This document shows positions 1-44,687 of a stretch of 44,687 nucleotides of DNA, one piece after another (position 1 is the stretch's first letter; the number at the start of each line of letters is the position of its first letter). The stretch comes from a virus, in IMG/VR virus record IMGVR_UViG_3300022072_000022, positions 1 to 44,687 of that record; one strand, 5' to 3'. The notes under the pieces were generated by a model that had not been told where the DNA came from, ran no database searches, and worked only from the letters and a program-made list of their open reading frames with translations. Both the position numbers and the translations under genes were made by a program.

Positions 1-32
1 GCACTGAACTTAGTGAGTTTGAAAATAAATAA
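1..32 (+). CDS. 3' end of the ribbon-helix-helix-like gene (circular overlap)
   Basis: This is the last part of the gene that starts at 44405; it ends in TAA at 30-32. The frame read from base 3 gives T-E-L-S-E-F-E-N-K, against A-E-L-S-E-F-E-N-K at the right end of the window. Bases 1-3 do not match the corresponding bases 44559-44561, while everything from base 4 on does, which looks like a contig-end artefact or a minor variant rather than a second gene copy. Confidence 0.8.
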   Translation, partial: TELSEFENK

Positions 33-129
33 AAATGAAAAAAATAGAAAAAAGACTTACTAATCTACAAAACTCAAACAGCGGCTTGTTTTTCAAAAAC
101 GAAGCATTGCAAAGAGAATTTAAAGCTAT
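4..129 (+). repeat. Terminal direct repeat, left copy
   Basis: These 126 bases are identical to 44562-44687. The repeat runs through the end of one gene and the start of the next at both window ends, so it marks circular closure of the sequence or terminal redundancy. Its length is close to a usual assembler overlap, so it need not be a physical terminal repeat of the virion DNA. Confidence 0.95.
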
Positions 130-316
130 TCGTTTTGATGTTGCCAAGCTAGAAGCTACTAACGAAAAACTAGAAGTGGAACAGGCTTCGTACGAGGCAT
201 CACTAAGAGCAGAAATCGAAAGGATTCAACTATTAGGACCCTGGAAACGGTTTTGGGGTAGTGTTGAATTGTTTAAGAATTTATTTGAAGTCATCCAAGG
301 GGGCTTTAAAGAGTAA
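35..316 (+). CDS. Small coiled-coil protein of unknown function
   Basis: A 93-residue protein that I do not assign to a family. Residues about 1-65 are rich in Lys, Glu and Leu with heptad-like spacing and should form a coiled coil. The last part contains the aromatic stretch LLGPWKRFWGSVELF, which could be an amphipathic or membrane-touching helix. It begins two bases after the stop of the ribbon-helix-helix-like gene (via the circle), so the two are probably one operon read from the inverted-repeat promoter at 44369. The same start is seen again at 44593. Confidence 0.75.
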   Translation: MKKIEKRLTNLQNSNSGLFFKNEALQREFKAIRFDVAKLEATNEKLEVEQASYEASLRAEIERIQLLGPWKRFWGSVELFKNLFEVIQGGFKE

Positions 317-376
317 AGAAAAAGGTTTAGTTTAATTTAGGTTTAAGGGGTCACCCGTTTTTTGTAAGTGAGGTTC

Positions 377-478
377 GGAACGGGTGTTTTAAATGGAGGG
401 GAATAAGGTTTGGGAGCCTTGCTAGACTGTAAATCTAGTGCTTTAAAAGCGTGTATGTTCGAATCGTACCCTGTTCCA
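377..478 (+). tRNA. tRNA-Tyr(GTA)-like element with an oversized D region
   Basis: The anticodon arm is clear: stem 422-426 with 434-438 around the loop CTGTAAA, giving anticodon GTA (Tyr). A variable arm follows (439-452), as expected for bacterial tRNA-Tyr. The T arm is 453-457 with 465-469 around TTCGAAT. The best acceptor is an 8-bp helix, 377-384 with 470-477 (one G-T pair). Between this acceptor and the anticodon stem lie about 37 bases instead of about 20, including a hairpin AAGG...CCTT at 405-420 that may be the D arm. Either there is an insertion before the D arm, or the acceptor starts near 395 with a weaker helix. No proper CCA is encoded. Functionality is uncertain. Confidence 0.55.
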
Positions 479-482
479 CAAT

Positions 483-575
483 AAAGAAGAGCAAGAGCAA
501 AAAAGCTCAATACTGACCGAAAGGAAGTAGGGAAACTTAGAAAGCGTGTGAAGCGCACGAAGCTCTTTTTTTTTT
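483..575 (+). ncRNA. Predicted multibranched RNA ending in a U-tract
   Basis: A 10-bp closing helix pairs 483-492 with 562-571 (one G-T pair). Inside lie a hairpin GAGC-A6-GCTC (495-508), a short CC-GAAA-GG hairpin (517-524), a possible AAGT/ACTT stem (525-538) and a 6-bp hairpin CGTGTG-AAG-CGCACG (545-559). The 3' strand of the closing helix is part of a ten-T run (566-575), so the element could also act as a terminator for the tRNA-Tyr-like transcript just upstream. Structure was read by eye only. Confidence 0.45.
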
Positions 576-581
576 AAGATA

Positions 582-738
582 AGACTAGAATGGCATAAAG
601 GGTATATTGTCAGTAAAACGAGTATTCGACTTAGGTCGTAGTTTAGGTGCGAGACCTACAGGAGGTTAGGTTATCAATTAATCCAATATCGGGCGTTTTA
701 CTCCTAACAAACAGGTTCGAGTCCTGCTAGTCCTACCA
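582..738 (+). ncRNA. tRNA-like RNA with encoded CCA and a predicted pseudoknot
   Basis: The 3' part is a tRNA 3' half: T arm 711-715/723-727 around TTCGAGT (four of five pairs), acceptor strand 728-734, discriminator A735 and CCA at 736-738. The best partner for the acceptor strand is 582-588 (six of seven pairs, one A-C). Where a cloverleaf would have an anticodon arm there is a perfect 9-bp helix, 612-620 with 694-702, enclosing hairpin 632-637/653-658. A second helix, 665-670 with 703-708, crosses the first, which is the pattern of an H-type pseudoknot. No conventional anticodon loop was found. The layout recalls a reduced tmRNA or a viral tRNA-like structure, but the tmRNA signature sequences and a tag frame are not visible. 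Confidence 0.45.
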
Positions 739-766
739 AGTGTGTTTAGTTCATAGTGTTTCTTGT

Positions 767-800
767 CGGGCGTTGCTTTTTGATGTAACGCCCGTTTTTA
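767..800 (+). terminator. Rho-independent terminator
   Basis: A perfect 8-bp stem CGGGCGTT/AACGCCCG (767-774 with 787-794) is followed by TTTTT. It would end transcripts carrying the tRNA-like elements upstream. Confidence 0.8.
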
Positions 801-805
801 AATCA

Positions 806-837
806 GTTGTTGCGAAAATTGCAATAGCTTAAAATTG
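806..837 (+). promoter_or_regulatory. Possible Bacteroidota-type promoter
   Basis: GTTG (806-809) is separated by 20 bases from TAAAATTG (830-837), a loose fit to TTTG-N19/20-TAnnTTTG. It lies directly after a terminator and a few bases before the start at 846, which supports it. Confidence 0.4.
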
Positions 838-845
838 GACGTGTA

Positions 846-1259
846 ATGAAGAAATACGAATTTTATAACGAAACGTTTAATGTAAACTTTGAATTGGTTT
901 TATTTAAACACGATAACGGGGAAGAATGCGACAAGATTAATGAATATCTAACAGGCAAAAACCTTGACTATTCCTCATCTTGTGAGAATATTAATAATTC
1001 AAACGCTTTCTGTATTTGGTTTCAGTCAGAGAATCTAATATCTATTATTGTTAATACCAGTAGATTTAAGAAAGGTAAAGAAGGTGCTACTAAGGCACTT
1101 TTGGTTCTCCAGCATGAATGCAACCACTTTAGGCAGTACACGCTTGAAGGAATTGACGAAACGATTACAAGGACAGATTTAGAAGCACACTTAGCCGCAT
1201 CCGATTGGGCGTTCAAAAAGTGCATGAGTACGAAGTTTTTTAAATCATTGTTAAAATAA
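846..1259 (+). CDS. Putative zinc metallopeptidase-like protein (HExxH)
   Basis: A 137-residue protein with the motif H90-E91-C92-N93-H94 in the helix LLVLQHECNHFRQY, which fits the HExxH zinc-binding signature of small metallopeptidases. A possible third ligand is a downstream acidic residue in TDLEAH or the His there. The remaining sequence is not recognised. It has no signal peptide, so it would act in the cytoplasm. It sits first after the terminator at 767-800 with its own possible promoter, upstream of several very small genes and the terminase. Possible roles are processing of a host or phage protein; nothing in the sequence decides the substrate. The start ATG at 846 is the only one near the promoter. 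Confidence 0.75.
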   Translation: MKKYEFYNETFNVNFELVLFKHDNGEECDKINEYLTGKNLDYSSSCENINNSNAFCIWFQSENLISIIVNTSRFKKGKEGATKALLVLQHECNHFRQYTLEGIDETITRTDLEAHLAASDWAFKKCMSTKFFKSLLK

Positions 1260-1264
1260 TTATT

Positions 1265-1417
1265 ATGACCACAAATAGATCCTTGTACAAAAAGACGCTT
1301 CAAAGAAATTACAGGAGTGATGACTGGGACGCTTGTCGGTCGAAAAATACAAAGCGCAGATATAAGCAAAAGCAAAAGACAGCAGCGAAACGCATTTTAA
1401 ATAAAGAATTGAAATAA
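1265..1417 (+). CDS. Small very basic protein
   Basis: A 50-residue open frame starting five bases after the preceding stop and ending TAA at 1415-1417. The protein is strongly basic (clusters such as KNTKRRYKQKQK) with a few aromatic residues. It could bind nucleic acid, but no family was recognised. The tight spacing to the gene before it and sensible codon use support translation. Confidence 0.55.
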   Translation: MTTNRSLYKKTLQRNYRSDDWDACRSKNTKRRYKQKQKTAAKRILNKELK

Positions 1418-1459
1418 CCAGCTCGACACGCTTTTTGTGTACGAGGTAAAATAAAAAAG

Positions 1460-1729
1460 ATGAAAATTACAAAACAAGATTTGAAGACATTAGAGTTATT
1501 AGAACAATTTAAATGCTCAATTCATATAGGTACAGAATTTGTATCTTTGCAAGATTTTAACGGGGATTTACATTCTGTTCCACATGGAGCATTTGAAAAC
1601 GTTACAGACTTGTGTATTGAAAATATAAACGGAATGATTCCTAAAGAAGGAACGCCAAATGAAGAGCTAACAGATAGTCAAAAAGGATTTATCCAGTTGC
1701 TTTTTGAGATAGAAAAAGCTATTGCGTAA
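1460..1729 (+). CDS. Unknown 89-residue protein
   Basis: The frame starts at ATG 1460 after an A-rich leader and encodes a mildly acidic protein of mixed helix and strand character, with a leucine-rich N-terminal helix (LKTLELLEQF) and a C-terminal helix (FIQLLFEIEKAIA). No conserved family was recognised. It belongs to the group of small genes between the tRNA-like region and the terminase. Confidence 0.65.
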   Translation: MKITKQDLKTLELLEQFKCSIHIGTEFVSLQDFNGDLHSVPHGAFENVTDLCIENINGMIPKEGTPNEELTDSQKGFIQLLFEIEKAIA

Positions 1730-1753
1730 TTATTAATGAGGTGCTAAAAGGAA

Positions 1754-1828
1754 ATGAAGAATTATGCACGGATTAAACACGCCACGAGCACGGGGTTAGT
1801 TTTTGCTTTGAAGGTGAAACGATTTTGA
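1754..1828 (+). CDS. Very short basic open frame, doubtful
   Basis: A 24-residue frame preceded by AAAAGG five bases before its ATG. Composition is basic. There is no independent support beyond the leader and its position in an otherwise empty gap, so it may be chance. Confidence 0.2.
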   Translation: MKNYARIKHATSTGLVFALKVKRF

Positions 1829-1843
1829 TAAAAACATAAAGTT

Positions 1844-1987
1844 ATGGATAGGTTGAAAACTAAAAAAGAGCAAGAGAAAGCAATAGCAAAAGAGCTTAAT
1901 TTAATTATCGAAGAAATGACCGTTGCGGCTTATATTGAAGGTTACTGTAAAGCTGCAAATAGTTTGCAAAAAACTAAAACGAAGTAA
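1844..1987 (+). CDS. Small charged helical protein
   Basis: A 47-residue frame from ATG 1844 to TAA 1985-1987. The N-terminal half is Lys/Glu rich and helical (KKEQEKAIAKELN), and the middle resembles short phage proteins with the pattern AAYIEGYCKAAN. No function can be given. It lies immediately before the structured RNA at 1993-2109. Confidence 0.5.
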   Translation: MDRLKTKKEQEKAIAKELNLIIEEMTVAAYIEGYCKAANSLQKTKTK

Positions 1988-1992
1988 CAAAG

Positions 1993-2109
1993 CAACCAAA
2001 CCGTCAATATAGAAACGTATATCTGGTAATATGCCGTGGAGACCAGAGAGAAAGCGGCTTCGCTCGAGCATTAGGAGGGTTAGGTATAGCCGCCCCCTTG
2101 GTTGTTTTT
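1993..2109 (+). ncRNA. Predicted cloverleaf-like RNA closed by a 7-bp helix and followed by U5
   Basis: CAACCAA (1993-1999) pairs perfectly with TTGGTTG (2098-2104), which runs into TTTTT. Inside are three hairpins in a row: ATATA/TATAT (2007-2011 with 2018-2022, loop GAAACG), CTGGT/ACCAG (2023-2027 with 2042-2046) and GCGGCT/AGCCGC (2054-2059 with 2088-2093). The large loop of the last one holds AGGAGGGTTAGGTAT (2073-2087), which resembles 660-674 in the tRNA-like element. No reading frame covers it. It may be a small RNA with its own terminator or a leader element for the genes downstream. Confidence 0.5.
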
Positions 2110-2146
2110 AAAATATAGATTATGAGTGACAAAAAAAATAAAAGAC

Positions 2147-2296
2147 ATGAGCAAAGATAATATTAAAACCGCACAAGATTCAATTACTGCAATGATTCGG
2201 AATTATAAAAAATTAAATGGGGTTGACTTCCCGAAACTACCAAGCGTAATTAATCCAGTACCAGATAATGATACTATTAAAGCAAATAAAGAGTAG
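2147..2296 (+). CDS. Small protein upstream of terminase
   Basis: A 49-residue frame starting at ATG 2147 and ending TAG 2294-2296. It has a short helical N-terminal part followed by a Pro-rich, probably extended stretch (FPKLPSVINPVP) and a charged tail. No family was recognised. The position just before the terminase genes, shared by small accessory genes in many phages, gives no firm clue. Confidence 0.5.
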   Translation: MSKDNIKTAQDSITAMIRNYKKLNGVDFPKLPSVINPVPDNDTIKANKE

Positions 2297-2420
2297 CAAT
2301 AAATTCACAAGGGTAGGGTGTTCGACAAAGACAATCGTTGATTTTTATTATCAAAAGGCAAAGAACAAATGACGCTTGTGCATTTGCCGCCTTCTGGGAG
2401 GCATTCAGAATAAATACAAT

Positions 2421-2984
2421 ATGGCAAAGAAGAAAAAGAAAAAAGAGGAGTACCAATTTCAAGAGGGGAATAAGGCTGCCGAGAAGTGGACTAAAGAAAT
2501 AGTTATCGACACGCTTAATAAGATGATCGAGCTTTCAACAGTAGAGAGAGAAATTGAGCAAAAGAAAGTTAATGTCGATAAGAAAACCGAACAGGGATTT
2601 GAATATAAGGAGACTATTACAAAGGTTAGGCGAAAGGTCCATCTAAAGAAAAAGCTTCTTATTGAATTGAAGATTTGGAACACACATTGGTTTGTTAATA
2701 TGCGTGAAAAATTCAAAGATGATATAGACGTTTCTACACTCTTAGGGGCTTTAGATATGATTTGCGAAATAAACACCTATGAAGATGCCGCCAATGGAAG
2801 CACAAATACAGCTATTGCAAAGATGAATTTATCAACGCATTATGGCTGGGCTGATAGCTCAAAGGTTGAGGAGACAGTAAAAGAGGACGAAAGTAAAATA
2901 GACCTAACTAAATTAAGTGATGATGAAGTACGCCAACTTATTGCCCTCAACGAAAAAGCTAAAAGCGGAACTAGCAAGGCGTAA
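2421..2984 (+). CDS. terS: Terminase small subunit
   Basis: A 187-residue protein that fits a small terminase subunit, the DNA-recognition partner of the packaging motor. It has a lysine-rich N-terminus, a central helical segment (residues about 60-120) and the C-terminal pattern AIAKMNLSTHYGWADSS seen in packaging small subunits of Bacteroidota phages and prophages, then an acidic tail. The start at ATG 2421 is preferred over an in-frame upstream ATG at 2376 because the extra 15 residues are poorly coding-like and lie over a small hairpin. It overlaps the large subunit gene by about 65 bases in a different frame, which supports translational coupling. Assignment rests on position plus sequence pattern. 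Confidence 0.75.
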   Translation: MAKKKKKKEEYQFQEGNKAAEKWTKEIVIDTLNKMIELSTVEREIEQKKVNVDKKTEQGFEYKETITKVRRKVHLKKKLLIELKIWNTHWFVNMREKFKDDIDVSTLLGALDMICEINTYEDAANGSTNTAIAKMNLSTHYGWADSSKVEETVKEDESKIDLTKLSDDEVRQLIALNEKAKSGTSKA

Positions 2985-4497
2985 CTTTTTAGACTTCATC
3001 ACGTACACGAAAGAAGATTATCAAGTCAATTGGCATCATAAGCTATTGGCTGAGCATTTGGAGAAATTCGCCAGGGGTGAGATTAAGAAGTTAATGGTTT
3101 TCATGCCTCCACAGCACGGCAAGAGCGAACAAACGTCAAGGCGGCTCCCTGCTTACCTGTTGGGACTTAATCCAAAGCTTAGAATTGTTGGAGCTTCTTA
3201 TAGTGCCGACATAGCAGCTTCGTTTAATAGAGATGTACAAAGAATTATAGATAGCGAAGATTATCGTTTAGCATTTCCCAATACTTGCTTATCTGGTCGT
3301 AATATTAAGACGAGTGCAAAAGGCTCTTTTCTTCGTAACGCTGACATATTCGAAGTGGTGGAACATAAAGGCTCTTATAAATCCGTGGGCGTTGGAGGTT
3401 CTTTGACTGGTTTTACTTCTGATATTTTAATCATAGACGACCCTGTAAAGGATGCAGTAGAAGCGCAAAGTCCAACGGATCAAGCAAGGAAATGGGATTG
3501 GTACACAAGCGTTGCACTAACAAGGCAGCATAACGAAGCGCAGCAGCTAATTACCATGACGAGGTGGGATAAAAACGACCTATGCGGCAAGATACTTGAA
3601 AAGATGCCTAAAGGGTGGGTAGTATTGCACTTAGAAGCTTTAAGGCAAAATGTACACCATCCAAAAGACCCAAGGAAACAAGGGGAGGCGTTATGGGAGT
3701 CAAGGCACAGCAAGGAGCGTATAATGGAAATAGCAGACGCAGACCCTAGAACATTCGATGCATTGTTTCAAGGAGACCCGAAACCTAGTTTAGATAGATT
3801 ATATTGCCCTTCGTTTAATTATGGACGCTCTGTGAAAGAAGTTTCTCGTAATTATTCGTTACCTTTGCATTACACAGTCGATTTCAATACATCGCCTTAT
3901 ATGACAGGTATTGCCATTGAAATGGAGTTCGTAAAAGATGATCTTTGGAATGGATATAATGAGTTTTGGAACATAAAGGTGATTAAATCCTTTCCTTTAG
4001 AAGCGCCAAATAATGACGCTCAAAGCCTAGGTGCTGTACTTGAACAAGAATATCCCGAAATAGTCGACGGATTCTTTTTGTACGGTGATGCAAGTGGAAA
4101 TAATAACACAGGCATAGCTAATGAAGCAGGAGGCACTAAAACAAAGACGTTATTTAGTGATCTTCTTGATGGTTTAACTATGTTTGCTAGGCATTCTGTT
4201 CAACAAAGAATACCTAATACAAATCCTAGATACAGGAGTATTGGTAAGGGAATGCTTGGAAGGCGTGTATTTTTGAATAAACTATTAAAAGGTGATTATC
4301 CAGTTAGGTTTCAAATTTCACCATCTTGTACGCAATTATTAGAAGATTTGCAACAATGTACACAGGATGCGAACGGAAAACTAGCCAAGCCAAAAGATAA
4401 AGAAGGAGTCGAGCAAAGAGGGCACATGTTACAAGCATTTGAGTATTTCGTTTGTCACTTTGACTCACTAGGTTATTTAGCTAAAATAAAACAATAA
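2920..4497 (+). CDS. terL: Terminase large subunit (ATPase-nuclease)
   Basis: A 525-residue packaging motor protein. The ATPase domain shows Walker A PPQHGKSE (about residue 62) and Walker B ILIIDD (about residue 168), followed by a coupling-type segment (ITMTRWDKND). The C-terminal RNase H-like nuclease domain shows the acidic strands YTVDFNTS (about 323) and LYGDASGN (about 387). This order is that of the Terminase_6/GpA-like large subunits. It translocates DNA into the prohead and cuts it. Starts at 2920 or 2923 (ATG ATG) or GTG at 2917 are all possible within the overlap with terS. The stop overlaps the portal start by one base (TAATG). Confidence 0.95.
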   Translation: MMKYANLLPSTKKLKAELARRNFLDFITYTKEDYQVNWHHKLLAEHLEKFARGEIKKLMVFMPPQHGKSEQTSRRLPAYLLGLNPKLRIVGASYSADIAASFNRDVQRIIDSEDYRLAFPNTCLSGRNIKTSAKGSFLRNADIFEVVEHKGSYKSVGVGGSLTGFTSDILIIDDPVKDAVEAQSPTDQARKWDWYTSVALTRQHNEAQQLITMTRWDKNDLCGKILEKMPKGWVVLHLEALRQNVHHPKDPRKQGEALWESRHSKERIMEIADADPRTFDALFQGDPKPSLDRLYCPSFNYGRSVKEVSRNYSLPLHYTVDFNTSPYMTGIAIEMEFVKDDLWNGYNEFWNIKVIKSFPLEAPNNDAQSLGAVLEQEYPEIVDGFFLYGDASGNNNTGIANEAGGTKTKTLFSDLLDGLTMFARHSVQQRIPNTNPRYRSIGKGMLGRRVFLNKLLKGDYPVRFQISPSCTQLLEDLQQCTQDANGKLAKPKDKEGVEQRGHMLQAFEYFVCHFDSLGYLAKIKQ

Positions 4498-6308
4498 TGA
4501 ACCAAAAAACCATAGATTCAATAAATGGAGCAAGGCACGCTTTTTACGACAAGAACATAGAAGCAGCTTCCTTTAGTCGTAAGATCATCACAGGCGATAA
4601 TTACGGATCGTTAATAAGTAATTACAGACCGAGAGAAAGCGACAAGCAGAAAAAACAACGTGTTGACATTACGCACGTAAGAACTAAATCAATAGGCGGT
4701 AAGGTTACGGGCTTTTTTGATCGTGTTACCCGTGCCGATAAGTTGCGCTTTGAAGTGTCGCACGATAGCGATTCAGATAAAGCAAATTCCCTTAGTTCTC
4801 ATTTAGATGTCTATGGAAATAACGGGGAAAGCGCCTTAATGTGGGTTGAACGGGCAGCAAACTTTTATAACGACATAGACGCTAATTCGATGTATTGGAT
4901 TAAGCAGTCGATTAACGAAGAGGGCGAACAGGAGTTTGAACCGCTTATATTTACGTCTGAGCAGGTTTTAGGTTATAGCATGAAGAAAGGGCTTGTAGAA
5001 TGGTTGTCAGCCCTAATGGTTGATCGTGTGACTTATCAAAACGAAGGTTCTACGATTGAAAAGAATTTAGATTTTTATTACTACTTCGATAAGGACGGCT
5101 TAGAAATATCTATTGAGTTAGACGAAGACGTTAAAAAAAATACAGACTATTACAATGCTTATCTTTTCGATGTCAACGGCAACGACTTAGGCCCGTTAAT
5201 AGCCAAGGCAAATAATAAAAGCTATATTGTAATCCAAGAGGAACCTTACACCGACTTTGTGCCTATTACACGAGTAGGCTATAAATACGACCTTTCAACC
5301 AATCAAAATACTTATACCGTTAGATGGGACAATGCGAGCGAATTATACAAAATCCTAGCAGAAGACGGCAGCGGTTTGGATATCACTAAGAAGCTCCATA
5401 TTTACCCAAAACAAATAAGCTACTACACATCTTGTAATCACCAAGACAAAGACCGTAGCGCAATTTGTAAAGGAGGTACAATGTTCCCGCACGGTGGCGA
5501 ATGTCCTAAATGTAAAGGTACGGGCGAACAAATACATCTTTCAGATCAAGATGTTATAAAATTAAAGCTTCCAGAGAAAGACGACAATACAAGCATTAAT
5601 CCTAAAGACTTAGTGCATTACGTTGAGACTCCAGATAAAATTCTAGACTTCCAAAATGAAGCAGTAAAAGCGGCAACACCGTTAATATTAGAGGCTATAT
5701 TTGGCGTAGATTTGTCGTACCAAGAGACAGGGAACGTAACAGCTACACAGGTGAACACTTACAGAGATTTAGCGCAAGATGCACTATTTCAGTTTAGTCA
5801 AGCACCAAGGCACATGTACTTATTTACTGCCAAGGTGATGCAAAATGCGCTAGACTTGGAAGATGTTAGGGTTGAGCTTGAGTATACGAATGAATACAAC
5901 TTAGAAAGTGAGGAGTATTTGATTGGTTTACTAAAGACAGCAACCGAAGCGAACGCCCCACGGGTTATAGTTGAGGGGATTATTAGACGTATTGTGCTTA
6001 AACAAAACAGAACAAATAAAACAGCTATTGGAGTTCACGAGACAATGAGGTCTTTTATACCTTTCCAGGGGCTTAACGATGCAATGAAACAGCAAGTAAT
6101 TGGTAGCCTTCCTAATTCTAGCTATCAAAAAGCACTATACTTGAACTCCAGCCAAATAACAAACGAAATCTTGCAAAAAGAAGAGGCGTTTTTAATGTTG
6201 AATTATGATGAGCAAAAGAAAAAGGTGGATGAAATCGCCAAAACCTTTATAGACTTAGCTGTTAAAGAGAATAAAGTACAAGGAATTGGAGAAAACTTTG
6301 AAGGTTAA
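4497..6308 (+). CDS. Portal protein with a zinc-ribbon-like insert
   Basis: A 603-residue protein directly after terL, of the length and helical composition expected for the dodecameric portal through which DNA enters the head. The N-terminal part (RVDITHVRTKSIGGKVTGFF) and the later long helices (about residues 440-520) fit portal proteins of Bacteroidota phages. An unusual feature is a Cys/His cluster around residues 310-342 (CNH ... CKGG ... HGGECPKCKGTG), which looks like a zinc ribbon inserted in the protein. The start ATG overlaps the terL stop by one base. Identification is from gene order and general similarity; the zinc site is inference. Confidence 0.85.
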   Translation: MNQKTIDSINGARHAFYDKNIEAASFSRKIITGDNYGSLISNYRPRESDKQKKQRVDITHVRTKSIGGKVTGFFDRVTRADKLRFEVSHDSDSDKANSLSSHLDVYGNNGESALMWVERAANFYNDIDANSMYWIKQSINEEGEQEFEPLIFTSEQVLGYSMKKGLVEWLSALMVDRVTYQNEGSTIEKNLDFYYYFDKDGLEISIELDEDVKKNTDYYNAYLFDVNGNDLGPLIAKANNKSYIVIQEEPYTDFVPITRVGYKYDLSTNQNTYTVRWDNASELYKILAEDGSGLDITKKLHIYPKQISYYTSCNHQDKDRSAICKGGTMFPHGGECPKCKGTGEQIHLSDQDVIKLKLPEKDDNTSINPKDLVHYVETPDKILDFQNEAVKAATPLILEAIFGVDLSYQETGNVTATQVNTYRDLAQDALFQFSQAPRHMYLFTAKVMQNALDLEDVRVELEYTNEYNLESEEYLIGLLKTATEANAPRVIVEGIIRRIVLKQNRTNKTAIGVHETMRSFIPFQGLNDAMKQQVIGSLPNSSYQKALYLNSSQITNEILQKEEAFLMLNYDEQKKKVDEIAKTFIDLAVKENKVQGIGENFEG

Positions 6309-6311
6309 TAA

Positions 6312-7178
6312 ATGGCAAATCCTAAGATAAAAGATATAAGGAGCAACGCAAGAAAGCGAAGTGCTATCCTAAGAATAGCCGAAGGTGGGCTAATGGATAA
6401 AGCTAGCGCTTCACAGTCAAGGTTAAACGCTTATGTTTTAAACGAGCTGTTACCCTCTTTAGATATAGAAAACGGCAGAGTTAAGAGTACAACGTCAAAC
6501 CTAAGAAAAGCAAGCCAATTGAAGGGCTTAAAGAAGTTTCTTAGAAACGTGGTTAATGCTTCGATGTACGATTATTACGATAATCAGTTTAACAATGTCA
6601 GTAAAGGATCAAAGAAGTATTACGGGTTGTTTGAAACACCAAAAGCGGCAGAAGATCGAATTAAAGCCAAGGGTGAAATACTGACTAGTGGTTTTTTAGA
6701 TTCCTTATTTGACAAGAACGAAATAACGCAATCCATTCAATCAACTATTGTTAATGGAGTAAACACAGGGCAAAGAACTGCAGAACTAAAGACCTTGCTT
6801 ACTGAGCAGATAAAAGGCAAAGAAGAAAAGTTCGGTCTAATCGAAGCCTACCATTACAAGAATGGAAGGGACGAGTTTCAAGCTTATTCTAGAACCTTAG
6901 ATAATGAATACAGCACCGTTTTAAACCTTAATTATGCGATTTATGCAGGAGGCGAAATGGATACTACCCGTGTTTTTTGCAGCGAAAAAGTAGGTAACGT
7001 TTACAATAGAGAAACTATACTGTCTTGGAACGATGACAATTGGCAGGGCAAAAAGGAAAACAATAACATTTTAATAGATTTGGGTGGTTACAATTGTAGG
7101 CATGATCTTGACTTTATAAGTTATGCACTAGCAAAGATCATCAACCCAGACATTAAGAAATCAAAATTCGATAAGTAA
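6312..7178 (+). CDS. Minor head / head morphogenesis protein (SPP1 gp7 / Mu F-like)
   Basis: A 288-residue protein. The C-terminal third has the family signature: TTRVFCSEKVGNVYNRE, then a W-containing linker, then LGGYNCRHDLDF, which is the C...G...C-R-H pattern of the SPP1 gp7/Mu gpF head morphogenesis family. These proteins sit at the portal in few copies and help head assembly or DNA ejection. It lies between portal and a small secreted protein, four bases after the portal stop, in one translational string. The C-terminal Cys/His residues may bind metal. Confidence 0.85.
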   Translation: MANPKIKDIRSNARKRSAILRIAEGGLMDKASASQSRLNAYVLNELLPSLDIENGRVKSTTSNLRKASQLKGLKKFLRNVVNASMYDYYDNQFNNVSKGSKKYYGLFETPKAAEDRIKAKGEILTSGFLDSLFDKNEITQSIQSTIVNGVNTGQRTAELKTLLTEQIKGKEEKFGLIEAYHYKNGRDEFQAYSRTLDNEYSTVLNLNYAIYAGGEMDTTRVFCSEKVGNVYNRETILSWNDDNWQGKKENNNILIDLGGYNCRHDLDFISYALAKIINPDIKKSKFDK

Positions 7179-7630
7179 TGAAGTTTATTATTAGTATTTT
7201 ATTGACAGCTTTAATAGTCCTGCAAGCGCAGGGGCAAGAAACAAATCCTTTCAATCTATCTATTGGCGCTAATTACAGCCTTAGAATGAGTAGTAACGAA
7301 GGTGTAATTTTAATTGATCCTTACAGCTATTCCCCACAATTAGAAATAAATGCAGGGATGAACGGTTTTGAAGTTTTTGCAAGGCTTGGAAACATTAGCA
7401 CGATAGGCGTTAAGACGGGCAATAGCTTTGCTTTGGTTGGTGTTGCTTATGATTACGCCCCTTTGTCGATTGCGAAACAAAACCATGTAGTTAGTTTTGA
7501 ATTTACGCTTCATAAGGAGGTTTTTAAAAACGCTACTCTTTATGTTTACACAAAGCACGGCTTTAATATTTATGATTTTAAATACGTTTTTAGTCCTATT
7601 AATGTGGGCTTAACCTTTAGATTGAACTAA
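7178..7630 (+). CDS. Secreted small beta-barrel-like outer-membrane protein
   Basis: A 150-residue protein with a textbook signal peptide (residues 1-20, MKFIISILLTALIVLQAQGQ) followed by alternating short strands (NLSIGANYSL, FEVFARLGN, FALVGVAYDY, VVSFEFTLHK, INVGLTFRL), ending near an aromatic residue as outer-membrane barrels do. It resembles small PorT/OmpA-like barrels of Bacteroidota. It is embedded in the head gene string: its ATG overlaps the stop of the minor head gene and the next gene starts one base after its stop. A role at the host outer membrane, such as blocking further phage adsorption, is inference; it could also be a virion component. Confidence 0.7.
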   Translation: MKFIISILLTALIVLQAQGQETNPFNLSIGANYSLRMSSNEGVILIDPYSYSPQLEINAGMNGFEVFARLGNISTIGVKTGNSFALVGVAYDYAPLSIAKQNHVVSFEFTLHKEVFKNATLYVYTKHGFNIYDFKYVFSPINVGLTFRLN

Positions 7631-7631
7631 T

Positions 7632-9368
7632 ATGTTTACATTCTACCTTAATGAGCAAAAGTACAACCCTATAAATATAGGGCAATTGTCTATTGATATT
7701 AATCTAGTAACTGAGGCAGGGGCGTATTATTATAGCTATGAGTTACAAGGCAATCCAATGTTTGATAAACAGGCTTACGAGTTTATTACAAGTCATTCAG
7801 ATGGGCAAAAAATAACGCTAAGATTAGAAGAAGCCACCAACTCGGGGAGTTATGATATATTGACAGGGAGTTTTACAAATAGAGATTGTACCGACTATGA
7901 AGATACTAGGCAAATTCAATGTGAGATTAAGCAAGAGAGCTTATATAAAAAACTAGTTGATAATTTCGACAAAACGTTTAATTTCTTAGAGACTCCAGAG
8001 GTTGCTAGTGCTTCTTATGAGAACTTACGAGATTACGAGTACACAGTTATCATTATAGGTACAGCCGCAGCGCCCGTATTGCCTTTCTACGGTGAGTTAG
8101 TAACTGTATTTGGTGGTGCTTCTCCTTTCTTTGCTTTAGCTCTTTATGTAAGAGAGCAAAAAACAACTTATTGTATTGGCAACGAACCAACACCGCCACC
8201 GGGGGATGGTTGGGAATTGTTTATTGATAATTGCGAGGGTAAAGGCTTGTGTACGTGGTATAGGAAACCGCCTGTTTTTATTAGTCCTCTACTATTAAAC
8301 TCTAATTTTACTGACACCGTAGCTCCCTCTCCAAGCGTGCCGCCAAATCCACCGATAACCGCAGCAAATGAAGATTGGTTCTTATTAGATACGATAGAAA
8401 ACGCCTCTTTTAATTTAGCCCTTTGGATTGACCGCAACGCATTAGTCCAGGGTGAACAAGAGTTTATTAACGGACGAACATTGCAAAATGTTATCAATCA
8501 CGGTCTAAATAAAGATGTGCCAGAATTGGACCTGCAAAGCCGTTTTTTAAACGAGGACATAAATACGGTAAATAGTGAAACGCCAAGCACTACAAAGGAC
8601 ATTCAATTACATTCTATAAGTGACATAAAAAGCCCTGATGCAGACATTAAGGCAAGGTTAGAAGAAACTACCCTTAAAACACTATTGGAAGATTGCGTAA
8701 GTAGTAAGCTAAATTGCTACTGGAGACCAGACGAAAGAACGAAGCGTTTAATAATTGAGAGCCGAAAGGATATCTTTAGCTTAAATACTATTGATGTATC
8801 AGCAGCACAATTGACTAGAACTTACAAATACGACAATTCAAGTATACCACGTTCAGAAGAGTTTCCAAGCTCTGATAGTAGTGTAGACTTTACGGGCGTG
8901 CCTATTGAGTATGACAACGAAGTAGCCGAGGGCGTGACAACGTACAATACGGATGCGTTTTACACCGAAATAGACAGTATTTTAGATGATCCAGATAGTT
9001 ATCCGAAAGACGGTATAGTTTTAATTTGCAAGGATTCATTATCGTCTAGGCAGCCGCTAAATGAACGGGGCAAAATAACGGGCGATTACGCTCCTAATAT
9101 GCCAATGAGTACAGCAACTCTACACAAAAAGTTTTTCCCATATTACAGACCGTTTGGAAGTGGTTTAATGAATTTTGAAAACACGGTTTTTGATGTTAAT
9201 CGACCTATTAAAGTTCTGGATGAATTTTCATATAAGCCTTGTAGTTTATACTTCTTTGATCCTTATAGTAGATTTAAGGGTAAAGGATTTGACGAGGGTA
9301 CACTTCAAAATGCAAACTATCCGTTACTTACTAAGACAATGACACTAAATATAAGACACAATGAGTAG
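7632..9368 (+). CDS. Large structural protein of unknown role
   Basis: A 578-residue protein of beta-rich composition in the head/tail module. The N-terminal part (about 1-110) has the look of a baseplate/tail beta domain (FTFYLNEQKYNPINIGQL). The middle contains Pro-rich stretches (PTPPPGDG; PSPSVPPNPP) and several Cys residues, possibly an exposed loop or linker. The C-terminal part is Ser/Asp/Tyr rich. Similar large proteins occur between head and tail genes of marine flavobacterial phages, but I cannot name the function. It ends with an 8-base overlap with the next gene. Confidence 0.7.
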   Translation: MFTFYLNEQKYNPINIGQLSIDINLVTEAGAYYYSYELQGNPMFDKQAYEFITSHSDGQKITLRLEEATNSGSYDILTGSFTNRDCTDYEDTRQIQCEIKQESLYKKLVDNFDKTFNFLETPEVASASYENLRDYEYTVIIIGTAAAPVLPFYGELVTVFGGASPFFALALYVREQKTTYCIGNEPTPPPGDGWELFIDNCEGKGLCTWYRKPPVFISPLLLNSNFTDTVAPSPSVPPNPPITAANEDWFLLDTIENASFNLALWIDRNALVQGEQEFINGRTLQNVINHGLNKDVPELDLQSRFLNEDINTVNSETPSTTKDIQLHSISDIKSPDADIKARLEETTLKTLLEDCVSSKLNCYWRPDERTKRLIIESRKDIFSLNTIDVSAAQLTRTYKYDNSSIPRSEEFPSSDSSVDFTGVPIEYDNEVAEGVTTYNTDAFYTEIDSILDDPDSYPKDGIVLICKDSLSSRQPLNERGKITGDYAPNMPMSTATLHKKFFPYYRPFGSGLMNFENTVFDVNRPIKVLDEFSYKPCSLYFFDPYSRFKGKGFDEGTLQNANYPLLTKTMTLNIRHNE

Positions 9369-9807
9369 TATACATATTATAAATAAAAATACAGATAATA
9401 AAAAAGGAACGGGGTTGCCTTTTTATGAAAAGATTGATTACATTTTTAGTCGATCAAACAACGAGTACGGAGGCGCACAAGGATTGTGGAATACACCACC
9501 AGGCAAAATACCTACGTTTCAATTATGGTTAGATAGACCGACATTATCAAGCTTAATTTATAGGAGCATGGATGCAAACGGGAATTTTATCCCTACAAAT
9601 GATATTGTTTATATCCCCTCAATTCATTTATCTATAACGCCCGTTTTAACGAACGGAATACAGGAGTATATTGTTACGTCCAAAGAAGATGTGCCTCTAA
9701 GTCCTGTTCCTCCTTCTGGAAAATGGATTATAGAACTAGGCGTTACGTCTGGAGAAGATGAAAAGCTTTATTATTCAGAAGAGTTTACGACAAAAGATTG
9801 CTGCTAA
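9361..9807 (+). CDS. Structural module protein of unknown function
   Basis: A 148-residue, beta-rich protein whose start lies eight bases inside the preceding gene, so translation is probably coupled. It contains a Pro-rich linker (PLSPVPPSGK) before a C-terminal strand region and ends in two Cys residues. No family was recognised. Neighbours suggest a connector, tail or decoration component. Confidence 0.65.
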   Translation: MSSIHIINKNTDNKKGTGLPFYEKIDYIFSRSNNEYGGAQGLWNTPPGKIPTFQLWLDRPTLSSLIYRSMDANGNFIPTNDIVYIPSIHLSITPVLTNGIQEYIVTSKEDVPLSPVPPSGKWIIELGVTSGEDEKLYYSEEFTTKDCC

Positions 9808-10346
9808 TGAGTTATTTAGACTTTGCAGCTAAGTTGAGAGATTTAGCAACGACAATAAACGCAACCAGAGAAGCGGAAAGTATCCAAATTGCAAGCGAAT
9901 TAAGGGCTTTGGTTCGTAATCGTGTGCAGAATGACAAGACAGACGCAAATGGAACTTCTTTTGGTGGTTATTCGCAAAAAGTAGTCCCTCAATATTATTA
10001 CTATGGGCGTTCATTAAGTGAAGGCGCAGAGGACAAAGTAAAAGAGGGTGAATGGTTTTTATCTTACGAAGATTTTAGAGAAGATAATAACTTACAAACA
10101 GAGGCGAAAGACTTTACTTTTTCGGGTGATATGTGGCGAAATACGGGCGTTATAGACGTAAGAAACACAAACGCTAGTACGTCGGTAACTTATGGAGGGC
10201 AAACAAGCCGTGCCGCTGAGTTAATAGGCTACCATTCAGAACGGGAAGGATTGAGTATCATAGCAGCGAGCGAGCAGGAAACACAATTTGTAACAGATGC
10301 GCATGAAGAGAGAATCGGAAACGCCATAAAAGACATATTCAACTAA
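9807..10346 (+). CDS. Probable head-tail connector / virion morphogenesis protein
   Basis: A 179-residue protein starting at the ATG that overlaps the previous stop (TAATG at 9805-9809); an upstream in-frame start at 9798 is less likely. The N-terminal half is a helix rich in charged residues (AESIQIASELRALVRNRVQ) followed by a Tyr-rich region and a beta segment with the pattern FTFSGDMWRNTGV, then AAELIGYHSEREGLS. This resembles virion morphogenesis or tail-completion proteins that cap the neck. Assignment is tentative. Confidence 0.6.
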   Translation: MSYLDFAAKLRDLATTINATREAESIQIASELRALVRNRVQNDKTDANGTSFGGYSQKVVPQYYYYGRSLSEGAEDKVKEGEWFLSYEDFREDNNLQTEAKDFTFSGDMWRNTGVIDVRNTNASTSVTYGGQTSRAAELIGYHSEREGLSIIAASEQETQFVTDAHEERIGNAIKDIFN

Positions 10347-10498
10347 TGAAAATAAGACTTATAAACACGTTTAGTAATCACAAGACAGTGCATTTTTTAC
10401 CGACAATAGGGTTTTCTTTTAAAAATAACCTTTGGAGGGAAGATAGTGAATTTTTTATCTCATGGATTTGCTTTTGCATTTCCGTAACAAAAAAATAA
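10346..10498 (+). CDS. Small hydrophobic protein inside the structural operon
   Basis: A 50-residue frame whose ATG overlaps the stop of the gene before it (TAATG) and whose stop lies three bases before the next start. The overlap, the same as at most gene junctions here, is the main support. The C-terminal half is aromatic and hydrophobic (FFISWICFCISV), possibly a membrane-associated helix. Function unknown. Confidence 0.55.
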   Translation: MKIRLINTFSNHKTVHFLPTIGFSFKNNLWREDSEFFISWICFCISVTKK

Positions 10499-10501
10499 CT
10501 A

Positions 10502-11158
10502 ATGAAAATAAAATACTTAATAGATAACCTTTTCACCCCTGCAATTACGGCTTTAGATTGGGTGGATTTGTACGGGGGGATGGTTCAGACTATAAACATA
10601 AGAAGCGGCAGCACAGAGGCAAAAGACGGATCAATAAAACGATACCCCGTTTCGTGCGACACTAACACAAAAGATTGCAACAACCTAAGTCTTTTGCAAA
10701 ACCTTGTACCTAATGATTCACGTAAAAGTATAATCTATTGGGAAGAAGTGCAACCAATGTCAGACCGTGGAATGACAAAAAAGGGTAATTTCTTTTACAG
10801 GAAGTACGAAGGTAAAGCACGTATCGTTGTTTGGATGAATCTATTGAAGCTAGGACAAACGTCGTGCCGTGCGCCAATAGATGCAATGTTGCAACTAGAA
10901 AGCATTTTAGCGCTAAAAGGAAGGTTAAGCGGTGGAAGTTTTGACGCAAATATGTTTTGGGCACTACCTTCGTCTACGGTCAAGCATGATATACAAACGA
11001 TATTTGGAAAGTATGACTATGATAAGCTAAGAAACTACTATCTAACTCCTTATGATTACTTTGCAATAGATGTATCTTTTAATTTAGAACAATGCCTAAA
11101 GAAAGAAAGCGCCTTAGTGGTAGGACCTTCTTTAGATTGTGCAAACGGTAACAACTAA
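10502..11158 (+). CDS. Structural protein, possibly tail terminator/completion
   Basis: A 218-residue protein in the stretch that normally holds neck and tail-completion genes upstream of the tail chaperones. It has a Cys-containing middle (DTNTKDCNNLSLL) and a C-terminal domain with the pattern YDYFAIDVSFNLEQCLKK. No family is firmly recognised. The gene ends with a one-base stop/start overlap with the membrane protein gene at 11158. Confidence 0.6.
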   Translation: MKIKYLIDNLFTPAITALDWVDLYGGMVQTINIRSGSTEAKDGSIKRYPVSCDTNTKDCNNLSLLQNLVPNDSRKSIIYWEEVQPMSDRGMTKKGNFFYRKYEGKARIVVWMNLLKLGQTSCRAPIDAMLQLESILALKGRLSGGSFDANMFWALPSSTVKHDIQTIFGKYDYDKLRNYYLTPYDYFAIDVSFNLEQCLKKESALVVGPSLDCANGNN

Positions 11159-11448
11159 TGGATCAGATTATTTTATTAATAGCTTTTTACTCTGCGTGTA
11201 TTGGTTTTGTATGGGTCGATATACTTACCACAAACAGGGGTTTATTAGATTTTATACCTCTATATTACCCAGAAAAACTAAGGGATAAGCCATTAATGTG
11301 TTCGCAATGTTTTTCGGGCTGGTTAGCTATGTTCTGGAGTTTAATTTCATTAGCTCAACAATTTGGTTATCAAAACATATATGTGTATATTTATACTGTC
11401 TTTTGTGGGTGTATAGCAATGACAGTTGTTAATTTTGTAAAAAGATAA
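11158..11448 (+). CDS. Membrane protein with a CxxC motif
   Basis: A 96-residue protein with three hydrophobic segments (about residues 3-20, 50-66 and 74-92), so an integral inner-membrane protein. Before the second segment it carries CSQCFSGW, a motif found in small DUF1360-like membrane proteins of phages. It lies between neck and tail-chaperone genes, an unusual place for a membrane protein; a role in lysis, superinfection control or assembly cannot be decided. TAATG overlap at its start supports translation. Confidence 0.7.
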   Translation: MDQIILLIAFYSACIGFVWVDILTTNRGLLDFIPLYYPEKLRDKPLMCSQCFSGWLAMFWSLISLAQQFGYQNIYVYIYTVFCGCIAMTVVNFVKR

Positions 11449-11451
11449 GTA

Positions 11452-12030
11452 ATGAGTAACAATAAGGACGAAATGCGCCTGGCATTTGATGAAGTTGTAA
11501 AGTTGTACGGCTTGACGAATCAGCCAAAAAGGCTAGTGAAAGATGGTGAATTTCAAAAAGAATTTACAGCCAACGGTACTAAATATATCGTGTGTGCGCC
11601 CGAAATGATTTTCAATTTTGATAAGCAAATTGCTTGGAAGAACTTAGAAATTGCGTTCGGTTGTTGTCAAACAGTCACCGAAATAGCTATGCGATTCAAG
11701 GAGACGTGGGAAACTATGACTCGTTTAATGGGTGCAACAGGTAAGGATCATAGTAAATTAATGGCTTCTTTGCATCGTCAAGGAATGAATAATTTAGATT
11801 CTTTAAAACAAAACATAGATCATTATTACCCACAGGCATTGTATATGTGTACAATGTTCGTAATAAAAGAGGGGGAAGATTTAGCAGCTCCTTGGACGTA
11901 TAGTGCCGCAAAGGTGAAAATAGAAGATTGGGCTAAAGAAAATATATCCTTTTTTGATTTTTTTTGCTTGGCTCTCAGTGTATCGAAAGAATCGAGAGCG
12001 ATTATAGAAGAAAACTCGGAGACTACCTAA
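11452..12030 (+). CDS. Tail assembly chaperone, unshifted product (gpG-like)
   Basis: A 192-residue, mostly helical protein placed directly before the tape measure, where siphoviruses encode the tail assembly chaperone. Near its end it carries a run of eight T (11958-11965) followed by a stable hairpin, and an overlapping frame at -1 continues to 12263. This is the arrangement of lambda gpG/gpGT. The protein would coat the tape measure during tail assembly. Sequence alone does not show a known family; the call rests on position and the frameshift signal. Confidence 0.75.
   Translation: MSNNKDEMRLAFDEVVKLYGLTNQPKRLVKDGEFQKEFTANGTKYIVCAPEMIFNFDKQIAWKNLEIAFGCCQTVTEIAMRFKETWETMTRLMGATGKDHSKLMASLHRQGMNNLDSLKQNIDHYYPQALYMCTMFVIKEGEDLAAPWTYSAAKVKIEDWAKENISFFDFFCLALSVSKESRAIIEENSETT
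11958..11999 (+). promoter_or_regulatory. Programmed -1 ribosomal frameshift signal
   Basis: The slippery heptamer T-TTT-TTT (in-frame codons GAT TTT TTT TGC) lies in an eight-T run. Five bases after the run is a perfect 6-bp hairpin, GCTCTC (11971-11976) with GAGAGC (11994-11999), loop 17 bases. The -1 frame is open from here on and not far upstream. An earlier six-T run at 11950-11955 lacks the matching X base and is less suited. Confidence 0.8.
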
Positions 12031-12263
12031 AAGCAAAAGGAAGTGACACGACCGAAAAGGGTAGGTTTGTAAATTTCTCTATTATTGGTAATCGCTTAAA
12101 GTATGAAGACTCTATTTTGAATAACGAGGAAACCGCTTTCGATAGCTTAGACTTAATTGTAAATAACTCAAAGTATCAACCCGATTACATAAAGAGCCTT
12201 TACGTGATAGACTTTTATAGGACACTTATGAGAGTCGAAAAGAGAATAAAAAACAATAAATAA
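11964..12263 (+). CDS. Tail assembly chaperone, -1 frame extension (T part of gpGT-like fusion)
   Basis: This frame has no proper start of its own: it opens in the slippery region and continues 99 codons to 12263. If ribosomes slip back one base after the codons TTT TTT (11959-11964), 171 residues of the upstream protein are joined to these 99, giving about 270 residues. Its stop overlaps the tape-measure start (TAATG), so shifted ribosomes would arrive directly at that gene. The region is charged and helical, as T domains usually are. Confidence 0.75.
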   Translation: MLGSQCIERIESDYRRKLGDYLKAKGSDTTEKGRFVNFSIIGNRLKYEDSILNNEETAFDSLDLIVNNSKYQPDYIKSLYVIDFYRTLMRVEKRIKNNK

Positions 12264-14797
12264 TGGCAGAGGATAAAATTGAGGTTGTAATAGTTGCGGA
12301 TGATAGTGGTTTGAATGAATCGTTACAAAGGCAAGCGCAAAACTTTGAAGACTTAGCAGCAGAGGCAAAGCAAACGGGCAAAGCCATTGATAACTCTTTG
12401 AAGCCAAGGAATGCACAAGCATACGGTGCAGCAGTCCAAGCCAATACAAAGGACCTGCAGAACCAAGGGCGACAAATCAAAAAAAACACGGGTAATTTCT
12501 CTAAATTCAACAAAGCGGGAGGTAGAGGAATTTCTATGCTTTCCCGTTTTTCTGGTGTTGGTGGTCGTGCAACTCGTTCGCTCGGTGGTTTAGCATTTGC
12601 TTTGGGTGGTTCTCCTTTCGGGGCGTTTGCCTTGGCTGCAAGTGCTGCAACATTAGCTTATTCTTTTTTCGCTGAACAATTAGGCGTAGATAGTGCCGAG
12701 ATTATAAAAAAGAACAAAGAGTTAGAAGCTAGTATTTCTAGTTTGCGTTCTAACTTAACCGCAGGATTCCAAGAGGGTAAGCTTATATCTATTGATTTAG
12801 AAGTGTTAAAAGGTTTAAGCGAGCAAGAGGCTTCTTTAAAAAGAATTGAAGTTTTCAGACAAAACATAGGGCGCTTACAGGTTGATAGAAGTAAGGACTT
12901 TCAAGAACTATCCAAGTTAGAAGTTCAGCTTGCTAATAATAGTATATCTGACTCTACAAAAAAATTAGAAGCTGAGAAAAGAGTTCTAGAAATCGAAACA
13001 CAAAGGCTTTCTATCTCAAATGACATTTCGGCTAATGAGGCACGAATAATAAAAGAAGAGTTAAACCAAGAGCAAAGAAGACAACAGTCGTCACAGGCTA
13101 GAAAAAAGCGTGCTATTGAAGCTAGTAAACTTTTTGATAGTCTCATTAGGGGTGAACTAGAAAAGCGCTTAAAAGCCTTAGATGTTGCCGCAGAGAAAAG
13201 AGATAAAGCAGGACGGGAAAATATAACAAATACCAAGCAATTAAACGCTTTTCTTTTAGAGTCTGAGCGGGTGTTAGAGCTAGATAAAGCGAAAGTAAGG
13301 GAACAATTCAGACAAGCGGAACTAAAAGCCCGTAGAGCCTTGGAATCTCAACTAGTTATAGACGAAGAAGCGGCAGCAATAAAAGCGGCTCAAAACTCGG
13401 CAGAAGACAGGAAAGTTCAAATTAATAAAAACGCCAAAGACGAAGCAGACAAAGCGGAGTTACTAAGACTTAATGAAGCTAAATTGCAGTCTGATTTGAC
13501 GAGTATCAGAACTAAGTTTGCAGATCAAAGAAAACAGGAAGGCTTAAAAGTAGAGCAAGAAATATTCTCTATCCGTAGCGCAGCCTTTGAGGCACAAGTC
13601 ATGCAAGAGAAGGCACAGCTTGAAAATGAATTACTTTTAGAGAAGCAAGGCGTTGAAGCACTAAAGCAAACAGAAGAAGAGTTAACGGCTTTCAATAAAA
13701 CGCAAGCCGATAAAAAGTTAAAGCAAGATTTAGACTTTCAGATTGCACGGCTAGAATTAGCGAAGAAATTCAATAAGGAACTTACAAGCGAAGAAACGGC
13801 AGCTTTAGAGGCGCAAATACAACTTCTAAAGACACGGCTAAAGGGAGTGGGAGCAGAAGTACAGGCAGAAGCGAAAAGCGATTCTAAGGCAGGCGGTTTA
13901 TTCGGGTTACTAGGTCTTACGGAAGATCAAGCGAAAAACACGGAAGCAATACAGGGCGCTTTGCAGCAAGCAACACAGGCGGTTTCTGATGCCGTGGGCG
14001 AACGAGTGGCGTTATTAGATCAAGAGATTAATAAAAGGGATGAAAACCTTGAAAACTTACAAACAAACCTCTCTAATGAATTACGTTTAGCGGAATTAGG
14101 AAAAGCGGCAAATGTAAAGCAAGTTCAAGACCAGATTAAAAAGGAAAAAGCAGCGAGAGACAAGGCAGCCAGAGAAAAGAAAGAAGCAGCAAAGGCGCAG
14201 TTTATACTAGATACCGCTTTGCAGACTTCTAACCTTGTAACGGCTGTTTCTGGGTTATACAAGTCGCTTAGTTCTTTACCCTTTGGTATTGGTGTAGCGC
14301 TTGCAACGGCTTTGAGTGGTGTAATGATTGGTACGTTTGTAGCCTCTAAAGTTTCAGCAGCTAATGCGGCAGGATTTGCGGAAGGTGGTCAGTACGGCTA
14401 TACGGGCGACGGGTCTAAATATACCGAATCCAAGACGCTTGGAGAACGTCCGTATGATTACCATAAAGGCGAATATATTATGCCTAAAACGATGGTAGAA
14501 CAATATGGATTAAATGGAGTACCTGTTTCTAATGTAGATCAAGTTTTAGCTTCTCACTTTTCCGACAGTACACCAAGCCTAAAAGCTACATCTAGAAAGA
14601 ATAAAAGTATAAATAAATCCATTAGTAACAATAATAAATCAAAAGCTTTAGCACTTCAAAACGGGGTAGTAAGCGCTTTAAATAAACAATTACCAATACT
14701 TCAAGAAATAGCAGAAAAGCCCACGGCAATAGTAATGCCTGATGGTAGTACGCACGTCTTGACTAAGGGTAAAATTCACATTTATAAACCAAAATAG
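12263..14797 (+). CDS. Tape measure protein
   Basis: An 844-residue protein, the longest in the genome, that sets tail length and is ejected with DNA. Long Ala/Glu/Lys/Gln-rich coiled coils fill residues about 150-660. Hydrophobic segments lie at about 104-135 (Gly/Ala-rich) and about 660-700 (FGIGVALATALSGVMIGTFVA), followed by the characteristic AGFAEGGQYGYTGDG and KGEYIMPK patterns found near the C-terminus of tape measures. It follows the chaperone frames with a one-base overlap. At about 35-40 nm per 250 residues a tail of roughly 120 nm would be expected (inference from known scaling). Confidence 0.92.
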   Translation: MAEDKIEVVIVADDSGLNESLQRQAQNFEDLAAEAKQTGKAIDNSLKPRNAQAYGAAVQANTKDLQNQGRQIKKNTGNFSKFNKAGGRGISMLSRFSGVGGRATRSLGGLAFALGGSPFGAFALAASAATLAYSFFAEQLGVDSAEIIKKNKELEASISSLRSNLTAGFQEGKLISIDLEVLKGLSEQEASLKRIEVFRQNIGRLQVDRSKDFQELSKLEVQLANNSISDSTKKLEAEKRVLEIETQRLSISNDISANEARIIKEELNQEQRRQQSSQARKKRAIEASKLFDSLIRGELEKRLKALDVAAEKRDKAGRENITNTKQLNAFLLESERVLELDKAKVREQFRQAELKARRALESQLVIDEEAAAIKAAQNSAEDRKVQINKNAKDEADKAELLRLNEAKLQSDLTSIRTKFADQRKQEGLKVEQEIFSIRSAAFEAQVMQEKAQLENELLLEKQGVEALKQTEEELTAFNKTQADKKLKQDLDFQIARLELAKKFNKELTSEETAALEAQIQLLKTRLKGVGAEVQAEAKSDSKAGGLFGLLGLTEDQAKNTEAIQGALQQATQAVSDAVGERVALLDQEINKRDENLENLQTNLSNELRLAELGKAANVKQVQDQIKKEKAARDKAAREKKEAAKAQFILDTALQTSNLVTAVSGLYKSLSSLPFGIGVALATALSGVMIGTFVASKVSAANAAGFAEGGQYGYTGDGSKYTESKTLGERPYDYHKGEYIMPKTMVEQYGLNGVPVSNVDQVLASHFSDSTPSLKATSRKNKSINKSISNNNKSKALALQNGVVSALNKQLPILQEIAEKPTAIVMPDGSTHVLTKGKIHIYKPK

Positions 14798-14804
14798 ATT
14801 AAAA

Positions 14805-15422
14805 ATGAGTAACAAATTAATGCAGACCGCAAAGTCTTGGACTTTAGACACAACAAATTTAACCGACGAGCAAAAAGCCGTTATTGAATCTGTCCGTTTC
14901 CCGAGCTATGTTAAACCTGGGAACGTTTTACAGAAACGTATTAGAAGACGTTCAGCAGGGGGTGTATTTATAGATAAAGAGGTCTTAGGGTTAGCGGATT
15001 ACAAGTACTTGACCTGTGATTATAATCTTGCACAAATTGACATGGTTAAAAATCACCTTCCAAAAGATGCAAGCGGTCGTGACTTAACGGGTAAAGCATT
15101 AGCAGCAGGAAAGGCGCATTTAGAGAAAACGCAAAAAGCAAAATCTTACAAGCACGAGTATTTCGATGCAAATTCCGTTCAACAGGAACTAGAAAATCTT
15201 TTTGCTACATTCTGTACACCTGTGCCTTCAAGAAGCATGGCTGTAGATGCAGCAAAAGAAGAGGTTGCCCCAAAAGCAATTGAAGCGCCTAAATCGCTAT
15301 CTAACCAAGATAAAGGCAAAGCAAAGAAAATGTACAAAGACGAAGGAAAAGACGCAACCGAAATCGCAGAGGCTTTGGGTGTTGAAAAATCAAGAGTAAT
15401 CGAATACTTAAAAACAGTATAA
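14805..15422 (+). CDS. Unknown protein with C-terminal helix-turn-helix-like segment
   Basis: A 205-residue protein between the tape measure and the scaffold. Residues 1-140 are not recognised and contain a basic patch (QKRIRRRSAGG). The last about 40 residues (AEALGVEKSRVIEYLKTV) have the spacing of a helix-turn-helix, joined by an Ala/Pro/Lys linker. It might bind DNA in the virion or regulate late genes; both are inference. It starts seven bases after the tape-measure stop. Confidence 0.6.
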   Translation: MSNKLMQTAKSWTLDTTNLTDEQKAVIESVRFPSYVKPGNVLQKRIRRRSAGGVFIDKEVLGLADYKYLTCDYNLAQIDMVKNHLPKDASGRDLTGKALAAGKAHLEKTQKAKSYKHEYFDANSVQQELENLFATFCTPVPSRSMAVDAAKEEVAPKAIEAPKSLSNQDKGKAKKMYKDEGKDATEIAEALGVEKSRVIEYLKTV

Positions 15423-15425
15423 GAC

Positions 15426-15641
15426 ATGGCAAAGAAAAAACCAGAACAGAGCATAGGGCATAGATTTGAATTTCGCTTAAAGCCCTCTCTTCAAACCCGA
15501 AAGCAGCGCAGTAAGTGGGCAGCTATCACAGAGGACGACATGGCGAAGGTCAAGAAAATGGAGCCACACAGGTACGAGTTTCAAGAAATAGAGCCTCTAA
15601 AACCAACAGAAAACATGGTTGTAAAAGAAAAAGACGCTTAA
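15426..15641 (+). CDS. Small basic structural-module protein
   Basis: A 71-residue protein, Lys/Arg rich in its N-terminal half (KKKPEQSIGHRFEFRLK) and with Met-Glu-Pro and Glu-rich stretches at the end. It follows the previous gene by three bases and precedes the scaffold gene. No family recognised; a head-assembly accessory is possible from position. Confidence 0.6.
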   Translation: MAKKKPEQSIGHRFEFRLKPSLQTRKQRSKWAAITEDDMAKVKKMEPHRYEFQEIEPLKPTENMVVKEKDA

Positions 15642-15674
15642 ATTTTGCATATTAAATAAAAAAGGTATATATTT

Positions 15675-16586
15675 ATGAGTAACGATAATAACGAGAAATT
15701 ATATTCTCAAAAGGAAGTTTTAGAGATGTTCTCAAAATCTCTAGGTGTGAAAGAAACTACATTAGTGGATTCAGCCGAAGGAAAAGACCTAAGTACGTTA
15801 AACTCTATGTCTTCTTTTCTCAAAGAAGCAGGAGTTGAAAAACGGAATCAAGAATTTGACAAAGGTTTCGAGAAAGCAGCAAAAAAGAAAGAATCTTTAT
15901 TTAGAGAGGTTTTCCCAGATGTTGACTTTCAAGGAATGCAAATTGAAGATATGTTAATTCATATCCGAGATGTCGAAATAGCTAAGGCAAAACAAACAAA
16001 CAATAAGGAGGGTAAAGTTAGTACATTAGAGCAAGCTCTGGAAGTTCCTGCTATTAAGCAAGTTTTTGACAATTTAAAAACAAAAGCAGCAGCAGCAGAA
16101 AAGATTCAAGGGGATTTTGATAAATATCAAAAAGTATCAAAATTAAGCAACATTGCTATTGCTCAACTAGAAAAGGAAGGCGCACAATTTAGCTCCGATC
16201 CTGCAAGAAAGTTGAGACAAATAAAGCTAATAGAACAAGAGTTAGAAAGCTTAAACTTCAAGATGGATGAAAGCGGAAATCCTATTCTATTAGACTCTGA
16301 CAACCTACCTAAGCGCAATTTAAGCACAGGCGACGACTTTACTTTTAACGAATACTTAAAAGGTATTAGCCCTGTTGATTTTGCAGAAAAGGAAATTCAA
16401 AAACCTAAAAAAGAAACGCCAACGCCTAGAAATCCTTCTGGGAGTGATGGTAATACACACGGCTACACAGGTGGTCAATTAAAAGAGCTTACGGTGTCTG
16501 ATTATAATGCTGCAAAATCAGCGGGATTATCTGAAAAGGCTAATTTTATTAAAGAGCAAATGACAAATAACCTAAGTTCGGAATAA
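15675..16586 (+). CDS. Probable capsid scaffolding protein
   Basis: A 303-residue, highly charged and helical protein immediately upstream of the major capsid gene. Coiled-coil-like stretches (about 40-75 and 110-195), a Pro/Lys/Ser-rich linker (about 240-258) and a C-terminal helical segment are typical for scaffolds, whose C-terminus contacts the coat. No protease domain is visible, so the scaffold is probably released rather than cleaved. Position and composition, not family similarity, support the call. Confidence 0.7.
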   Translation: MSNDNNEKLYSQKEVLEMFSKSLGVKETTLVDSAEGKDLSTLNSMSSFLKEAGVEKRNQEFDKGFEKAAKKKESLFREVFPDVDFQGMQIEDMLIHIRDVEIAKAKQTNNKEGKVSTLEQALEVPAIKQVFDNLKTKAAAAEKIQGDFDKYQKVSKLSNIAIAQLEKEGAQFSSDPARKLRQIKLIEQELESLNFKMDESGNPILLDSDNLPKRNLSTGDDFTFNEYLKGISPVDFAEKEIQKPKKETPTPRNPSGSDGNTHGYTGGQLKELTVSDYNAAKSAGLSEKANFIKEQMTNNLSSE

Positions 16587-16610
16587 ATTATTAAACAAAA
16601 AGTATAAAAA

Positions 16611-17741
16611 ATGGCACAAGATTTAACAGCCTCGCAAATGCAAATAGTTCAAATGAATTTGGACGGCGTTTTCAAAAACAAGGCAACATTAAATCCAGAA
16701 TTGACAAAAACACCTGTTACGGGTCCTGCAATTCTGGAACGCCAATCGGCAGACGTTAGACCTCTTTTTGCTGGGTCTGGGAATGCTTGTGTTGGCACGG
16801 AATTATGGTATAGGGTAGCAAATAACACAACTGTTTCTACGGTTAGTGGCGCACCTATTCCGTCTGAATGTGACCTTACAAGCGGTGATGACATGAGTAC
16901 TCTAAAGCAAGAGTACCAATTTAATGCGTATGACAAGCAAAAAGTAGAGATTATCGACACTCCAGAGTGCGGTAACCTTGCTAAGTTCTCTGAAAATTCA
17001 GCGTTTTTAATTGCAAACAAGATGTCTTTAATGGCACAAGGTTACTCTAACTTTATTATTAGTCAATTAGACATTAATAAGTCAGTAACGAGCGCTAATA
17101 ATTTACCTGATGCCGTAACTATTAGCGGTGGTGGTGATTATCAAATTACAGATACCAGTTATTGGACTGGTATTGAAGCTGCTAAAATCATTCCTGTATT
17201 AGATCAATTAGCCTTTGTTAAAGGATTACCTAGTAATTACTATATCATCGCAGGACGTGCGCTTTCTATCCCTCGTGACTATGCAAGAGACAGAGCCGCT
17301 AATGATAATGAGCGTTCTTATATTCAAACTTTTAACCGTAGAGATATTGTTAATGATGTAAGGAGCTTAGATGAAATCATAACTGCGGAGGTTATTTACT
17401 TGATTGATCCTGCGGCTATGTTCGGTTATTTTTGGAATAAGTACGGTGAAGTACCAGTAAGTACTAATGATAAAAATAACACTATTGAGTTTTCTATTCC
17501 TTTTACATATTACGATATGTATCAAGACGGAAGCGACAACCAAAGACCTGTGCAATTTATCAGTAACGGTGCCTTAACAACTGCTCGTTTAGATGTTAGT
17601 TACCAAAAGGTTTGTACTGATGCAGACGCAAACGGTCACCGATCATATAAGCACGTTTATGAGATGGGGTATGTTAGTCAATTCGATTTTGTACCGTCAA
17701 CAGGGGATAATACGGGTGTAATTAGAGTAAATAAAGGATAG
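16611..17741 (+). CDS. Major capsid protein
   Basis: A 376-residue protein directly after the scaffold gene, with the length and mixed alpha/beta character of HK97-fold coat proteins. The N-terminal segment (about 1-45) would be the N-arm, the long charged helix region (SENSAFLIANKMSLMAQGY) the spine helix, and the C-terminal part with ITAEVIYLIDPAAMFGYF and the YQKVCTD strand the A and P domains. Codon use is regular, as for an abundant protein. What is odd is its place, about 4 kb after the tape measure rather than before the tail genes. Confidence 0.8.
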   Translation: MAQDLTASQMQIVQMNLDGVFKNKATLNPELTKTPVTGPAILERQSADVRPLFAGSGNACVGTELWYRVANNTTVSTVSGAPIPSECDLTSGDDMSTLKQEYQFNAYDKQKVEIIDTPECGNLAKFSENSAFLIANKMSLMAQGYSNFIISQLDINKSVTSANNLPDAVTISGGGDYQITDTSYWTGIEAAKIIPVLDQLAFVKGLPSNYYIIAGRALSIPRDYARDRAANDNERSYIQTFNRRDIVNDVRSLDEIITAEVIYLIDPAAMFGYFWNKYGEVPVSTNDKNNTIEFSIPFTYYDMYQDGSDNQRPVQFISNGALTTARLDVSYQKVCTDADANGHRSYKHVYEMGYVSQFDFVPSTGDNTGVIRVNKG

Positions 17742-17745
17742 AACT

Positions 17746-18906
17746 ATGAATTTAGACTGTTTAAATGATATTATAGGTCTTTCAGCAAGTAGCTGTAATT
17801 GTTGGGACTCTACGAAACCCGTAGATTTCAACGACCTAAACACGTCTACAAGTGGTCTTTACATAGCTCAAAGTGATACAATACCTTTAAGGTGGACTAA
17901 TAGTGCGGCAGATTGTGAAAACGGGGGAATATGGCAACTATTAGTCCACTCTTTATACGGGGCAGACAATAACGGTGGAGCGATACGAGATATCTTAAAA
18001 GATTATCTTACACTAACGCAAAGATCAAAAGTAGAACGTTTCGAGCCCTTTAATTTAATAGGGGACAAGTATTATAAGCTAAGTGAGGCTGTGAAGTCTA
18101 ATTATGCGGCTGTATATTTGGAGCCTTACGAAATTAAAGGTGGAAAGTTAAATATTGAATCTATTGAGATTGCTTTTCATTCTGGAATTACTGCGCCTGT
18201 AAGTATTGACATTACCTTATATTCATCCTTAGACCTCAATACACCTATTGCAACGGCAACGGCAAATGTAACAGGTAATAAAGAGTTCTTTAAAGCTACT
18301 TTTGCGAGTATTGTTACTATTGATTTCGGAAAAATAAGAACAGACAAAAATGAACGCCTGTTTTTTGCTTACGAAATTCCAGTAGGAGCAAAACCCGTAA
18401 GAAATGACACTTATATTCAGCCTTGTTGTAGTAAAAGTATTTACGACAGAAACCCTTATCTAAATATAATGTGTTTAGGGGGCGTTCAGTCGGATAGTAT
18501 AGCAAACTTAGATAGACCTATTATAAGTGCTGGGAGAATGCAAGGATTAGTTTTAAACGCATCTTTTGAGTGTGATTACTACTCCTGGCTTTGTCAGCTA
18601 TCACAGCAACCTAATCAAATATACTCGATTAACAATGGGCAAAGATTGCGCTTAGGGATGGGCTTAGCTGATACGATCCAAGCAAAGGCGTTAATAAACT
18701 TAATTGAATCCTTATTAAATAGCAGTAGGATAAATGACTTCACCTTATTGCAAGATGATAAACAAATTTACAGAAAATTAAACCACTATAAAAAGGTGTA
18801 TGAAAACGGGCTTAAAAACCTAGTTTATTATATGCCCTCTGATGTTTCCGACTGTTTGCAATGTGCAGATAATGAGATAATAGTTAGAGGTGAGATTTTA
18901 GTATAA
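17746..18906 (+). CDS. Cys-rich structural protein of unknown role
   Basis: A 386-residue protein four bases after the capsid gene. The N-terminus carries several Cys residues (SSCNCW), more occur in the middle (QPCCSK) and near the end (SDCLQCADNE). The central part is beta-rich. Its co-location with the capsid gene suggests an abundant virion protein such as a head decoration, connector or tail component. I cannot name a family. Confidence 0.65.
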   Translation: MNLDCLNDIIGLSASSCNCWDSTKPVDFNDLNTSTSGLYIAQSDTIPLRWTNSAADCENGGIWQLLVHSLYGADNNGGAIRDILKDYLTLTQRSKVERFEPFNLIGDKYYKLSEAVKSNYAAVYLEPYEIKGGKLNIESIEIAFHSGITAPVSIDITLYSSLDLNTPIATATANVTGNKEFFKATFASIVTIDFGKIRTDKNERLFFAYEIPVGAKPVRNDTYIQPCCSKSIYDRNPYLNIMCLGGVQSDSIANLDRPIISAGRMQGLVLNASFECDYYSWLCQLSQQPNQIYSINNGQRLRLGMGLADTIQAKALINLIESLLNSSRINDFTLLQDDKQIYRKLNHYKKVYENGLKNLVYYMPSDVSDCLQCADNEIIVRGEILV

Positions 18907-18920
18907 AAAAATAAAACAAA

Positions 18921-19502
18921 ATGAGTACTCAAAATTTTTCAATTGACTGTTTAGATGTCCTTTGCCCCGATGGTTTACTAGGTGCGGCAGGAGTTTCTAA
19001 TAAGTTTTGTGATGAGCCAGAACAGTCCGAGGTTAACAGCCTTGTAATGTGGCATCCAACACTAGGCACAGCGCCTTCGAATTGGGGTCCTTCTATGGTC
19101 TTAGCCGATTTCACAATAGACAATGCAAATGCTGACGACACAGCACAGAAGCGTTTTTTTGGGCGTGGCAACTTAGGAGCTAGTGAGTCTCTAGAGGTTC
19201 CAACTAACGACTTTAATCAAGCGCAATTAAGAAGAACTTTTACGCTTAATTTCGTTATTTTTAAAACCGATCTATTAACAAGGGATTACTTTAGAAAAAT
19301 CCAATGCGGCAAGATAAAGCCTTATTTCGATTTTACAACCGTGGAACAAAATATCTTTGGCGCTGATGGAGGTATTAAACCGACAAAGTACAATATTGAT
19401 ATGCCTTTAGAGGAAGGCGAAGAAAGTATCGAGCAAATAACTATTGAGATTCAATGGAAAGCTAAGGTTTCTCCAGATAAATACATTAGTCCTTTAGAAT
19501 AA
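18921..19502 (+). CDS. Candidate major tail (tube) protein
   Basis: A 193-residue beta-rich protein whose size and strand pattern (RRTFTLNFVIFKTD; ESIEQITIEIQWKAKV) would suit a tail tube subunit. The N-terminus has two Cys residues in SIDCLDVLCPDG. It is the last gene before a strong terminator, so its mRNA shares the capsid transcript, as expected for an abundant virion protein. No firm family match; a baseplate or decoration protein is the alternative. Confidence 0.5.
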   Translation: MSTQNFSIDCLDVLCPDGLLGAAGVSNKFCDEPEQSEVNSLVMWHPTLGTAPSNWGPSMVLADFTIDNANADDTAQKRFFGRGNLGASESLEVPTNDFNQAQLRRTFTLNFVIFKTDLLTRDYFRKIQCGKIKPYFDFTTVEQNIFGADGGIKPTKYNIDMPLEEGEESIEQITIEIQWKAKVSPDKYISPLE

Positions 19503-19531
19503 ACGTTACTTATCTATTTATATACACGAAG

Positions 19532-19571
19532 ATAACCCGCTTGGCTTTTGTTGGGTGGGTTATTCTTTTTT
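19532..19571 (+). terminator. Rho-independent terminator
   Basis: ATAACCCGC (19532-19540) pairs with GTGGGTTAT (19555-19563) over 9 bp with one G-T, followed by TCTTTTTT. It ends the capsid-region transcript. Confidence 0.8.
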
Positions 19572-19588
19572 ATTGAGCAATTGAACAA

Positions 19589-21154
19589 ATGGGAAGACCT
19601 GCAAGAATAACGGCATACAATAAAAATCTATCACAGGGCGCTTGTTCTGATTTTAGCTTAAATACGTATTGGGGTGGAGGGTATAAAAATATTTTCTACC
19701 TGTGTGGTGATGAAGGGAGACCGACGTTTGAGGACACAATAGAAACGGTTGTTGACGCTAAGGGGCAAAATATAAGGACTCAAAATACAACGCTAATTAA
19801 GTATAATTTAACTCTTTTAGCTATAAGCCCGTTATTGCAGTTCTTAAAAACAATAGACAAGCACGATGTAAAAGAGTTAGAATATCTTGATACGGGCGAT
19901 AAGTACATAATTACTAATATTGACATGAACGACCAGGGAGAAAGATTAAACCCTGTTCATTTGGTAGAAATAACGTTTGAAGATGAACCAGTTAGTCTTG
20001 TTAGTGATAATGTAATGATCTTAAATAGTGCAAAAAAGGCTTTTTGGGATAATGACAATAACGGTAGTCAAGACTTGGACGGACTAGCTTTCTTTAACAA
20101 CGCATTACCTAATACTTATTTTTCTACATGGCAACTATACTTTGAGTCTGACGGGATAACACCAACAGCAACGGGAAATGTTGTTATTAGGGTGTACGCT
20201 GAGTCTCCTTTATCAACGCCAACTAATCTAATTGAATCTTTAATAGGTGTATTCCGGGGCGAATTTGGAGACCTTTTTTCTGACTCTACAAAATGGCAAT
20301 CAACGCAAAATATTTGGGATTATTTCGACTTATCTAATAAGGTCCAACACAATGGAGAAGTAAGGTTTGATAAGCAACAATTCGCCAAGGATAACGGGTA
20401 CTTTAGTAATGAAACGGAAGAACGAGCCGTTAATTTGCGCTATGAGCTTTCTATAAACGGGAGTACACCACAAAAAACTAATCTAGCTTTAGTTTACACG
20501 ATCTGGGGTGCTTTAAGTTCTTCAGGTGTACAAAGTGCGGTTAGTGGTGAATACGGAATCGTGACAGTAGGAAAAACAGACCAGAAGAACACACTATCTA
20601 CTTATATAGATTCTTACGTTCCTCTCCCTTCTGGAACTTCGATAACAGTTAGAAGCCCTGTTTTGTCGTCTTTTACCAACTTTTCAAACACCTACATAGC
20701 GAACACAGCGCCAAATGATGAAACGGTGTACAATGGCAGCTTTACAACGCCTAGCGGCTATATTGGAAAAAATCAAAGAGGGAGCTTTGATAATGACAAT
20801 TATACTTTTGGTATAAACCCAGCAGCGCCCGTTTTTCACACATCTAACGTGCTTTCTTTTAATACAGGCATTACGCCATTAGAATTTACTTTCTTTTGGA
20901 AATATGACAGGATTACAAGCGCAGGGGGGTTTCCATTAATCGGAGACACAACAGGCGCTAATGATTCGACAATAAAATTAGATGGTGTTTTAGTTGCTAT
21001 TCCTCCGATCTTAGCAGCGACACAGCAGATTTTCGGAAGTCAAGCGATACTATTACCAGATACAGGCGTTCATACTGTAGAAATGTTAAGCCCAACAACA
21101 GGCGGTTATGATATTTACACAGATTTTCAAGTACAAGCCAAACCACTTTATTAA
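19589..21154 (+). CDS. Tail-tip/adsorption structural protein candidate
   Basis: A 521-residue, Ser/Thr/Asn/Gly-rich beta protein. The first about 150 residues form one block (RPARITAYNKNLSQGACSDF), and the rest reads as repeated beta domains as found in distal tail or fibre proteins. It begins a new transcription unit after the terminator at 19532-19571 and is followed without gap by three more small tail-like genes. Host recognition is inferred from composition and order. Confidence 0.6.
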   Translation: MGRPARITAYNKNLSQGACSDFSLNTYWGGGYKNIFYLCGDEGRPTFEDTIETVVDAKGQNIRTQNTTLIKYNLTLLAISPLLQFLKTIDKHDVKELEYLDTGDKYIITNIDMNDQGERLNPVHLVEITFEDEPVSLVSDNVMILNSAKKAFWDNDNNGSQDLDGLAFFNNALPNTYFSTWQLYFESDGITPTATGNVVIRVYAESPLSTPTNLIESLIGVFRGEFGDLFSDSTKWQSTQNIWDYFDLSNKVQHNGEVRFDKQQFAKDNGYFSNETEERAVNLRYELSINGSTPQKTNLALVYTIWGALSSSGVQSAVSGEYGIVTVGKTDQKNTLSTYIDSYVPLPSGTSITVRSPVLSSFTNFSNTYIANTAPNDETVYNGSFTTPSGYIGKNQRGSFDNDNYTFGINPAAPVFHTSNVLSFNTGITPLEFTFFWKYDRITSAGGFPLIGDTTGANDSTIKLDGVLVAIPPILAATQQIFGSQAILLPDTGVHTVEMLSPTTGGYDIYTDFQVQAKPLY

Positions 21155-21531
21155 TGAATTTACAATTATCTAGTAAAGATGATTTAACCTTAGATTTAGG
21201 GTTTTGTTTCTACACAACAAACTTAGAGACCGAAACCATAGATAAGACTATAATCATCAATCCAAAGCTTAATTTTGGATATTGGTCAAAAAAACTTTTA
21301 AGCGCCTTAAATAGCGGCCTAATTAGTCAAGTGATCTACGATGCAATAAAAGAGAATGAGAACGAAACGAAGCAATACCACACACTAGAAACGGGTTTTT
21401 CTTTAGATAAGAATGTGTTAATTAATTTAATACAAAGCTTTGGATTACTCGGCATTACAACTAGTGGGGATTCTTACGGTATACTCGTTCAATTAAACGA
21501 ATTAAATTATCAATTAATTTCAAAAGTATAA
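21154..21531 (+). CDS. Unknown protein in the tail-fibre cluster
   Basis: A 125-residue protein with one-base stop/start overlap with the gene before it and two bases before the next. Mixed helix and strand content, no recognised motif. The context suggests a fibre assembly factor or minor tail protein. Confidence 0.6.
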   Translation: MNLQLSSKDDLTLDLGFCFYTTNLETETIDKTIIINPKLNFGYWSKKLLSALNSGLISQVIYDAIKENENETKQYHTLETGFSLDKNVLINLIQSFGLLGITTSGDSYGILVQLNELNYQLISKV

Positions 21532-21532
21532 A

Positions 21533-22654
21533 ATGGCAATTTTAATACAAAAACAGTCTGGCACGGTCAATATTATTGACACGGATAGACCAACAGGAGA
21601 GCAAATAGCTTTATCTATAAGTCTTGACTCTACGGCAAGCCCTTTTCCAAGGTCGGGCGATGATTTCGACTATATTCAAACGTATGACTCTAGGGGGAAT
21701 ACTATTTATAAAGTTGTTTTAGATGGTGTTTTACAATACCAAGACGAAGGGGGCAGCCCTGCAACATGGGGCGGCACTTTGGATGAGTTAAACAACAAGC
21801 TCAATAACGAGTACTTTGTACAAGCCTCTGGGGGTGGTGGCGGTGGTAGCGTCGTAGTATCAAATAATACAGACCCATCAACAGCAACGGCACAACAGGA
21901 TCAAACCGACCTTTTAAACGACCTTAGCGATGATACGAAAAGAAGAGTAACGGGCAAGGTTGTTGAGCTTGCAAATGACACAGGCGGCAACTGGGTTGGG
22001 TTCCCTTTAGAATTAGCCGAAATAATCATCTTTGTAAATGGAGCAGGCACAAGCTACCCTTTAAACGATGTAGAAAGCACCAATAGCAAAGACCTTGCAA
22101 ATCAATTAAACATTGTTCAAAGCGTCCTTTCTTTTGACTATATCGAAGGTTCGGACGAAATTGTATTTAATGGTGTAAGTTCGTCTAGTGTTGAGGTTAC
22201 AGGAATAACGCTTGAAGATAATAATTCTGGTACATTAGAATATTCTGGATTTCCAGATAGCGTCGATATGGCTACGGGTTCGGTGCAGCAATTGGTGCTT
22301 TTGGCGCAAAAGAACGAGCAGCAAATAAAACAATTAATAGACTCAAATCCCGTAATAGATAAAACAATTAGCCTTTCTTATACAGGCAATTTAGAATATA
22401 ACTTAACCGCTAATGCAGATATTGACGGAAAGTTAATTCCAACGGGCTCTTTTGGAGATATTGTATCTATACAAGACTTAGACGCTGGTAATGTAAATTA
22501 CAGGTTCGACGGGGGAACGCCAAGCGCAAATTACCCAACTATGAACGGTAACCGTGCCTTTGATCGCTTAGTAAATGTTGATTTCAATACATTTAGAATT
22601 AAAGCGGGGGCTGGCGGTGCTGCATATACGATAATTATTAACTTATACAAATAA
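21533..22654 (+). CDS. Tail-fibre-like protein with glycine linker
   Basis: A 373-residue protein with a modular look: N-terminal domain (about 1-97), a glycine linker (SGGGGGGS at about 99-106), a helical segment (AQQDQTDLLNDLSDDTKRRV), a beta domain, a short coiled-coil-like helix (QQLVLLAQKNEQQIKQLIDS) and a C-terminal beta domain with small residues. Such a build is usual for trimeric fibre or baseplate-attached proteins. No receptor-binding family was recognised. Confidence 0.6.
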   Translation: MAILIQKQSGTVNIIDTDRPTGEQIALSISLDSTASPFPRSGDDFDYIQTYDSRGNTIYKVVLDGVLQYQDEGGSPATWGGTLDELNNKLNNEYFVQASGGGGGGSVVVSNNTDPSTATAQQDQTDLLNDLSDDTKRRVTGKVVELANDTGGNWVGFPLELAEIIIFVNGAGTSYPLNDVESTNSKDLANQLNIVQSVLSFDYIEGSDEIVFNGVSSSSVEVTGITLEDNNSGTLEYSGFPDSVDMATGSVQQLVLLAQKNEQQIKQLIDSNPVIDKTISLSYTGNLEYNLTANADIDGKLIPTGSFGDIVSIQDLDAGNVNYRFDGGTPSANYPTMNGNRAFDRLVNVDFNTFRIKAGAGGAAYTIIINLYK

Positions 22655-22661
22655 ATAACTC

Positions 22662-23042
22662 ATGGCAAATATAATAATAGGAAAAGTTTACGCTTGTACT
22701 AATCATTTTTTTATAGAAAATACATTAGGTGTAGGTGTGAAGGTTTCTAGGGAAATGTTGCACTTTAATCAAATAGAAAAGATTAACCAGTTTCACGACC
22801 CGACAAAAGCAGATTACGAAGGGGAAATTTACGCTTATTTTTCTGGGAAGAATCAACTTGCAAACTTTAATCTAGATGCAACGGAGGGATTACCCGACCC
22901 AGTAAACGATCATTATGCTATAGAATTTTATCCTGCGGGGTCATTGGTTGGTGCAACGGGAATAGTAGTAACAAGCAATAAGGTTTTTGCTGAATACCTA
23001 TATATTGCGATGGGTGCAGATAATGCGGCTATATCTTTTTAA
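22662..23042 (+). CDS. Small virion-associated protein candidate
   Basis: A 126-residue protein with beta-rich composition and a hydrophobic C-terminal part. It is last in the fibre cluster. The C-terminal strands (ATGIVVTSNKVFAEYLYIAMG) resemble the ends of jelly-roll-like tip proteins, but no family is named. Confidence 0.55.
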   Translation: MANIIIGKVYACTNHFFIENTLGVGVKVSREMLHFNQIEKINQFHDPTKADYEGEIYAYFSGKNQLANFNLDATEGLPDPVNDHYAIEFYPAGSLVGATGIVVTSNKVFAEYLYIAMGADNAAISF

Positions 23043-23058
23043 TAATAGTAAAAAACTT

Positions 23059-23066
23059 TATATTTA
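23059..23066 (+). promoter_or_regulatory. Possible -7 box of a late promoter
   Basis: TATATTTA fits TAnnTTTR and lies 44 bases before the start at 23111. A clear TTTG -33 box is missing (T-run at 23035-23040 in the right place), so support is weak. Confidence 0.3.
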
Positions 23067-23110
23067 CAGAAGATAGGTTATTAAAGTAGAATGTTTTAAA
23101 TTTGGGTAGT

Positions 23111-23428
23111 ATGGAGATGTTAAGCGGTGTATATTGGGGGCAAATGTTTTGGGGGTGCTTGACATTGTTTTTTCTGGTTTTATTTTTTTACAAGGCTTTG
23201 AAGAAGTTTGAACAAACTGCCGTTTCTTGGTATTTTAGAATGACCTCTCACTTAGATGTAGAAAGAGATTTTTCTAATAGGGATTTATTAAAAGAGATCA
23301 ACTATTCACTAAGAGAACTAAAAGGGGAAATAATGTTAATAACAAGCGACTCAAAAAAACCATTAAGGAAACAGCTAGAGGAAATGCAAGGTATTTTAGA
23401 CGAAATTAAATCAAGGATAGATGAATAA
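23111..23428 (+). CDS. Membrane-anchored coiled-coil protein, possible holin/spanin-type
   Basis: A 105-residue protein starting at ATG 23111; a TTG nine bases upstream in the same frame is less likely. One transmembrane helix lies near the N-terminus (about 8-28, MFWGCLTLFFLVLFFYKAL) and the rest is a charged coiled coil (about 55-105). This is the shape of inner-membrane spanins or of small type-III-like holins. It overlaps the next small membrane gene by eight bases. A lysis role is inference, because the recognisable endolysin is on the other strand. Confidence 0.6.
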   Translation: MEMLSGVYWGQMFWGCLTLFFLVLFFYKALKKFEQTAVSWYFRMTSHLDVERDFSNRDLLKEINYSLRELKGEIMLITSDSKKPLRKQLEEMQGILDEIKSRIDE

Positions 23429-23645
23429 GTGGATAGAGAAAATGAGTAAAACGCAAGCTTTAACCCTTGCTTTTGTGTGCTATTTAGGATTTACGGCTAG
23501 TACCTTTGGGTTTCCCATTGTAAAAATAGAAGCTGCTGTAATAGCTGTTTGGAATGATGTTTTCAAAACCTTTGATTTAAAACAAAAATTTCACGGAGAC
23601 AAAAAATTTAACCCAGATAATTTTGTAAATTTAAAATTCAAATAA
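23421..23645 (+). CDS. Small single-span membrane protein
   Basis: A 74-residue protein with one hydrophobic stretch (about 12-33, LTLAFVCYLGFTASTFGFPIV) and a basic, Phe-rich tail. The start lies within the preceding coiled-coil membrane gene, suggesting coupled synthesis of two membrane partners. Holin or lysis accessory is possible; no family recognised. Confidence 0.6.
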   Translation: MNKWIEKMSKTQALTLAFVCYLGFTASTFGFPIVKIEAAVIAVWNDVFKTFDLKQKFHGDKKFNPDNFVNLKFK

Positions 23646-23647
23646 AA

Positions 23648-23947
23648 ATGGCTTTAGAATACGTATCATCAGAGATAGAAAACGGGCTTACGTCTGTTAA
23701 TTACAAGAACACGGAAAACGGAAATATTGGGTATTTCAATATTTTAGAAATTATTGAGCATCCCCAGGAGCCAACAAAGTATAAATTTAATATTGGTGGT
23801 ATTACGCCTTGTGACACGGCATTTACAAAGAATGACATAGTAGCAACGAAAGACGCACTAGAAACGGAATCAACGGTTGATCCTGCAAAAGTCTTCTATT
23901 TTGTTGCAAGTGTTTTGAAGCGTATTATTTGCCCTAATTGTATGTAA
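23648..23947 (+). CDS. Unknown 99-residue protein ending in CPNCM
   Basis: A protein with beta-rich N-terminal half and a helical C-terminus that ends ICPNCM, a CxxC pair that could hold metal or form a disulfide. It is the last gene of the rightward structural module, thirteen bases before the bidirectional terminator. Function unknown. Confidence 0.6.
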   Translation: MALEYVSSEIENGLTSVNYKNTENGNIGYFNILEIIEHPQEPTKYKFNIGGITPCDTAFTKNDIVATKDALETESTVDPAKVFYFVASVLKRIICPNCM

Positions 23948-23960
23948 TTCTTTCTACGTT

Positions 23961-23996
23961 AAAAGCCCCTTACTTTGATTAGTGAGGGGCTTTTTT
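23961..23996. terminator. Bidirectional terminator between convergent genes
   Basis: A 14-bp stem, 23961-23974 with 23981-23994 (one G-T pair), loop TTGATT, flanked by an A-run on the left and a T-run on the right. It can stop the virion transcript (+) and the leftward transcript (-), whose last gene ends at 23998. Confidence 0.9.
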
Positions 23997-23997
23997 G

Positions 23998-24498
23998 TTA
24001 AAATATCTGATTCATCCCCATTATAATCTCCGCCCCTCCTTTATAACCTTTTTGGAAATGAAAATTACCAACCGAAAATCCAAAAGGAAAGTTTATTAGC
24101 GTACCACTACCATAAACTACCATACTTTTAATGCCTCCGTATTTACTTATCCTATCCATAATAATTTGTCTTTGAAAAACTTTATTAGTAGGAACAAGAA
24201 AAGATACATTGTCAGCTAAATTAAAAGAATGCTGCAGAAACTCTTCAAAAATACTATAAGGAGGGTTGCCAATAATCCAGTCCATTTTTTTGTTATAATG
24301 TAAAAAGTCAGTTCCCTCTTGTAGTTCGCAGTATTCTGAACCAAAAGGCAATTGATCAAAAAAAGACCCATCTCCCTTGCATGGATCTAAAATTTTGCCA
24401 GAAGGTTTTAATTGAGATATAATTTGTTTAGATACGTACCTTGGAGTATAAACAACATCTGCTTCTAATGGCTTCGTTTTAAATAGCTTTCCTTGCAT
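23998..24498 (-). CDS. Adenine-specific DNA methyltransferase, short form
   Basis: A 166-residue protein with the two hallmark motifs of amino-methyltransferases: the S-adenosylmethionine motif ILDPCKGDGSFF (about 36-47) and the catalytic NPPY (78-81). The N-terminal VYTPRYVSKQII also fits. There is no separate target-recognition domain and no restriction gene nearby, so it is an orphan enzyme of minimal size, probably protecting phage DNA from restriction or marking it. It is encoded two bases after the GIY-YIG endonuclease and shares its promoter. Confidence 0.85.
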   Translation of the reverse strand: MQGKLFKTKPLEADVVYTPRYVSKQIISQLKPSGKILDPCKGDGSFFDQLPFGSEYCELQEGTDFLHYNKKMDWIIGNPPYSIFEEFLQHSFNLADNVSFLVPTNKVFQRQIIMDRISKYGGIKSMVVYGSGTLINFPFGFSVGNFHFQKGYKGGAEIIMGMNQIF

Positions 24499-24499
24499 T

Positions 24500-25111
24500 T
24501 TATAGTTTTTTAAAGCTCCAGATAAAACCCTTTGCTGTCTTTTGTCTTAGATTACATACTGCGCTAATATCTCCATGCCTAAAGCCAGTTTTTCTTGCTG
24601 CTTCGCTAATGCTTTCGTATTCTTCTATAATTTCTAAATCTAAACTATATTGATAAACCGTTTTGATTACTAATCTTTGAGCAGCTTTAATTTTAGCAGC
24701 ATGCTCCTTACTTTTGGGCTTCCTCATTCGTGCTTTTGTTTCTTCGCTCTTTGGGATGCCTTTTAAGTTGGCAGCTTTTAGACTTTTAGATATTTTTACC
24801 TTCTTCGCTTCGCTACATTTTACGCCTTTAGTGCTACATGAAAAGTTACTTATATTGAATTTATACTTGTGAAGGTCTAAATAATGCTGCTCTTTAGTTT
24901 TCAAATCGCATACGGCGCAATACTCTAGCACCTCAAAAACTAAGCAGCCTAAGCCGTGTTTATTGTAAAACTCCTGCAGTTTCCTGTTGCTACTTTTATT
25001 GTTCCTTAGCGTATATTTATGCTGACTAAATCTTGATTTTACATAAATAGAACTACCAATATAAACATTGTTATTAATAGTTGTAGATATTCGGTATACT
25101 CCTGATTTCAT
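24500..25111 (-). CDS. GIY-YIG homing endonuclease with NUMOD3/NUMOD1-type repeats
   Basis: A 203-residue free-standing endonuclease. The catalytic domain shows GVYRI (4-8) and VYIGSS (about 16-21), then a conserved Arg in SRFSQH and the Glu in KTKEQHYLDL. The middle has NUMOD3-like DNA-binding segments (GIPKSEETKARMR; SKEHAAKIKAAQ) and the C-terminus a NUMOD1-like helix-turn-helix (SISEAARKTGFRHGDIS). Such enzymes cut intron-less or intronless-like target sites in related phages and spread themselves. It has its own promoter and is paired with the methyltransferase gene. Confidence 0.9.
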   Translation of the reverse strand: MKSGVYRISTTINNNVYIGSSIYVKSRFSQHKYTLRNNKSSNRKLQEFYNKHGLGCLVFEVLEYCAVCDLKTKEQHYLDLHKYKFNISNFSCSTKGVKCSEAKKVKISKSLKAANLKGIPKSEETKARMRKPKSKEHAAKIKAAQRLVIKTVYQYSLDLEIIEEYESISEAARKTGFRHGDISAVCNLRQKTAKGFIWSFKKL

Positions 25112-25132
25112 AATTTAAAAGTTTGGTGAACT

Positions 25133-25163
25133 CAAATATACAAAACCGCAACCGTAAAACAAA
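25133..25163 (-). promoter_or_regulatory. Bacteroidota-type promoter, exact match
   Basis: Read on the minus strand, TTTG (25160-25163) is followed by exactly 19 bases and TATATTTG (25133-25140), a perfect TTTG-N19-TAnnTTTG. Transcription would start about 17 bases before the GIY-YIG start codon. Confidence 0.85.
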
Positions 25164-25247
25164 ATATATACACACCTTTCTTATGCGGGGGGAAATACGC
25201 CTGAATTGTTTTTGCTATCTTTTTCTTATTGCCTAATCTTCTTAATA

Positions 25248-25703
25248 TCATACTTCTTTTTCCGACTCCTCACGAAGCCCGTTAATTAATAAGCTTTGAT
25301 TATCACCCGCAACGCTTCTAAAGCAAAGTAAACGCTTTCTTTCAAACCTCGCAACGCTAACGGAATTGTTTTGGTTACCGCCTAAGATGTAGATATATTT
25401 TTCATCCATCGAATGCAAGAAGCCCACGTGCCCATTCAGAAGCACGACAATATCACCCACTTTAGGCGTGTTTGTTTCGGTTCCGTAGGTTTGGTAAGCA
25501 AATGGTGCAGGTTGATAAAAATACGGCAATCCTGCGCTCTTTAAGCACCACCCAACGAACGCAGCACTCCAAGGTGTTTCATCGTTTTTGATTCTATCAT
25601 ACCCAACAGCCGCAAACATTTCGATTATTTCGGGGTTGTGCTGGTCTCCTTTTATTTCTTTTAGCCCTAGTTTTGACTGGGCGAATTTATACGCTTTGTT
25701 CAT
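25248..25703 (-). CDS. Endolysin, CHAP/NlpC-like amidase with Ser in place of catalytic Cys
   Basis: A 151-residue protein matching the TIGR02594/CHAP-type cell-wall hydrolases: N-terminal helix region, then ETPWSAAFVGWCLKSAGLP (43-60), VGDIVVLLNGHVGFL (82-96) and ILGGNQNN (106-113). In this family the residue after PW is the nucleophilic Cys; here it is Ser46, encoded AGT, one base away from a Cys codon. The His (H92) is kept and another Cys lies at residue 53. It may be inactive, use Ser, or use Cys53. The gene follows a membrane protein, as in holin-endolysin pairs. Confidence 0.8.
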   Translation of the reverse strand: MNKAYKFAQSKLGLKEIKGDQHNPEIIEMFAAVGYDRIKNDETPWSAAFVGWCLKSAGLPYFYQPAPFAYQTYGTETNTPKVGDIVVLLNGHVGFLHSMDEKYIYILGGNQNNSVSVARFERKRLLCFRSVAGDNQSLLINGLREESEKEV

Positions 25704-25705
25704 TG

Positions 25706-25993
25706 TTATTTCTTTTTAATCAGTTCGTTTAAATGATCCGCAATTGCTTCACGGTCTTTTTGTTGTTGGGCTTCAATTTTATACATTCTTTCAGCTATTA
25801 CGTAAATTTGCCCCTGTAAGTCTTCGATTTCGTGAATACTACTATCGTATAATTGTGTATTGTCGTTCACTTGATCGTGTAGCTCTTTTTTAGTTTTAAA
25901 ATTTTTGCCGTACTTTTTTAGGTAAAAGCAAAGGAAAGATGCAGCTATAATTAAAAATACATTTAGTAAAATTGCGACTTCTTGTAAGTTCAT
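25706..25993 (-). CDS. Membrane-anchored coiled-coil protein, candidate holin or spanin
   Basis: A 95-residue protein with one transmembrane helix at about 5-25 (VAILLNVFLIIAASFLCFYL) followed by a charged coiled coil to the C-terminus ending in lysines. It is encoded three bases upstream of the endolysin gene and overlaps the preceding gene by four bases, so a role in lysis is likely. The topology suits an inner-membrane spanin or a holin of the single-span type. Confidence 0.65.
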   Translation of the reverse strand: MNLQEVAILLNVFLIIAASFLCFYLKKYGKNFKTKKELHDQVNDNTQLYDSSIHEIEDLQGQIYVIAERMYKIEAQQQKDREAIADHLNELIKKK

Positions 25994-26328
25994 GTTATTT
26001 CTTTTTTATCTAATCTATCAAATAAATCTTTTTCATACCAAACCAGTTGACCATTACGGGCGAAATTATGACTATCTGTTGGCGTATTATTGGTGCTTAC
26101 CTTAAACTCTATAAGCTTGCAAGTTTCGTCGGTTACGGTAAGAATACAGTATTCGGAAACTAGGACGCTTTCTTTTTCTATACCGCTTTGGTTGTTCGTT
26201 GGGATCTTGCCATCCCTCAAAGATTGCCGCCTATGTAGGTTGTATTGTTTCCCTATCCGAGTAGGTGAGAATTTGCATTTATTCAGCCCTAGAACCCATT
26301 TAATGAGGCTTTTTATTGCTTGTGTCAT
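25990..26328 (-). CDS. Unknown 112-residue protein
   Basis: A protein with a hydrophobic N-terminal helix (AIKSLIKWVLGL), a basic middle and a beta-rich C-terminal domain (YCILTVTDETCKLIEFKV; QLVWYEKDLFDRLD). Starts with an ATGA overlap on the gene before and overlaps the next by four bases, so it belongs to the lysis-proximal operon. No function recognised. Confidence 0.6.
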   Translation of the reverse strand: MTQAIKSLIKWVLGLNKCKFSPTRIGKQYNLHRRQSLRDGKIPTNNQSGIEKESVLVSEYCILTVTDETCKLIEFKVSTNNTPTDSHNFARNGQLVWYEKDLFDRLDKKEIT

Positions 26329-26729
26329 AGTTTTATGTCGTTTGGGGTTGGTAATTCATAAAGCCAACCAAGCATTTTAAATTCTTCGTTCTCATAATTC
26401 TCACTTTCAAAAAACGCAAAATCTTTGTGCGAACCTTGTACTAGATAGTCATTTCTTTCCATGCATTCGTGAAATTTAAAGCCGTTATCTTTTCGTTCTA
26501 TTCTAGCAATAAAATCAAAAGTTCTACCTTCTGGCAGCTCCGACATAGGGCGCAGCTTGGGCGGTTCGGGTTCGTGCCGTGGGAACTCATCTCGTAAGAA
26601 CTCAAATGCTTCTTCCAAAAAGTCGCCATAATCAGAAACATTAAGAGAACTAAACGCCCCCTTTAATCCTGTATATTTAGTAAACCAAGATTCTGTATAC
26701 TCCTTACCATTTATATTAATCGTTTTCAT
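26325..26729 (-). CDS. Unknown protein with DUF551-like C-terminus
   Basis: A 134-residue protein. The first half is helical (SDYGDFLEEAFEFLRDEF), then a Pro-rich linker (EPEPPKLRPMSELPEG) and a beta domain ending FKMLGWLYELPTP, reminiscent of the W-rich ending of DUF551 proteins such as the gene at 42633. Function unknown. Confidence 0.6.
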   Translation of the reverse strand: MKTININGKEYTESWFTKYTGLKGAFSSLNVSDYGDFLEEAFEFLRDEFPRHEPEPPKLRPMSELPEGRTFDFIARIERKDNGFKFHECMERNDYLVQGSHKDFAFFESENYENEEFKMLGWLYELPTPNDIKL

Positions 26730-26738
26730 CTTTATATT

Positions 26739-26801
26739 TTAATCGCTGAGTAAATCGCCCACTATCAAGCCGATCAGTAGGGCGGTTATTATTGGGTGCA
26801 T
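26739..26801 (-). CDS. Hydrophobic 20-residue microprotein
   Basis: The ATG overlaps the stop codon of the upstream gene (TAATG, 26799-26803 on the minus strand), the junction type used throughout this genome. The product MHPIITALLIGLIVGDLLSD is one short membrane helix with an acidic end. It could be a membrane microprotein; the size makes chance possible. Confidence 0.4.
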   Translation of the reverse strand: MHPIITALLIGLIVGDLLSD

Positions 26802-27046
26802 TATTCGGCTATCTCTTTTCTTAGGTCACGCAGTCTTGATCCTAGAGTTTCTGCTTTACTTTCCATTAAACTCTGAATCTCTGCCTTACTAAAGGTTAAA
26901 GGTTCTTGATAAGAAATAGAAATATTAACTTCTGTGCCTGTTAACGGCTCTTTCGTTAATTCGTGCAACTGAGCATCCAATTGATCTAAATCATTAACTA
27001 CTGATATTATTTGTTGTGCGTGGCTTTTTATTTCTGCTAAGTTCAT
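26801..27046 (-). CDS. Small helical protein
   Basis: An 81-residue protein, acidic with helical ends (IKSHAQQIISVVNDLDQLDAQL; SRLRDLRKEIAE) and a central Thr/Val strand region. It probably forms a coiled coil. It lies between the exonuclease and lysis-side genes; function unknown. Confidence 0.6.
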   Translation of the reverse strand: MNLAEIKSHAQQIISVVNDLDQLDAQLHELTKEPLTGTEVNISISYQEPLTFSKAEIQSLMESKAETLGSRLRDLRKEIAE

Positions 27047-27109
27047 TTTCTTTCTAGTTTTAGTTATAAATATTGTTTGTTTCGGTCTACTTCAATTTGT
27101 ATTTAACCT

Positions 27110-27739
27110 CTAAGCATTTTCTTTATTAAGATTATACCATTCAATCTCTGCTTGAACAATTGGATCACTAAGGGCTTCTTTTATCATTATTGTACCTGCT
27201 TCAATCCCTGCTTTTAGTTTTTCTATTTTGACCTCATCCCTTTTAAAAGTTTTTAAATAGATACTTTGCTTAAAATCTTTATTATAAGAAACAAAATCCC
27301 AAGTATCATAACCGCTAACTAACATACACATCTGCATTTGCCAAATAGTGCTAGATTCTACTTTTCCAAATCTCAATAAAGCCATGTGTTTTTTGTGATT
27401 CCTTGCTTTTATTTCCAAACCTTTCTTTGCTCCTTTTATTAATCCATCTGGAGAAACACCGCAATATTTTGTATACTCTATAAATCCAATCTCTTCTACT
27501 GTATTGCCTGTTTCAAATTCATACTTAATTCGTGCAATAGGTTCTAATTCGTGCCCCCTTTCCGTATCTTTATTGGTTATGAATACACTATCAGTATGAA
27601 GGTCTTTTATAATGTCATCTACATAGGTTTTTAAGCCTTTGCCGTTGTTTCCTATCGCTGTGGCATGGGAACCAGTAAGCTTCCCATACCTCATAGCGTG
27701 CCACTCGTCCGAGCCTTGCAACATTTTATGTATTTTCAT
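27110..27739 (-). CDS. YqaJ-like / lambda-type recombination exonuclease
   Basis: A 209-residue nuclease. Conserved elements appear in order: QGSDEWHAMRYGKLTGS near the start, RGHELEP (61-67), GVSPDG with catalytic Asp (94-99) and LEIKA with Glu and Lys (108-112), i.e. the PD-(D/E)XK core of the YqaJ/lambda exonuclease family. It resects double-stranded ends 5' to 3', giving single strands for the annealing protein encoded just upstream. The two genes overlap by 14 bases. The pair forms a phage recombination or replication-repair system. Confidence 0.92.
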   Translation of the reverse strand: MKIHKMLQGSDEWHAMRYGKLTGSHATAIGNNGKGLKTYVDDIIKDLHTDSVFITNKDTERGHELEPIARIKYEFETGNTVEEIGFIEYTKYCGVSPDGLIKGAKKGLEIKARNHKKHMALLRFGKVESSTIWQMQMCMLVSGYDTWDFVSYNKDFKQSIYLKTFKRDEVKIEKLKAGIEAGTIMIKEALSDPIVQAEIEWYNLNKENA

Positions 27740-28523
27740 CTTCTAATTCTTTTCTTTTTTCAGACAATAGATTCAAAAACGCTGTTTCATCTTTCAATTT
27801 ACCTTTGTTTAAAGTATAAATATCCATTAACTCTTTTGCCGTTGTTGCTTTCTCAATCTTTACTTGAACCTCCGAATCAAGATCAACGTTTTCAAGATCA
27901 TAATTTTCATTATCAATAGATTCCATGTTCGTAACAACGTCTTTAAAGTGTCGCTTACAAGATCTTTTCATTACAGATTTTAAAACCATTTCATCTTCCC
28001 ATATATCCCAAATTCTATGAGTCTTAGCTACGTTTTTCATTTTAGCTATTTCGTTCATATTTAAGAACTCCAAAAATTCGCCTCTATTATTTTTTATAAC
28101 ACAATAAGCGCCAATTGTTTTGTTTTTTAATTCAAAAGGACTGCCAAAAACATGAGTATAAATAACTTTTCCACTTTCTTTTTTGAACTCAAAAGTGTCT
28201 CCCTGTCTAACTATTTGTAAATCGAATTTAGATTCTGGGTAAACATTTAGAAGCTTGTTCTTGTATGCTTGATAGTTATAATTAGCCATTACTTTGCCTT
28301 TATTGGCTAGTGTAACGGTGTCCCCATCTATGTAGATGTTATCAATTGCAACTTTCTTGTAAAGCGCAGCGGCTTGGCTAGCCTTAAAGAATCCAAACCA
28401 TTTATTTTTAAGCTGATTATTTCTGTCTTTATCTGTCTCTAATTGCCTTAAATAACCTAAATATACATTTACCTTTTCTTGGTCGTAATCTTTCAATAAA
28501 AGCGTAAGTTCTTTGTATTCCAT
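27726..28523 (-). CDS. recT: RecT-family single-strand annealing protein
   Basis: A 265-residue protein with features of RecT: KASQAAALYKKVAID near residues 47-61, IVRQGDTFEFKKE, GAYCVIKNNRGE and WEDEMVLKSVMKRSCKRHF (about 170-190), then an acidic C-terminal tail. RecT binds single-stranded DNA and anneals complementary strands; with the exonuclease it promotes strand-annealing recombination. The tail may contact host or phage single-strand binding protein. Start at ATG 28523, with the gene 28559-28963 upstream in the same transcript. Confidence 0.9.
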   Translation of the reverse strand: MEYKELTLLLKDYDQEKVNVYLGYLRQLETDKDRNNQLKNKWFGFFKASQAAALYKKVAIDNIYIDGDTVTLANKGKVMANYNYQAYKNKLLNVYPESKFDLQIVRQGDTFEFKKESGKVIYTHVFGSPFELKNKTIGAYCVIKNNRGEFLEFLNMNEIAKMKNVAKTHRIWDIWEDEMVLKSVMKRSCKRHFKDVVTNMESIDNENYDLENVDLDSEVQVKIEKATTAKELMDIYTLNKGKLKDETAFLNLLSEKRKELEDENT

Positions 28524-28558
28524 TTCTTTCTAAGTTTTAAGTTTTTAAAAACCAGGTT

Positions 28559-28963
28559 TTACCCTAGTATGGTTTTGTATGATTTTAAATTATGTTTCTC
28601 TTTAAATTTCTCAACTTCGATAATGTCAGAAAACAAAGACACTGAACGGGTGAAATCTTTGCCCAATTGAGTAAAGAACTTATACCCTATTACCTTTTGT
28701 TTCTGAATATCAATATCATAAGTCGTCTTACCTGTCAAATAACGCTCATAAATAACCGCAGCAGCCGAGCAAATACCATCCGTTGCATTATCATCCATGC
28801 AATACGTTTCTATTTCGTGTTCGTTAATGTCAAGGACAAAAGCAATGTCTTGGTACGAAAAATACATATTGTACCAAACGTTAGTATTTTGGTCCTCTGC
28901 CTCTATTTTTACATAACCACCGCTTAGTTTGTAATTGTCAGTGTCTAGGTGTAAATCTTTCAT
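28559..28963 (-). CDS. Unknown protein upstream of recT
   Basis: A 134-residue acidic protein with several aromatic residues. The middle (YCMDDNATDGICSAAAVIYERYLTG) and the C-terminal helix suggest a compact alpha/beta fold. It is the first gene after a promoter at 29001-29033 and would be made with RecT and the exonuclease. No family recognised. Confidence 0.65.
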   Translation of the reverse strand: MKDLHLDTDNYKLSGGYVKIEAEDQNTNVWYNMYFSYQDIAFVLDINEHEIETYCMDDNATDGICSAAAVIYERYLTGKTTYDIDIQKQKVIGYKFFTQLGKDFTRSVSLFSDIIEVEKFKEKHNLKSYKTILG

Positions 28964-29000
28964 AATTGATATTGTTTATGTGTTTCGTAATGTTGTGATA

Positions 29001-29033
29001 CAAATGTAAAACAAAATATTTAGAGTTCCTAAT
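29001..29033 (-). promoter_or_regulatory. Promoter with ATTAGGAA in the upstream position
   Basis: On the minus strand ATTAGGAA (29026-29033) is followed by 17 bases and TACATTTG (29001-29008), a match to TAnnTTTG. No TTTG occurs at -33. Start codon 28963 lies about 33 bases after the expected start point. The same arrangement occurs at 29791-29822 and 29846-29878. Confidence 0.65.
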
Positions 29034-29045
29034 TTTAAGAAGGAA

Positions 29046-29492
29046 TTATTTAGTTATTGAGGGAAATAAATCAATTGCGGCACTTTCTAGCTTGTCTCTG
29101 TCGTTACTTAAATAAGCCTTAATTATCCTTTGGGCGTCCAAAAACCCAACCGCAAAGCAACTAAACCAACCTTCTTCTCTTAATGCTAAAAGGTAATCAT
29201 ATTGCTCTTTTAAATGGTCATTTTTGTAAAGTTCACCGTTTCTTTTAGTAATCGTTTCGCCTTTCCTTTTGAACTCAATAGCTAATCCACAATAATCTAT
29301 TGTTCCAGTATAGCCGCTGAATACTTTTTGAAACATCATGTCGGGGTGTCCTCGTCTTGCCCTACTTGCTTTCACTTTCTTTGCTTGACCTATCGTTAAT
29401 TTGATGCCTCCTAAATCTTCTGTATACAATAAATTAGGGTATTGGATTTTTACCCAATTTAGTAATTGCTTTTGCTCTTGTGCTTCTGTCAT
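29046..29492 (-). CDS. VRR-NUC domain nuclease
   Basis: A 148-residue protein of the VRR-NUC (PD-(D/E)XK) family. Key elements: SRARRGHPDMMF with catalytic Asp (about 44-54), LAIEFKRKG with Glu and Lys (70-78) and the downstream Gln/Tyr helix EQYDYLLALREEGW (96-109), then FAVGFLDAQRIIKAYL. Such nucleases process branched or end structures in recombination. It follows a small gene and lies next to RecT and the exonuclease. The small size suits the stand-alone phage form. Confidence 0.9.
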   Translation of the reverse strand: MTEAQEQKQLLNWVKIQYPNLLYTEDLGGIKLTIGQAKKVKASRARRGHPDMMFQKVFSGYTGTIDYCGLAIEFKRKGETITKRNGELYKNDHLKEQYDYLLALREEGWFSCFAVGFLDAQRIIKAYLSNDRDKLESAAIDLFPSITK

Positions 29493-29493
29493 T

Positions 29494-29763
29494 TCAATAG
29501 ATTTTAATTATGCCCCCTAAATCGTTTAATTTATACTTTACCTCCATGTGGTCCAAAAGTCGAACTATCGTTTCTTGCTTGGGTAGTTTATTGTTTTTAC
29601 CCTTCGGTTTGTTCGGGTCGTACTTCTGAATATCAATAATTCCATTTACACGGATTCCAAAAGGATTTTCACCACCTTCTTTAATTAAGTTTCGAACCTT
29701 ATATATAGTGTGATCGTTTTTTTTAATGAACTCATCAATCCGGTGCCTCAGTTTTTCTAACAT
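29494..29763 (-). CDS. Small protein upstream of the VRR nuclease
   Basis: An 89-residue basic protein. Its N-terminal helix and VRNLIKEGGENPFG pattern, and the later LPKQETIVRLLDHM, suggest a small helical DNA-associated protein, perhaps with a helix-turn-helix, but no family is certain. It is first in the leftward operon after promoter 29791-29822. Confidence 0.6.
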   Translation of the reverse strand: MLEKLRHRIDEFIKKNDHTIYKVRNLIKEGGENPFGIRVNGIIDIQKYDPNKPKGKNNKLPKQETIVRLLDHMEVKYKLNDLGGIIKIY

Positions 29764-29790
29764 TATTTTTTGTTTAATTATCTAATAATA

Positions 29791-29822
29791 CAAAGATAAC
29801 GCTTTTTACTTAAATTCCTAAT
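29791..29822 (-). promoter_or_regulatory. Promoter with ATTAGGAA in the upstream position
   Basis: Minus strand: ATTAGGAA (29815-29822), 16 bases, TATCTTTG (29791-29798). It reads into the gene starting at 29763 and is back to back with the rightward promoter at 29846-29878. Confidence 0.7.
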
Positions 29823-29845
29823 AAAAAGAACTTTTCTTTCTCGAA

Positions 29846-29878
29846 ATTAGGAAAATCAAAACCTTTGTTATATCTTTG
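29846..29878 (+). promoter_or_regulatory. Promoter with ATTAGGAA in the upstream position
   Basis: ATTAGGAA (29846-29853), 17 bases, TATCTTTG (29871-29878). It reads into the gene at 29921 with a leader of about 40 bases. No TTTG at -33. Confidence 0.7.
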
Positions 29879-29920
29879 AGTTATCAACAACGAAACATTA
29901 ACCAATAAAAACTTATAAAA

Positions 29921-30268
29921 ATGAAGAGTGAAAACACATTAAACGAAGAAATAAAAATATTGAAAGCCGAAATAAAGATAAAAGAAGAAGAGATAATTTT
30001 TAAAAGAAATGAATTAAGGAAACTGAAATTTAAAACTGTCTCTTGGGATGAATTAACCCAATATTTAAAAGATAATCCTAAGGAAGATAAGTATGATAAC
30101 CCAATAGTTTACTGTAAGCATCATCAAGAGTCGCACTACACTCACATCACAAAAGATGGAACTTTGCAATTGGGCGCATATTATAGCCAAGATCGGACAT
30201 CAAGGGGTTCTGATTTAAAAGTCTTTAAAGATATGAGGTCTTGGAATTTTCAATACCACAACAAATAA
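29921..30268 (+). CDS. Small coiled-coil protein, first rightward early gene
   Basis: A 115-residue protein. Residues 1-40 form a Lys/Glu-rich coiled coil. The C-terminal part has clustered His/Cys (VYCKHHQESHYTHIT) that might bind a metal, then basic and aromatic residues. It follows a promoter directly; early take-over function is possible but unproven. Confidence 0.65.
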   Translation: MKSENTLNEEIKILKAEIKIKEEEIIFKRNELRKLKFKTVSWDELTQYLKDNPKEDKYDNPIVYCKHHQESHYTHITKDGTLQLGAYYSQDRTSRGSDLKVFKDMRSWNFQYHNK

Positions 30269-30301
30269 ACTAAAAACGGGGTTCGCCCCACAACAAAGAC
30301 T

Positions 30302-30487
30302 ATGAAAGACCCAACCACACAAACCATTGCCGAGCGTTACGAGTTTCTTTTAAGCCGCTTAGGCAGCCACGAGGGCGTACTGAAAGCCGCTAACGAGGAA
30401 CTACAACGACAGGAGCGATACGAAAGCAAAGACCTAATCATTAAGCGCAATATTGCAAAGATTAAGGAAATTATTAACTATAAATAA
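30302..30487 (+). CDS. Small helical protein
   Basis: A 61-residue, highly charged helical protein (RLGSHEGVLKAANEELQRQER). No recognised family. A short gap with no other feature separates it from the gene before. Confidence 0.55.
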   Translation: MKDPTTQTIAERYEFLLSRLGSHEGVLKAANEELQRQERYESKDLIIKRNIAKIKEIINYK

Positions 30488-30491
30488 CGAG

Positions 30492-30968
30492 ATGAAACCG
30501 ACACATTTAATAACGCTTAGTGCGAGAATAGAAGATTTATCAGGATGGCACTATAATGCAAAAACAGAACTTGAAGGAATTAAGGAACAGGACCAACTAC
30601 TAAAACAACCCGTCACCCTCGCCCACTTCGTACCGTGCGACAAAAACGGTGTGCCTTTGGAGAAGTTACCAAAAGTTATACATTCAAAGGAACAGCTTTC
30701 GCTTAAATACAAACATGTAATGTCGGAAGATAGCGTTATTTTTGACGGGTGGGAGGTTGTAAGAGACGAGTTTTACAAAGAATCAAAAACTAGAGTAGTA
30801 AGAATAAAAGATCAGATAGGTACAGAATTAGAGTTTTACTATGACGAAAACAACAAGCTTGAAAATATAGATGGTGTTTACAATGAAAAGCCCTTTAAGT
30901 ACGAATATATCCAATCCCTCGCAGACCTAGCCGAAGCGACAACTGAAAACCCTATAAAACTAAAATAA
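30492..30968 (+). CDS. Unknown 158-residue protein
   Basis: Starts at ATG 30492, four bases after the previous stop; upstream in-frame starts would overlap that gene. The N-terminal pattern THLITLSARIEDLSGWHY and the central CDKNGVPLEKLP are seen in small phage proteins of this type. The C-terminal half looks beta-rich (RIKDQIGTELEFYYDE). Function unknown. Its stop overlaps the next start by one base. Confidence 0.6.
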   Translation: MKPTHLITLSARIEDLSGWHYNAKTELEGIKEQDQLLKQPVTLAHFVPCDKNGVPLEKLPKVIHSKEQLSLKYKHVMSEDSVIFDGWEVVRDEFYKESKTRVVRIKDQIGTELEFYYDENNKLENIDGVYNEKPFKYEYIQSLADLAEATTENPIKLK

Positions 30969-31276
30969 TGAGCGATTACAGTAATTTAGAAATAATTCAC
31001 ATAGACGAACTGGTGAACCGTTGCGGCTTCTTTACTAGCGAAACATACGTAAATGGCGGCTATGGTTGTACACACCCAAAGCAAGAAGAAAAAGACCATT
31101 GCCAACTTAATAATTGCGATCATGGCAAGTGTTACTCTTTTAGTTGCCCAATATTTAACCCTGCAGATTTAGAAGATATGAAAAATATAGATCCCGAATT
31201 GTACGAAGAATGGAAAGGTGGAGAATGCCCCATTTTTATGGGTGCAGATTTAATGGTAGTAGAAAAACTAAAATAA
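30968..31276 (+). CDS. Cysteine-rich, probably metal-binding protein
   Basis: A 102-residue protein with many Cys residues (CGFF, GYGCTHP, HCQLNNCDHGKC, FSCPIF, ECPIF), spaced as in zinc- or iron-binding folds. The C-terminal part is acidic. It may coordinate one or two metal ions. The stop overlaps the start of a microprotein at 31276. Confidence 0.65.
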   Translation: MSDYSNLEIIHIDELVNRCGFFTSETYVNGGYGCTHPKQEEKDHCQLNNCDHGKCYSFSCPIFNPADLEDMKNIDPELYEEWKGGECPIFMGADLMVVEKLK

Positions 31277-31359
31277 TGCCATACACAATAATCAAAAGCG
31301 GCACGAAGACCCAACAGGCAACCGCAACAATTAACGACGTTAAAACAGCAAAAAAATGA
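31276..31359 (+). CDS. 27-residue microprotein
   Basis: The ATG overlaps the stop of the Cys-rich gene (TAATG) and its TGA overlaps the next ATG (ATGA). The product is polar and Thr/Lys rich. Support comes from the two overlaps, which fit the style of the genome. Confidence 0.4.
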   Translation: MPYTIIKSGTKTQQATATINDVKTAKK

Positions 31360-31532
31360 AAGGCACGCATATATTAAGTGAAGAACTGCATTTGTTAATA
31401 CAAAAGTACATACCAGACGATGGTAGTTTTGAAAGTAAATTATTATCTATGGAAATAGGTAGAACTTACGATCTTATTTTTATCGACTTGGCTCAGTCTA
31501 TTGTAAACGAAAAAATCCGAATCAATGACTAA
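31356..31532 (+). CDS. Small acidic helical protein
   Basis: A 58-residue frame starting with an ATGA overlap and ending in an eight-base overlap with the following microprotein. It has a helical, leucine-rich N-terminus (LSEELHLLIQKYIPD) and a second helix. No family recognised. Confidence 0.5.
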   Translation: MKGTHILSEELHLLIQKYIPDDGSFESKLLSMEIGRTYDLIFIDLAQSIVNEKIRIND

Positions 31533-31617
31533 AATAAGATACCCACGCCCAGCACCGAAACCAAGACCCAAGAGACCGAAATACATTAAAGTAATTGAGA
31601 AAATAGAAAAACGATGA
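31525..31617 (+). CDS. Pro/Lys/Arg-rich 30-residue microprotein
   Basis: The frame lies between two others with overlaps at both ends (ATGA at its stop). The product contains PRPAPKPRPKRPK, a strongly basic proline-rich stretch like those of peptides that bind ribosomes, RNA or acidic partners. Function is unknown. Confidence 0.4.
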   Translation: MTKIRYPRPAPKPRPKRPKYIKVIEKIEKR

Positions 31618-32096
31618 AGAGAGAATTAAAAGCATATAAAGTAACTCATCCAGAAGCGTTTCATTATTATGGCGACTATTGGAATGATCCCGACCAATAC
31701 GGCATAATATACGGAAAAACCCAAAGAGAAGCTTTAAATAAGTATTGCATGGATAATACAGATACAGAGAGTTATTTTCAGATAAAGAAAACCGCCCGCA
31801 CTCGAAGGTTCAAAGAAGCAGACCTTTACAGTCAAGAGCCAAGCAAGTTGCTTAATGATTTATCTAAAAAGGAAGTAACACACCTTACCCACTCTTTAGG
31901 GATTGAAGTAGATCAACGTTTTAAGGGTGAATTTTACCGTAACTATTCGGTATATTATCACAAAAACAAAGAGTTTGACAATATGATAGAATTGGGCTTA
32001 TTTAAAACTTACTCAAAGCTCGATAGTTTTGTTTACAAAGTTACCGACTTAGGGAAAGAAGCTGTAAAAACATTATTGCTAATTACGATACAATGA
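31614..32096 (+). CDS. Unknown 160-residue protein
   Basis: A protein with an N-terminal alpha/beta part (FHYYGDYWNDPDQYGIIYGKTQREA) and a C-terminal domain of winged-helix character (THLTHSLGIEVDQ; NMIELGLFKTY). It overlaps the glucosaminidase gene by four bases. No family recognised. Confidence 0.6.
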   Translation: MKRELKAYKVTHPEAFHYYGDYWNDPDQYGIIYGKTQREALNKYCMDNTDTESYFQIKKTARTRRFKEADLYSQEPSKLLNDLSKKEVTHLTHSLGIEVDQRFKGEFYRNYSVYYHKNKEFDNMIELGLFKTYSKLDSFVYKVTDLGKEAVKTLLLITIQ

Positions 32097-32848
32097 AAAC
32101 CCTAACTATACTCCTATTTCCTCTACTCCTCCACGCATCAAGCCACGACCGAGCGCAAAAGTTCTTTGCCGATCACTACGAAGCAGCCGAGCAGCTTTAT
32201 TTTTGTGACGACATACCAATTGCGCTTAGTCTCGGAGTTTGGGCACTAGAAAGCGGATACGGGACCAGCACGGCAGCGCAAAGAAATAACCTCGCAGGAA
32301 TCGCAAGCTACAAGGGCGGCAAACATTGGAAACGGTTTGAGACCAAAGCCGAGTTTTACCGTGCCTTTGCTGCGATCTTTCAAAAGCCGTGTTATCGTAA
32401 CGATTTGCAGCCGAAAAGCGTTGAGGAGTATTTACGGGCTATGGAGTGGGGTTGCTGTTCGTATCATCGCAGCAGGGAGTACACGAGGAAAATTAAATGG
32501 ATTATTAAACGATATAAATTAGATGAAATGGAAGGTATAAGAATAGAAGATATTGAGCAGATAGACAATGTAAATAATAACCTTGAAATAACAACCTTTG
32601 CAGGCGAAAAACATACACTAGAACCTAAGCGCATAGAAACTAGAGCAGATGCCGAAAAACTAGCAAAGAAATTGACAATCAAAGCCCTAGTAAAAGATAA
32701 CGCATTTCACAAACTAGGCACTTTCAAGAACAATTACCGATCAATGCGAAATTACGAAATAGAAGATTACATACATAAACTGTCGGACGATCCAACTTAT
32801 CGAATTGTAGAAAAATGCCCTTACAATAAGTTTTCTTGGTTTAATTAA
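32093..32848 (+). CDS. Secreted glucosaminidase (FlgJ-like) with an extra C-terminal domain
   Basis: A 251-residue protein. A signal peptide at residues 1-17 (MKTLTILLFPLLLHASS) precedes a glucosaminidase/muramidase domain: IALSLGVWALESGYGTS (about 42-58) contains the catalytic Glu in ALESGYG, followed by NNLAGI and the YRAFAAIF pattern. It would cleave peptidoglycan in the periplasm. Residues about 150-251 have no similarity that I recognise and could be a fused second module. Being in an early operon next to small genes, it may act in entry, superinfection control or host-wall change rather than final lysis. Confidence 0.8.
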   Translation: MKTLTILLFPLLLHASSHDRAQKFFADHYEAAEQLYFCDDIPIALSLGVWALESGYGTSTAAQRNNLAGIASYKGGKHWKRFETKAEFYRAFAAIFQKPCYRNDLQPKSVEEYLRAMEWGCCSYHRSREYTRKIKWIIKRYKLDEMEGIRIEDIEQIDNVNNNLEITTFAGEKHTLEPKRIETRADAEKLAKKLTIKALVKDNAFHKLGTFKNNYRSMRNYEIEDYIHKLSDDPTYRIVEKCPYNKFSWFN

Positions 32849-32871
32849 AAAAACATTACAATTTACCGCAC

Positions 32872-32911
32872 AGCCGCAACACTCGATAAACACGGGGTTT
32901 GCGGCTTTTTT
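32872..32911 (+). terminator. Rho-independent terminator
   Basis: AGCCGCAA (32872-32879) pairs with TTGCGGCT (32899-32906) followed by a T-run. It ends the 29921-32848 operon. Confidence 0.8.
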
Positions 32912-32966
32912 GCGTTTGGTGGGGGAAAGAAAGTTTGGAATATTTGAATCTTTTTTATTGTAAAAC

Positions 32967-32997
32967 TTGCAATATCCAAAAGCCCGTTGTATATTTG
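32967..32997 (+). promoter_or_regulatory. Bacteroidota-type promoter
   Basis: TTG (32967-32969) in the context CTTG, 20 bases, then TATATTTG (32990-32997). It lies after the terminator at 32872 and reads into 33034 with about 33 bases of leader. The same CTTG-N20-TATATTTG form recurs at 36273-36303. Confidence 0.7.
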
Positions 32998-33033
32998 TGT
33001 CAACAACAATAACACTTTAAAAATACAAACAAC

Positions 33034-33258
33034 ATGACAACTTCAAAAATAAATTCAATATTAAATGATATTAACAACATTAAAGAGTCTTATAGTTTAG
33101 GATTTAAGAGGTATTTTGTTTTGCCTAATAGATATAAGAAAAATATAGGATTAGCTTATTTAATTAAATTTAACAAAACAGACCATCACAACTATACTGT
33201 AAGTTTTTTTTCTGATATGTCTAATTCTGAATACAGAAACTATCTTAAAAGCCTGTAA
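33034..33258 (+). CDS. Small protein, first of the 33-36 kb operon
   Basis: A 74-residue protein with a helical N-terminus and a Tyr/Phe-rich middle (GFKRYFVLPNRYKKN). It is translated right after a promoter. No family recognised. Confidence 0.55.
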   Translation: MTTSKINSILNDINNIKESYSLGFKRYFVLPNRYKKNIGLAYLIKFNKTDHHNYTVSFFSDMSNSEYRNYLKSL

Positions 33259-33260
33259 GC

Positions 33261-33551
33261 ATGAGTATTAAAATTATAGAGCAAGAAATAAAAAACAGCA
33301 AAGAAGAGAAAGTTCTCAAAACACTTCATAAGTGTATTGAGAACTACAAAAAAAATCCTATTGTTTTAGGCTGTAATTATCACACTAAGTGGCAATCAAA
33401 AAAAGCGATGAGATTTGTATTAAGAAGAATAAAGGGTAGTCAAGCTGAACTTTACACACGAAGAACAAAAAAAAGATTTTGGACAAACATAGAAGATCTT
33501 GTTTTTATAAATACTACTACAAACAAAAGGAAAGCAAATATTAATGAATAA
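33261..33551 (+). CDS. Small basic protein
   Basis: A 96-residue protein, strongly basic with helical character (KAMRFVLRRIKGSQAELYTRR). It could contact nucleic acid. It starts two bases after the previous stop and overlaps the next gene by eight bases. Confidence 0.55.
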   Translation: MSIKIIEQEIKNSKEEKVLKTLHKCIENYKKNPIVLGCNYHTKWQSKKAMRFVLRRIKGSQAELYTRRTKKRFWTNIEDLVFINTTTNKRKANINE

Positions 33552-33768
33552 CAAAGAACTACAAGCACGAACCGAGAAAATAATTAAGTCGCTCGGTTCG
33601 TTTGACGACTGGATGCGGGGCAAGGTTGAGAACCCGTTCCCTTATGGCATGGGCAGGAAGTACGCTTACAACCTCGCACGGGGCAAATTCGACGACGTAG
33701 GCAAAAACGGGCTTTTGATTATGAAAGATTATTTTTTAAACCTTGATAACGATAAAACAGATGGATGA
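33544..33768 (+). CDS. Unknown 74-residue protein
   Basis: A protein with the central pattern PFPYGMGRKYAYNLARGKFDDVGKNG, split here as PFPYGMGRKYA and YNLARGKFDD. Helical at both ends. Overlaps the next gene. No function known. Confidence 0.55.
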   Translation: MNNKELQARTEKIIKSLGSFDDWMRGKVENPFPYGMGRKYAYNLARGKFDDVGKNGLLIMKDYFLNLDNDKTDG

Positions 33769-33946
33769 TTTAATGCAAAAAATAACCGAAATAGACGGGT
33801 TAAAATCGAATCAAAACCTAAGCTACGAAGAGAAGCAGGCTTTAATTCGCAAAGAAATAGAAGTGTATGTTTCTAGTGAGAGGTTTGCCGCTTATAGAAG
33901 AGGAATAGCCGCCGCTGAGCGTGCAGTAGGACAATTATTAAAATAA
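33761..33946 (+). CDS. Small helical protein
   Basis: A 61-residue protein starting at ATG 33761 inside the end of the previous gene; an upstream frame start at 33743 is less likely. Charged coiled-coil-like helices with a final Ala/Arg segment (YRRGIAAAERAVGQLL). Function unknown. Confidence 0.5.
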   Translation: MDDLMQKITEIDGLKSNQNLSYEEKQALIRKEIEVYVSSERFAAYRRGIAAAERAVGQLLK

Positions 33947-33973
33947 CGCCCACGGGTATAAAACAAATAGATT

Positions 33974-34207
33974 ATGGCTTATATAGATATTGACATAGAA
34001 GATTACATAGACGAAATAAGTACTAGCTTACTAGAGGAAGAACTAGAGAGACGCAAGTCGAAAGAAAATAAAAGCACAGGATTAATTACGACAGAAAACG
34101 GATACCAAAGGGAGTTTTTAAAAGCGGCAAAGTGTGTTATTCAAAGTCCACAAGTCAATCTCCTAGAAGCTACTAAGTTATTAGAAAAGCTTTTAACCAA
34201 TGACTAA
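33974..34207 (+). CDS. Small acidic N-terminal motif protein
   Basis: A 77-residue protein beginning AYIDIDIEDYIDEISTSLLEEEL, here cut to the key part IDIEDYIDEISTSLLEEELE; this acidic DIDxxDYxDE-ST-LxEEL opening is common in small phage and prophage proteins. The rest is helical. The function of this class is not known to me. It overlaps the next gene by eight bases. Confidence 0.6.
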   Translation: MAYIDIDIEDYIDEISTSLLEEELERRKSKENKSTGLITTENGYQREFLKAAKCVIQSPQVNLLEATKLLEKLLTND

Positions 34208-34541
34208 CCTCCAACTATCAAAAGCGAGCAGCAAAATATACAAGCTCTACGGATCGTGCCCAGCTCTTACGGAAATATGGGACTACTTAGACAAAAACAC
34301 ATACCTACACGACAAAGAAGTAACGGCAGAATTCACCCCTAAAACGCAAAGAATGATTGAAGCGACACAAACCACTAAGACCGTGCTAATATGGCGACCA
34401 ATGGCGCAAATATTAAAGCACAGCGACCACCACGACCCACTAAGCAAAAAGATATACGCCCACATAAAAGGCTGCAAGGAAAAAGATAGCGTTACAATTG
34501 CGCTCACGGTGGAGGAAGAAGAAACTATTTTAGAACTTTAA
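34200..34541 (+). CDS. Unknown 113-residue protein
   Basis: A protein with a helical N-terminal region and a middle rich in Trp, Met and His (VLIWRPMAQILKHSDHHDPL), then an acidic end. No family recognised. It overlaps the preceding gene by eight bases. Confidence 0.55.
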   Translation: MTNLQLSKASSKIYKLYGSCPALTEIWDYLDKNTYLHDKEVTAEFTPKTQRMIEATQTTKTVLIWRPMAQILKHSDHHDPLSKKIYAHIKGCKEKDSVTIALTVEEEETILEL

Positions 34542-34555
34542 ATTAAACAAACAAC

Positions 34556-34837
34556 ATGGATAAGCAAGCATTTAAGAAATTCATAGATGACAATAAAATC
34601 GAATCACATTGGAGGAATTATATAATTAGTCTGTCTGATATAAGGGTAATGATACCAACGGCTTTGATTCGGGAATTTCAAAAAATAATGAATATAAACT
34701 CAATGAATGACGAGTTTTTAAATTGCGACATGGCAGGCGATTATTTTGCTATTGATATATATTCTTGGTTATTAAATAATGAATTCGAAGACGAAGAAAT
34801 AAAAAGCATTTTTCCAAACCTAGATAATAACGTATAA
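34556..34837 (+). CDS. Unknown 93-residue helical protein
   Basis: An acidic, helical protein without recognised motif, containing ten aromatic residues. It lies two bases before the MazG-like gene, suggesting joint expression. Confidence 0.55.
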   Translation: MDKQAFKKFIDDNKIESHWRNYIISLSDIRVMIPTALIREFQKIMNINSMNDEFLNCDMAGDYFAIDIYSWLLNNEFEDEEIKSIFPNLDNNV

Positions 34838-34839
34838 AC

Positions 34840-35397
34840 ATGAATTACAACGTATTAAGCCAAACGGCACACGCAGCAGCAAAGGCAAACGGATGGTACG
34901 ACAAAGTACAACCTATCAACACTTACTTAATGTTAGTCAAATCCGAATTATACGAAGCTTTGGACGCCTTTAGAGGTAATAAGTACGCACTTACCAAACA
35001 TTGGGCAAAAGAAATAAATCTATCTGAATCAGATTATCAAGCTTTTGCAGCGGACTTTAAACTTGAAATCAAAGACACATTCCAGGACGAAATAGCAGAC
35101 ACAGCAATAAGAATCCTTGACTTTTGCGGATGGTATGGCATTGAGTTGGGAGAAGCAAAGAAGATTCAAACCAAGCCTAAAGGGCAATTTGATTCAGATT
35201 TAGTGTCAATGGATAAACTCATTACATCGACTTATGATATAGTTGAAAAGGACGTTTTAAGTATCTCTTTAACTGTCTTACTTGGAATGCTCGAAAGTAT
35301 CGCACAGGTGTATGATTTTGACCTAGAGCAGCACATTGCCCTAAAGATGGCGTACAATAAAACACGTGGTTACAAGCACGGCAATAAAGTACTATAA
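34840..35397 (+). CDS. MazG-like NTP pyrophosphohydrolase
   Basis: A 185-residue all-alpha protein with MazG/dUTPase-2-type features: LMLVKSELYEALDAFRGNK (about 30-48) supplies the first acidic metal site and DEIADTAIRILDFCGWYGIEL (about 81-101) the second. The last helix ends KMAYNKTRGYKHGNK, typical for the family. Such enzymes hydrolyse nucleoside triphosphates to monophosphates; phage versions are thought to adjust nucleotide pools or alarmones. It occurs in the operon of small early genes. Confidence 0.85.
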   Translation: MNYNVLSQTAHAAAKANGWYDKVQPINTYLMLVKSELYEALDAFRGNKYALTKHWAKEINLSESDYQAFAADFKLEIKDTFQDEIADTAIRILDFCGWYGIELGEAKKIQTKPKGQFDSDLVSMDKLITSTYDIVEKDVLSISLTVLLGMLESIAQVYDFDLEQHIALKMAYNKTRGYKHGNKVL

Positions 35398-35443
35398 AAC
35401 TAAACCCTAAGACCTTAATCAAACACACTTAAAAGCACACAAC

Positions 35444-35689
35444 ATGACAGACTTAGCAATTCAACAAGCATTGATTAAAAAACTAGAAGCAGAAAATAAA
35501 AGCCTAACTTTAAAAGTAAACCGATTAAATAAAAAGTTAGCCGAGCATTACAAGACGATTAACGACTTACTGGAAGAAAGTAACGATCTTATTGCTGACA
35601 TGAAAACGCAGCGCAACGAATCCGACAAGGAGATTGACCGCTTGATGAAAATTATTGAGAGCAAAGGGCTTAGTGCTGAAACAGAATAG
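35444..35689 (+). CDS. Small coiled-coil protein
   Basis: An 81-residue protein almost entirely coiled coil (IKKLEAENKSLTLKVNRLNK and further heptads). Probable oligomer. Function unknown. It ends one base before the next start. Confidence 0.6.
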   Translation: MTDLAIQQALIKKLEAENKSLTLKVNRLNKKLAEHYKTINDLLEESNDLIADMKTQRNESDKEIDRLMKIIESKGLSAETE

Positions 35690-35690
35690 C

Positions 35691-35891
35691 ATGACCGAGC
35701 GCCTAACCGACAAAGAACGGCAATTACTCCACAACCTAAACATGGCAGCCCGTAAAGCCGCCCGAAGTAACGACCTAAACGAATGGTATTACTACTATTC
35801 AAAAATGAATCAAACGTTTAGTGATCGGCAAATAAAGCGGTATTACGGGTTGTTATATTATTCACAAACCAGGCGAAAGCCGCAACATTAA
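35691..35891 (+). CDS. Small basic helical protein
   Basis: A 66-residue protein starting at ATG 35691 after the preceding stop; upstream in-frame start 35655 would overlap. Basic with Tyr-rich stretch (NEWYYYYSKMNQ) and a basic tail. No family recognised. Confidence 0.55.
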   Translation: MTERLTDKERQLLHNLNMAARKAARSNDLNEWYYYYSKMNQTFSDRQIKRYYGLLYYSQTRRKPQH

Positions 35892-35898
35892 AAGAATT

Positions 35899-36267
35899 AT
35901 GATAACCATAACGAAACCGACATACAAATGCGAGCATTGTAAAAAGCTTTATCAATCAGCTAAGTGGTGCGAGAAACACGAAATTGCTTGCAGTAAAAAC
36001 CCTGCTAATTACAGAAAATGCCTTAATTGCATCCATTGCGAACTTGTGGAGATTCCTATTTATGAAGATATGTATGATGGCGAACACGAAAGAATGGTGA
36101 AGGCTTTCTCCTGCAATAAGAAAGAAATCTACTTAATACCTCCTAGCTCGGTTCACAAAGGTAACGCTTACGAAATGGACGAAGAAAACGTACCTATGCC
36201 GCTAGAGTGCGCAGAGTATAAAGATCAAAGCGAAGATATGGAGGCGTTTTTTAATAAATTCAATTAG
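35899..36267 (+). CDS. Zinc-finger-like protein
   Basis: A 122-residue protein with an N-terminal C2H2-like pattern (YKCEHCKKLYQSAKWCEKHE) and a further pair CLNCIHCE, then SCNKKE and a C-terminal Cys. It could bind one or two zinc ions and act on nucleic acid or protein. Last gene of its operon; a 240-base non-coding stretch follows. Confidence 0.6.
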   Translation: MITITKPTYKCEHCKKLYQSAKWCEKHEIACSKNPANYRKCLNCIHCELVEIPIYEDMYDGEHERMVKAFSCNKKEIYLIPPSSVHKGNAYEMDEENVPMPLECAEYKDQSEDMEAFFNKFN

Positions 36268-36272
36268 TTTGC

Positions 36273-36303
36273 TTGCTAATTAGCTCAAAGTTTCGTATAT
36301 TTG
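36273..36303 (+). promoter_or_regulatory. Bacteroidota-type promoter of the replication region
   Basis: TTG (36273-36275) in CTTG, 20 bases, then TATATTTG (36296-36303). A TTTG also lies at 36268-36271. The RNA would start near 36308, about 200 bases before the first gene, and includes the structured element 36391-36492. Just after the start a hairpin TCGGGT/GCCCGA can form. Confidence 0.75.
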
Positions 36304-36390
36304 TGTTCGGGTGCTTGGTGACGCTTGCAGTAAAAGCCCGATAAAAAACGATTAACGACATACGAAATATTTTAATAGAACTATATTTAT

Positions 36391-36492
36391 AGCTCTTATT
36401 AAACTGTGTTCAAGGTTTAGGCTCTAATCGTGCCTATTACTCGAAGCCTGTCAGCTTTGGGAATCTTAACAGTTTAATAAGAGCTTTTTTTT
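36391..36492 (+). ncRNA. Long-stem structured RNA with U-tract, leader of the replication operon
   Basis: A perfect 17-bp helix joins AGCTCTTATTAAACTGT (36391-36407) to its complement at 36469-36485, which runs into a T-run at 36485-36492. The 61-base loop is itself structured: AGGTTT/AAGCCT encloses AGGC/GCCT (36414-36449 region). A terminator with such a long, folded loop is unusual. It lies between the promoter at 36273-36303 and the gene at 36509, so it either releases a small RNA of about 185 bases or controls read-through into replication genes. Confidence 0.6.
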
Positions 36493-36508
36493 GTTTAAAA
36501 TTGAAATT

Positions 36509-36739
36509 ATGGCACGCACCAGAGAAGACGATATAAACGACCTAATAAAATCGGTTTTAGATATTTCTCCCGAATACGCTTTTGGTAATTCTTACGATAC
36601 AACCACCTGTCCTTTTTGCTCGTCGAGCGTTGACTATGAAGCTGACAGAGGTATGGAAGAAATAAAACACGACCATGATTGCGCCTACTTAATAGCTAAA
36701 GACCTAATGACAGGATTAACCCACCCACAAAAAACATAA
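36509..36739 (+). CDS. Small zinc-binding protein
   Basis: A 76-residue protein starting at ATG 36509 (an upstream TTG frame start lies in the terminator-like element). It has CPFCSS and later HDHDCAYL, giving a CxxC plus His/Cys set that fits a small treble-clef or ribbon. First gene after the leader RNA. Function unknown, possibly nucleic-acid binding. Confidence 0.6.
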   Translation: MARTREDDINDLIKSVLDISPEYAFGNSYDTTTCPFCSSSVDYEADRGMEEIKHDHDCAYLIAKDLMTGLTHPQKT

Positions 36740-36741
36740 TT

Positions 36742-36984
36742 ATGAGTACAGGATTTTTGGAGCAAAAAGCTATAGACCGCACTAACTGGAGCTTTGATAA
36801 GCAGATGCAAAAGCAACCTTTTTACGACCTCCACAAGCAACTGTTTAACCTCTCAATACATTTAACGCTTGCCGACTGGAAGCAGATTAGAAGCGGTGAC
36901 TATTGGGAACGGCACGACAAATTGAAGACCCACGAAGACCGATTATTTTTAACACTAGAGCGAGTTAATGACTATTTAAACTAA
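36742..36984 (+). CDS. Unknown 80-residue protein
   Basis: A helical, Trp-containing protein (LADWKQIRSGDYWERHDKLK). Two bases after the zinc protein gene and four before the replication initiator-like gene. No family recognised. Confidence 0.6.
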   Translation: MSTGFLEQKAIDRTNWSFDKQMQKQPFYDLHKQLFNLSIHLTLADWKQIRSGDYWERHDKLKTHEDRLFLTLERVNDYLN

Positions 36985-36988
36985 AAGA

Positions 36989-38020
36989 ATGTCCAGATTT
37001 ATAAAATACCATCCAGATAGCGAAATGTCTAATTTTTTAGAGTCTAAGCCTAACGCTAATCACTTAGCTATGATTATAGCAAAAAGAGCTAGAAGGACTA
37101 GATGCCCCTATAAAAACTTAGAGATTGGACAATGCTTATTAGGGGATTTTAAGAAAATAGGACTTACGGAAAAGCAATATAGGACAGCAAAAAAGTGGTT
37201 GAAAAAGATAAATTTTGCGGCGTTCAAGGGGACGAACGAGGGGACAGTCGCAACACTAGTATCTACCGAGGTTTGGGACATAAATATTTTACAGAAGGGC
37301 GGACAGGTGGACACACAAGGGGCGACTAACAAGAATGTAAAGAAATCTACAACAACAATAAGTGAAAAAAATGAAGATTTTAAAGAACCTAAACCATACA
37401 CGATAGACGACGCAAGAGCAGCCATTGAACGACAATTCGGAAAACCTCAAAATCAAGTAAAAGCAATTCAAGAGGAATATAAAAACCAAACAGGATTTGA
37501 AGTAGATGCAATCAAGGTTCAACAAGGAATAGTTACTTTTCTTCAAAAGGGCATGGAGGAAAATTATAAGGGTAGAATCAAGGATGACGAAAAAGTAAAG
37601 TCTTTGCTTCTTCGGTGGATAACCAACCAAAAGAAATTTGATTACACCGAAACGATAACAGCGGCAACTAGGAGGCAAGAAAAAGAAGCCGTAACACTAG
37701 AGCAGCACATTGCAGATAATTACAAAGCCGTTGAAATAAAACATTTTAAAATTGATGGTCAATTTCAAAAGTGGCAAACAAAATTTGAAGCTGAGAATTT
37801 TAAATACTCAAACATTGCAAAAGGATATTCTAATCCAAAAATCACAGCCGCTTTTCTTTTTGAAATCTGTTTTTTACCTTACGGAAAGAATATAGGCGGC
37901 ACAAGACCAGAAATGAAGTTAAAAACCTTTGAACGGTTCTTTGAGCAGTCAAGCAACTACAACCAGAACAAGGGCGATGTAAGAAAACTATTCAAAGAAT
38001 ACGCAAAAGTAAAAGCATAA
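36989..38020 (+). CDS. Replication initiator / replisome organiser-like protein
   Basis: A 343-residue protein whose first about 100 residues have winged-helix features (IGLTEKQYRTAKKWLKKINF, then TNEGTVATLVSTEVWDI), as in phage replisome organisers. A Thr/Lys/Ser-rich linker (about 110-130) joins a C-terminal domain that is basic and helical. It is one base overlapped with the PrimPol-helicase gene, which fits a role in origin binding and helicase or primase loading. An origin within or near this gene is likely by analogy; no iterons were recognised. Confidence 0.75.
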   Translation: MSRFIKYHPDSEMSNFLESKPNANHLAMIIAKRARRTRCPYKNLEIGQCLLGDFKKIGLTEKQYRTAKKWLKKINFAAFKGTNEGTVATLVSTEVWDINILQKGGQVDTQGATNKNVKKSTTTISEKNEDFKEPKPYTIDDARAAIERQFGKPQNQVKAIQEEYKNQTGFEVDAIKVQQGIVTFLQKGMEENYKGRIKDDEKVKSLLLRWITNQKKFDYTETITAATRRQEKEAVTLEQHIADNYKAVEIKHFKIDGQFQKWQTKFEAENFKYSNIAKGYSNPKITAAFLFEICFLPYGKNIGGTRPEMKLKTFERFFEQSSNYNQNKGDVRKLFKEYAKVKA

Positions 38021-39807
38021 TGATAAACGAAGCATTAAAATTACACGAGATAGGGCTTAAAGTAATCCCAACAGGCGCAAATAAGCGCCCAACCGTAAAA
38101 TGGAAGCAATACCAAGCCGAGCAAACAAAAGAGGCTGTAACGGCAATATTTAAAGGTCATAAAGAATCAATGGCTTTAATTACTGGAAACGGCATTGAAG
38201 TAATTGATATTGATAGTAAATATTTCTTAGAGCACCACCGTATAGAAGTTGTTTTTGACTTGATCCTTTCGGCAGTTGGTGAAGAAAAGTATAAACAGCT
38301 TGTAATTACCCAAACAGTTTCGGGTGGTTTTCATGTGATTTACAAAACAGAAGTTTCTGAAGGCAATCAGAAACTAGCAAGTAGATACACGATTGAAGAA
38401 GAAAGAAAAAGCGATCACGACAAAGTAAGGGTGCTTTTAGAAACACGTGGCGAGGGTGGTTATATCTTAATCCCACCATCAGAAGGGTATACTTACGATG
38501 ATCCAGCAATTCAATTAGATAGAATACCTTTCTTGTCAGATCATCAAAGAAATGCTTTAATTTCAGCTTGCAAGTCATTCGACGAACTAGACGAAACTTA
38601 CACACAAAACAAGGCGGCTATTCCTGTTCAGATTACAGGCAGCGGCAAAACTACAATTGAAGCTTTTAACGATAGCCATACACCAGATGAGTTCCTGGAG
38701 GCGGCAGGATGGCAAAGAGCAAACCGAGTTGGTAAAAATATAATGTATGTGCGTCCAGGAAAGAAAATAAGCGAAGGCGCTGGAGCTGGATATTCCGAAA
38801 GCCTGAAATTAGTTAGGATTTTTACAACCTCAACCCAATTTGAGAACGAGAAAAGTTACAATGCCTTTCAAGTTTATGCGCTTTTAAATCATGGGGGCGA
38901 TTATTCGGCTGCTTGTAAGGAGTTGTACCACGCTGGATTTGGCGACCGAATGAGTAAGACAAATGAGTCGCACCGTGACAAAGTAAGCCAGATAACGTCG
39001 GGTAATGCCAACATAAGCGAAAAGGCAAGTAACACGGATTTAATGAAAGATATTTACTCGCAGCGTTTAGATATAACCGTAAAGCAAGTACAAAAGCCAA
39101 ATAGTTTATTTTTATATTGCGATGAAGCACAGAAGTTTTTAGGGCTTGGAGGTGATGGCGATTTGGTGAATATCTTCGGAAGAGAGAAGACAAGAAAGTC
39201 CGCTGTTGCCGCTTGTGCTGCTTCGTGCTTTATCGCAGATAGTGACAAAGAACATACTAGCTTGAATTTTAAAGCAGACTTTGACGGGCGTAACCTTTTA
39301 CACTTTGACACCGAACAGAGCAAATACTACCATCATAAATTAGCAAGTGAAATGCTTTATCAACAAGGACTAAGTACGCACGCCCACCCGAAGAACTTTT
39401 TTAGCTTTTCGATTATGCAGCACACTAAACTTGATCGCTTAAATTTTCTTAGATACGCAATAGACAAAACTCCTAATATTGGCTGTGTGTTCGTTGATGG
39501 GATTGTTGATTTATGTAGAAATTACAACGACTTAGAGGAGTCAAGCGACTTGGTTACATTCCTTATGAATATGGCATCTAGTAGGGGCTTTTTACTTCTT
39601 GATGTTTTACATAATGCAAGAAGTACGGGAGATGCACGGGGTCATTTGGGTACTGAATTATTAAACAAAGCAACTTGTAATATAAATATTAGTAAAGAAG
39701 AAGATTCTAAAGCGTCTACTTTGAAAATAAAGAACATGAGAGGTAGAGAGCCAAACGGTTTTGATTTTTGGCATAATAGTGAGGGGCATATTGAGATTTT
39801 TGAATAA
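38020..39807 (+). CDS. Primase-polymerase / RepA-like helicase fusion
   Basis: A 595-residue replication protein. The N-terminal bifunctional primase-polymerase domain (about 1-190) has the metal-binding acidic pair in IEVIDIDSKY (about residues 59-68) and the GGFHVIY motif (about 100). A linker domain follows. The C-terminal RecA-like ATPase (about 340-595) has GREKTRKS at about 386, where the usual GK[ST] is replaced by RKS, and a Walker B-like VFVDGI (about 489). It primes and unwinds phage DNA. The Walker A with R-K-S is known from Bacteroidota relatives in my recollection; activity is not certain. Confidence 0.88.
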   Translation: MINEALKLHEIGLKVIPTGANKRPTVKWKQYQAEQTKEAVTAIFKGHKESMALITGNGIEVIDIDSKYFLEHHRIEVVFDLILSAVGEEKYKQLVITQTVSGGFHVIYKTEVSEGNQKLASRYTIEEERKSDHDKVRVLLETRGEGGYILIPPSEGYTYDDPAIQLDRIPFLSDHQRNALISACKSFDELDETYTQNKAAIPVQITGSGKTTIEAFNDSHTPDEFLEAAGWQRANRVGKNIMYVRPGKKISEGAGAGYSESLKLVRIFTTSTQFENEKSYNAFQVYALLNHGGDYSAACKELYHAGFGDRMSKTNESHRDKVSQITSGNANISEKASNTDLMKDIYSQRLDITVKQVQKPNSLFLYCDEAQKFLGLGGDGDLVNIFGREKTRKSAVAACAASCFIADSDKEHTSLNFKADFDGRNLLHFDTEQSKYYHHKLASEMLYQQGLSTHAHPKNFFSFSIMQHTKLDRLNFLRYAIDKTPNIGCVFVDGIVDLCRNYNDLEESSDLVTFLMNMASSRGFLLLDVLHNARSTGDARGHLGTELLNKATCNINISKEEDSKASTLKIKNMRGREPNGFDFWHNSEGHIEIFE

Positions 39808-39817
39808 AAACAAAACT

Positions 39818-39982
39818 ATGACATTAATAGAAAACAGCATTGCGCTTTTGAATCAACGGGGCGAAATTGCAAAGAAGAAACTAGGAAGCCGTATAACGTC
39901 GGATATAATTGATACACAAGTTACGGAAATGATTAATCAAATACTTATGCTCCTGGTTATTCGGGACGTAAGGTTAAACTAA
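39818..39982 (+). CDS. Small helical protein after primase-helicase
   Basis: A 54-residue protein starting at ATG 39818 after a short gap; an in-frame start inside the primase gene (39761) is less likely. Helical, with a hydrophobic C-terminal helix (MINQILMLLVIRDVRL). Function unknown. Confidence 0.5.
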   Translation: MTLIENSIALLNQRGEIAKKKLGSRITSDIIDTQVTEMINQILMLLVIRDVRLN

Positions 39983-39987
39983 AAAAC

Positions 39988-40554
39988 ATGCAAGCACAAC
40001 ACAAAAACCAGTTATCCGAAAACCTACCCTACAAATTCACGAAAGATGCAAGACCAATACTAGGTGAAGAGTTTAGAAAAGTTTGTGATTACGATTTAAT
40101 ATACAGCGTGTCGAATTTTGGGCGTGTGCGTAATGATAAAAAAGGCACTATTTTAAGTATGTATAGACCAGAAGGTACAGGGAAGATATACGCAAGGATT
40201 AAGAAGAACCTTGTTAGGATTCAAGATTTAATGTACAGGGCTTTTATAGGTTCGATACCTAAGAATATGATCGTTATTTGCAAGGACGGAGATAGGAGAA
40301 ACCTAACCTTGGATAACTTGAAACTTACAAAAGCATCACACAAGAAGAAATATAAAAAGACTTTAAAGCGTGAAAAGCTACAGCCAAGGTCAAAGATTAT
40401 GGAAGGCATGCCAAAGGAGCAAAGGATTAGTTTAAAAGGGCTGACAGGTGAATTACGAGCCGCCCAAACAGACCGGCTGAACGAATTATTAAAATATTAT
40501 TATACCGACACCGTTAAGGATGGTGTTTATTTATTAAAACTTAAAAACGAATAG
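39988..40554 (+). CDS. NUMOD4/HNH-like protein with degenerate catalytic site
   Basis: A 188-residue protein with a NUMOD4-type motif (YSVSNFGRVRN, about 39-49) and then the skeleton of an HNH endonuclease (LMYRAFIG ... VICKDGDRRNLTLDNLKL). The first His of the HNH motif, normally before a D-G pair, is replaced by Cys-Lys (ICKDGD). The C-terminal about 70 residues are basic. It may be an inactive or repurposed homing endonuclease, for instance a DNA-binding protein in the replication operon. Confidence 0.7.
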   Translation: MQAQHKNQLSENLPYKFTKDARPILGEEFRKVCDYDLIYSVSNFGRVRNDKKGTILSMYRPEGTGKIYARIKKNLVRIQDLMYRAFIGSIPKNMIVICKDGDRRNLTLDNLKLTKASHKKKYKKTLKREKLQPRSKIMEGMPKEQRISLKGLTGELRAAQTDRLNELLKYYYTDTVKDGVYLLKLKNE

Positions 40555-40558
40555 AATG
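40538..40558 (+). repeat. 21-bp direct repeat, copy 1
   Basis: Identical to 41148-41168. Both copies cover the leader and ATG of a gene. Copy 1 also codes for the end of the preceding protein (…LKLKNE). It marks a duplicated translation-start region next to the paralogous pair at 40556 and 40840. Confidence 0.85.
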
Positions 40559-40819
40559 AAAAAGCATTTTGAATTTAATGAAAAAAAAGGGTCAGTTGAA
40601 ATAAGCCCAAATGTAAATGAAACGAAAACAACAATTGAATGGGTCGTAAAAGCCATAGTCGATGGTGCGATAGTCGCCGAAAACATAGCCGCTGACCCAG
40701 ACGATGTGGAAGCGCTTTGTATAGAATACGAGAAGAAGGTAAGGGGGTGCTTATTAGGCTCCAATGAGCCGATAAAACCCAACGCTTGGAGTAGATTAAG
40801 AGATAATGGTTATTCGTAA
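40556..40819 (+). CDS. Paralogue A of a tandem gene pair
   Basis: An 87-residue protein that shares its pattern with the next gene: both begin MKKHFE, have KG-VEI near residue 12-16, W-V-A-V-G--IA in the middle, LEA/EALC with E-K helix and end with W-S-L---GY. Probably a small alpha/beta fold. Function unknown; it lies in the replication operon. Confidence 0.7.
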   Translation: MKKHFEFNEKKGSVEISPNVNETKTTIEWVVKAIVDGAIVAENIAADPDDVEALCIEYEKKVRGCLLGSNEPIKPNAWSRLRDNGYS

Positions 40820-40839
40820 TAATTAAAATAAATAAGACA

Positions 40840-41142
40840 ATGAAAAAGCATTTTGAGAATGGAAGCCGAAAAGGTTATGTTGAGATACAACAAAAGACAA
40901 AAAAGAAAAAAGTACACAATCCAATGACGCACGAAGATAGTGTAAAAAGCATAGTGTACTGGAATGTGTTTGCTTATGTTAACGGGCGAAAAATAGCCTC
41001 TGAAATGAATATAGAAAGCACCGAGCGCCTAGAGGCTGTTTCGCTTTCTTTTGAGGCTAAATTACAGACCGCACTAAGCGAAATAGAAGACACGCCAACT
41101 GTTAGTTTTTGGAGTGAATTGACAGGAAGAGGGTATAAGTAA
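40840..41142 (+). CDS. Paralogue B of a tandem gene pair
   Basis: A 100-residue relative of the preceding protein with a longer basic insertion after residue 17 (QQKTKKKKVHNP). The shared positions (MKKHFE; YVEI; W-VFAYVNGRKIA; RLEA; FWSEL) show a tandem duplication that has since diverged. Function unknown. Confidence 0.7.
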   Translation: MKKHFENGSRKGYVEIQQKTKKKKVHNPMTHEDSVKSIVYWNVFAYVNGRKIASEMNIESTERLEAVSLSFEAKLQTALSEIEDTPTVSFWSELTGRGYK

Positions 41143-41147
41143 TTAAT

Positions 41148-41168
41148 AACTTAAAAACGAATAGAATG
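41148..41168 (+). repeat. 21-bp direct repeat, copy 2
   Basis: Identical to 40538-40558; includes the start codon of the zinc-ribbon gene at 41166. Confidence 0.85.
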
Positions 41169-41381
41169 GAAGAAGCAAATAACGTGACTAGAGTTTTTGA
41201 AGGTGCTAAATTAAGTGATTTTGAAGTGTATTACAAGGCTTGCACTAAATGCGGCTACGACACGGCAAAATCTTCGAAAGCGTCAAAACCTAATTGCTGG
41301 AGATGTGGAAATGCGATAAGTAGAGATTATAGCGAACGAGCTTTAAAAAAGGATTTTATAATTAAGAATAAAAACAAATAA
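41166..41381 (+). CDS. Zinc-ribbon protein
   Basis: A 71-residue protein with two CxxC knuckles, CTKCGYD and CWRCGN, separated by about 16 residues, as in zinc ribbons. The end is basic (ERALKKDFIIKNKNK). It may bind nucleic acid or a replication partner. Confidence 0.7.
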   Translation: MEEANNVTRVFEGAKLSDFEVYYKACTKCGYDTAKSSKASKPNCWRCGNAISRDYSERALKKDFIIKNKNK

Positions 41382-41383
41382 CA

Positions 41384-41731
41384 ATGAGTGAATTAATTGA
41401 AAGTACAGGTTACAGTTACAGCGGTGTTACTGATTTGGTTAGAAATTCAGAAGATAACGAAACAGCGGCTTATGCTTTATTAGTAGAAATTGATGAAGAG
41501 TATAATTTAGCAAAGGCAAAAGTTGAACAGCTAGAGGAAATGCTGGTTGCAGCGAAATCGAAAAGAGGGCATATGGTTAGTATGTTCTTGCACGTGCATA
41601 AAGCAATGCAGCTTTCGGGCGACTTGGTTTTTCAGCAAAAAGACGACATTGTCAAGATAAAAATCATAGACGAAAATACAATTGATTACAGTAGACTAGA
41701 ATTAACAGATTTTTCAAAGCTTAATAAATAA
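41384..41731 (+). CDS. Helical protein, possibly Gp157-like
   Basis: A 115-residue protein with a long charged helix (ALLVEIDEEYNLAKAKVEQL and following) and a beta end. Position before an SSB-like gene and the general form resemble the Gp157 family of siphoviruses, but the match is weak. Function unknown. Confidence 0.5.
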   Translation: MSELIESTGYSYSGVTDLVRNSEDNETAAYALLVEIDEEYNLAKAKVEQLEEMLVAAKSKRGHMVSMFLHVHKAMQLSGDLVFQQKDDIVKIKIIDENTIDYSRLELTDFSKLNK

Positions 41732-41740
41732 CAAAACAAA

Positions 41741-41995
41741 ATGAGCAAGAAAAAACCAACAATAGAAAGTTATCTAGGTAGAGGCGTTAAGTATGACGTA
41801 TTAGGAACTTGTGTAATGACGGAAGCAGAAAATCGAATAGTGTTACAGATTCGGGGATGGGGTGCAATACAGCACTTGTTTACAGACCATGAAGAGGCTG
41901 AAAAGTTTCAAGACGAAATAGGGGAATATGTTACGAGTGCAATTAATGAAAAATTGAGTAAAAAATTATCAACAACTAAAAACAAAACAAAATGA
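41741..41995 (+). CDS. Unknown 84-residue protein next to SSB-like gene
   Basis: A compact protein with YDVLGTCVMTEAENRIVLQI in the first half and a Glu-rich helix (DHEEAEKFQDEIGEYV), then a basic tail. It overlaps the SSB-like gene by four bases (ATGA), so the two are probably made together. No family recognised. Confidence 0.6.
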   Translation: MSKKKPTIESYLGRGVKYDVLGTCVMTEAENRIVLQIRGWGAIQHLFTDHEEAEKFQDEIGEYVTSAINEKLSKKLSTTKNKTK

Positions 41996-42357
41996 GTGAG
42001 TTAAAATTAACAGGCAAAGTGATTGCCATAATGAAAAAGCAGCAAGTAACGGATACGTTTGCTAAAAGAGAGTTTGTGATTGAGACGGACGAGCAGTACC
42101 CGCAAATGGTGAAATTTGAGCTAATGCAGGATAAGTGCGACTTGATCGACAAGCACCGAGTAGGGGAAGAAATAACGGTGCATTTTAATGTAGCTGGGAG
42201 AAAATGGAGTGACAAACAAGGCAAGGACGTGTATTTTGTCTCGGTCAAAGCCTGGAGAATTGAAGCCGAGAAAGGCGCAACGGGTGGAGGTGATGCGATG
42301 CCTACGAGTGATGCGGAGCCGCCAGCTGATACCTTTGCCGATGATTTACCGTTCTGA
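41992..42357 (+). CDS. SSB-like OB-fold protein (DUF3127)
   Basis: A 121-residue protein of the DUF3127 type: LTGKVIAIMKKQQVTDTF, then KREFVIETDEQYPQ, FELMQDKCDLID, GEEITVHFNVAGRKWSDKQG and YFVSVKAWRIE follow the family pattern. The C-terminal tail is Gly/Ala/Asp rich and ends DDLPF, like the acidic tip by which SSB proteins bind partners. It therefore very likely coats single-stranded DNA and recruits replication and recombination proteins. Confidence 0.88.
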   Translation: MSELKLTGKVIAIMKKQQVTDTFAKREFVIETDEQYPQMVKFELMQDKCDLIDKHRVGEEITVHFNVAGRKWSDKQGKDVYFVSVKAWRIEAEKGATGGGDAMPTSDAEPPADTFADDLPF

Positions 42358-42360
42358 TAA

Positions 42361-42400
42361 TCAACGAGTTACGTAGTGTTTCCGACATTAATGTCGTTGA
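42361..42400 (+). promoter_or_regulatory. Perfect palindrome with alternative flanking stem
   Basis: CGACATTAATGTCG (42383-42396) is a perfect palindrome. TCAACGA (42361-42367) can instead pair with TCGTTGA (42394-42400), so two exclusive folds exist. It lies right after the SSB-like gene and has no T-run, so it looks more like an operator or mRNA switch than a terminator. Confidence 0.45.
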
Positions 42401-42437
42401 GTGAAAGGAAAATACTTTTAACTATCACGCTGTTTTA

Positions 42438-42469
42438 TTTGCGTATATAGATAATTAATTGTATCTTCG
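42438..42469 (+). promoter_or_regulatory. Promoter with AGATA...TATCT inverted repeat
   Basis: TTTG (42438-42441), 20 bases, TATCTTCG (42462-42469). The inverted repeat AGATAATTAATTGTATCT (42449-42466) covers the spacer end and the -7 box. The same layout and spacing occur at 44369-44400. It reads into a leader of about 160 bases before the gene at 42633. Confidence 0.65.
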
Positions 42470-42562
42470 TATTGTGGCAATTGTAATGATTGTTGCCTTG
42501 TGGGTTGTGGGCGGTTAAGTTGCCGTCCTCGCCCCTTGTCAAAAAGCCTTGCCTGTAAGATT

Positions 42563-42622
42563 ATGGCGAATTTACGAGAGTTATATACACGGCTTCTCTT
42601 TGTTTTTAAAAAACACATTTAA
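42563..42622 (+). CDS. Possible 19-residue leader peptide
   Basis: A short frame MANLRELYTRLLFVFKKHI in the leader between promoter 42438-42469 and the gene at 42633. It ends eleven bases before that start. Only position supports it; it may be a leader peptide or chance. Confidence 0.25.
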   Translation: MANLRELYTRLLFVFKKHI

Positions 42623-42632
42623 GGTAAAATCT

Positions 42633-42833
42633 ATGTGGAAACCAATAGAAACCGCACCTAAAGATGGTACAAAGATACTAGTTTGCAATATCAATTATTA
42701 CGAACCGATAACAGCAAGCTACAGGACGTACCACCCGAACGCACAAGGCAAAAAGACTTGGCGAGCTGGGCAAATGGGAAATAAGATAGATCCTACCCAT
42801 TGGATGGAGCAATTACAAGCCCCCGCTATCTAA
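42633..42833 (+). CDS. DUF551-type protein
   Basis: A 66-residue protein with the DUF551 pattern: MWKPIETAPKDGTKILVC at the start, a Tyr-rich centre and THWMEQLQAP at the end. Such proteins are frequent in phages; their role is unknown. Start at ATG 42633 fits the family start; a longer frame upstream is not used. Confidence 0.85.
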   Translation: MWKPIETAPKDGTKILVCNINYYEPITASYRTYHPNAQGKKTWRAGQMGNKIDPTHWMEQLQAPAI

Positions 42834-42856
42834 AAAAAAAGAACAAAAAATCAGTA

Positions 42857-42943
42857 GTGGTATGCTGAGGAAGGTTATAAAAATATAAGAACGCTTCTTT
42901 GCGCTGTAACATACCACGTTATACGGTGCGAAGGGGCGTTTCT
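42857..42943 (+). ncRNA. Predicted long hairpin with upstream-loop complementarity
   Basis: A hairpin of about 22 pairs: 42889-42891 with 42939-42941, 42892-42904 with 42926-42938 (13 pairs, several G-T), and 42905-42910 with 42918-42923, leaving the loop ATACCAC (42911-42917). The upstream sequence GTGGTATG (42857-42864) is perfectly complementary to 42910-42917, so the loop can form a pseudoknot with it. It occupies the leader of the gene at 42964 and may control its expression. Confidence 0.55.
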
Positions 42944-42963
42944 TAGTTTTAAAATATAGTGTT

Positions 42964-43305
42964 ATGATAGTTTTATTATTATGGAATAGAGATAAAGAAG
43001 ATGGCTGGCTGTCGGGTGATTTGTCTTTTGTTGTAAACGACCTTACGACAGATTGCGAAGCAGCTTGCAAGGAAGTGCAAGAGAAAGTTCCCGCTTCGTA
43101 TTTTGATGAGTTTTTTAAAGATGACATTTACGAAAAACTACAAGAGTATGGCTATAGCGGAAAGGAACAAACTTGTCATACCTTTAGATTCGATAATATT
43201 AATTACAAAGGTTATACTTTTAATTTTGTATTTAAGGATAGTAAAGGCGAAAGTATTTCATTCACAAAAGAATGCTCGGAGTTTATAGAGCCGTTTAATA
43301 AATAA
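42964..43305 (+). CDS. Unknown 113-residue protein
   Basis: A mostly beta protein with a hydrophobic start (MIVLLLWNRD), an acidic helix (CEAACKEVQEKVPASYFDEF) and several Cys. No family recognised. It is preceded by a strong RNA hairpin and followed by another structured element, so it appears to be individually controlled. Confidence 0.6.
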   Translation: MIVLLLWNRDKEDGWLSGDLSFVVNDLTTDCEAACKEVQEKVPASYFDEFFKDDIYEKLQEYGYSGKEQTCHTFRFDNINYKGYTFNFVFKDSKGESISFTKECSEFIEPFNK

Positions 43306-43310
43306 AAACC

Positions 43311-43389
43311 AAGCCGCCCCCGAAACCATTTCAAATGGGTTTTGTGCCTTGATAGGATCGGTTGTTTTCGTGCTGAACGGGGGTGGCTT
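43311..43389 (+). ncRNA. Structured leader element closed by a 12-bp helix
   Basis: AAGCCGCCCCCG (43311-43322) pairs with CGGGGGTGGCTT (43378-43389) over 12 bp with one G-T. Inside, AAACC/GGTTT with a short inner stem forms a hairpin near 43323-43343. There is no T-run after it. It sits directly after one gene and about 30 bases before the start at 43421, so it is probably a leader or processing element. Confidence 0.5.
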
Positions 43390-43420
43390 TAAATTAAAAT
43401 ACAGAACTAAAATAAACACA

Positions 43421-44368
43421 ATGAAAACGAATAAAAAATTGATTAAGCAGTTGAAGCGCTGCGGGTTTGAGAAACGATTCACGACGGGTCGTGGAGTGTA
43501 TTATAGCGACCAAGAAGTTATGAAGTGGGCTAATCCTTTTTGTGCCTTCTATGCAGAGAGTGATACTTTTGAGGTGTATTTGCATTCTAATGGTCCAGAA
43601 GTCGATATTAAAAGCCCCACATTCGCCCAAATAGCCGCAGCCATCAAAGAGCACACAGGCGAGGAGCTGAAACCGAAGCCAACGAAGGCGCAGCGTATCG
43701 AAGCTTTAACAAAGCGTATCGAAGCGCTAGAGCAAAAGGATAAGGACGTGCCTACAATTACCAAAGAAGAGGCGAAGCAGCTTGATTGGGAAGCAAAGGA
43801 GTACGAAAAAGATTCTAAACGTTGTTTGCAGAAACTGGACGAAATGGCAACAAAGGGGCTTAAGCAAGAACACTTTTTCGGCATAGATTACGGCACAAGT
43901 TCTGACCCTATCGACGCTCTCTCTTATGCAATGCATGGTGTGGGTGAACCACGCAAGAAAGACGTTGAAACAGAGCCCGTTTTTGAGGTGAGGGATAGGG
44001 TTGTGATTAATTTAAAGCATCCAGAATTAGCAGAGCATTACAGTATAAAAAATGCTGCTATTGAAAAACAGGTTTGTCAAGTAGCAGCAAAAAATAGCAG
44101 AGGCTATAAGGTGAAAATTAATTTTAATAATGCTAATTCATTTTATTGGTACTTCCAAGAGCACGAACTCCAGCACGCCCCCAAAGAAGCGGCAAAGGTT
44201 TTGAAGTTTGGAAAAGAGGCGGAACTACTCTATACAATAGATTCCGATTACTGCGAAGGTGCAACGGTTTTGATTTGCGACACAATAAAAGGCAATGGCT
44301 ATTTCGGTGTAATTGTAAACGGTAGAGGTGAAACTTCTGTTAATGGAAAGTATTTAAAACCGCTATAA
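43421..44368 (+). CDS. Unknown 315-residue protein
   Basis: Starts at ATG 43421 after the structured leader; an upstream in-frame ATG at 43349 lies within the predicted helix and is unlikely. The first about 85 residues look like a compact alpha/beta domain (GVYYSDQEVMKWANPF), a charged coiled coil follows (about 88-150), then a beta domain (PVFEVRDRVVINL) and a C-terminal beta domain that may be SH3-like (GATVLICDTIKGNGYFGVIV). Multi-domain build suggests binding to other molecules. No family recognised. Confidence 0.6.
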   Translation: MKTNKKLIKQLKRCGFEKRFTTGRGVYYSDQEVMKWANPFCAFYAESDTFEVYLHSNGPEVDIKSPTFAQIAAAIKEHTGEELKPKPTKAQRIEALTKRIEALEQKDKDVPTITKEEAKQLDWEAKEYEKDSKRCLQKLDEMATKGLKQEHFFGIDYGTSSDPIDALSYAMHGVGEPRKKDVETEPVFEVRDRVVINLKHPELAEHYSIKNAAIEKQVCQVAAKNSRGYKVKINFNNANSFYWYFQEHELQHAPKEAAKVLKFGKEAELLYTIDSDYCEGATVLICDTIKGNGYFGVIVNGRGETSVNGKYLKPL

Positions 44369-44400
44369 TTCGCATATATAGATAAATTTACTTATCTTAG
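44369..44400 (+). promoter_or_regulatory. Promoter with AGATAA...TTATCT inverted repeat
   Basis: TTCG (44369-44372), 20 bases, TATCTTAG (44393-44400). AGATAAATTTACTTATCT (44380-44397) is an inverted repeat over the -7 box. The start codon follows only five bases after the box, so the mRNA would have almost no leader. Confidence 0.65.
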
Positions 44401-44404
44401 TGTC

Positions 44405-44590
44405 ATGGAGGTAAAGAAACGAGGCGGACAAGAAAAAGACGTGTACAAGGGAGTCCAAGTGACCGAAAGGCTGCTAAAGATTCCCGACTACATGGCGTTC
44501 CAACAGATGGCGAAAAACGAGGGCGTGCCAGTAGTGGAATTGATTTATAAAATATTGCTTGCTGAACTTAGTGAGTTTGAAAATAAATAA
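44405..44590 (+). CDS. Small ribbon-helix-helix-like DNA-binding protein
   Basis: A 61-residue protein with the layout of Arc/MetJ-type regulators: basic N-terminus (MEVKKRGGQEK), a short strand with alternating residues (KGVQVTERLLKI), helix 1 (PDYMAFQQMAKNEG) and helix 2 (VPVVELIYKILLAEL). Such proteins dimerise and bind short inverted repeats through the strand. Its own promoter carries AGATAA-N6-TTATCT across the -7 box, so it may repress itself and the similar promoter at 42438. Fold assignment is by pattern only. Confidence 0.6.
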   Translation: MEVKKRGGQEKDVYKGVQVTERLLKIPDYMAFQQMAKNEGVPVVELIYKILLAELSEFENK

Positions 44591-44687
44591 AAATGAAAAA
44601 AATAGAAAAAAGACTTACTAATCTACAAAACTCAAACAGCGGCTTGTTTTTCAAAAACGAAGCATTGCAAAGAGAATTTAAAGCTAT
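44562..44687 (+). repeat. Terminal direct repeat, right copy
   Basis: Identical to 4-129; see left copy. Closing the circle here gives a unit length of 44,558 bp. Confidence 0.95.
44593..44687 (+). CDS. 5' part of the coiled-coil gene (same gene as at 35)
   Basis: This is the first 95 bases of the gene annotated at 35-316, cut by the window end. It is not a second copy. Confidence 0.85.
   Translation, partial: MKKIEKRLTNLQNSNSGLFFKNEALQREFKA

Follow-up and report, generated by a model that had tools for sequence, protein, structure and literature searches.

Three promoters (A, B and C) of the window, which is the whole 44.7-kb virus record analysed here, are probably host primary-sigma promoters (sigma-ABfr type, Bacteroidota), in which ATTAGG(AA) represents a natural variant of the -33 box ATTTGG(W). 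In this variant A would stand in for the third T of TTTG, with the normal spacing to the -7 box TAnnTTTG retained, and the host holoenzyme alone would read A, B and C. For a 16-bp similarity that the three sites also share, the likeliest source would be a phage regulator with an operator that overlaps this -33 box. This reading rests on sequence comparison, namely the register of the box, a peak in its spacing, its recurrence in unrelated phages and its interchange with ATTTGG in sibling promoters, and it is from phages that we infer the use of ATTAGG by hosts.

The three promoters and the genes they face

Promoter A: 29001-29033, minus strand; -33 variant ATTAGG(AA) at 29033-29026, N17, -7 box TACATTTG at 29008-29001
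Promoter B: 29791-29822, minus strand; ATTAGGAA at 29822-29815, N16, -7 box TATCTTTG at 29798-29791; faces the 89-aa ORF
Promoter C: 29846-29878, plus strand; ATTAGGAA at 29846-29853, N17, -7 box TATCTTTG at 29871-29878; faces the 115-aa ORF

A DNA search and a script found exactly three copies of ATTAGGAA-N16/17-TAnnTTTG in the record and no others, and the same three were the only matches genome-wide when the spacer was widened to N15/18. An earlier sequence-only reading had described these sites, and its coordinates, strands and spacings (N17, N16 and N17) are all correct. The -7 boxes (TACATTTG, TATCTTTG and TATCTTTG) fit both TAnnTTTG and the refined TAHHTTTG. All three promoters lie between genes, and an ORF begins 35-50 bases past the start of the -7 box; for promoter A, upstream of the 134-aa ORF and recT, this distance is 45 bases.

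The motif TAnnTTTG, taken by itself, is about as frequent in the window as expected (69 copies, against 62), so most of its copies there are due to chance, and to this extent a chance pairing of the 8-mer with TAnnTTTG might be entertained. Such a pairing is hardly credible, however, and is refuted by the sequence statistics: among 400 dinucleotide-preserving shuffles the N15/18 pattern was present once in four and twice in none, and the sites in the window all stand between genes, before a coding sequence. Any 8-mer common to at least three TAnnTTTG at one distance was obtained in 11 of 400 dinucleotide shuffles. A, B and C are convincing candidate promoters whose sharing lies far above chance level.

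The genes concerned are:

YqaJ-type exonuclease: 27110-27739, minus strand; Pfam PF09588, E 2e-19
RecT-type annealing protein: 27726-28523, minus strand; Pfam PF03837, E 5e-12; PHROG 148
134-aa ORF: 28559-28963, minus strand; first gene past promoter A, immediately 5' of recT; orphan
148-aa ORF: 29046-29492, minus strand; second gene past promoter B; PHROG 824 (function unknown)
89-aa ORF: 29494-29763, minus strand; first gene past promoter B; orphan
115-aa ORF: 29921-30268, plus strand; first gene past promoter C; no relatives found

Promoter A leads into the 134-aa orphan, recT and the YqaJ nuclease, promoter B into the 89-aa orphan and the nuclease-like ORF, and promoter C, divergent from B, into the 115-aa orphan. 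The earlier statement that the sites face genes of a recombination and early hub therefore holds, since they serve a divergent pair and the recT operon. Relatives of the 148-aa ORF are annotated as restriction-endonuclease-like or hypothetical. No relatives of the 89-aa ORF turned up in collections of viruses, genomes, phages or plasmids, and its single-sequence structure model (pLDDT 58) was too poor for search use. Pfam and PHROG scans assigned no family to the 134-aa ORF, and a weak match to it in locus L116 (E 0.004), located within a 602-aa ORF, was discarded.

The same scans, which divergent orphans could escape, recognised no sigma factor, polymerase subunit, MotA-like or AsiA-like gene among the window ORFs, so that the modified polymerase invoked by the sequence-only reading has no recognised counterpart here. 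No DNA-binding protein or regulator was recognised among the window ORFs either; the 89-aa and 115-aa ORFs gave no helix-turn-helix (HTH) match, and comparing them with profiles of the relatives' HTH proteins returned nothing.

The leaders of A (29008-28963) and C (29878-29921) both carry ACGAAACA, about 11-12 bases past the -7 box, which is absent from B. Near the two ends of the record, an identical stretch of 33 bases is present at 32-64 and 44590-44622, which may represent a terminal or circular overlap; no exact end-to-end repeat of 11-500 bases was detected in the window record.

A variant of the -33 box recurring in phages

The sigma-ABfr consensus consists of TTTG at -33 and TAnnTTTG at -7, the latter refined to TAHHTTTG (PMC6847099). 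The -33 box is a poorly defined element in Bacteroidota. It is barely visible in global data from Flavobacterium johnsoniae (PMC6847099), and both boxes have been confirmed genome-wide in Bacteroides thetaiotaomicron (PMC7366714). A short search of the open-access literature found neither a paper that maps transcription starts in Bacteroides phages and gives a promoter motif nor a report of the ATTAGG variant.

The window promoters resemble sigma-ABfr promoters in their exact -7 box, the register of the -33 box, a spacing of 19-20 between tetramer and -7 box, and a short AT-rich leader, and differ from them in having A for the third T of TTTG and an extended ATT(A/T)GG core instead of bare TTTG. 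Transcripts from sigma-ABfr promoters are expected to begin 4-5 bases past the -7 box. It had been claimed that none of the three has TTTG at -33. To the letter this is correct, but the exact -33 register is occupied by TTAG, which has a single mismatch to TTTG: within ATTAGGAA it lies N20, N19 and N20 before the -7 box at A, B and C, where TTTG normally lies at 19-20. The promoters previously offered for comparison as bearing a normal TTTG bear this out at 25133 (TTTG at N19) but not at 32990 and 36296, which have CTTG at N20, the TTTG of 36296 being at N24.

A scan of IMG/VR for ATTAGGAA-N16/17-TAnnTTTG returned at least 119 stretches, and many of the matches lie between genes in apparently real promoters; intergenic here means that no ORF of 240 bp or more was present, a call that rests on ORFs and not on annotation. 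Among the matches listed, ATTAGGAA was intergenic in 31 of 58 cases at N17 and in 10 of 73 at N16 (Fisher p 1e-6), the background being 16%. In Bacteroidota phages the extended ATTTGG is the working -33 box, with a peak 19 bases before TAnnTTTG. In the pooled loci, among the matches listed, TTTGG had a sharp peak at this distance (34 intergenic, 14 coding); TTAGG peaked at the distance of TTTGG, its five copies at this place that had not been selected by the pattern search being all intergenic and none coding, and TTCGG and TTGGG showed no peak.

Further counts come from a comparison set of 20 complete or partial phage records (1.38 Mb), which are of very different sizes and were each picked for one ATTAGGAA promoter. 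ATTAGG-N18/19-TAHHTTTG is present there in 42 copies, 22 of them beyond the selecting copy of each record, and the reversed control in none. At N18/19 the set contains 89 copies of ATTTGG and none of ATTCGG, and when ATTAGG was moved eight bases off register (N26/27) only two copies were found. These patterns indicate that the box extends to ATT(T/A)GG and lies exactly 19 bases ahead of TAnnTTTG; A would be tolerated in it and C would not.

The two forms also interchange within single phages. The 33-bp promoters ATTAGGAAATACCAAATAAATTTCGTATATTTG and ATTTGGAAATACCAAATAAATTTCGTATATTTG of G031 are distinguished solely by a T-to-A change and belong to different genes with unrelated flanks, and ATTAGG and ATTTGG promoters are mixed in L116, L019 and L092. 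This interchange, the equal register and the recurrence in unrelated phages mark ATTAGG as a form of the host -33 box that recurs among phages, and not as its replacement. The sequence-only reading had instead proposed a phage-specific promoter class in which ATTAGGAA takes the place of the normal -33 box. That ATTAGG differs from ATTTGG by one base and lies at equal distance, and that this form is found in 20 other phage records (42 copies) both tell against it; the observation of three shared sites is real and the interpretation as a new promoter class mostly fails, leaving the earlier account partly supported.

The host-variant reading is itself opposed by copy B, which has an N16 spacer, N16 sites elsewhere not being enriched between genes among the matches listed. 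Furthermore, G026 (the 91-kb record of L017) has seven ATTAGG promoter-like sites against one with ATTTGG; this phage may use the A form nearly exclusively, and the A form could therefore mark a separate class in some phages. It is unlikely that ATTAGG versus ATTTGG at -33 defines, in many Bacteroidota phages, a distinct class of promoters with its own timing; A and T would then have to be told apart by a factor or through a sigma contact. If it did, one -33 base would set the temporal class, with G026 as the extreme case. As ATTAGG is one letter off the normal box and is used by many unrelated phages, it appears mostly to be an ordinary feature and not a phage-only type. What had looked like a phage-only class thus becomes a testable host-promoter variant, and the extended box sharpens promoter prediction in phages of this phylum, and perhaps in their hosts.

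The 16-bp element and the recT relatives

In all three sites TTCT is present 8 bases upstream of ATTAGGAA, a feature overlooked by the sequence-only reading, extending the similarity to the 16-bp TTCTYNNNATTAGGAA:

Copy A: 29026-29041, minus strand; TTCTTAAAATTAGGAA
Copy B: 29815-29830, minus strand; TTCTTTTTATTAGGAA
Copy C: 29838-29853, plus strand; TTCTCGAAATTAGGAA

Pairwise identities between the copies are 14, 13 and 12 of 16, a sum matched by one of 200 shuffles. Copies B and C stand back to back between the divergent genes, with a gap of 7 bp (23 bp centre to centre), and the third copy (A) is 0.8 kb off, before the recT operon. TTC-N10-GAA is present in every copy; the best common dyad was equalled in 14% of shuffles and is not significant. 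TTCT stands at the matching place in 3 of 3 sites here against 3 of 102 ATTAGG promoters pooled elsewhere, and those three cases probably come from records already picked for TTCT. In IMG/VR the TTCT-extended pattern was found in 18 records, mostly within ORFs, the clearly intergenic cases being L187, L192 and L195 with one copy each. The rarer -33 variant combined with TTCT at three promoters exceeds what a general ATTAGG class explains, and the placing of TTCTYNNNATTAGGAA at both divergent early promoters and before the recT operon appears to be specific to the phage of the window.

The recT relatives compared with the window (mostly 41-61% identity) were taken from IMG/VR and one metagenome-assembled genome (MAG). 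In the virus records of recT relatives that were searched, the ATTAGGAA promoter motif is absent throughout, and the 3.8-Mb MAG (G010) has two isolated matches on contigs other than its phage-like locus; the 8-mer, which a phage-specific class in the sense of the sequence-only reading should have placed before orthologous genes, is thus absent from the relatives examined. Two of the relatives have other repeated elements. In G002 (L135-L137), AATAAAATATTTT(A/G)TT is present at four promoters and ends 17-19 bases before the -7 box, and in G004 (L138-L140), AATAAATATTTTTAT abuts the -7 box at four promoters, each beyond the level seen in shuffles. Both elements are phage-specific AT-rich near-palindromes in a fixed place before TAnnTTTG, the recT operon included. 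Phage-specific repeated promoter elements are thus present in part of the recT group, with differing letters. No significant repeated element was found at the promoters of G012 and G005. In G001, a gene for an HTH_26 protein (Cro/C1-type) lies immediately 5' of recT, and homologues occupy that position in G002 and G004.

A phage-like locus (L144, contig JALZUP010000026.1), whose promoters are of Bacteroidota type and whose recT shares 57% identity with that of the window, belongs to a MAG labelled Robiginitomaculum (Alphaproteobacteria), which suggests mis-binning.

Possible regulators of the three promoters

Several known systems offer partial likenesses to the window sites. The two elements of 16 bp that lie between the divergent promoters, 7 bp from each other and over the upstream boxes, are similar to the operators of lambda OR, in which the OR1-OR2 arrangement is close to the B/C spacing (a 7-bp gap and 23 bp between centres). 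They differ from them in their weak dyad, in the repressor, which was not recognised, and in the third copy 0.8 kb away before the recT operon. A lambda-like geometry (TTCCTAAT-N15/30-ATTAGGAA-N14/19-TAnnTTTG) was sought in IMG/VR and found in three records; these are of one genotype and lie inside a terminase-like ORF, so that the matches are attributed to chance. The TTAG/CTAA half-sites of the window element also recall the non-canonical LexA operator of Bacteroidota, CTAA-N5-TTAG (PMC8565304). This candidate was rejected, as the letters read directly at the three sites do not fit it and TTAG is explained by the -33 box. T4 middle promoters, which combine a MotA box at -30 with the sigma -10 element, likewise deviate from the consensus in the upstream box, which stands where the host element would be. 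The window box, in contrast, is one base off the host box, is present in many unrelated phages and has no recognised MotA/AsiA counterpart; an upstream box unrelated to the host element, as in T4, is not what was found, ATTAGG being interchangeable with ATTTGG.

The 16-bp sharing could reflect a phage repressor, possibly encoded by the 89-aa or the 115-aa ORF, that binds TTCTYNNNATTAGGAA, covers the -33 box and so shuts off A, B and C. Such a repressor is a serious though tentative possibility and is compatible with the sigma-ABfr promoter reading. It would explain why one 16-bp stretch recurs at three promoters and why the sharing extends past the -33 core, and it is favoured by the back-to-back copies between B and C, by the other repeated elements at promoters of recT relatives (G002, G004) and by the HTH_26 gene 5' of recT in G001 with its homologues. 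It is weakened by the dyad, which 14% of shuffles equal, by the lack of a recognised DNA-binding protein in the window, the 89-aa ORF having no detectable HTH, and by G004, where the repeated element abuts the -7 box and does not cover the -33 box. A phage regulator, be it a repressor or perhaps an activator, that uses the 16-bp element as operator is nevertheless plausible, and the phage-specific sharing would be read most naturally as an operator that overlaps with the -33 box and is occupied by an early regulator of the phage.

An activator or sigma appropriation of the T4 MotA/AsiA kind, in which a phage protein on ATTAGGAA replaces the contact of sigma with the -33 box and turns the promoters on, is quite improbable. 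The fixed -33 position, the want of an exact TTTG, the clustering of three promoters in one functional region and the nearly ATTAGG-only usage of some phages (G026) agree with it, but a phage-specific activator does not predict that ATTAGG is common to 20 phage records and alternates with ATTTGG at equal spacing, and MotA-, AsiA- and sigma-like genes were not found in the window. It is this alternation with the host box in unrelated phages that makes a MotA-like activator less likely. The 16-mer might, finally, be shared without any dedicated regulation, through duplication of one copy or drift in a phage that favours this -33 form. The families of similar promoters in L017, L092 and L099 and the ACGAAACA of the A and C leaders are in line with such an origin, which is rather doubtful given that the promoters are dissimilar outside the element and that TTCT is rare upstream of ATTAGG elsewhere.

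Many Bacteroidota phage promoters (L019 and others, G027) have ATTTGG-N4/5-(C/T)CAAAT, an interrupted inverted repeat that runs from the -33 box into the spacer and may reflect sigma contacts or an operator. A 12-kb stretch of L099 (G037) contains many repeated promoter blocks of the forms CATTAACACT...TTAACTACTATGTATTG...TATCTTTG and TTTGGATATGT(C/T)AAAT...TATCTTTG.
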